Virus record (IMG/VR): IMGVR_UViG_3300031702_000037 | Coordinates: 1 to 29,198 of that record | DNA length: 29,198 bases | Source: a virus | Direction: 5' to 3' (one strand) | Shown here: piece after piece, positions 1 through 29,198 of the stretch | How positions within the stretch are numbered: the first letter of the stretch is position 1 | Layout: every line of letters begins with the position of its first letter | Program-made: the position numbers and the translations under genes | Notes under the pieces: model-generated | Told to the model about the DNA's origin: nothing | Seen by the model: the letters and a program-made list of their open reading frames with translations, nothing else | Databases searched by the model: none

Positions 1-603
1 CGTACTCATACTAGACATTGATTGTATAAAACTTGCAGCAGGAGGGTACTTATCATTATTAGAAGCTGTGAAGGGTAGACCAGTAACCTGCAATTCGCCA
101 GTAGAAGTCCCTTTATTTGTAAACTGAAGATGAATAGAATAAGTGACAAGATTTCCTACTTTTGTGTAAATACCTGATTGTCTACCAGAAGTATAAGTAA
201 TACCAACTGATGCTCCGCCAAAAGTAACAACAGGAGTAAAAGTCCCCTCCTCATAGTCATCCAGCGTATTAGCCGCCGAATATACACCAGCCGAAGTGCC
301 GAGGGTCACACCAGCAGGGATGATTGCATGACCTGCGCTGTCGAGGACCAGACGATATGCTAAGTTATTTCTGTCGTAAACTATAAAAGCCCCTGCCCCT
401 GCGCTAGAGTTATCGTCTGCACCTATAGAGAAATCACTGCTGGCATCACTATCCGTAAATCTTGCAAAGGCGTTTCCACTCGTACCAGTTAGTTGTAAGA
501 TGTCTAAGTTGCCGACAGCCGTCAAAGTACCGTTAGAAGTAAGTCCGTCAGTATCCAAGTCAGGTGTCGTAATACCTGTTGTTCCGTTTAATACAATAGC
601 CAT
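1..603 (-). CDS. tail fibre protein, 3' part missing at window edge
   Basis: The frame starts with ATG at 603 and runs open to base 1 for 201 codons, so the C-terminus lies outside the window. The product starts MAIVLNGTTGI and is low in charge and rich in Gly, Thr, Ser and Asn. From about residue 115 it reads TLDDYEEGTFTPVV, followed by a Gly/Tyr/Thr-rich segment with SGIYTKVGNLVTY. This is a pattern I know from C-terminal regions of phage tail fibres and other receptor-binding structural proteins. It follows the previous fibre-like gene with no gap, its ATG sitting directly after that gene's stop. It is the last late gene visible and probably helps form the host-contacting end of the tail. 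Its full length and the presence of a chaperone or lectin domain cannot be judged. Confidence 0.8.
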   Translation of the reverse strand, partial: MAIVLNGTTGITTPDLDTDGLTSNGTLTAVGNLDILQLTGTSGNAFARFTDSDASSDFSIGADDNSSAGAGAFIVYDRNNLAYRLVLDSAGHAIIPAGVTLGTSAGVYSAANTLDDYEEGTFTPVVTFGGASVGITYTSGRQSGIYTKVGNLVTYSIHLQFTNKGTSTGELQVTGLPFTASNNDKYPPAASFIQSMSSMST

Positions 604-984
604 TTACACCACCACCCATCTTGCGCCTGTCTCGATTGTAACTGTAACACCTGCATTGATCTCAATAGGTCCAGCAGTCATTGCGTTCTTCGCTGACACT
701 ACAGTATAGTCAACTGTTATTGTTTGATCGTTCTCATAGAATACTAGGTCATCCCCACCACCAGTTGCCCCAGCACCAGAAGAAAACTCCTCCCAAGTTG
801 TGTTTGTTGCATCACGTATCATCAACTTGTCATTAGCTGTGTCGTACCACCACTGGTGAGCATAGGTAGTCGAAGGTGCTGTAGCACCAGAACTGTTTGA
901 AGCAAGCGCCTGATAAGCTGAGTTCATATCAGCCCTCATAGCGGGGAAGCCTTGGTTGGCTAGTGTAAAGTCGTTTTGTGACAT
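604..984 (-). CDS. small tail-tip/fibre-associated protein
   Basis: 126 residues, beginning MSQNDFTLANQGFPAMRADM and continuing with ASNSSGATAPSTTYAHQWWYDTANDKLMIRD. A Trp/Tyr-containing strand followed by asparagine and serine turns is characteristic of small beta-structured proteins encoded between the tail tip and fibre genes of many marine phages. The C-terminal half is beta-rich (QTITVDYTVV, GVTVTIETG). The start overlaps the stop of the J-like gene by one base (TAATG), so translation is probably coupled. A structural role in fibre attachment is inferred from position and composition. No enzymatic motif is seen. Confidence 0.7.
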   Translation of the reverse strand: MSQNDFTLANQGFPAMRADMNSAYQALASNSSGATAPSTTYAHQWWYDTANDKLMIRDATNTTWEEFSSGAGATGGGDDLVFYENDQTITVDYTVVSAKNAMTAGPIEINAGVTVTIETGARWVVV

Positions 985-3773
985 TAGGTAGTTTCCTTTC
1001 CGTAACCTCTAGCTACGTAATCTAATTCAGTCTGGGTTGTTAGTTGACTACCACTTGAGTCTTTAGCTGTTATAGTAAAGCCAGAGTTTGTTTTGCTTGT
1101 AACCTCAATGAAGTCACCCCCGCTTAAACCTGTTACAGTGGTACTTACTGCTGGAGTGTTTGCACTATAGAAAGCAGAAGGGAAGGTTATGTTAGCAGAG
1201 CCTGTAAATTGTATGTCTTCTCCAGATTGAATTACATCTTGCATGTCAAGTTTAACTTCTAGCTTTGTAACTTTAGGTGCTACGTCAAGGTTATTCGTAG
1301 TTAACAACGCTCTAAACTTATAACCCCTAGCTAAGAATGAACCAGCGGATAAGTTGTTGAAGTCGCTAAAGACTGCCCCTACTGAAGATGGATCATCATT
1401 AGTAATAGAGATTTGAACAACCGCAGTAGAGCCATCATATGCAGCAGGGTCTCCGTCAAACAAACCTTCTCTTAAGTCAAAAAACTCTGTTGGCTCATCA
1501 AACAAGTTAGCGTAGTTTAATTGCTCAATGTCGATAAAAGATTCAACATAGGAGGTATATACAGCCCCAAGGTCAACCACACTATCAAAATCATAAGTAC
1601 CCTCTTCCTGATTTATTGTAAGCGACAAAGAATCACCACCAATGATAGTGGTGTTAACCTTAGCGCCAAGGAAGTCAGGGCTTTCTGTGATAGTTTGGAT
1701 CAAGTTTAGGCCAATAGTGTCTGATGCGTTAATAGAAACAGTAGTTCCTGTTGCGTTATCTGACTTATTGCCTAGTTTATCCACAGCCTTAATTAAGTAT
1801 GTACCCGTCTGAGCAGCAACAGTAATGCTTGTAGCTGGTCTAGCAACCTTATCAACGAGAAGTACACTGTTAGACCACACAGGTGATGCCTCACGAGTGA
1901 AACGTATCTCGTAGTGGCTCAAGTCCAAGTCAGGTACTGGCGACCAAGACAAGACCGCTGTGGTTTGGTTGATGTTAGCGGATAGAGAGGTTACATCAGC
2001 AGGGGGTTCAGCGAAAGGTCTAGCACCATAGTTTAGAGTTGTAGTGTACTCACCTCTTACACCGAAGGTATTAACTGCCCTAGCTCTTATGTCAAAGGTA
2101 GCATCAGAGGTATAGATCAGTTCGTAGTTAAGACCTGAGCCGCTTCCAAGAGCAATATACTCAGTTGCAGAACTTAGTTTATACTCTACTTCGTACTTGT
2201 CGATAAAGACTGAGGTAGCAGCAAGCTGAACCTCAAGAACAGCAACAACTGTTTGGTTAGTGCTTCTAAGACCAGTAGATAGCGTCATACCAACCAAAGG
2301 TACATCAAATGCTGAAGGAAGTGTTGTGTTGTCTCTTTCGTAGAACACACCATCATAGGTTTGATCGTAGATAGATTCAGCAGTCTCTCTGAGTACCATA
2401 TCTACTTGCAAGTCTAAGTTATCAGTAAGCCCAAAAGACCAACTCTGCACCTCAAACTCTTTATTAGTCCAGCCAAATCTAGTGTTAGTTATACGTACAT
2501 TATCACCAATTTCTAGTGCAAGTGTCCTAATACCAAAGCTGGCACTAACTGTTAACTGCTGCCTGTTAGCTTCCAGCGCAATTAAACCTAAGCGACTAGC
2601 TTCAAGAGAGAAGGATGTAAATGTCAAAGGTACGTCAGCGACTGACTCCTCTCCGTTATCAGCAGATAAGAAAGCAGCGTTAGTTACAGAAGGATAATCT
2701 GTTACTTGCCAATCAGATTCTGCACCACGGAAAGTTCCAGACAGTGTGTTAAAGTTATCTCTACGAGAGTGTCGTGTTGATACACCAATACCAGAACGGA
2801 AGTCATCGTCTGTCAGGTCCATAACTGGATTTGTCCAGTAAGCAGGTTTTACTCTCCACTTACCTTGACCATACCAAATCTTACCGCCCATAGCACTTAC
2901 AAGGTTACTTAGGTTGTCGTAAGGTGTAACTTGTGTAGTGAAGGAACCGTTACAAGTGTAACGAGTGCTAGTAGAAGGAGATGCACCAGAAGCGTTAGTT
3001 ACTGTCTGGTCACATATGTTAGCAGCAGCTATAATAGCTACGTCATCAATCTTAGCGTCATCTTCAGCTAACCCATAACCACTCTTTAGATAATCACGTA
3101 AACACAAAGCAGGGTTAGACGACCACCCAGTAGTAGCAGTACGAGGGTCATATACTTTCTTGCCCCTTACGACTGCTGTGATTACAGGAATACCATTGGG
3201 GTAAACATCTTGATTGTAGGTAAACCTAGAGTAGATGTAAGCAATTCCTGACAAAGTACAAGAGTTAGTCCAGTGAGAAGAATCAGAGAGAAGGCTTGAG
3301 TTAGCAAGTTGACCCGCAGTACCTGACCCTGTAAGGATACGCATATTACCACTGTACTTAGAAGGAGACGTTACGTTACCAGAACCATCAACTGTAAGAG
3401 CTTCATCGTTTGCGTAAAACTCAACAAAGCTGTCTACTTCATGTCCAGCTACAGCAATGATACGATGGAAAAACTTATTGTCGGAACCTGTAGCTTCGTC
3501 ATAAACAATAGGGCCACCAACTTTTACTTCACCATAAATGATCTGATGATCTTGTGCAGAGCCTGTGGAGTTTACCGTGTATCCCCTAGCCCCCGCACCA
3601 CCAGAAGCACTCTGGGCTGAAGGCTTAGGGGCTAAAGACTTCATAATAATGGAGGTAACTGCTGTTATGGCAAGGTATCCTACAACGTATGAGCCAACTA
3701 AAATCGCCCCGCCAGCAAGCGTTGCTGCTGCTGCTGTAGTGCCTAATAGGGTTGCTCCAACTACTAACGCCAT
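984..3773 (-). CDS. J-like tail tip / host specificity protein
   Basis: 929 residues, the second largest product here and placed just after the small tail proteins, as lambda gpJ-type tip proteins are. The first 50 residues are strongly hydrophobic and Gly/Ala-rich (two potential membrane helices ending near KSLAPKP), a usual N-terminus for this family, possibly used in membrane penetration or assembly. Residues about 60-480 form the tip domain with YGEVKVGGPIVY and a segment about building a surface geometry (IWYGQGKWRVKPAYW). Residues about 490-690 contain fibronectin type III-like modules (for example VLSWSPVPDLDLSHYEIRFT). The C-terminal 240 residues are beta-rich and likely variable. It is expected to close the tail tube and contact the receptor. 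It overlaps its neighbours by one base on both sides. Confidence 0.85.
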   Translation of the reverse strand: MALVVGATLLGTTAAAATLAGGAILVGSYVVGYLAITAVTSIIMKSLAPKPSAQSASGGAGARGYTVNSTGSAQDHQIIYGEVKVGGPIVYDEATGSDNKFFHRIIAVAGHEVDSFVEFYANDEALTVDGSGNVTSPSKYSGNMRILTGSGTAGQLANSSLLSDSSHWTNSCTLSGIAYIYSRFTYNQDVYPNGIPVITAVVRGKKVYDPRTATTGWSSNPALCLRDYLKSGYGLAEDDAKIDDVAIIAAANICDQTVTNASGASPSTSTRYTCNGSFTTQVTPYDNLSNLVSAMGGKIWYGQGKWRVKPAYWTNPVMDLTDDDFRSGIGVSTRHSRRDNFNTLSGTFRGAESDWQVTDYPSVTNAAFLSADNGEESVADVPLTFTSFSLEASRLGLIALEANRQQLTVSASFGIRTLALEIGDNVRITNTRFGWTNKEFEVQSWSFGLTDNLDLQVDMVLRETAESIYDQTYDGVFYERDNTTLPSAFDVPLVGMTLSTGLRSTNQTVVAVLEVQLAATSVFIDKYEVEYKLSSATEYIALGSGSGLNYELIYTSDATFDIRARAVNTFGVRGEYTTTLNYGARPFAEPPADVTSLSANINQTTAVLSWSPVPDLDLSHYEIRFTREASPVWSNSVLLVDKVARPATSITVAAQTGTYLIKAVDKLGNKSDNATGTTVSINASDTIGLNLIQTITESPDFLGAKVNTTIIGGDSLSLTINQEEGTYDFDSVVDLGAVYTSYVESFIDIEQLNYANLFDEPTEFFDLREGLFDGDPAAYDGSTAVVQISITNDDPSSVGAVFSDFNNLSAGSFLARGYKFRALLTTNNLDVAPKVTKLEVKLDMQDVIQSGEDIQFTGSANITFPSAFYSANTPAVSTTVTGLSGGDFIEVTSKTNSGFTITAKDSSGSQLTTQTELDYVARGYGKETT

Positions 3774-4231
3774 TATGAATCTCCTTGTAAATAACTAGAG
3801 TAAACACGTTCTATTAGGTTAAACCCTAGCCTATCAAGAACTTTATCAAAAGGCTGATGAACTTTAGTGTTTATTGTGAGTACGGAAACACCATCTTCTG
3901 TGAGGCACTTCTTAGCAAACTTGATTAGCTTTATACCAGCGAAACCTTTGCGGTAGTCTTTGTGTAGATAAATGATGTCGTTACAAGCAAAGGTGTGATC
4001 CTTGTAGTGCATGTTAACCCCAACTACGACGACGAAGTAACCCACTAGGGTTGTGTCATCTCTCGCTGTAAATATCTTTAGTTTACCTTGATCTTCTAAG
4101 TCTCTGTATACTTCCCAATCTGGGTTTAACTTAACTTTACTCTGGTTTAATGCAATCTCTTTGTAGTGTAAATCAATAAGAACTAAGATGTCTTTTTCTA
4201 CTTGATCTAGGAACTCTTGTTGATACTGCAT
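3773..4231 (-). CDS. GNAT-type N-acetyltransferase
   Basis: 152 residues with the order typical of GNAT enzymes: an N-terminal helical part, strands around LKIFTARDDTTLVGYFVVVV (residues about 50-70), then DIIYLHKDYRKGFAGIKLI (about 86-104), where the RKGFAG stretch matches the acetyl-CoA pyrophosphate-binding Q/RxxGxG/A motif, and a C-terminal VLDRLGFNLIERVY, like the usual final strand (LGF). It would transfer an acetyl group from acetyl-CoA to an amine, but the substrate is unknown. The gene sits between tail-tip and minor tail genes, overlapping both (TAATG on one side, TGATG on the other). That suggests modification of a virion protein or of a host protein late in infection, which is only inferred from context. 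Confidence 0.75.
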   Translation of the reverse strand: MQYQQEFLDQVEKDILVLIDLHYKEIALNQSKVKLNPDWEVYRDLEDQGKLKIFTARDDTTLVGYFVVVVGVNMHYKDHTFACNDIIYLHKDYRKGFAGIKLIKFAKKCLTEDGVSVLTINTKVHQPFDKVLDRLGFNLIERVYSSYLQGDS

Positions 4232-4806
4232 CAGTCAGGCTTTCCCCAGTTAATCTTTTTGTCTTGCATCGACTCAATGAAGTCCAACCCAGTGTCGTTA
4301 GGGAACTTTGACTTTTGATAGTTAGAAGTGAAACGAGCCACCCTTGCTCTCTCCAAGTCAATCAACTTGTTCTCAACCTTTAGTTCAATAGTGGATGTAT
4401 CAACACTCTCTGAGATGTTCATCTGATCCATGTAGCCTGAGAAGATTTCATTAAAGTTAGTAGGGGCAGTAGTCTGATCCCCATTATCAAAGGTTCCGAA
4501 GTAGATGTTACACTCACGTCCCTGATAAGGCTCTGTTAGGGCTAGAGAGACAATTTCTGACGGGATAGCACTCAGAGTTATGTCAGCACCTTTGGCAGCG
4601 ATCTCAGAGGTCTCATCAACATGTGAAATACTAAGAAGAGTGCCAGCACCGAACCACTCAGTAGTATCAGCAAGAGTTAATATACCAGAGCCAGTCCACA
4701 TACGAAGTGTCTGCGCCCCATCAAACTTTAACTCAACCGCAAAGAATGGGTAAACCGTATTAGCATTGATGTTAGTAATTGTACTAGCGGTTAAGGCTCT
4801 GGTCAT
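4231..4806 (-). CDS. minor tail protein (DUF2163/gpL-like)
   Basis: 191 residues, beta-rich. Features include YPFFAVELKFDGAQTLRMWT near the N-terminus, GRECNIYFGTFD around residue 95-105, and ELKVENKLIDLERARVARFT followed by a C-terminal DTGLDFIESMQDKKINWG. The C-terminal pattern of a 'D-x-G-L-x-F-I ... W-G' tail resembles the minor tail proteins of the DUF2163/BR0599 type that sit just before the tip protein in siphoviruses and gene transfer agents. It probably joins the distal tail ring to the tip. The family label rests on memory of motif patterns, so treat the role as likely and the exact family as tentative. Confidence 0.65.
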   Translation of the reverse strand: MTRALTASTITNINANTVYPFFAVELKFDGAQTLRMWTGSGILTLADTTEWFGAGTLLSISHVDETSEIAAKGADITLSAIPSEIVSLALTEPYQGRECNIYFGTFDNGDQTTAPTNFNEIFSGYMDQMNISESVDTSTIELKVENKLIDLERARVARFTSNYQKSKFPNDTGLDFIESMQDKKINWGKPD

Positions 4807-4816
4807 TTGTTATTCC

Positions 4817-5404
4817 TTATATGATAACTTCTACAGCCTCAAAGGAGATACCATAGTTGGATACGTTGTCTATTGACCAAGAGGTAACATTTTCAGATAA
4901 TCTAAATACGCCTTTAGGGGAACTTAGATATATTGTTTCACCTGTGTAGGCTTGTCGAAGTGCTGGCCAAATCTCTAGTGTGCCATCACCGCTTTGATCC
5001 TGTAGAACAACATGCAACTTAGATTCACTTGCAGTCCCTAACTGAATGTAATCACCAGCTAACAGAGTTCCGTCTAGTGTTACTGTCACACTATCTGTTG
5101 CTACAGCCCCTGTAAGGGTGCCTGTAGTGGCTGTACCCTGTGGTGTTACATAGTCAGGATCTCCCAGCAAGAAGGTGCCTACCTGTCCCTTTAGGCCGAT
5201 CAGCATAGACTTCCAAGGAGCAGCTAGATCACGACGAACAGAGGGGATGCTTACTGACGCACTCCACTGCTGCCCACCGAAGGAAATAACCTGTTGCTTA
5301 TACGAGAAGGGAGATGCAGAGGTAGCAGTGGTGTTTGATGCACGTAGTTCAATCTGTGCAATACCAATGCTAGTTGGCGTATCTAATGGGTAACTTAATG
5401 CCAT
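4817..5404 (-). CDS. distal tail protein-like minor tail protein
   Basis: 195 residues from the ATG at 5404, which is preceded by AAGGA at good spacing. An in-frame ATG 14 codons upstream overlaps the end of the tape measure gene and lacks a better ribosome site. The N-terminal half contains IAQIELRASNTTA and WSASVSIPSVRRDLAAPWKS. The second half has a beta-rich insert (GTLTGAVATDSVTVTLDGTL) and LGDPDYVTPQG. Placement directly downstream of the tape measure gene is where distal tail (Dit)-type proteins lie, and the fold looks mostly beta. I do not recognise a firm family. The role as hub or distal-tail protein is inferred from position. Confidence 0.6.
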   Translation of the reverse strand: MALSYPLDTPTSIGIAQIELRASNTTATSASPFSYKQQVISFGGQQWSASVSIPSVRRDLAAPWKSMLIGLKGQVGTFLLGDPDYVTPQGTATTGTLTGAVATDSVTVTLDGTLLAGDYIQLGTASESKLHVVLQDQSGDGTLEIWPALRQAYTGETIYLSSPKGVFRLSENVTSWSIDNVSNYGISFEAVEVII

Positions 5405-5417
5405 AGTATTTTCCTTA

Positions 5418-7772
5418 TTAACCGAAGGCAGCTTTAGTTGAGCCACCTCTACGACGAGATTCTATGACAGACGCTTTAGCCATATCTGCAATCTTAGGTG
5501 CAGCTTGTGCGATCAGCTTCTTAACACTGTCGTCACCATTAGCTTGGAAGTTGAATGACTGGTTGATGACTACGTTCTGTCCACCGCCACCTTCCATCTG
5601 AACACCTAGCTTACCATTAGCACCACGTTTTAGTGGCATGATAGCCTCTGGTCCAGCTTCACCCATAAGACCAGTCTTACCGCCAGACATAGGGAATGTT
5701 GTTGGACTACCTACGACACCACCATCAGCATATGCTTGTATTTGAGAGCCCCCTGAGAAGGCACCACCATCAGCGAAACCAAAGAACCCCTTAGCCGCAT
5801 TGACCATTTGCTGTACGACAAGAACCCTGTAGAGTTCCTTGATGATCTCAGCAGCCATAGACTTAAAGGCATCCTTAACGGACATGGTGCCATCGACCAT
5901 TGCCATCATACCATCTTCTATAGACCCAGTGATTGAATCAATTAAACCCTGTCGTCTCTCTTCAGTAGCAATTAGCTCATTGGTCTTAGTTATCTGAGCT
6001 TCCATACCAGCGGCTATCTCTGGGTTCTTGGCTACAACATCTGACCCAAGTGCTTGAAGAACCTTTTGTCTAGCTTCTGACACACCAAGTAGTTCACGAT
6101 CTAAGTCTAGCTTCTTCTGGAAATCTGCGATAGGGTCTTTAGTAGGCTTATTAGCCTTGGCTTCTTTCTTGTTGAACTTGTCGATCTGACTTTGGATGCT
6201 TTCATAGCCCATCTCTGAGGTGTAGTCTTGTTGACCTTTATACTCAGTCCCTGTCCCACGTCCACCACCTGACTCAATAGAACCTTGCAAGTTATTTAAG
6301 TTCATCGCAGCTAGAAGAGAGGTGTTAAGGTTTGCAGCAAGTTTAGCAGCTTCTTTAGCAGCAGTGCTTACTCCAGCAGCTATGTCAACGTCAGCTAGTC
6401 TTATAGCTTCAAATGCAGCATCCCCTATTTCATCTTTAAGTTCAGCAGAGGCTTCAAATACCTTAACCATCTCAGCTTGTGCTTTAGCAGCTTCAATCTG
6501 TAATAGGGTCATTGGTTCGTATGGTGTAGACTGTGAAATCTTTAGAGTTAAGTCCAGTAGTTCTTGTTCTGCATCAGTTATCTTGTCAATCGCATGGGTT
6601 GCTCTTGATGCTGAACCTGCGAGATTCTCTAAGTTCTCGATTACTTCTGCTATTGGAATGGGTATCTTACCAAACTCAAACCCAAGGCTCTTTATAACCT
6701 CAAGTGCAGCTAGGGAAGAGTCCCTCATACCTTCCATATCTTTGGACTTGTTAATGTTCTTAAGGGCTGTCTGTAATTCAATAGCTTGTTTTGGTAACAG
6801 ACCCAACACATCTGCTGCGTCTATCATCTGATCCTTAAAGCCTTCGATAGCCTCTCTAGCAACAAGTCCAGCTTCTTCACCGATTCTGCTAGTTTGTTCA
6901 GCAGTAGGAACCTTAACATTGTCCATTGCAGCTTGGATGTCTTTAATGTGACTAACAGCATCATCTAAGTCTTCACCGAACATAGAAGAGCCTGTAGTTA
7001 GCCCGTCTAAAGCTCTGGATACAGCGACACTCTGTAAGAGTCCTTGCATCTTCGTTAGCTGCTTCGAGGCTTCACCAAACTCTGCGTTTAGTTCCTGAGT
7101 AGTCTTCTTACTAAACTCAACACTTCTTCGATAGTCGTTTATAGCTGTAACTGTGTTGCCTAGTGCATCTTCAGCTTTCTCTGCTGCACCATTCATCTCA
7201 AAGAACATTCTAGCGACAGCAGAGCCTACAGGAATAAGGATACCAAGGGCAGCAGATAGTCCTACAGCAGCGCCCATACTCAACCCAAGAGGGCCAGCAA
7301 TCATAGGAAGGATGCCAGCTAACTGTGCGCCCTGTTGACTAAAGGCTACAAAGGCACTTGTGCCACCTTGAACCTGTACAGCAAAGTCACCAAACTGGTA
7401 GCCAAGCTGCTGAATAGCCATGTTGTTGCCATTCATGCGGTTCTTGTTTTGTTGCATGACCTTACCAGAAGTAGTCTGGGCAGCAGATAGCCTTTGTGTG
7501 GCAGCAGTTAAGGCGTTTGTAAACTTAACCTCTTGCTGCATCTTTGCGCCGAGCTTCATTATCTCAGAGCGGCTCATCCTAGAGGATACATCTAGGTGCT
7601 GTTGTGACTTTACAATCCTGTTTATAGCAGCCATGTACTGCTTCTGGCTACCAGTGTTAACAAACTCCTTAGCAACAGAGCTTAGAGTCCTCTTAGTCTG
7701 TTCAGCAGTCTTTATTAGACCTGTAAGTTCTCTGTAGTCAACGCCAACTACTAATTTAATATCATCAGCCAT
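5418..7772 (-). CDS. tail tape measure protein
   Basis: 784 residues, the longest helical product in the tail block. The N-terminus is helical and charged. A Gly/Ala-rich hydrophobic region at about residues 145-195 (LAGILPMIAGPLGLSMGAAV) fits a membrane-inserting segment. Long helical stretches follow. The C-terminus is glycine-rich and carries GLMGEAGPEAIMPLKRG, a signature commonly found at the end of tape measure proteins. It sets tail length during assembly and is ejected with DNA. At roughly 0.15 nm per residue, 784 residues would give a tail near 115-120 nm (inference). Its start overlaps the downstream frame of the tail chaperone by 8 bases, the standard order. Confidence 0.9.
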   Translation of the reverse strand: MADDIKLVVGVDYRELTGLIKTAEQTKRTLSSVAKEFVNTGSQKQYMAAINRIVKSQQHLDVSSRMSRSEIMKLGAKMQQEVKFTNALTAATQRLSAAQTTSGKVMQQNKNRMNGNNMAIQQLGYQFGDFAVQVQGGTSAFVAFSQQGAQLAGILPMIAGPLGLSMGAAVGLSAALGILIPVGSAVARMFFEMNGAAEKAEDALGNTVTAINDYRRSVEFSKKTTQELNAEFGEASKQLTKMQGLLQSVAVSRALDGLTTGSSMFGEDLDDAVSHIKDIQAAMDNVKVPTAEQTSRIGEEAGLVAREAIEGFKDQMIDAADVLGLLPKQAIELQTALKNINKSKDMEGMRDSSLAALEVIKSLGFEFGKIPIPIAEVIENLENLAGSASRATHAIDKITDAEQELLDLTLKISQSTPYEPMTLLQIEAAKAQAEMVKVFEASAELKDEIGDAAFEAIRLADVDIAAGVSTAAKEAAKLAANLNTSLLAAMNLNNLQGSIESGGGRGTGTEYKGQQDYTSEMGYESIQSQIDKFNKKEAKANKPTKDPIADFQKKLDLDRELLGVSEARQKVLQALGSDVVAKNPEIAAGMEAQITKTNELIATEERRQGLIDSITGSIEDGMMAMVDGTMSVKDAFKSMAAEIIKELYRVLVVQQMVNAAKGFFGFADGGAFSGGSQIQAYADGGVVGSPTTFPMSGGKTGLMGEAGPEAIMPLKRGANGKLGVQMEGGGGQNVVINQSFNFQANGDDSVKKLIAQAAPKIADMAKASVIESRRRGGSTKAAFG

Positions 7773-8130
7773 TTGCCACCCTTAAGTATTCTAAATCAAG
7801 TCTCTTAATAGCCCCAATTTCCCAAGGCGAGATAGAAGTTTCCGTTAGTTCTTTCCAAGCCTTAATCTGCTCGTAGCCTATAGGCATTGGGCCACTCATG
7901 CCAGAACCCCTGCTAGAGCTTAAACTAATAAAGGCAGACCAGACATGGGATAGTAACATGGGGAAGGGTGTCGGGGGTTCCAATGCTTCTATTCTACGTC
8001 CAGTCTGCCTCGCTACTTGTTCAAGATGTTCTCGTTCTGTAGTTCCGTTCTGATCTGGTTTATTGAGGTTGAACTGGTGTCCAGCCCACTCAACTAACTC
8101 AAGTATCAGACCTTCATAAAATCCAGAGAG
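7765..8130 (-). CDS. tail assembly chaperone, -1 frame extension (gpT-like part)
   Basis: Open frame of 121 codons with no ATG until deep inside; its first base follows an in-frame TGA at 8131-8133. It reads LSGFYEGLILELVEWAGHQF, then REHLEQVARQTGRRIEA, and ends with PWEIGAIKRLDLEYL. The last segment matches the C-terminal part of tail assembly chaperones of gene transfer agent-like and HK97-like phages, where a Trp-Glu motif precedes a short helix. The upstream chaperone frame ends at 8106, so the two frames overlap from 8130 to 8106. A -1 ribosomal slip there would give one G-T fusion of about 245 residues. The codon-like continuity through 8106-7984, which has no good start codon, is the main support. 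A TTG at 7983 could start a 72-residue version, but this is less likely. Confidence 0.75.
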   Translation of the reverse strand, partial: LSGFYEGLILELVEWAGHQFNLNKPDQNGTTEREHLEQVARQTGRRIEALEPPTPFPMLLSHVWSAFISLSSSRGSGMSGPMPIGYEQIKAWKELTETSISPWEIGAIKRLDLEYLRVANG

Positions 8131-8504
8131 TCAGATACCTCTTCCTCAATCTGGTTCTTGATCCAGAACACTTCGTCGTAAATGCTCTTAGCTTTAGCAA
8201 CAGAAAGTGCTGGCTTCTCTCCACCAAAGGTAATGTCCCAAGCCTTAGTAGCTTTAGATAGAACCTCCAGCGTAGCCTCTTCAATATCAGAGTAGTCAAC
8301 ATCTTGGGACTTGCTCTTCTGTGCTTTCTTTAGTCGCTTGCTAATCTGCTCATGTTGTATCTTCTTGTACTCTTTAGAGTGGGGCGCAAGGACTGTAATA
8401 GTCATTGGTGTACCATCATCATTCTTAAGAGTATCACCTGTAGTTGGGTGCTTAATCTCTACAACAATATCATCTAATTTCGGTGTCAGGTCTTTAAGGT
8501 CCAT
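8106..8504 (-). CDS. tail assembly chaperone, first frame (gpG-like)
   Basis: 132 residues beginning MDLKDLTPKLDDIVVEIKHP, with a beta-rich N-terminus about a threshold value ('TGDTLKNDDGTPMTITVL') and a highly charged helical middle (KRLKKAQKSKSQDVDY). It lies immediately before the tape measure gene and after the tail tube gene, the place of lambda gpG. Such proteins bind the tape measure and recruit tube subunits and are not part of the virion. ATG at 8504 follows AAGGAAATCCCG, a good ribosome site. A second open frame begins just before its stop, so it is probably also made as a longer frameshift product. Confidence 0.75.
   Translation of the reverse strand: MDLKDLTPKLDDIVVEIKHPTTGDTLKNDDGTPMTITVLAPHSKEYKKIQHEQISKRLKKAQKSKSQDVDYSDIEEATLEVLSKATKAWDITFGGEKPALSVAKAKSIYDEVFWIKNQIEEEVSDSLDFMKV
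8118..8124 (-). promoter_or_regulatory. candidate -1 ribosomal frameshift site
   Basis: On the minus strand the bases GGATTTT (8124 to 8118) fall within the only stretch where both chaperone frames are open (8130-8106). In the upstream frame the codons are GAT TTT, and after a one-base backward slip they read GGA TTT. The A-site codon TTT re-pairs perfectly on the run of four T; the P-site re-pairing is imperfect. It is therefore a plausible but not classical slippery heptamer. The exact codon of slippage is an inference. Confidence 0.45.
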
Positions 8505-8553
8505 CGGGATTTCCTTTATGGGTTTGTCAGGGGTTATGTCGGGTGATTAAAGT

Positions 8554-8600
8554 GTGGAGACCCCGACCCGACTCAGAGCCTCCACGTACCTACGTAGGTA
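8554..8600 (-). terminator. stem-loop and palindrome between tail tube and chaperone genes
   Basis: Between the tail tube stop (8606) and the chaperone start lie two dyads. TACCTACGTAGGTA at 8587-8600 is a perfect 14-bp palindrome. GTGGAG at 8554-8559 and CTCCAC at 8580-8585 can pair as a 6-bp stem with a 20-base loop, followed on the minus strand by ACTTTAATC. There is no strong U run. It may act as a weak terminator or a processing hairpin that lowers chaperone relative to tube expression, which would suit stoichiometry. Confidence 0.35.
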
Positions 8601-8605
8601 TTAGT

Positions 8606-9517
8606 TTATGCTGGGCGTGTGATCTTAAGGTTAGTACCTTCTGTCGCATCATACAGAGCAACAAAGGACATAGTAATCATACGGCTAGTTGGGCCATCGA
8701 CACCAACATCAGCAGAGTTAATCTTGATCCGTGGGAACAAGAAGGTGTAAGCGTTAGCACCTGTAGGGTCGTCTACAGAAACCTCAAGCTCACTCTCTGT
8801 CTCATTCAAGAAGCGGTCAATCAAGGAAGCATCTTCAAAGTAAGCTGTCAGTGTACCTTCAACTTCTGCACGGCCATACTCAAGGGAAGGTGCGCTATCG
8901 TCACCAATCACAAAGGTAGCTGCGTAAGAATTGTTCAGTGTGAAGTCAAGGCCAGTTACAATAGCTACAGCAGAGGAGCTACCTACGTTACCGATAGCAA
9001 GATCACCTGAGTAAGCATCGAAGGGTGCAGAACCAGAGGCAGCATCCTGTGTCTTCTCAGTTGCACTCATGGACATGTCTTTACCTACCATACCAAAGGT
9101 TGTCACAACCATCTGGTTAGGGGCAAGTGAAACTCCCATAGTGGAAACTGTAAGACCTGTGAACAAACGAGCTTGGTCAATGTCAGCAGCATAGTCTTCT
9201 ACTGAGAAGAACTTAGGCGTAACACCAACTTTTAGTACGTTAGTTGCCCATGTGTTAAGCATAGCTGATTCTAGGAAGGTGTCGTAGTCAGCGTCACGAA
9301 GGTCAGTAACGATGTCACCACCTACTTGGCGGTTGCCTTGACGATCAACACGGGTCATACGGTCAGCTTGGATGTCGTTACCAGCAACACGGTCTTTGGT
9401 TAGGTTCAAAGAGTGTGTGGTGAATGGAAGGTTAGTGAAGTTACCAGCTGGTGTTGTACCAAACGTAGATTCTACGATGAACGACAGACTGGAGCGTGAG
9501 CCTTGTGCGAAAGCCAT
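8606..9517 (-). CDS. major tail tube protein
   Basis: 303 residues, beginning MAFAQGSRSSLSFIVESTFG. Early on there is HSLNLTKDRVAGNDIQADRM and then GGDIVTDLRDADYDTFLESA. The C-terminal part reads MITMSFVALYDATEGTNLKI. This pattern (an 'ES-x-F-G-T-P' N-terminus, 'D-R-x-G-G-D' segment, a final 'T-x-S-F' strand) fits phage tail tube proteins of the Phage_tube_2 kind. It forms the hexameric tail tube through which DNA passes. Gene order (tail terminator, tube, chaperones, tape measure) supports the call. ATG at 9517 follows GGAGAAAACAAC, a strong ribosome site, in keeping with a very abundant protein. Confidence 0.85.
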   Translation of the reverse strand: MAFAQGSRSSLSFIVESTFGTTPAGNFTNLPFTTHSLNLTKDRVAGNDIQADRMTRVDRQGNRQVGGDIVTDLRDADYDTFLESAMLNTWATNVLKVGVTPKFFSVEDYAADIDQARLFTGLTVSTMGVSLAPNQMVVTTFGMVGKDMSMSATEKTQDAASGSAPFDAYSGDLAIGNVGSSSAVAIVTGLDFTLNNSYAATFVIGDDSAPSLEYGRAEVEGTLTAYFEDASLIDRFLNETESELEVSVDDPTGANAYTFLFPRIKINSADVGVDGPTSRMITMSFVALYDATEGTNLKITRPA

Positions 9518-9538
9518 GTTGTTTTCTCCTGTGGGAAA

Positions 9539-9961
9539 TTATTTGTAGATGTACCAGCCGATATTTATCGGAACAAAGTACCAAGGGCTATCTATAATAC
9601 CTTGCTGTCTTTCAGCGTAGTCAATAGACACTTTGATTGTTTCTGCATCACCATTCGTGAAGGAGATGTCAGTGGTTGCTGCGAAGGCGTCTATTACTTT
9701 GTTTGAATAGTCGTCTGCGGTAGCTGGACCTTTACCTTCGGGGGTGAAGACGGTTACAGCGAAAATACCTTGGTATCTTAACTGAGGGTTTAATCCTCTT
9801 ACAGCAGGTCTAGTTACTGTGGGGAGGTACTGAACCTTAAGAAAGCTGGTGCCTGTTGTCGGCTCAAAAGCTACATTCTCATAGGCTATTGAGGGAAGAC
9901 CTGATGTTGCAGCCAAGTGGCTCTCAAGTGCAGCCCGAATATCATTTTGAATACTAGCCAT
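9539..9961 (-). CDS. tail terminator protein (DUF4128-like)
   Basis: 140 residues, beginning MASIQNDIRAALESHLAATS, with SYENVAF-like 'IAYENVAFEPTTGTSFLKVQ' and then LRYQGIFAVTVFTPEGKGPA. The order of an N-terminal helix, 'Y-E-N-x-x-F-x-P', then 'Q-G-x-F-x-V-x-V-F-x-P-x-G-x-G' is typical of the DUF4128/tail terminator type (lambda gpU-like fold). It would cap the tail tube and form the surface that joins the neck. It overlaps the previous neck gene by 8 bases and precedes the tube gene, as expected. Confidence 0.75.
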   Translation of the reverse strand: MASIQNDIRAALESHLAATSGLPSIAYENVAFEPTTGTSFLKVQYLPTVTRPAVRGLNPQLRYQGIFAVTVFTPEGKGPATADDYSNKVIDAFAATTDISFTNGDAETIKVSIDYAERQQGIIDSPWYFVPINIGWYIYK

Positions 9962-10367
9962 AAATATTACCTATCTGTGCAAACACTTTGTAGCCTGATC
10001 TTCTCCAAGAAGGACCACCGTTCTCTACATCAAGAGCGTGAGGAGAACCATTCCGCAGTGTAATGCTTGTGGTGTTTCTTAAGTCGGTTATCTTGTTTAG
10101 ATCAGATAGAAGGTTTGATATACCCTCTTGTCTCATAGAACCTACGTTTTGTCCTTTTGGTTTATTGTCAGAGGACTTACCTCTTGGACGACCAGACCCT
10201 ACAGAGAACGAAAAGGAAGTTACATAGGCACCAGTATCAACAGGCGAAAGGTTTACAGCGGTCTTAGCTATTCTCTCTAGCTTGTCTCTAATCGCATCTT
10301 CTATGGAAAGCTCTAAACTGTCTATCTTGTTTTGGTAGGATGGGTTAACCTTAACCAAGGACTTCAT
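9954..10367 (-). CDS. neck / tail completion protein, HK97 gp10-like
   Basis: 137 residues. The helical N-terminus (DAIRDKLERIAKTAVNLSP) is followed by SPVDTGAYVTSFSFSVGS, the 'P-x-D-T-G-x-x-x-x-S' motif that marks HK97 gp10-like and Z-like minor head-tail proteins. Further on, SITLRNGSPHALDVENGG fits the 'N-x-x-x-Y/H-A-x-x-x-E-x-G' segment of that family. It acts at the head-tail junction, before tail attachment. It overlaps the tail terminator gene by 8 bases and ends 3 bases after the head-tail stopper gene. Confidence 0.7.
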   Translation of the reverse strand: MKSLVKVNPSYQNKIDSLELSIEDAIRDKLERIAKTAVNLSPVDTGAYVTSFSFSVGSGRPRGKSSDNKPKGQNVGSMRQEGISNLLSDLNKITDLRNTTSITLRNGSPHALDVENGGPSWRRSGYKVFAQIGNIYG

Positions 10368-10370
10368 GGG

Positions 10371-10730
10371 TTATTCTCCCACGTCACAGATGTAACCTAT
10401 AGCAGTACCATTGGAGAATATTGAGATAACAGAAGTAATCTTTACTGTGTCCCCACTCCCAATGATAAGATCGTCAAAGTCAGGAATAGCAGATAAACCT
10501 AATGCTGATATAACACACTTACGAGTGCCACGTACAATCTCATCATTACCAGCAGGAACACCTACGTTATAATTATAGAGATAGGCTGTTACTGAGTAGT
10601 CTGTTGTAGCTGAGTTATCTACAGCACCTGTAGCTGGGTTATATGCCCCAGCAGTAGTAACCTTACGTAGAGTTAGGGTCTCACCAAAGTCTCTAATTAG
10701 GTTAAGTAGGTCAAAGGAGCGAAACGACAT
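10371..10730 (-). CDS. probable head-tail stopper / joining protein
   Basis: 119 residues, beginning MSFRSFDLLNLIRDFGETLT and then LRKVTTAGAYNPATGAV, then a beta-rich remainder (GTRKCVISALGLSAIPDFDD, GSGDTVKITSVISIF). A short beta-barrel protein with an 'x-Y-x-P-x-T-G' loop between the adaptor and gp10-like genes is the position and look of head-tail stoppers (SPP1 gp16-like). It would close the portal channel until tail joining. The family match is by pattern and context only. Confidence 0.6.
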   Translation of the reverse strand: MSFRSFDLLNLIRDFGETLTLRKVTTAGAYNPATGAVDNSATTDYSVTAYLYNYNVGVPAGNDEIVRGTRKCVISALGLSAIPDFDDLIIGSGDTVKITSVISIFSNGTAIGYICDVGE

Positions 10731-10740
10731 ATCTTACTCC

Positions 10741-11196
10741 TTATTCATACTCTGGTGTTTGATAACTAGGAGGGTTCTTAAAGCGATCTCTACGGAAGGA
10801 ACCTTCGATACGGTTTGTATTAGCCCGTACAGCCTCTATGCCGCTCTTAGTGATACCTCCAGCTAAGACACCTACCGAAGCACCTGCTGTCTTGCCTTGG
10901 TACTCTAAGCTGTCTGCTAGGGTCTTATACTGCTTGGCTAAGTCGGAGTAGTCAGCACTTAAGGCACCACTAAGCTGCGTAGTAACTTGTCGGGAGTATT
11001 TAGAGGCAATAGTACGAGCAATCCAAGCACCAGAGTAGTAAACATTGTCACCATTCTGTGATAGAGAGAACGTAATCTCTTCGTTCTGAGCTTGTTGGTC
11101 GAGGGTTTCAGTATCACCAACCAAGAGCCGAACTGTGTTGAGACGACCAGAGGCCGTGTTAGTATCTAAATCTGTAGGATCATAAGACCAACTCAT
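10741..11196 (-). CDS. head-tail adaptor protein
   Basis: 151 residues from ATG at 11196, which has GGAG at good spacing. A longer in-frame ATG 25 codons upstream overlaps the previous gene and is unlikely. The product starts MSWSYDPTDLDTNTASGRLN and continues with VRLLVGDTETLDQQAQNEEI, then WIARTIASKYSRQVTTQLSG. This layout, with the 'R-x-x-V-R-x-L-x-G-D' box and 'D-Q-x-x-x-(D/N)-E-E-I', is one I know as the head-tail adaptor that follows the capsid block in many marine siphophages. It is helical and would sit under the portal as a ring. Confidence 0.75.
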   Translation of the reverse strand: MSWSYDPTDLDTNTASGRLNTVRLLVGDTETLDQQAQNEEITFSLSQNGDNVYYSGAWIARTIASKYSRQVTTQLSGALSADYSDLAKQYKTLADSLEYQGKTAGASVGVLAGGITKSGIEAVRANTNRIEGSFRRDRFKNPPSYQTPEYE

Positions 11197-11219
11197 AGCC
11201 GTCTCCACTGTTGTTTTAA

Positions 11220-11645
11220 TTAGTCGGTGAGAATACCATCTCGGATTGTGTAGAAGTCTTCCATCACCCAACTGTTAGCGTTGAGGAACCGACGAATAAG
11301 ACCTCGTTGCTTATCGTCAATCTTTGACTTCTTACACTTCTTACTCTCAAACTCATTCTTGCTTGAGGTACGTGATTTAACTTCTGCGTTTAGAAGATTA
11401 ACAAGGGTCTCTAACTGACTTGCAGCTAGTTCTGACAATCTGTCGCCAACCTTGTTCTGTATTTCTAATTCTGTGTTGTGGTGTAAATAACCAGTGGCGT
11501 AAAGTGTAGCAACCTTATCTTGCTGCATACCCCGCTCTAACCAGTTAAAGTGATCTCCACGTTTCCAGTTAGTGTTATCAGCAGAAACTGGTAGTTTAAC
11601 GAATACAGGCCAATCGACCTGCCAACCCAAGTGTGATGGGTGCAT
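11220..11645 (-). CDS. unknown protein of the head-neck block
   Basis: 141 residues from the ATG at 11645, chosen over one four codons upstream because GGAG lies six bases before it. It begins MHPSHLGWQVDWPVFVKLPV, holds the aromatic string WKRGDHFNWLERGMQQ, and has a very basic middle (SRTSSKNEFESKKCKKSKID), then a helical end with SWVMEDFYTIRDGI. No membrane segment or known motif is seen. Proteins of this size and Trp-rich start occur between major capsid and adaptor genes in related-looking phages, so a minor head or assembly role is possible. I do not recognise the family. Confidence 0.6.
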   Translation of the reverse strand: MHPSHLGWQVDWPVFVKLPVSADNTNWKRGDHFNWLERGMQQDKVATLYATGYLHHNTELEIQNKVGDRLSELAASQLETLVNLLNAEVKSRTSSKNEFESKKCKKSKIDDKQRGLIRRFLNANSWVMEDFYTIRDGILTD

Positions 11646-11693
11646 AGGACTCTCCATTATATGAATACTGTTATGTTCTTTTATTGGTTGGGT

Positions 11694-11721
11694 GGAACCC
11701 CAAGACTAATCTCAGGGTTCC
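11694..11721 (-). terminator. stem-loop downstream of the major capsid gene
   Basis: GGAACCC at 11694-11700 pairs with GGGTTCC at 11715-11721 (7-bp stem, 14-base loop), 18 bases past the capsid stop codon. No U run follows on the minus strand, so it is a poor intrinsic terminator. It may shield the capsid mRNA 3' end. A second dyad, TCGCTTAAGCGA at 11735-11746, is a perfect 12-bp palindrome that overlaps the capsid stop codon. Confidence 0.4.
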
Positions 11722-11738
11722 CCTTTAGTTTAAGTCGC

Positions 11739-12719
11739 TTAAGCGATTACGTCTTCAAAGAAGTAACCCAAGTCAGCACCGACGACTTTCATGTCGTATG
11801 CCATTTTAACTTGGATATGCTCTGCAACTTGCTGGCGCTTCAAAGCATCGTCAGAGAATGACTCTACTGTGATGCCCAAGTTGTTTACGCTTGGAATGTT
11901 GTTCCATGCGAATGTCAAGCCAGCCGCTGGTGTCATAAGACCAGCAGTGCTTGGTGTGTGTACCAACAAAGCGTTCTTACCACCGATAAAGGCGTTAGCT
12001 TCTGCTAGACCTTCTACAGCACCGTTCTTGACAGCTTCCATGACGTAGAGGTTTTCTACTTCAAAGATTTCAGCCAATTTAGCATCTGTAATCAAAGCTG
12101 TGTTTGTTACAGTTGCGCCACCGTTCAAACGTGCAAGGATGTCTGGGTGGTTAATCAGAACGTCACGAACTTCTTTACCAATAACCATTGTGTTTGGCTT
12201 GAAGCCACCTGATTTAAGTTGCATGGTGCGACGACCAGCAGTTACATCAGAGATTGGTGTTGAGTTTGTGTAGTCTGACCACAAGTTTGCTGGAGTTACG
12301 TCTGTAGTCCATACACCTGCTGAGAAGAATGAGGAAGCGAACTGCTCTTCACGCTCAATCAAGACACGGTTGATAAGTGTTTGCGCACCTGCTGCACGAA
12401 CTTCCAACATAGCATCTTCGTTAGCAAGAGTTTGCTCATCGAAGTCCATGCCGATGCCATATACGTCAGCATAGTAAGCAGCGTTGGAGATTGCCATGCC
12501 AATGCGGTTAACTTCTGTACGTGGCGCTAGTTTCTTAACGTCACCAGAGCGGTTCATGTTCGCACGGTCATAGAGGTAGTATTTGTCAGACTGACGCTGT
12601 ACACCAACAACTGGGAATACTTTATCAGCAACAAAGTTTGTTTGCTCTTGTACATAGGCCAGTGTCAAGTTTGACAACGGTTGGTCAATATGTACTGCGG
12701 ATGGGGTCAATAGTGGCAT
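11739..12719 (-). CDS. major capsid protein
   Basis: 326 residues, beginning MPLLTPSAVHIDQPLSNLTL. The N-terminal part reads FPVVGVQRQSDKYYLYD and then NRSGDVKKLAPRTEVNRIGM. The middle includes PNTMVIGKEVRDVLINHPDI and ends with GADLGYFFEDVIA. The 'V-F-P-x-V-x-V-x-x-x-x-x-x-Y-x-x-Y-D' start and the 'PN-T-M-V-I-G-x-x-V-x-x-x-L-x-x-H-P' segment are the usual marks of HK97-fold capsid proteins in this phage group. The order scaffold, decoration, capsid also fits. No separate maturation peptide is obvious, in keeping with a separate scaffold gene. Confidence 0.9.
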   Translation of the reverse strand: MPLLTPSAVHIDQPLSNLTLAYVQEQTNFVADKVFPVVGVQRQSDKYYLYDRANMNRSGDVKKLAPRTEVNRIGMAISNAAYYADVYGIGMDFDEQTLANEDAMLEVRAAGAQTLINRVLIEREEQFASSFFSAGVWTTDVTPANLWSDYTNSTPISDVTAGRRTMQLKSGGFKPNTMVIGKEVRDVLINHPDILARLNGGATVTNTALITDAKLAEIFEVENLYVMEAVKNGAVEGLAEANAFIGGKNALLVHTPSTAGLMTPAAGLTFAWNNIPSVNNLGITVESFSDDALKRQQVAEHIQVKMAYDMKVVGADLGYFFEDVIA

Positions 12720-12743
12720 TATGTTATTCCTTTAATGCTTAGA

Positions 12744-13115
12744 TTAGGCTGCTACGTTGCCGCCTTGAATCATTTCGATTTCGATGATCTGACCATCTAC
12801 ACCAGCTTCACGAGCATAGCCTAGTACGACATCACCAGTTGCAGCAGTCAAAGCAGTACCATCAGCACCAGTTTGTACTTGAGCGCCAGCTGCGATTGTG
12901 CCGCCAGCTTCTACCATTACGGAGCCAGATACACATACAGTGACAGCAGCCTCAGCAGCAGCGCCCACTAGGCATACGCCCATAGCGTTTTCACCAGCAG
13001 AGTCAGCAAGATCAACCTTACCGTCTGATTCTAGTGTTACGAATTTGAATTGTGCTGCGGATAGGTCTTCCCCAGCAATGAAGGTACGGTTGTCGCGTGA
13101 TTGCATTACAGCCAT
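12744..13115 (-). CDS. capsid decoration protein (DUF2190-like)
   Basis: 123 residues rich in Ala, Gly and Val. It begins MAVMQSRDNRTFIAGEDLSA, has QFKFVTLESDGKVDLADSAG, then AMGVCLVGAAAEAAVTVCVS, and ends with a small barrel-like section (GDVVLGYAREAGVDGQIIEI). The 'A-x-x-x-G-V-x-x-x-G-A-x-x-G-x-x-V-x-V' pattern is typical of DUF2190-type head decoration proteins that trimerise on the capsid surface. It lies between scaffold and capsid genes, with 2 bases from the scaffold gene. Confidence 0.8.
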   Translation of the reverse strand: MAVMQSRDNRTFIAGEDLSAAQFKFVTLESDGKVDLADSAGENAMGVCLVGAAAEAAVTVCVSGSVMVEAGGTIAAGAQVQTGADGTALTAATGDVVLGYAREAGVDGQIIEIEMIQGGNVAA

Positions 13116-13117
13116 GA

Positions 13118-13951
13118 TTATTCCCCTTTATAGGATTTATTGATGAGTGCCTTACCAGCATCTGTCTTAGCGACAGCAGCGTAAGCCTTGGCAAATTCAC
13201 TCTTTTTCAGTTGGTTGTCGTCCATGTAGGACTTTACGAGAGCATCCAGTTTGTCGGCAGAGGTAGCGAACTCGCCGTCTACATCAGACTTACCAAATTC
13301 TTGCATAGAGGCTTCAAAAGCTGCGTCAGCGGCCTTAAGAGCTTCCATAATTGCTTCATCCTCGGAGAACTTAGCTACGAGGGATTTAGCTACATCAGTT
13401 GCAAAGTGTGGGAGAGTATCACCAGCACGTTTAGTCAACTCAATGTCAGCTTTTTCGATTTCATGTTCACGCTTGGCTACATCAGCAGCTTCAAGTGCTT
13501 TAAGAACTGGGGCTGGGATGTCGGACTTAACGACCATCTCGCCTTCAACTTCCATCATCTCAACTTCAGCTTTCTTTTCGATAGCGTCAGCTTTAATAAC
13601 GTAACCAGCTTCGATGATACCTTTGCGGAGAGTTTCGTTCTCAGCAGAGACACGATCAAAGTCAGCTTTAAGTGTTTCTACATCAAACTCAGGTTCAGCT
13701 TTTTCAGCAACTTCTTCAGAAGCCTCTTCAGCCTTTTCCATGTCCATGTCGAGAGCTTTCATAGCTTCAGTACGGCCACAGCCTTTGTCGTCCATGTACG
13801 CCTTTACTTTGGCTTCCATTTCTTCAGTCATTTTAGTGATTTCCTCTTCGGAATTGTCACGCTTAAAGAGACTAACCATTGCCTGAGCATTGGCTGGACG
13901 ATCCACGAGGGAAAGTTCTTCAAGGTGCAAGTTTTTTAGGAGATTAGGCAA
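13118..13951 (-). CDS. scaffold protein
   Basis: 277 residues, very acidic and lysine-rich and predicted almost wholly helical (for example EEMEAKVKAYMDDKGCGRTE, EEASEEVAEKAEPEF). This is the composition expected of a scaffold that fills the prohead and is then removed by the protease encoded just upstream. The first 33 residues are different: NLHLEELSLVDRPANAQAMV resembles the motif that usually ends XkdF-like prohead proteases. Here it starts the scaffold. The gene follows the protease with a 2-base gap. Confidence 0.75.
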   Translation of the reverse strand: MPNLLKNLHLEELSLVDRPANAQAMVSLFKRDNSEEEITKMTEEMEAKVKAYMDDKGCGRTEAMKALDMDMEKAEEASEEVAEKAEPEFDVETLKADFDRVSAENETLRKGIIEAGYVIKADAIEKKAEVEMMEVEGEMVVKSDIPAPVLKALEAADVAKREHEIEKADIELTKRAGDTLPHFATDVAKSLVAKFSEDEAIMEALKAADAAFEASMQEFGKSDVDGEFATSADKLDALVKSYMDDNQLKKSEFAKAYAAVAKTDAGKALINKSYKGE

Positions 13952-13953
13952 TG

Positions 13954-14874
13954 TTAGATTTCCTCCTTGATAGCACGTCCACCTATAGAGAACGCAGCGA
14001 GTTCACCAGATTTGACCATATCCCAGACGCTATCGTCGAATACTTTATAAGCAACGACCCATCCTTCACGATCAGATTGGATTCCTAGAGCTTCACCAAT
14101 TTCTTTAGTGATCGGGAGGGAGTGTACTACTACACCAACTTGCTCTCCCGTGTGCATGGCCTTGCCAACCCGCACATGCTCCATAAATTCATTAACAGCC
14201 TTCACAAGTGTGTCAGCTTCGATAACATCACCTTGGCGGTCTACTACAGCTTCACCCTTTTCGGTTACTACTGATGCCCAGCCGTAGACTAGACGCTGTT
14301 CGTCGTCAGTCTTAAGGATTTTACCTTCAATGTTCTTTGTCATTTCACTCACCGATGTGTTTGTTTCCCACATACGACAGGACCAATACCCAGCCGTTGT
14401 CTTATCTTTCTTGGTGTCACATGAGTGTCGTGAGCGGAAGTTAGCACGAGCCTTAGGGTCATCCCTACGGATTTCCATATTAGGATCACCAAAAGCTACT
14501 CGTTTAACCCTGTCACCGTCTTGTACGAAGACTTCAAACTTCTTAGTGCCACCCTTGACACGTCTAGGCTTGTTCAGAGTTACTTTTTCACCTTGATAGT
14601 CAGCTTTAGCGAAGTCAGTCTTTAGTATCTCTTGTACGATAGCTCTGAGAGCCTCTATGCGGTCCACTGAGGGCGTCTCAGGCTCTTCTACTGCCTCACC
14701 CTGCTCGTAGTAGGCTAGGTAAGCCTCATGGCTTGCTGCTGGCATAAACACAGCCTGACCATTGTAGTCAGATACGTGAGTTACGCCATCAAGACCCAAG
14801 TCCATGCTGCGAGAGATTGCCTCTGCTTCGGTTGTGAAGACATCATTGGCATATTGAGCTTTGAGAATGTTCAT
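13954..14874 (-). CDS. XkdF-like prohead protease with extra central domain
   Basis: 306 residues in three parts. Residues 1-90 are helical and of unknown role. Residues about 95-170 form a compact domain, KPRRVKGGTKKFEVFV then FGDPNMEIRRDDPKARANFR and SRHSCDTKKDKTTAGYWSCR, which I know as a common phage structural-protein module with conserved Arg, His, Cys and Trp. Residues about 180-306 look like the XkdF-type protease: YGWASVVTEKGEAVVDRQGD, then AMHTGEQVGVVVHSLPI and ELAAFSIGGRAI. His241 or His251 and Ser296 are candidates for catalytic residues. It would cleave the scaffold during capsid maturation. The order protease, scaffold, decoration, capsid is standard. Confidence 0.75.
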   Translation of the reverse strand: MNILKAQYANDVFTTEAEAISRSMDLGLDGVTHVSDYNGQAVFMPAASHEAYLAYYEQGEAVEEPETPSVDRIEALRAIVQEILKTDFAKADYQGEKVTLNKPRRVKGGTKKFEVFVQDGDRVKRVAFGDPNMEIRRDDPKARANFRSRHSCDTKKDKTTAGYWSCRMWETNTSVSEMTKNIEGKILKTDDEQRLVYGWASVVTEKGEAVVDRQGDVIEADTLVKAVNEFMEHVRVGKAMHTGEQVGVVVHSLPITKEIGEALGIQSDREGWVVAYKVFDDSVWDMVKSGELAAFSIGGRAIKEEI

Positions 14875-14883
14875 TGTAATACC

Positions 14884-16509
14884 TTAAGAGTCATTTTTAA
14901 TAAGAACGCCTTGGAATGAGGCACCGATTGCTGTATTAGTAGTGTTTGTGGATACCCTACACTCTATGTCAGTTCTTTCAGCGAAAGGCTGTGGATACTC
15001 AAACTTAGTAATTAGCTGGTTGCTTTGAATCACGTTAATGAAACGGGTTCTAAAGACGTTAGTGCCAAAGTCTCTGCTGTGGAAGCTGCAAGTTACAATT
15101 CTGTTTTGTTGCGACACAGCAGCAGTGAAGTTAATGTCGTCTAAATACAAGGTGTGTCCAGCAGGTACTGTATAAGCAGCAATCTGTGTCTGATTACCTT
15201 GGGCTATGGTAGCGTATGTTGTACCGTTAGGTACGCCACCTGACGCTCCAGAAGAGCCAACATAAACTGTGCCACCCGATGTTCCACTAGAACCTGCAAG
15301 AGTTACATAAGCTCTGTAAACACGAAGGTAGGAAAGTTGAGTAGTAACTTGTGTCTGTCCATTAAGCGTAATAGTCTCTTCTATCTCATTGTAGTCTTCA
15401 TCAAGCCCTTGGATAAGAATAGTGTTAGCACCTGTTCCACCGTTTGTGTCATTTGCGCTAGAGCTACTAACAAACATTGTTACTGCGACATCAAGCCAAG
15501 GGTAGTTACCGCCTTGTGACCAGACAGTCTCCTCAGCAGAATCTACATCTGGGTTGTAACCAAACTTGTAGATTGGTGTGTAACCCGTAGTGTGACCTCT
15601 AGCGATAGCCAAGTCTGTATGATCGTATATTCGTCTAGGCCAACCACCAAACATCTGCTGTACCACCTGTTCATATATTACGTTAGGGTCTGTTGCATCT
15701 TCTACATCAGGTCTGCCCGTGAGAATGTTGTCAGCACCAAGATTGTTGTTCTGAGTTATTGGGGTCGGGTTAACCTCTGGTACGCCAGTAAGCGTAGAAT
15801 CTACTGCGATTGACTGAACTTGATCCAGAGTAACTTCTGATATTAAAGGAACACCAGTTATAGTTATTGTGGCATTAAGAACATGTGTCTGAGTTATTGT
15901 AGAGGAAGATATAACAACATCTTCTGTAGATATAGAGACAGAAGATAAATCATGAGACTGTACTGTTGTTGCAGAAGATATTACTACTGGTAAAGCATCT
16001 ATACCTACAGGAGATAAATCATGCGATTGTACTATTGTTGCAGTAGATATTACTACTGGTAAAGCAACTATATCTACAGGAGATAAATCATGCGATTGTA
16101 CTATTGTTGCAGTAGATATTACTACTGGTAAAGCATCTATATCTACAGGAGATAAATCATGAGATTGTACTATTGTTACAGTAGATATTACTGCTGGTAA
16201 AGTCTCTATATCTACAGGAGATAAATCATGCGATTGTACTACTGTTGCAGAAGATATTACTACTGGTAAAGCATCTATACCTACAGGAGATAAATCATGT
16301 GATTGTACTATTGTTGCAGTAGATATTACTGAGGGGGAGGTGTTTATGTTTACAGCAGAAAGGAAAGAAACCTCAGAAAGACCTACGGTAGAAATAGAAG
16401 GTGTTCCAGAGGTAAAAGATACAGACCCTAGAGTGTCTACACCGCCATCGTTAAATAGACCTAGCTTGTTATCAAATAAGCCTACCTGACTATCAAATAC
16501 TCCCGCCAT
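14884..16509 (-). CDS. repeat-containing structural (fibre-like) protein
   Basis: 541 residues. Residues about 60-200 are made of 23-residue tandem repeats with unit PVVISTATIVQSHDLSPV followed by five more residues; more diverged copies continue to about residue 265. The C-terminal 270 residues contain ARGHTTGYTPIYKFGYNPDV, a Ser/Asn/Gly-rich beta part, then GLDEDYNEIEETITLNGQTQ and YTVPAGHTLYLDDINF. This C-terminal part matches a structural protein often found in marine phages, probably a trimeric virion fibre or head-associated fibre. Each repeat would add two strands, so the N-terminal half may be a long beta-stack shaft. The gene lies between portal and protease genes, which points to the head or portal vertex rather than the tail. 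Confidence 0.75.
   Translation of the reverse strand: MAGVFDSQVGLFDNKLGLFNDGGVDTLGSVSFTSGTPSISTVGLSEVSFLSAVNINTSPSVISTATIVQSHDLSPVGIDALPVVISSATVVQSHDLSPVDIETLPAVISTVTIVQSHDLSPVDIDALPVVISTATIVQSHDLSPVDIVALPVVISTATIVQSHDLSPVGIDALPVVISSATTVQSHDLSSVSISTEDVVISSSTITQTHVLNATITITGVPLISEVTLDQVQSIAVDSTLTGVPEVNPTPITQNNNLGADNILTGRPDVEDATDPNVIYEQVVQQMFGGWPRRIYDHTDLAIARGHTTGYTPIYKFGYNPDVDSAEETVWSQGGNYPWLDVAVTMFVSSSSANDTNGGTGANTILIQGLDEDYNEIEETITLNGQTQVTTQLSYLRVYRAYVTLAGSSGTSGGTVYVGSSGASGGVPNGTTYATIAQGNQTQIAAYTVPAGHTLYLDDINFTAAVSQQNRIVTCSFHSRDFGTNVFRTRFINVIQSNQLITKFEYPQPFAERTDIECRVSTNTTNTAIGASFQGVLIKNDS
15944..16357 (-). repeat. six tandem 69-bp repeats inside the fibre-like gene
   Basis: The word GATAAATCATG recurs at 15944, 16013, 16082, 16151, 16220 and 16289, an exact 69-base period. 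Copies differ at only a few bases, most of them in the middle of the unit. Because 69 is 23 codons, gain or loss of units keeps the frame. Such nearly identical DNA repeats are prone to recombination, so the shaft length may vary among relatives. Confidence 0.95.
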
Positions 16510-16521
16510 AACTTACCGCCT

Positions 16522-16893
16522 CTAGGCAGGGTCAGGGATACCGACAGTAAACGACCCTAAATTAAAAGTGTTTCCAGAAGATACTACTTGACTTGATGTC
16601 AGAGAACCTGTTGCTAGAAGCCTTGTGTTTGTAGTGTCTACCACAGCGTAGTGAGTGGCTGTTCCGCTGCCTGTAACTGAACCATCAGTAATAGCTGCTG
16701 CAACTACTTCACGTCCACCACCTGCTCTGTCCGAAGGGGCAGCAATAGAAAGCGTTGTCGTATTACCCAGAGCATACGTGGCGTTAGCCTCTGTATAAGT
16801 AGCTGCTTCCTGTGAAGTAATCAAAAGTTTGTTTGCTTCTGTGTCAAGGACTGTTAGTCCATTGTCAAATACATGATTGTCTAAAGTTGCCAT
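16522..16893 (-). CDS. small head-associated structural protein
   Basis: 123 residues, low in charge and beta-rich, beginning MATLDNHVFDNGLTVLDTEA and then NKLLITSQEAATYTEANATY. It ends with SSGNTFNLGSFTVGIPDPA. The 'L-D-x-x-V-(F/L)-D-x-G-L-x-x-(L/I)' start is known to me from small proteins next to portal genes of marine phages and looks like a beta-barrel. It probably works together with the repeat fibre next to it. The start overlaps the portal stop by one base (TAATG), so it is translationally coupled. Confidence 0.65.
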   Translation of the reverse strand: MATLDNHVFDNGLTVLDTEANKLLITSQEAATYTEANATYALGNTTTLSIAAPSDRAGGGREVVAAAITDGSVTGSGTATHYAVVDTTNTRLLATGSLTSSQVVSSGNTFNLGSFTVGIPDPA

Positions 16894-18233
16894 TATTCTT
16901 CTTCTTCCTCAACTGTCTCTGGTTGATTAACATCAGGGTCATATTCCAAGTCTGCTATATCCATAAGGTCTTTGATAACCTCTGGATGAGACGACACATC
17001 AATACCTGCACCATTAAGGTTACGTAGGAACGAGGCAATCTCACGAAGGTCGTGTGGAGCAACATCACCAGCTTCAATAGTTGGCATCAGATCATAATTC
17101 AGACCGTTCAACTGCCACAGACGCTCGACCAACTGTTTGTTAAGAACATCTACAATGGCTTGGATGTAACTCTCAAGCGCACGGAGGAACAGGTCTGTCT
17201 TCGACTTAGACAAGGCGTAGGAACCACCTGATGTACCAAGAAGAAGAAACTCAGAAAGTACGCTACGAGCAATATCATGCTGGTAACGACTTACGATTGG
17301 GTTAATGTCGATGTTACGCTTACCGTTAGATGCCATCAGTTCGATGTCTACTAATCTTGTGTTGGTAGGCGCTCCGTCTTTATCGGGGTAGGTATCGGAA
17401 GGCAGTATAATGTATCCCTGCTCGTTGAACTTAACGTCTCTGAGTATTTGCTGCAAGTTGTTGACGAAACCTGACTGTGCGACAGAGGCGTCACCAGAAA
17501 GATACTCAGCAGGAATACGAGCAACAGGAATACCTGCGAGTTCACGTTCAACTGCAATAGCTTCGATAGCTTGTAGATTATTAAGATACTCGTAAGAAGT
17601 ATAAGCATTGCGGAGAATAGAACGACCACTTGGGTCTCCGTTAAGAGAAGTTGTTCTATAGTAGATAGACTTATTGACAGGAATGTAGTTTTTACCATTC
17701 ATAAACCCTACTTCTTGCTCAATGCCCAAGACATCACCAGTCTTCTGGTTAACGTCAAACTTACTAATAGTCCAAGGCGCACGAGCAGCAATCTTCTTAA
17801 CGCCTAAGCGTCCGTCAGTGTACTTAGAGTTCTTCTTGTCAGAACGCTCGGTAGGACCAACACGTCTCTTATAGATAACCTCAAACCAACCGAAGCCATA
17901 CGACAAATAAGACAGTGCTTCTGAGATGTGATCGTCTAAGGTGTGATCCATGTCGTCAAGAACACTCTTAACGAACTCAGCCTCAGCCTTAGCAGCGTCA
18001 CTATCATCAACAGCAGTTACATGGAAGTCAACATCACGTAGGATTTGCTCAACAGAATACATGACAGCACCAATGGTGGCATCATTATCACGCATCTCAC
18101 GATACTTACGGATGGCCTTCTTGCCACGTAACTCAGGTAGAAACTCATCAGCACGGATTTGACCGTGGTGTGTATTGTCGCCAGCTACGCCTAACGTAGC
18201 CTTAGCGGCTGATTCTGAGAGCTTCTTAACCAT
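16893..18233 (-). CDS. portal protein
   Basis: 446 residues. The N-terminal part includes REMRDNDATIGAVMYSVEQI, the usual 'E-M-x-x-x-D-x-x-I-(G/A)-x-x-x-x' portal start, then HISEALSYLSYGFGWFEVIY. A stem-like part follows with DPSGRSILRNAYTSYEYLNN. The C-terminus is helical and very acidic, ending in repeated Glu. These features are those of DUF935/Mu gp29-like portal proteins. It forms the twelve-subunit ring through which terminase pumps DNA. The gene comes 17 bases after terL. Confidence 0.88.
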   Translation of the reverse strand: MVKKLSESAAKATLGVAGDNTHHGQIRADEFLPELRGKKAIRKYREMRDNDATIGAVMYSVEQILRDVDFHVTAVDDSDAAKAEAEFVKSVLDDMDHTLDDHISEALSYLSYGFGWFEVIYKRRVGPTERSDKKNSKYTDGRLGVKKIAARAPWTISKFDVNQKTGDVLGIEQEVGFMNGKNYIPVNKSIYYRTTSLNGDPSGRSILRNAYTSYEYLNNLQAIEAIAVERELAGIPVARIPAEYLSGDASVAQSGFVNNLQQILRDVKFNEQGYIILPSDTYPDKDGAPTNTRLVDIELMASNGKRNIDINPIVSRYQHDIARSVLSEFLLLGTSGGSYALSKSKTDLFLRALESYIQAIVDVLNKQLVERLWQLNGLNYDLMPTIEAGDVAPHDLREIASFLRNLNGAGIDVSSHPEVIKDLMDIADLEYDPDVNQPETVEEEEE

Positions 18234-18250
18234 TGGACTATTGCCTTTAT

Positions 18251-19630
18251 TTACTTCGATAAGCCCTTAGCACTAGAATAAGCGAGGGTTAATTGGGGTT
18301 TAGCGTAGCCGTTAAGAGAAAGGTCTGTAATTGCCCACACCATAGCGTCAAGGCGGTCAGGAGAGCCAATTCGACCTAATGGCTCCCACGTTCTCATCTG
18401 TGTCTCAAGTTCATTCAGTGATGCACCATCAGGAGGATTAGAGACGTGCTTAACAAGCCCCCGTTCATATAATGCTGACACTGGCTCGGCTCTAGCGAAC
18501 TTCCCACGAGAGGCTCTTACAGCCTTGTAGGATACACTATCGTCCTCACCATGAATGGTAGTTCTAACCATGTCACCACCCTGATTGACCTCAGCTACGA
18601 TACGGTCAGCCTGATAGTGGTTATATAGTTGTATAGCTTTAGCTGCCCAACCCTGTGGGGATAGCCTGTCAGTGTAGTCGCCTAATACATAAGCAACACC
18701 GTTAATATCAATACCAGCAACGACAATACCAGTCATGTCACTCTCAGCATTGGAGGTAACAGCTGGATCAAGTGCAACGACAATACGAGATAAGTCAGGA
18801 ACATCCTCATGCTTAACATGAGCATTGTCTAGCATCTCAGTAGACCATAATGCGCCTTCAGCTTCCTCTAGTACCTCAGCATAAAGCTCCTGTCTACCAA
18901 TACGTGTACCCTCGTACTGTTCCTTAACAGCAACAAGGTAGGTATCAGCTAGGTTAGCAGCATTATCAAAGGTAGAACCACTTGTGACAATAGTCTTAGG
19001 GTTCTTGAGTAGCTCACGCATTAGCTTAGTTGGTTTGGGAGTTGTTGTAACGCACACACGAGGGTGCTTACCAAGACGTAGACAGAACTGAAGCATCTGC
19101 CATGTGTCAATATCTTTGTTCCACGCAGCAAGCTCATCACACCATGCAGCGGAGAACTGTGGACCACGTAGACGCTCAGGCTCTTCTGCTGAGTAGAACT
19201 CAACCTTAGCTCCATTAGCCCAGCTTAGTGATCTCTTAGTGGGAGACCACTCAGGAAAGCCCATTGGCTTACCCTTGTTATCTTTATCATGCTTCCAGCA
19301 GACTGATAAGAAACCACTCTCGCCCTTAACCATAACACGTTCAATGTCACTGTTAGTAGAAGCTACACAAGCAATACGCTTATGCCCATTCTTGACTTGC
19401 TGTCGTACCCACTCAGCACCACAACGGGTCTTACCGAAGCCACGACCAGCATTGATTAACCATGTGTTCCACTCATTGTCACTAGGAGGAAACTGTGCGT
19501 CTCTACCCCAGAACGACCAATCATGTTGTAACTCGTCTACCTTAGCTGGTCCTAGCTGAGTGAACAGCTTCTTGACTTTAGCTGGGGGTAACTGTCGGAG
19601 AGTATCAGCCGTTATCTTCCTGTTCGTCAT
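18251..19630 (-). CDS. terL: terminase large subunit
   Basis: 459 residues counted from the ATG at 19630 (a TTG three codons upstream is another possible start; both overlap terS). The ATPase domain has Walker A GRGFGKT (residues 62-68), Walker B AAWCDE (161-166) and the coupling motif VCVTTTPKP (192-200). The nuclease domain shows the acidic triad in order: ALDPAV (Asp288), VAEVNQGG (Glu347) and RLDAMVWA (Asp428). It translocates DNA into the head and cuts it. All key residues look intact. Packaging type (cos, pac or headful) cannot be told. Confidence 0.93.
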   Translation of the reverse strand: MTNRKITADTLRQLPPAKVKKLFTQLGPAKVDELQHDWSFWGRDAQFPPSDNEWNTWLINAGRGFGKTRCGAEWVRQQVKNGHKRIACVASTNSDIERVMVKGESGFLSVCWKHDKDNKGKPMGFPEWSPTKRSLSWANGAKVEFYSAEEPERLRGPQFSAAWCDELAAWNKDIDTWQMLQFCLRLGKHPRVCVTTTPKPTKLMRELLKNPKTIVTSGSTFDNAANLADTYLVAVKEQYEGTRIGRQELYAEVLEEAEGALWSTEMLDNAHVKHEDVPDLSRIVVALDPAVTSNAESDMTGIVVAGIDINGVAYVLGDYTDRLSPQGWAAKAIQLYNHYQADRIVAEVNQGGDMVRTTIHGEDDSVSYKAVRASRGKFARAEPVSALYERGLVKHVSNPPDGASLNELETQMRTWEPLGRIGSPDRLDAMVWAITDLSLNGYAKPQLTLAYSSAKGLSK

Positions 19631-20018
19631 CGAGATCAAATCCTAAGAGGTTCATAAGCTGATCTGCTGCTGAGACATCAAGTTCGGGATCAATCTCTTG
19701 GTCAACTTCGTTAACTGTATTCTGTGGGGACCATCCGCCCTTAGAGCGTAGGAATAACTCTTGGCTCTTCCATGTAATACCATCCTGTACATCACCGTAC
19801 AAGGCTTGGTCAATCACACGTTTACCTACTGCACCACTAATGCGAGTACGTTCAGCTTCTATTGCTGGACCATAGTGCTTATACAGAGTAGACAAGCTCT
19901 TAGGTGCATCGTTCAAGTGCTGAATAGATGTAATGATCTGACGGATGGGGACTCCACCCTGTATCATCTCAATGACAGCTTTCTCAACGAGCTTGCTATA
20001 GGGTAGCTTCTCAAGCAT
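19605..20018 (-). CDS. terS: terminase small subunit
   Basis: 137 residues, helical, starting MLEKLPYSKLVEKAVIEMIQ. Residues about 20-55 form a helix-turn-helix-like region (GVPIRQIITSIQHLNDAPKS, then LSTLYKHYG). The C-terminus is acidic (ELDVSAADQLMNLLGFDLDD), as in TerS tails that bind TerL. It is the first late gene and overlaps terL by 26 bases. The ATG at 20018 has only a weak ribosome site (GAAAG). It should recognise the packaging site, which may lie in or near the unusual leader described below. Confidence 0.75.
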   Translation of the reverse strand: MLEKLPYSKLVEKAVIEMIQGGVPIRQIITSIQHLNDAPKSLSTLYKHYGPAIEAERTRISGAVGKRVIDQALYGDVQDGITWKSQELFLRSKGGWSPQNTVNEVDQEIDPELDVSAADQLMNLLGFDLDDEQEDNG

Positions 20019-20035
20019 GACGACAATCTTTCTGT

Positions 20036-20069
20036 ACTTTATCGATGTAACAGATGTTACAACGGTTCC
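20036..20069. repeat. 34-bp near-copy of the ParB-like gene, with 16-bp near-palindrome
   Basis: Bases 20043-20069 are identical (27/27) to 28043-28069, and the match extends left to 20036/28036 with two mismatches. The core TGTAACAGATGTTACA (20046-20061) has perfect 6-base arms TGTAAC/GTTACA. This copy lies 18 bases upstream of the terS start, inside the late leader. In that leader RNA the sequence is antisense to the ParB-like mRNA. Confidence 0.9.
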
Positions 20070-20256
20070 ATTAACGACAATCTAGATGATAGTCTTAAGA
20101 AGGTAATAAATATTCCCCCCAAGACATCAGCAAGATCACGTCTTACATATGTTTGTGTTGTCAAGGTTCATCTTGGTTGTACTTGGGAGGATCACTGTGT
20201 TATACCTGAGTTAATGCCTCAAGGAATGAACAACAATAAGTAATAATCTATTAGAC

Positions 20257-20320
20257 TAACTTAAGTTACTCTTAAGTCTTATAACTGGTTGGTGTTAATA
20301 TTCTTATGATAACTTAAGTA
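20257..20320. promoter_or_regulatory. ACTTAAGT palindromes in the late leader
   Basis: TAACTTAAGTTA at 20257-20268 is a perfect 12-bp palindrome followed by CTTAAG; a second copy, ATAACTTAAGTA, is at 20309-20320. The minus-strand sequence from 20320 to 20278 aligns with the leader of the ParB-like gene (27597 onwards) and shares the exact 12-mer ACTTAAGTTATC. They are candidate operators or RNA signals used at both promoters. Confidence 0.6.
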
Positions 20321-20332
20321 GTGCTTATACTA

Positions 20333-20365
20333 TACTATATAGACCCAAATCGAATTCTCACAAGT
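20333..20365 (-). promoter_or_regulatory. late promoter ahead of terS
   Basis: On the minus strand the block ACTTGTGAGAATT (20365 to 20353) is followed after 3 bases by TTTGGGTCTATATAGTA (20349 to 20333). It matches 27529-27561 on the plus strand at 30 of 33 positions. Read as a sigma-70-type promoter it has TTGTGA, 16 bases, TATATA (or 18 bases, TATAGT). Transcription would begin near 20325 and give a leader of about 300 bases before terS. No other promoter for the 20-kb late operon is evident. Confidence 0.7.
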
Positions 20366-20591
20366 AAATAATTCGTGTTTTACCCAACTATTTTACATGT
20401 CGTTGATAACACACGATTCTTTTTTTGTTATTTTCTGTAGTATTCTGTAACAATTCGTGAGAATTACCCCTGTTGATATGTGGGTGGGTAAGTCAAAAGT
20501 AAATTCTTGTGTTGGATTTAGGGTGTGCTAAGGGCCGCCGCCGAATCACTCACGCATGATCTGGAGGGTCCCAAAATAAAATGTCAAGGGG

Positions 20592-20619
20592 TTGACACAA
20601 GTTTATTGCATGTTGTAAC
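20592..20619 (+). promoter_or_regulatory. candidate plus-strand promoter
   Basis: TTGACA at 20592-20597, 16 bases, then TGTAAC at 20614-20619. The -35 is consensus and the -10 is 4/6. The -10 overlaps a copy of TGTAACAATTCGTGA. No secure plus-strand gene follows, only a 20-codon frame at 20674-20736, so the product may be a small RNA or the site may be fortuitous. Confidence 0.3.
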
Positions 20620-20800
20620 AATTCGTGATGATTCTCCTATGTGTTGCAGATATGTCACACTAACGAATAAAACATGAGCAATATCAAAAGAATACTTGAC
20701 GCGAGAGGAGGGGAATCGCCCACAACCCCTAAGTGATTCGCTAGTGTTACATTATAACATTCGAACGATATTGTTATAGTATAACATTGCACAAGGTACT

Positions 20801-20828
20801 GGAGTCGCAAGTATTAACCCACGACTCC
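20801..20828. terminator. inverted repeat past the end of the leftward small-gene operon
   Basis: GGAGTCG at 20801-20807 pairs with CGACTCC at 20822-20828 (7-bp perfect stem, 14-base loop), 10 bases beyond the stop codon of the last small leftward gene. There is no U run on either strand. It may end the leftward transcript, perhaps with Rho, or mark the border of the region. Confidence 0.4.
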
Positions 20829-20838
20829 CTGCCCTTTA

Positions 20839-21018
20839 TCAATCGTCATTTAAGTATACAAAACATTCGTCATCCGTGTGGTGGTATCTAACAGCGCCAT
20901 TGTCACAACATGACTCGCAAACACAGACGCCGCATTCTGTGGTTGCCCCTTCGAGTCTGTGGTCATACTCGTCGTCGCATAAGTCGCAACCCACTTGATG
21001 GTTATCATAGATTCCCAT
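20839..21018 (-). CDS. 59-residue cysteine-rich protein, probable zinc-binding
   Basis: Seen directly in the sequence: ATG at 21018, TGA at 20839. The product begins MGIYDNHQVGCDLCDDEYDH and contains Cys11, Cys14, Cys29, Cys32, Cys34, Cys37, Cys38 and Cys52 plus His46-His47. The CxxC pairs suggest a zinc-ribbon or treble-clef-like knuckle, perhaps two metal sites. The start overlaps the stop of the gene before (TAATG), so it is coupled. It is acidic. The function is unknown; small zinc proteins in early phage operons often bind host transcription or replication proteins, which is a guess here. Confidence 0.7.
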   Translation of the reverse strand: MGIYDNHQVGCDLCDDEYDHRLEGATTECGVCVCESCCDNGAVRYHHTDDECFVYLNDD

Positions 21019-21233
21019 TACATGACTCCCATTAGAACAGCGGCGCTTTTCACAGTGTTAGTTGAACAACATTCGCACCAGCCCTTGTTTTGATCTGGCT
21101 CATATTCTGTTGAGTAATCACAGCCCTTATTCATGCAAATTGCTGGCATGGTACCTTCCCATAAATAGGACTCAAGCATATCTATTGGATCATGAAATCC
21201 GAAATCGTCGCTTAATGTGTGTAGCTTATCCAT
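21018..21233 (-). CDS. 71-residue zinc-ribbon protein
   Basis: Begins MDKLHTLSDDFGFHDPIDML and then carries CMNKGCDYSTEYEPDQNKGW followed by CECCSTNTV. The Cys pairs (Cys33/Cys38 and Cys53/Cys55/Cys56) surround a loop with PDQNKGW, a pattern I know from small conserved proteins of marine phages of unknown role. It is likely a single zinc finger. It starts in the stop codon of the gene before (TAATG) and ends in the start codon of the next. Confidence 0.75.
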   Translation of the reverse strand: MDKLHTLSDDFGFHDPIDMLESYLWEGTMPAICMNKGCDYSTEYEPDQNKGWCECCSTNTVKSAAVLMGVM

Positions 21234-21382
21234 TAGTTTGACTCCTTGTCGATTGTAATAGTCGCGCCCTTATGGCGTTGCGTTAGTTGTTCGCGCTTAT
21301 CCTTAGCGGCCTTAAGCGTTGTCGCGTGATAATATGCAAAGGGCTTGCCACCTTGTGACGCTATGTTGACTCGGTATGTCAT
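21233..21382 (-). CDS. 49-residue protein of unknown function
   Basis: Seen directly: ATG at 21382, TAA ending at 21233. It begins MTYRVNIASQGGKPFAYYHA and is then lysine- and arginine-rich (LKAAKDKREQLTQRH), with a beta-alpha-beta look: a strand, a helix and a final strand GATITIDKE. It is coupled at both ends (ATGA with the gene before, TAATG with the gene after). I do not recognise it. A small basic protein could bind nucleic acid. Confidence 0.65.
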   Translation of the reverse strand: MTYRVNIASQGGKPFAYYHATTLKAAKDKREQLTQRHKGATITIDKESN

Positions 21383-22119
21383 GCCACCAACTCCTTAGCT
21401 TTCCGTTTGCTTGTGCCATGTGCAGGGATTGCCACGCTCTTTGCCTTGATACTAGCGCCACCACATAACTTGCACGTTGCGCACGTTGCCTTGCGACCAG
21501 CTTCTTCACTAGCGGGACACAACACTTCTTTGCCCTTGATAATATCGGCAACACTAGCGACCACGCGAAAGGTACGTTCGCCCTTGTCCCACATGGATTG
21601 CGCAATTTCGGCGCTATCGGCGCTTGACATAATGCCCTGCGGCCACGGGTTAACAGCGCCGTGTGTGTAAGCCGTTTGATATTCTGCGCGGCTTGTTAGG
21701 GATTTCCATACGCTATTATCTACGGCGCACGGATCGCCATACGTACCCAATCGGACGCCCTTACCAGCACCGAACGCCACAATTTCTTGACGGCTTGCCA
21801 CGGCGTTACCATAGACGCCCTTTTTCAACGCTTTATATTTGCCAAGCGGCGCGTGTGCTAACGTCACGTAGCAGGTTCGATCAGTTGCTTGCCCTTTGTC
21901 GTTGTCGTTCGCCTTGCCGCGATGCGGGCAATCGCCACAGATAGATTCATCCGCGCCCGTCCTACTCGCCGTTAACGGGTCCATTTCATCCGACAAAATA
22001 AAGGTTTGCACCATGTTGCCCGTTTTGGAATTGTTTGAGTCGGATTGCGCAAGGGCCACAATCGGCTTGCCATTGATTAGACTAGGGCCGCGATACAAGA
22101 TGATTGTTTGACGTATCAT
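21379..22119 (-). CDS. conserved phage protein with two cysteine clusters
   Basis: 246 residues. Motifs in order: ESICGDCPHRGKA (about residues 58-70), TCYVTLAHAPLGKYKAL (about 82-98), VRLGTYGDPCAVDNSVWKSL (about 122-141), YQTAYTHGAVNPWPQG (about 147-162), RTFRVVASVADI (about 182-193) and CPASEEAGRKATCATCKLCG (about 201-220). The first Cys pair and the last four Cys can bind metal. The arrangement of Cys-His-Gly-Tyr motifs is familiar from a widespread phage protein family with no settled function. G+C is clearly higher than in flanking genes. It overlaps its neighbours by 4 bases on both sides (ATGA). A DNA-related role in early infection is possible but not shown. Confidence 0.7.
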   Translation of the reverse strand: MIRQTIILYRGPSLINGKPIVALAQSDSNNSKTGNMVQTFILSDEMDPLTASRTGADESICGDCPHRGKANDNDKGQATDRTCYVTLAHAPLGKYKALKKGVYGNAVASRQEIVAFGAGKGVRLGTYGDPCAVDNSVWKSLTSRAEYQTAYTHGAVNPWPQGIMSSADSAEIAQSMWDKGERTFRVVASVADIIKGKEVLCPASEEAGRKATCATCKLCGGASIKAKSVAIPAHGTSKRKAKELVA

Positions 22120-22430
22120 ATCTTGGACTCCGCTTTTCTGATCAGTGTTTCGGTGTATTCGTTGGCGCTAAAATCTTGGACTATTTCACAAGGCGCTGAG
22201 TCGTATTCCAGAACGATAGAAATAGAACCAAGAGTCCGTTGCGTATAAAGGTCAATGAAAACCAGTTGTGATTCATCAACACTAAAAACAGCGTCTATAA
22301 TACTCTTTTCAAGTTGTTCATTCTGCAATGGCTCGCCCTCGCATTTAACTAGAACGACAGTCGACTCGGTATATCTTGCATCACGCACAATAGAACGGAT
22401 CAAGGCGCGGCATTTTTGTTCGTGTTTCAT
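22116..22430 (-). CDS. 104-residue protein of unknown function
   Basis: Starts MKHEQKCRALIRSIVRDARY at 22430, where GGTGGA lies five bases before ATG; a longer in-frame start at 22472 lacks a ribosome site and would run over the neighbouring microprotein. It has an alternating helix-strand order with strands STVVLVKCEG, SQLVFIDLYTQRTL and SISIVLEYD. No known motif. A small alpha/beta domain is likely. It overlaps the gene before and after by 4 bases. Confidence 0.65.
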   Translation of the reverse strand: MKHEQKCRALIRSIVRDARYTESTVVLVKCEGEPLQNEQLEKSIIDAVFSVDESQLVFIDLYTQRTLGSISIVLEYDSAPCEIVQDFSANEYTETLIRKAESKI

Positions 22431-22507
22431 ACATTCCACCAAATAACTAGGGTTACGGATAGGGCAAAACATGCCGCTAAAATTAGGTTAGCCTCAAAAA
22501 AGCTCAT
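22427..22507 (-). CDS. 26-residue membrane microprotein
   Basis: Seen directly: ATG at 22507, TGA at 22427. The product starts MSFFEANLILAACFALSVTL and ends with VIWWNV. Residues 7-23 form one hydrophobic helix flanked by an acidic N-terminus and two Trp near the other end, the look of a small transmembrane peptide. It overlaps the genes before and after by 4 bases each, so it fills exactly the space between them. That is the main support for it being real. It could be a membrane effector, an antiholin-like peptide or simply a leader for coupling. Confidence 0.5.
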   Translation of the reverse strand: MSFFEANLILAACFALSVTLVIWWNV

Positions 22508-22653
22508 TGATCGACTCCATCATAATCTAACCAGTAAGTAAGATAGGGCGTATCCAATAGGATTCCATCGCTATAGAATGTTGTTGATTGACCAAGGTTA
22601 AAAGCGGCGACAAGGGCTATCAAAACGTAGCCAGTAAGCATTAAGCGAACCAT
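22504..22653 (-). CDS. 49-residue small membrane-anchored protein
   Basis: Seen directly: ATG at 22653, TGA at 22504. It begins MVRLMLTGYVLIALVAAFNL, a hydrophobic stretch with one Arg, which fits an N-terminal membrane anchor or uncleaved signal, then a polar tail with TTFYSDGILLDTPYLTYWL. The start sits in the stop codon of the gene before (TAATG), and its own stop overlaps the ATG of the 26-residue microprotein (ATGA). Function unknown. Confidence 0.6.
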   Translation of the reverse strand: MVRLMLTGYVLIALVAAFNLGQSTTFYSDGILLDTPYLTYWLDYDGVDQ

Positions 22654-22880
22654 TAGCGTTTACCTTCCACAAAGGCGGCAAATTCAGATTGCTTAGTTTC
22701 TCTAATTTCGCGCGTGATTGCGTTGACGGTTTGATAAGTAACATCGCCCCATGTTGAAACAATATAAACGTTGATGGAGTCCGTTGGATAAACGCCCGAA
22801 AAACCAAGGCCGTTTGATTTAACTATTTCGGAGACTTTGCTTAGTAGGTTGATTTGAGTGGAGGTGATATAAACTGACAT
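22653..22880 (-). CDS. 75-residue protein of unknown function
   Basis: Starts MSVYITSTQINLLSKVSEIV at 22880. An in-frame ATG eight codons upstream would overlap the gene before by 20 bases and is less likely; GGGG lies 8-11 bases before the chosen ATG. It has strand-helix-strand-helix order (VYITST, helix, SINVYIVSTWGDVTYQTV, then a charged helix ending in EGKR). A compact alpha/beta fold is expected. No known motif. Confidence 0.65.
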   Translation of the reverse strand: MSVYITSTQINLLSKVSEIVKSNGLGFSGVYPTDSINVYIVSTWGDVTYQTVNAITREIRETKQSEFAAFVEGKR

Positions 22881-22884
22881 AGAC

Positions 22885-23055
22885 TCAACCCCACTCGCTA
22901 ACATTTACGCAATAAAAGTCTTTAGCTAATTTAACAGCCTTACCGCCTCCAAAAGGTTTCGCGTATTGGCTATTGGTTTTTTCGTAGCGTTTGCCGTCAA
23001 GATTGTCGAAAGTTTGACCGATAAGAACGAAACGGAAAGATTTATTATTTGACAT
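22885..23055 (-). CDS. 56-residue protein, first gene of the leftward operon
   Basis: Starts MSNNKSFRFVLIGQTFDNLD at 23055, with AAAGG nine bases upstream; an ATG 22 codons further upstream gives a Cys/Ala-rich extension that looks non-coding. The protein is basic, with KRYEKTNSQYAKPFGGGKAV and an aromatic end (DFYCVNVSEWG). It looks like a small all-beta protein. Four bases separate it from the next gene. Function unknown. Confidence 0.6.
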   Translation of the reverse strand: MSNNKSFRFVLIGQTFDNLDGKRYEKTNSQYAKPFGGGKAVKLAKDFYCVNVSEWG

Positions 23056-23119
23056 ATTGGGAACCTTTCGGGAACCAGAGTTAAAAGCAAGGGCACAGGC
23101 TGCGCCCCTTACAAGAATC

Positions 23120-23149
23120 ACACTAGGGGCAATTCAGAACCATCACAAG
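23120..23149 (-). promoter_or_regulatory. candidate promoter of the leftward small-gene operon
   Basis: On the minus strand CTTGTGA (23149 to 23143), 16 bases, then CTAGTGT (23126 to 23120). This repeats the CTTGTGA and CTA parts of the 33-bp late-type promoter at nearly the same distance, but the -10 is poor (TAGTGT). Transcription would start about 60 bases before the first gene. Confidence 0.3.
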
Positions 23150-23447
23150 CCCTAAAATGAACAAGGTAAAAACTTTGTTGAGTATATAAAGAATCGCGGA
23201 CGGGCGCGCGCTATACATGCAAGAACGATTCGTCAATAGCATCTGGAAAGCCCTAGAACGGCCCTTAGAACGCCGCTAGTGTCCCGCTTAGTCCTATATC
23301 AAAAAAGTGATTCGTCGCGTTCTAAGCGGAATCTCACTATTTACTAAAAAAGTGATCAAAACCCATATTTTTGTAACATATTGAAATATTTCGTGATTAG
23401 ACTATATCAAAAAATTTTGTTAAAATGGACTGACGCCCTATTGAAAT

Positions 23448-23491
23448 AGCTATGCAAAAAACACATGGCAGCTATGCAAAAAACACATGGC
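23448..23491. repeat. 22-bp perfect tandem repeat
   Basis: Two adjacent identical 22-base units at 23448-23469 and 23470-23491, each starting AGCTATG and ending CATGGC. Each unit has partial dyad symmetry (GCTATG against CATGGC) around an A run. 22 bases is close to two helical turns, so two protein subunits could bind on one face. The A runs may bend the DNA. Confidence 0.9.
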
Positions 23492-23565
23492 TATAAAAAA
23501 TAGAACGAATCGTGAATCTGCTTGTCAATGCGGCATTATGACATATTTACCGAATCATGTATTTC

Positions 23566-23808
23566 TGTCACGTTACTCAAATGTCACGTTGTAAAAATAT
23601 CACAAGCACACTTTTTCGTACTTGTTGCGAATCTGTCACGTTGCAGAAATGTCACGTCAAGTGTGGTATTTATGTTTTACCGAATCGTTGCTTAAATATC
23701 ACGTTGCAAATATGTCACGTCAATGTGGCAAATATGTTTTCTGCCAAGTGTTGTCAAAATGTCACTGTGACCCAAAAACCACACCAAAATCGGCAAAAAT
23801 GTCACAGT
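23566..23808. repeat. iteron array, nine copies of a TGTCACGTY core
   Basis: Cores at 23566, 23582, 23598 (TATCACAAG), 23634, 23650, 23697 (TATCACGTT), 23713, 23760 (TGTCACTGT) and 23800 (TGTCACAGT). Within each cluster the spacing is exactly 16 bases (23566/23582/23598, 23634/23650, 23697/23713). The last two clusters also share flanking CGAATC and a downstream TGTGG and TATGTTTT, so a 50-60-bp higher-order unit is repeated. Iterons of this sort bind replication initiators or repressors. Confidence 0.8.
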
Positions 23809-23826
23809 TGCACAAATACCACAGAC

Positions 23827-23996
23827 CCCCTCCAGTGGAAAATGACCCCTCCAGTGGAAAATGACCGTGACCCCCACCGATGGAAAATGACCCCTCCGAG
23901 GGAATTAGAGACCACCAGTGGAAATAATCCTTGACCCCGCCGAGGGAATTATGTAAGGTGATTCGTAGAAGTTAACACCCCACCGAGGGAATTAGA
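23827..23996. repeat. seven 19-bp repeats ahead of the early genes
   Basis: Copies at 23827, 23846, 23872, 23891, 23910, 23935 and 23978, each 19 bases. Two versions alternate: CCCCTCCAGTGGAAAATGA and CCCCTCCGAGGGAATTAGA. The centres are dyads that co-vary (CCACCAGTGG, CCCTCCGAGGG), which argues for selection on symmetry. The last copy ends 14 bases before the first early ATG, so a bound protein would block or recruit transcription there. Confidence 0.85.
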
Positions 23997-24010
23997 TAGG
24001 AGAGTATCAA

Positions 24011-24184
24011 ATGTTATTTACAGTACACTTTGAAGACGAAGGACAGATAATTCTTATGGGAACTTTCTTGATGCGCAGTGATGCAGACTTGTTTGTCGCC
24101 CACTCATCACTATCTAAGAACCTTGTCGTCACAGAGATTGACAAGTGGGAAGCGTGGAACATGATTAAAGGAGAAATCAAATGA
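24011..24184 (+). CDS. 57-residue protein of unknown function, first rightward early gene
   Basis: Seen directly: ATG at 24011 with TAGGAGAG upstream, a strong ribosome site; TGA ends at 24184. It begins MLFTVHFEDEGQIILMGTFL and continues with a helix and a second strand (LVVTEIDKWEAWNMI). The strand-turn-strand-helix order suggests a small alpha/beta protein. Its stop overlaps the start of the next gene (ATGA). No family recognised. Confidence 0.65.
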   Translation: MLFTVHFEDEGQIILMGTFLMRSDADLFVAHSSLSKNLVVTEIDKWEAWNMIKGEIK

Positions 24185-24411
24185 GCCGCCAAACAGAAAT
24201 ACTTGTTGATGTCGAAGTCGAGATGATGTTTGCATCTGGTAACACCGAAAGGTTCCGTTTAGGTGACATACCATGCACATGGGTGTGGGATGAGATGTCA
24301 CGAGAAGCAGCAGAATACTGGGCTGCATTTGACCACATAGGAAATAACTATACATTTGACTGGATGTCTATAAAGTCTTGGACAGGATCACCAGTAAAGG
24401 AGAAGACATAA
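24181..24411 (+). CDS. 76-residue protein of unknown function
   Basis: Begins MSRQTEILVDVEVEMMFASG, then RFRLGDIPCTWVWDEMSREA. Acidic with many aromatic residues (five Trp), which often marks small phage proteins that bind a host enzyme. AAAGGAG lies seven bases before ATG. It overlaps its neighbours at both ends (ATGA and TAATG). Confidence 0.65.
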   Translation: MSRQTEILVDVEVEMMFASGNTERFRLGDIPCTWVWDEMSREAAEYWAAFDHIGNNYTFDWMSIKSWTGSPVKEKT

Positions 24412-24548
24412 TGCTACATAAGATGAACAAAGAGATGTGTGACCACTGTGGTCGAGTAGTAGATGAGGATATGGTTGATGAATATGGCGTGTGCAATAAC
24501 TGTTACAATGATACAAGCGAAGTTGAAGGAGAACTTGAAGACGAGTGA
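24411..24548 (+). CDS. 45-residue zinc-ribbon protein
   Basis: Seen directly: ATG at 24411 inside the stop of the gene before (TAATG), TGA ends at 24548. It begins MLHKMNKEMCDHCGRVVDED and has a second pair in VCNNCYND: Cys10-x2-Cys13 and Cys28-x2-Cys31, a compact zinc ribbon. The C-terminus is acidic. AAAGGAG upstream serves as ribosome site; an internal ATG at 24423 is possible. Likely a small host-interacting or DNA-binding protein. Confidence 0.65.
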   Translation: MLHKMNKEMCDHCGRVVDEDMVDEYGVCNNCYNDTSEVEGELEDE

Positions 24549-24556
24549 GGTTGTTG

Positions 24557-24585
24557 TTGACACTACCCACCGAATCACTTAAACA
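24557..24585 (+). promoter_or_regulatory. candidate early promoter
   Basis: TTGACA at 24557-24562, exactly 17 bases, then TAAACA at 24580-24585. The -35 is perfect and the spacing ideal; the -10 is 3/6. A GAATC (GANTC) site lies in the spacer. It stands in the 70-base gap before the 87-residue gene, the widest gap in the rightward early block before 27519. Confidence 0.45.
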
Positions 24586-24618
24586 GGTTACAGAAGCAAT
24601 CAACAAAGGAATATCACA

Positions 24619-24882
24619 ATGACTAACAAAATGAACCGCACAACAGTACGTGACGCAATCAAAGCTCGTGGTACACGTTTCGCCTCTGTTACCTTCATCA
24701 AGAAAGATGGCAGTGAGCGTAAGGTTAACGGGTTGTTCCGTCCAGCATCACACATCATTGGCAATGCTAAGGGTCGTGTCATCAGCGAAACCATGAAGGC
24801 CAACGGCTATGTGCCTATCTATTCTGTCGTTGAAGCTTCATGGAAATGCTTTCACGAAGACGCTGTAGTGGAGATCAACTGA
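24619..24882 (+). CDS. small SH3-barrel-like phage protein
   Basis: 87 residues. It starts MTNKMNRTTVRDAIKARGTR and goes on FASVTFIKKDGSERKVNGLF, then a helix and YVPIYSVVEASWKCFHED. The order 'R-F-x-x-V-x-F-x-K-K-D-G-x-x-R' followed by 'Y-x-x-(V/I)-Y-(S/D)' is familiar from short phage proteins predicted to have an SH3-like barrel (DUF2693-type), often near replication genes. AAAGGA precedes ATG by eight bases. The family name is from memory and moderately sure. It overlaps the next gene by one base (TGATG). Confidence 0.65.
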   Translation: MTNKMNRTTVRDAIKARGTRFASVTFIKKDGSERKVNGLFRPASHIIGNAKGRVISETMKANGYVPIYSVVEASWKCFHEDAVVEIN

Positions 24883-25124
24883 TGATGATGATATCTGCGG
24901 AACGTGAAATAATGTCTCATGTTAAGTTAGCCCGAATGGCTAGATTAAGGTATGAGGAAGCACTTTATGACTTTAGAAATAATATTGTCCTACTAGAGCA
25001 ATCGAGGCATAAACTTGAGGGAGCTAAGGTATCATTAGATGACGCACTAGGAAGAAATATTCTTTTTGGGTCGCCTACAATTTTAGCCTCACTTGAATCA
25101 GTTAAGGAAGAAGATAATGATTAA
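24882..25124 (+). CDS. 80-residue coiled-coil protein of unknown function
   Basis: Starts MMMISAEREIMSHVKLARMA at 24882, in the stop codon of the gene before; a frame start at 24840 would overlap that gene by 43 bases and is not preferred. The central 50 residues are helical and charged with heptad-like leucines (NIVLLEQSRHKLEGAKVSLD). A short coiled coil is likely. GGAG lies upstream at loose spacing. Function unknown. Confidence 0.6.
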   Translation: MMMISAEREIMSHVKLARMARLRYEEALYDFRNNIVLLEQSRHKLEGAKVSLDDALGRNILFGSPTILASLESVKEEDND

Positions 25125-25197
25125 CTACTGGGAAGACGATGCACCAGCATGGGTAGCAGCAGACATCAAAAAGTGGCTACGGGAGAATGACAAATGA
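25117..25197 (+). CDS. 26-residue microprotein
   Basis: Seen directly: ATG at 25117, TGA at 25195-25197. It begins MINYWEDDAPAWVAADIKKW and ends LRENDK. It overlaps the gene before by 8 bases and the lysin gene by 4 (ATGA), and GGAAG lies upstream. It is soluble and amphipathic with three Trp. The exact fit between neighbours supports translation, either for its own function or to couple lysin synthesis. Confidence 0.5.
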   Translation: MINYWEDDAPAWVAADIKKWLRENDK

Positions 25198-25592
25198 TGA
25201 CCCCAATGATGTGCCTTGCAGCAGCTATATTCTTTGAGGCCAGAGACCAGCCGATCCAAGGGCAATTAGCCGTCGCTGGGGTCGTAATGAACAGGGTAAG
25301 CTCACCCCGATGGCCCGACGAAATCTGTGCCGTAGTGTTCCAACCAAGTCAGTTCTCGTTCACCCACGATGGAAAGTCTGATAACTATCGTAAGTACACA
25401 AGTAACGTAGGTGACAGGAAAGCCATTGATATTGCTGAAGAAATAGCTATATCTACTATAAAAGGTGTTAGGTTAGGGTTGACTAGTACGCACTATCACG
25501 CTACTTATGTTAAGCCATATTGGCTAAAACAGTACCACTTGGATGGTCGCATAGGTGACCACATATTTTACACAGCACCCGCAGGGAGATAA
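25194..25592 (+). CDS. cell wall hydrolase, SleB-like (Hydrolase_2) lysin
   Basis: 132 residues covering one domain. Near the N-terminus it has CLAAAIFFEARDQPIQGQLA, the conserved box with the catalytic Glu (Glu15), then VAGVVMNRVSSPRWPDEICA and VVFQPSQFSFTHDGKSDN. The end has STHYHATYVKPYWLKQY and GDHIFY, also conserved. Hydrolase_2 enzymes cut peptidoglycan glycan strands as lytic transglycosylases. There is no signal peptide, so export would need a holin, none of which is obvious. Placement in the early rightward block rather than beside tail genes is notable. The start overlaps the microprotein before it. Confidence 0.88.
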   Translation: MMTPMMCLAAAIFFEARDQPIQGQLAVAGVVMNRVSSPRWPDEICAVVFQPSQFSFTHDGKSDNYRKYTSNVGDRKAIDIAEEIAISTIKGVRLGLTSTHYHATYVKPYWLKQYHLDGRIGDHIFYTAPAGR

Positions 25593-25596
25593 GACG

Positions 25597-25761
25597 ATGA
25601 CACTAGAACTTGAGATGCAACTACGAGACATGGGTATTCTACCAGCAACTATGCTAGGAGAACTACAGGCTGTCGCTGACACTAAGCACGTTTACCCAGA
25701 CCTACTTGTTAAGAATTACTTTAATGACCCCCGCGACGAAAACGGAGAGGTTCCCTACTGA
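25597..25761 (+). CDS. 54-residue protein of unknown function
   Basis: Starts MTLELEMQLRDMGILPATML at 25597, with GGGAGA upstream; a start at 25555 would overlap the lysin and is not preferred. The rest is helical with a polar acidic end (NYFNDPRDENGEVPY). A soluble helical protein. It overlaps the next gene by one base (TGATG). Confidence 0.6.
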   Translation: MTLELEMQLRDMGILPATMLGELQAVADTKHVYPDLLVKNYFNDPRDENGEVPY

Positions 25762-25940
25762 TGAATGTAGTTTGGATACTAATGTGGTTTTCTGTGTACC
25801 CAGAACAAGGTGTTAGATATTACACCGTTGGGACATACGATAACGAGACGCTATGCAAGAGTGCATTGAAAGAGGCATCTGTAATAGTTAACGATAACCA
25901 AGAAACAATGGATTGTATTGGAGTTACAATAGATGATTGA
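25761..25940 (+). CDS. 59-residue protein with hydrophobic N-terminus and two cysteines
   Basis: Seen directly: ATG at 25761, TGA at 25938-25940. It begins MNVVWILMWFSVYPEQGVRY. The first 12 residues are very hydrophobic, too short for a sure membrane span and without a leading basic residue. The remainder has Cys32 and Cys52 and a beta-rich order (YYTVGTYDNETLCKSALKEA). If exported, the two Cys could form a disulfide. It overlaps thyX by 8 bases. Function unknown; a lysis role is a possibility given the lysin nearby. Confidence 0.6.
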   Translation: MNVVWILMWFSVYPEQGVRYYTVGTYDNETLCKSALKEASVIVNDNQETMDCIGVTIDD

Positions 25941-26592
25941 AGTAACATACGTAGACCACATGGGCAGTGACCTGTCCGTAGTAAACGCAGCACGGGTATC
26001 CTTTGGGAAAAAGTCTAAGCTAATATGTACTGACTTGATCCAAGGCACCTATGACCTGAGTAAAGGTGACAAAGGACTAATCGCATACCTAGCCAAGCAC
26101 AAGCACCTGTCACCCTTCGGACATGCCTTTGCATCCTTTCACGTCAAGGCACCTGTCTTCGTAGCACGTCAGTTGGTTAAGCATAAGTTCCTACGGTGGA
26201 ATGAGATCAGTCGTCGTTATGTCGATAACCCACCTGAGTTCTACACACCTGATGTGTGGCGTGGTAAGTCTGCTGATAAGAAGCAAGGGTCTTCTGGTGT
26301 ATGTCAACCGCCCTTGTGGACTGACTCAACGATGAACCAAGTCTTAGACCTGTATGACCAGATGATCCATGATGGGGTAGCCCCTGAGCAAGCACGTATG
26401 GTACTGCCACAGTCGATGATGACTGAATGGTACTGGTCAGGTAGCCTTGATGCCTTTGCTGATATGTGTAGGCTCAGGATTACACCAGATACCCAACACG
26501 AAAGTAAACAGGTAGCCCTTGGTGTTGACAAAGAAATGTTGAAACTATTTCCTGTATCGTGGATAGCACTTGAAGGAGTTGGGAATGACTAA
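25933..26592 (+). CDS. thyX: flavin-dependent thymidylate synthase
   Basis: 219 residues, the usual ThyX length. It would make dTMP from dUMP with methylene-tetrahydrofolate and FAD. Seen: an early [14 protein letters not shown] (about residues 57-70), [20 protein letters not shown] (75-94) and a C-terminal [16 protein letters not shown]. The signature RHRx7S is here KHKx7S: Lys83-His84-Lys85 and Ser93, inside NEISRRY. The two Arg-to-Lys changes are odd but conservative. ThyX in phages raises dTMP supply for DNA synthesis. The gene overlaps small genes on both sides by 8 bases. Confidence 0.9.
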
Positions 26593-26785
26593 ACTACGTG
26601 ACTTAGAGCCAATGATAATGGACTGCTGGTCAGTCTGTAATGATCTTGAGACAGTGTTCAGACAGATTGGTGATGGTGAACGTGACCCTACACCTGACGA
26701 ACTAATGAACGCACTCATGGGTATGCAGCAGGTTTATCAGTGGAAGTTTGAACAACTATTTAACAAATACGAGGAGCTACTTTAA
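26585..26785 (+). CDS. 66-residue helical protein of unknown function
   Basis: Starts [20 protein letters not shown] at 26585, with AAGGAG six bases before it, inside the end of thyX. It is wholly helical, with [20 protein letters not shown] near the end. It overlaps the next gene by one base (TAATG). Small helical phage proteins just after thyX are common; the role is unknown. Confidence 0.65.
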
Positions 26786-26943
26786 TGAAGACATTTGCAA
26801 TAGCAACAGAGACAGCTAACGGCACTGTCGTTAACTTAGACTTGCCGTTGATGACTTACCAGAAAGCCAACGATGGCGCAGCGAAGCTACGAGAGTTGCA
26901 GCCGATAACACCAGTATTCGTAATCAACACGAGAGCAGAATAG
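26785..26943 (+). CDS. 52-residue protein of unknown function
   Basis: Seen directly: ATG at 26785 in the stop of the gene before; TAG at 26941-26943. It begins [20 protein letters not shown] and ends ITPVFVINTRAE: strand, strand, helix, strand. GAGGAG lies ten bases upstream. A small alpha/beta protein; the sigma-like gene begins directly after its stop. Confidence 0.65.
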   Translation: MKTFAIATETANGTVVNLDLPLMTYQKANDGAAKLRELQPITPVFVINTRAE

Positions 26944-27519
26944 ATGGAAAAGACGCAAGTAAAGAAGCTGACCACAGACGAAATAGTAGTCATGTGTGAG
27001 AAGCTGTCACGTAAGTACAGGCGACCCCACATGAATGACGACTTAGTATCAGAGGGTGTTCTGGCTGTCTATGAGCGGCTAGAGACTACACCTGACGAAT
27101 ATCCAGCCAGTCTGTACCGTAGAGCTAACAAGGCCATGTATGACTATATTAACGTAAAGACAAAGGCTGTCACTATTCCTTCGTCTAGGTCAGCTACAGA
27201 GGTGGCATTGGGCAATGAGTACACAGGTCAGAACTACTCGGAGGAGGGCAAGAGAGTTCTTGATGTCGCTTTGAAGTCTACAACAGTGGAGTTTGATGAG
27301 GAGTTCATGGGTACAGTGGAGGACTGTACAGCTAGTTATGAACGAAAGGACTACATAGAAAAGGGACTAAAGAACTTAAACGACAAAGAAAAGGATGTGA
27401 TTAACATGCGATACTTTAAAGACATGACACAGGATGAAGTATCAGTGTTTTATGGGGTTAGACAACAGGCTGTAGCCCTTTGGGAGGATGAGGCATTGTA
27501 TAAAATGTCTAAAGTGTAA
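26944..27519 (+). CDS. sigma-70-like RNA polymerase sigma factor
   Basis: 191 residues. Region 2-like part: NDDLVSEGVLAVYERLE (residues 31-47), YRRANKAMYDYINVKTKAVT (58-77), then IPSS, which fits sigma regions 2.2 to 3.0. Residues about 85-130 are a spacer. Region 4-like helix-turn-helix: LNDKEKDVINMRYFKDMTQD (145-164) then EVSVFYGVRQQAVALWEDEA (165-184). This matches the 'L-x-x-x-E-x-x-V-(L/I)-x-x-R-(Y/F)' and the recognition helix of sigma factors. It lacks region 1. It would redirect host RNA polymerase to phage promoters; the 33-bp promoter starts 10 bases after its stop codon. Confidence 0.75.
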   Translation: MEKTQVKKLTTDEIVVMCEKLSRKYRRPHMNDDLVSEGVLAVYERLETTPDEYPASLYRRANKAMYDYINVKTKAVTIPSSRSATEVALGNEYTGQNYSEEGKRVLDVALKSTTVEFDEEFMGTVEDCTASYERKDYIEKGLKNLNDKEKDVINMRYFKDMTQDEVSVFYGVRQQAVALWEDEALYKMSKV

Positions 27520-27529
27520 CAATTCGTGA
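27515..27529 (+). repeat. third copy of TGTAACAATTCGTGA
   Basis: Exact 15-mer shared with 20446-20460 and 20614-20628. Here it overlaps the last codons of the sigma-like gene and abuts the promoter block. Three exact copies, all on the plus strand and all in or beside intergenic DNA, suggest a binding site for a phage or host regulator. Confidence 0.65.
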
Positions 27530-27561
27530 CTTGTGAGAATTAAGTTTGGGTCTATATAGTA
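27529..27561 (+). promoter_or_regulatory. promoter of the ParB-like gene block, twin of the late promoter
   Basis: ACTTGTGAGAATT (27529-27541), three variable bases, then TTTGGGTCTATATAGTA (27545-27561). It reads as TTGTGA, 16 bases, TATATA. The same block stands before terS on the other strand. Both lie in non-coding DNA at the right distance for transcription of the gene downstream (leader here about 85 bases). Confidence 0.7.
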
Positions 27562-27593
27562 AGATGTACCTTGTAAGTTTTCTTACACAAGTT

Positions 27594-27607
27594 ATAACTT
27601 AAGTTAT
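27594..27607. promoter_or_regulatory. perfect 14-bp palindrome in the ParB-like leader
   Basis: ATAACTTAAGTTAT, followed by CTTAAG and TTAACAACAAC. The same order of words occurs in the terS leader on the minus strand (20320 to 20278). Candidate operator or RNA hairpin common to both leaders. Confidence 0.55.
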
Positions 27608-27650
27608 CTTAAGTGTTAACAACAACAAGTAATAACTAAAGGATAAGGTT

Positions 27651-28523
27651 ATGGATGATAATGAATACTTGGCAAGTATGTTGCCAGATAAACCAGAATG
27701 GCAGTACCATGAGATTTGTTTATGGTCACCATTCATAGAAAGCACTGTAGGTAAGATAGCCAAGAATATGGAAGATGGCGGGTTTGACAGAAAACATGCC
27801 ATACTTATCTACGAAGGTAAGATTCTTGATGGTCGTCATAGATATTTAGCTGCGGTTAAGGCTGGTGTTGATCCAATCTTTACTGAGTTCCAAGGCACCC
27901 GTGAGGAAGCTGTCAAAGAGGTTACCAAGGAGCAGGTAAATCGTGGTCATTGGAGTGAGGAAGCTAAGAATTTCTTCTACGCTCAACGTTCCACTGCCTT
28001 GGGTGTTCGTAAACGAGAGGACAGTTTAAAGCAAAACTCTACCGATGTAACAGATGTTACAACGGTTCCGTCCCAAGAAGACCACGCTGATGCTCTTGGG
28101 GTCAGTCGAATGACAGTCAACCGATGGGAGAAAGACCGAAAGGAGATCATGGCAGACCCTGAGTTAGCAGCCAAAGCTACAACACCAGAAGGCTACAAAG
28201 AGGCTAAGGAGGTCGTAAAGGACAGACGACAAAAACAAAAGGAGGCTATTAACAAGACTGTCGCCCCCACTGTGGTTGATCTTAATGCCATAGCTAGGGA
28301 CAAAAAAGAGACTGACATACGTAGCGTTGGCCCAGCGTTTGTAGGACTAATGGAGACACTGTGTACAAAGTTTGACGAAAAGGACATCAAAAGAGAGCTT
28401 TTAGCTTTCATGTACCCTGACCCACTAGGGTTAAAGACCGAAGCCTTACACAAGATGTCAGACATACTTAATGACCTACGTGAAGACTTTTCTGCCGAAA
28501 CCACTAAACAGCAACTAAACTAA
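27651..28523 (+). CDS. ParB-like DNA-binding protein
   Basis: 290 residues. The N-terminal ParB/sulfiredoxin-like domain is marked by KILDGRHRYLAAVKAGVDPI (residues 57-76), containing the DGRHR box. A helix-turn-helix follows at about 143-162 (DHADALGVSRMTVNRWEKDR). The C-terminal third is helical and charged and may dimerise. Such proteins bind palindromic sites and some hydrolyse CTP. In phages they serve in regulation, replication or genome segregation. AAGG lies upstream of ATG. Codons 132-140 contain the palindrome TGTAACAGATGTTACA, also found before terS. It is the first gene after the 33-bp promoter, so it is probably controlled with late genes. Confidence 0.75.
   Translation: MDDNEYLASMLPDKPEWQYHEICLWSPFIESTVGKIAKNMEDGGFDRKHAILIYEGKILDGRHRYLAAVKAGVDPIFTEFQGTREEAVKEVTKEQVNRGHWSEEAKNFFYAQRSTALGVRKREDSLKQNSTDVTDVTTVPSQEDHADALGVSRMTVNRWEKDRKEIMADPELAAKATTPEGYKEAKEVVKDRRQKQKEAINKTVAPTVVDLNAIARDKKETDIRSVGPAFVGLMETLCTKFDEKDIKRELLAFMYPDPLGLKTEALHKMSDILNDLREDFSAETTKQQLN
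28036..28069. repeat. copy of the terS-leader repeat inside the ParB-like gene
   Basis: Near-identical to 20036-20069 (32/34; 27 in a row). The palindrome core is at 28046-28061. It encodes part of TDVTDVTTVP between the ParB-like domain and the helix-turn-helix. A ParB-like protein binding in its own gene would resemble parS sites placed close to parB, though the bases differ from the usual bacterial parS. Confidence 0.9.
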
Positions 28524-28535
28524 AGGAACCCGACA

Positions 28536-28964
28536 ATGGAAAATCAACAGAGCCTATTCGACTTCGCGATTGAGAAAATGCGTGAGCGTTCAGTATTTAA
28601 ATTCTATGGAGATCGTAAGACTCCGAGAGATGCAGTAGAAGCTGGGGCAAGAAGCCTTAGCAGCACAAAGGCTACACAACTGCGGAGCCAAGCCTTTGCA
28701 AAAGATGATGTCGTCCAAGAGCTAAACTCCCCCACGTACTGTAGTGAAGTGGATGCTTATGTACCATTCTATTGGGCAGTAAGTAACTACCCAGAGTCAA
28801 CATTTGCTGCTTGGAATAAACGTGTAAGCATGGCGGCGGCTTTGCAGAAGAAGCAGTTTGTATTTCAAACCACCGCGCAGCTTTACCTTAAGGGCGCTCT
28901 GTCTGTGGATGAAGGTGATCTTGTCGCCCCAGACCATTACGTAGACGAACTGCCTACTAAGTAA
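28536..28964 (+). CDS. 142-residue protein of unknown function
   Basis: Begins MENQQSLFDFAIEKMRERSV, helical, then KFYGDRKTPRDAVEAGARSL and a middle rich in Ser and Gln, an aromatic part (VDAYVPFYWAVSNYPESTFA) and a helix-strand end. AAAGGA lies upstream of ATG. It stands between the ParB-like gene and the primase-helicase, so a role in replication or its control is possible. No motif recognised and no membrane segment. Confidence 0.65.
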   Translation: MENQQSLFDFAIEKMRERSVFKFYGDRKTPRDAVEAGARSLSSTKATQLRSQAFAKDDVVQELNSPTYCSEVDAYVPFYWAVSNYPESTFAAWNKRVSMAAALQKKQFVFQTTAQLYLKGALSVDEGDLVAPDHYVDELPTK

Positions 28965-28987
28965 TAAAATAAACAAAGGAGAGCCAC

Positions 28988-29198
28988 ATGGCTGAACATG
29001 CCCACCAAGAGTGTCCCTATGAAACGTGTGGCTCTTCTGACGCCTTTAGTTATAACGACGAAGGCTTCGGCAAGTGCCACGCTTGTGGACAAGGTTATCC
29101 ATCCAGTCGAAAGACCTTCGATTGGGCGGATGAGAAGTACCCGACAAAAGGAGATAACAAGATGACATTCACACCAAAGCTGATCGAGACACCCAGCG
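28988..29198 (+). CDS. T7 gp4-like primase-helicase, N-terminal zinc domain, cut by window edge
   Basis: Seven tens of codons are open to the end of the window, with no stop. It begins MAEHAHQECPYETCGSSDAF and has FGKCHACGQGYPSS: Cys9, Cys14, Cys31 and Cys34 form a zinc ribbon with the 'C-G-S-S-D-(A/G)' turn that marks the N-terminal zinc-binding domain of T7 gp4-like primases. That domain reads the priming site. The TOPRIM and helicase parts would lie outside. AAAGGAGAG four bases before ATG is the strongest ribosome site of the early block. A stand-alone zinc protein cannot be ruled out. Confidence 0.7.
   Translation, partial: MAEHAHQECPYETCGSSDAFSYNDEGFGKCHACGQGYPSSRKTFDWADEKYPTKGDNKMTFTPKLIETPS

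Follow-up and report, generated by a model that had tools for sequence, protein, structure and literature searches.

A palindrome shared by a phage ParB-like gene and the terS leader is a probable hypervariable operator

The window, that is, the whole 29,198-nt stretch of viral DNA analysed here, contains a 27-bp repeat, one copy of which lies in a ParB-like gene and the other in the leader of the small terminase gene (terS). It is proposed that the palindrome in this repeat is a hypervariable operator, which the ParB-like gene carries for its own protein and which was copied from the gene into the terS leader. Judging from the comparison of sequences among relatives, the probability of this explanation as a whole is put at about 80%.

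The Repeat and Its Palindromic Core

Bases 20043–20069 and 28043–28069 of the window are identical at 27/27 positions, and the match extends to 32/34 over 20036–20069 and 28036–28069, so that direct comparison confirmed the exact match and the extension claimed in an earlier, sequence-only reading of this DNA. The two copies are spaced exactly 8000 bp from start to start, and about 5e-8 exact 27-mer pairs would be expected by chance at this window size. The 16-bp core, described earlier as a near-palindrome, turned out to be a perfect 7-bp inverted repeat (TGTAACA and TGTTACA) around the 2-bp centre GA. Exact copies of the core occur only twice in the window. The first is the predicted in-gene operator TGTAACAGATGTTACA at 28046–28061, a perfect 7-2-7 palindrome in codons 132–137 of the ParB-like gene; the second is the predicted operator at 20046–20061 in the terS leader. 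The 27-bp unit inside the ParB-like gene (28043–28069) is the probable source, and the unit in the terS leader (20043–20069) would be the copy, consisting of the operator with its coding flanks. The flanks of the in-gene unit, ACCGA..ACGGTTCC, can be regarded as coding flanks, since they are also present in the ParB-like genes of two other contigs (L014 and L056). A search of the viral collection for the inner 21 bp of the repeat gave two occurrences only, both on IMGVR_UViG_3300031629_000035, a 33.9-kb contig that is near-identical to the window; as both copies recur there, the repeat is not an assembly accident.

The ParB-like Gene and Its Protein

The ParB-like gene (27651–28523, plus strand) encodes a protein of 290 aa, which is composed of a ParB/Noc-type N-terminal domain, a variable linker, a helix-turn-helix (HTH) and a C-terminal part, and it is preceded by a sigma-factor-like gene (26944–27519). 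The PHROG match of the gene is a ParB-like partition protein (E 0.004). Sequence search of the PDB gave weak matches only, so structure comparison was needed to recognise the fold: the top Foldseek match of the protein model was Spo0J (1vz0, E ~1e-4), followed by ParB and Noc structures, and the TM-scores of the whole model were modest (0.2–0.4). Pfam HTH_3 was matched above the cut-off at residues 141–166, and the alignment shows an ILDGRHR motif like that of box II and ENVARRHL-like motifs. That is to say, the window protein has the ParB-fold N-domain followed by an HTH that is found in proteins of the ParB/Noc/KorB type. The recognition-helix codons (SRMTVNRW) are located at 28104–28127 on the plus strand, and the in-gene palindrome lies upstream in the variable linker, some 50 nt from these codons and some 14 codons from the HTH helix.

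Palindromes at the Same Place in Related Genes

Among the ParB-like genes of closely related phages, 22 of 24 encode a palindrome at the same place, with arms that are wholly different. Most of these palindromes are 16 bp long and have the form T-N5-A-RA-T-N5'-A; the arms include TGTAACA, TGTATCA, TGTAGTA, TGTGACA, TATGCAA, TCCACAA, TCCCTCA, TCCGACA, TCCGAAA and TGCAGTA, plus a CGCCA type with 5-bp perfect arms. In far relatives (other phages and bacteria), the palindromes at the same place can reach 28 bp or more, and in most genes the palindrome is situated 10–17 codons upstream of the HTH. The mean best arm of the far relatives is 7.7, compared with 4.9 in synonymous shuffles of the same genes, and arms of at least 9 were found in 17/64 far genes as against 1/235 control windows taken from those genes. 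In the related phages as well as in the far relatives, the two arms change together. A few far entries of the automatic extraction were spurious, the palindrome being distant from the HTH or the HTH match being false, and these were left out of the tree, the prediction and the unique-combination tests. In three far relatives (L082, L095 and L104), the ParB-HTH unit is fused to MT-A70 or N6_N4 DNA methyltransferases, and the in-gene site may also direct methylation there.

Correspondence Between Palindrome Bases and Recognition-Helix Residues

For this comparison, the palindrome bases were numbered outward from the axis (pos1–8) and the helix residues were numbered after 'GV/NV' (p1–p8). The mutual information between the recognition helix and the palindrome is concentrated in the pairs p3-pos4/5, p6-pos6, p7-pos3 and p2-pos7 (z ~16, 20, 16 and 6, respectively), while it is mostly low for the protein positions flanking the helix. 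First of all, Arg at p7 pairs with C (or T) at pos3, and other residues at p7 mostly pair with A; when p7 Arg is tabulated against C/T at pos3, the counts are 35/0/0/56, with 0 exceptions in 91 genes. Arg or Lys at p3 pairs with G at pos5, the genes with Glu at p3 (L017 and L059) being exceptions to the p3/pos5 rule, and at pos4, Arg at p3 goes mostly with C and Asp with G. At pos6, G is found with Arg or Lys at p6, T with Ala, and C with Gln, Glu or Thr. Arg at p2 pairs with G at pos7, which is the same as the contact between R173 and guanine 1 in the ParB-parS crystal structure, where Noc has a glutamine–adenine contact instead (PMC7383237).

The helices of L014 (HRDTVARW) and L063 (HRDTVTRW) differ only at p6, where Ala is changed to Thr, and the single difference between the palindromes of these two genes, TGTAGTA and TGCAGTA, is the change of T to C at pos6. 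In the N-domain tree, which is weakly supported and poorly resolved, all 15 inferred changes of p7 and of pos3 coincide, sharing one set of 15 branches; its well-supported branches allow three independent p7/pos3 pairs, and these are concordant in 3/3 cases. The coincidence on branches alone could reflect linkage, as the linker, palindrome and HTH can move as one cassette. However, the rules derived from the 69 far genes alone were correct for 12/14, 8/10, 12/13, 8/10 and 8/11 classes when applied to the close phage group, and this prediction from far to near, together with the position-by-position code, argues against cassette linkage alone.

Based on the co-varying arms, the helix code, the far-to-near prediction and the R173–guanine contact, it is nearly certain that the palindrome is the specific binding site of the ParB-like protein itself, a parS-like operator carried within the gene, and the 7-2-7 palindromes that co-vary with the helix would be the 16-bp cognate sites expected of a protein of the ParB/Noc/KorB type. 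The proposal made at the outset that the ParB-like protein has an operator both at terS and within the gene that encodes it is thus strongly supported by the co-variation of arms and helix and by the parS geometry.

The terS Leader and the Proposed Regulation

The small terminase candidate terS (19605–20018, minus strand) is the first gene of the late operon, has homologues from more than 80 contigs, and stands upstream of terL in the cultured relative CRP-6; in the window, the large terminase gene terL is located at 18251–19639 on the minus strand (Pfam Terminase_6N/6C). terS starts at 20018, and the leader palindrome ends 27 nt upstream of it. Promoter-like elements of one sequence class precede both genes, at 20333–20373 (minus strand) in the terS leader and at 27521–27561 (plus strand) before the ParB-like gene, and together they make up inverted repeat I1 (85% over 41 nt; 27/30). 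In each close genome with both genes, the two share such an element (23–27/30, best in the window), which is near-identical within a genome and different between genomes (window, L008, L014, L056, L020 and L271). CRP-6, which lacks the ParB-like gene, has a similar element pair by eye, after the gene at the same place; therefore, the sigma-like protein (26944–27519 in the window) may be what reads the element. An extra site in the promoter of the ParB-like gene was also sought, and the sole candidate, at 27572, has 3 mismatches and is not convincing.

In the proposed mechanism, the ParB-like gene and terS are started from one class of phage promoter, and a site follows each of the two promoters; as the ParB-like protein accumulates, it would bind there or be loaded there in the form of a clamp. 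In this way, the bound protein would limit its own synthesis and delay or damp the late operon for packaging and structural proteins, while the site and the helix that reads it would constitute one short exchangeable cassette of hypervariable specificity. The comparison of sequences shows the copies, the co-varying arms, the correspondence of bases and residues, several independent leader copies with flanks from the gene, the empty leaders and the common promoter element; from these we infer the binding itself, repression as its outcome, any CTP clamp behaviour and the mechanism of copying. Repression of the late genes and of its own gene is the likeliest role of the protein, with odds somewhat better than even. 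The main rival is a role in packaging or segregation, in which a ParB-type DNA clamp would load at the sites and so mark the phage genome, similar to parS or pac. The ParB/Noc fold, the 16-bp parS geometry and the position of the site directly upstream of terS, near the terminase genes, speak for it. However, terS leaders without such a palindrome are common, no parA was recognised among the ORFs examined (part of those of the incomplete window), and each site is in transcribed DNA and follows a promoter of the shared class, which suits control of expression, so this role is considered a possible but unlikely one.

Between the promoter and terS, a strongly conserved, structured leader element is found at about 20060–20240 on the minus strand, with the arrangement CCCAAG..CAACCAAGATGAACCTT..GACGTGATCTTGCTGATG..CTTGGGG, and it is also present in the leaders of L028–L042 and L271. 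This element may function as a regulatory RNA or in packaging, as a site, and no Rfam family was found anywhere in the window. A plus-strand open frame at 20007–20244 has no start codon and was set aside because it overlies the element.

Probable Copying From the Gene Into the Leader

The leader palindromes of the ParB-gene type are TGTAACA in the window, TATGCAA in L030, TGTATCA in L034 and TACACCA in L031–33; their symmetry is kept perfect while their sequence changes, and their flanks are those of the ParB coding sequence, the leader of the window having 27 bp in common with its own gene. The leader of L030 equals the gene of L023, which comes from a different sample, over about 31 bp, and in the leader of L008, 34 bp identical to part of its own gene are inserted next to an older TACACCA palindrome. 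The leader of L250 shares 28 bp with the gene of L063, both coming from the same metagenome sample, a pairing by sample that is circumstantial. In L016, the own site with 7-bp flanks lies upstream of a small gene preceding terS, and its centre is inverted relative to the flanks. In other relatives, the slot in the leader is empty of any palindrome (L035 and L039–L042) or holds another hairpin (L028, L029 and L038). It is therefore highly likely that the leader copy was made from the gene together with 5–10 bp of coding flank, and such copying appears to have taken place repeatedly and in either orientation, the receiving leaders being empty in relatives. Flanks of this kind, carried along from the coding sequence, also explain better why the match runs beyond the palindrome, which the sequence-only reading had taken as favouring RNA pairing.

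Of the six contigs holding both genes, three (window, L008 and L016) have a match to their own site at the head of the late operon. In the other three close contigs, L014, L056 and L020, no second copy was found near terS, and hence the leader site is dispensable for the basic job of the protein. In CRP-6, the cultured relative, a terS homologue with a leader of the same kind is present, yet both the ParB-like gene and the palindrome are missing. Among the approximately 90 loci fetched, second copies of the palindrome were found in the window, L008 and L016, plus one ambiguous case, the far ParB-like gene L166. In L166, the site is CTGCAA..TTGCAG, with a second match about 370 bp upstream (positions 2610 and 2978). 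In L038, L043–L046 and L050–L054, the slot directly before terS is also occupied by other short hairpins, whose loops are GTA/TAC or GATA and which vary between phages (GGAGC-TAC-GCTCC, GTGAT-GTA-ATCAC, GCCC-GTA-GGGC).

A rival reading is a one-off recombination scar between the two loci, functionless in the leader, and the flanks do point to copying from the gene. Such a scar is improbable, however, because the late operon acquired a copy at its head on several occasions, with the position and the orientation differing from case to case, half of the contigs with both genes have the match to their own site, and the leader palindromes remain perfect as their sequence changes. Even less credible is a selfish mobile palindrome like the Rickettsia palindromic element, lying in-frame in ParB-like genes and landed in the leader. 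The in-frame location, the high variability and the insertion-like presence and absence among leaders are what such an element would give, but base-by-base co-variation with the neighbouring recognition-helix codons is unexpected for it, and so is the fixed distance to the HTH. A mobile palindrome would also be expected in many genes, whereas the exact own site occurs once in each of three far phage records (46–81 kb) and once in a bacterial genome of 5.9 Mb (with one further 2-mismatch site), and exactly two copies occur in the whole 50-kb record of L016; dispersed copies independent of the specificity of the host gene, as in the RPE/REP type, were not seen. The least probable reading, which had been offered at the outset as the second explanation, is that the ParB-like mRNA is shut off by pairing with the RNA of the terS leader over 27–34 nt: the window and L030 (versus L023) do have the leader copy in antisense orientation to the gene, and the match runs past the palindrome, but the leader copies of L008, L016 and L250 are sense-oriented, so that the leader RNA could not pair there, the centre in L016 is inverted relative to its flanks, the far genomes carry the in-gene copy only, and the variation among relatives falls on the palindrome, symmetrically and in step with the HTH helix, and not on a 34-base pairing region.

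Relation to Known Systems

The site of ParB (parS) and that of Noc (NBS) are 16-bp palindromes with 7-bp half-sites and a 2-bp centre, and the ParB-like proteins described here resemble both systems in their fold and in this geometry. They also resemble ParB-parS in having Arg at the position equivalent to R173 together with G at the equivalent base. They differ from both in that the site lies inside the gene of the protein itself, adjoining the HTH codons; moreover, it is usually present as one copy, and its sequence is hypervariable among close relatives. For parS, the length of 16 bp and the consensus TGTTNCACGTGAAACA have been reported (PMC7022226). A binding site inside the gene of the ParB protein itself is known from B. 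subtilis, in which parS-359 lies within parB (spo0J) (PMC4442127); unlike the sites described here, it is one of about 10 conserved parS, is not hypervariable, and has no general tie to the HTH codons. KorB of plasmid RK2 is a ParB-family clamp that silences transcription from 16-bp operators, OB (PMC11790492). KorB-OB is the closest functional model for the proposed role of the window protein, with the difference that the OB sites are silencers acting on promoters with KorA as partner; the passages of that source consulted here describe no in-gene hypervariable site for KorB. A survey of the ParB-CTPase fold likewise deals with phage-encoded ParB-fold proteins, and palindromes are absent from its main text (PMC12704722). 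In the literature searched, outside which most subscription papers lie, no description of in-gene palindromes or operators in ParB-like genes was found, and an in-gene site as a regular, hypervariable and helix-matched part of orphan ParB-like genes appears to be undescribed, as does the recognition code.

Protein–DNA specificity is not easily deduced from sequence, since the site bound by an orphan regulator is usually unknown; here, each gene names its own site. The approximately 90 natural protein–site pairs, with 76 distinct helix/site combinations, can therefore serve as a resource, from which a recognition code for ParB-type HTHs can be read and predictions can be made directly for many orphan ParB-like proteins of phages and bacteria. 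The in-gene site would also represent a route by which a regulator can switch specificity while its operator is retained, and by which a phage recruits the late operon to a new specificity through copying of the site. More speculatively, and with rather long odds, such genes may be widespread self-addressed regulators with a hypervariable operator beside the HTH codons, which in phages would act as an identity code. If the regulators are self-addressed, one recombination event would switch the specificity of the protein and its address together; if the site is an identity code, the protein would bind only DNA with an identical allele (the genome of its own phage, sister copies or a superinfecting phage of the same type), and copying of the site to the terS leader would subject the late genes to the code.

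As a separate feature of the window, a tandem repeat with a 69-bp period and six overlapping copies is present at 15813–16364, inside an ORF at 14884–16509 on the minus strand.
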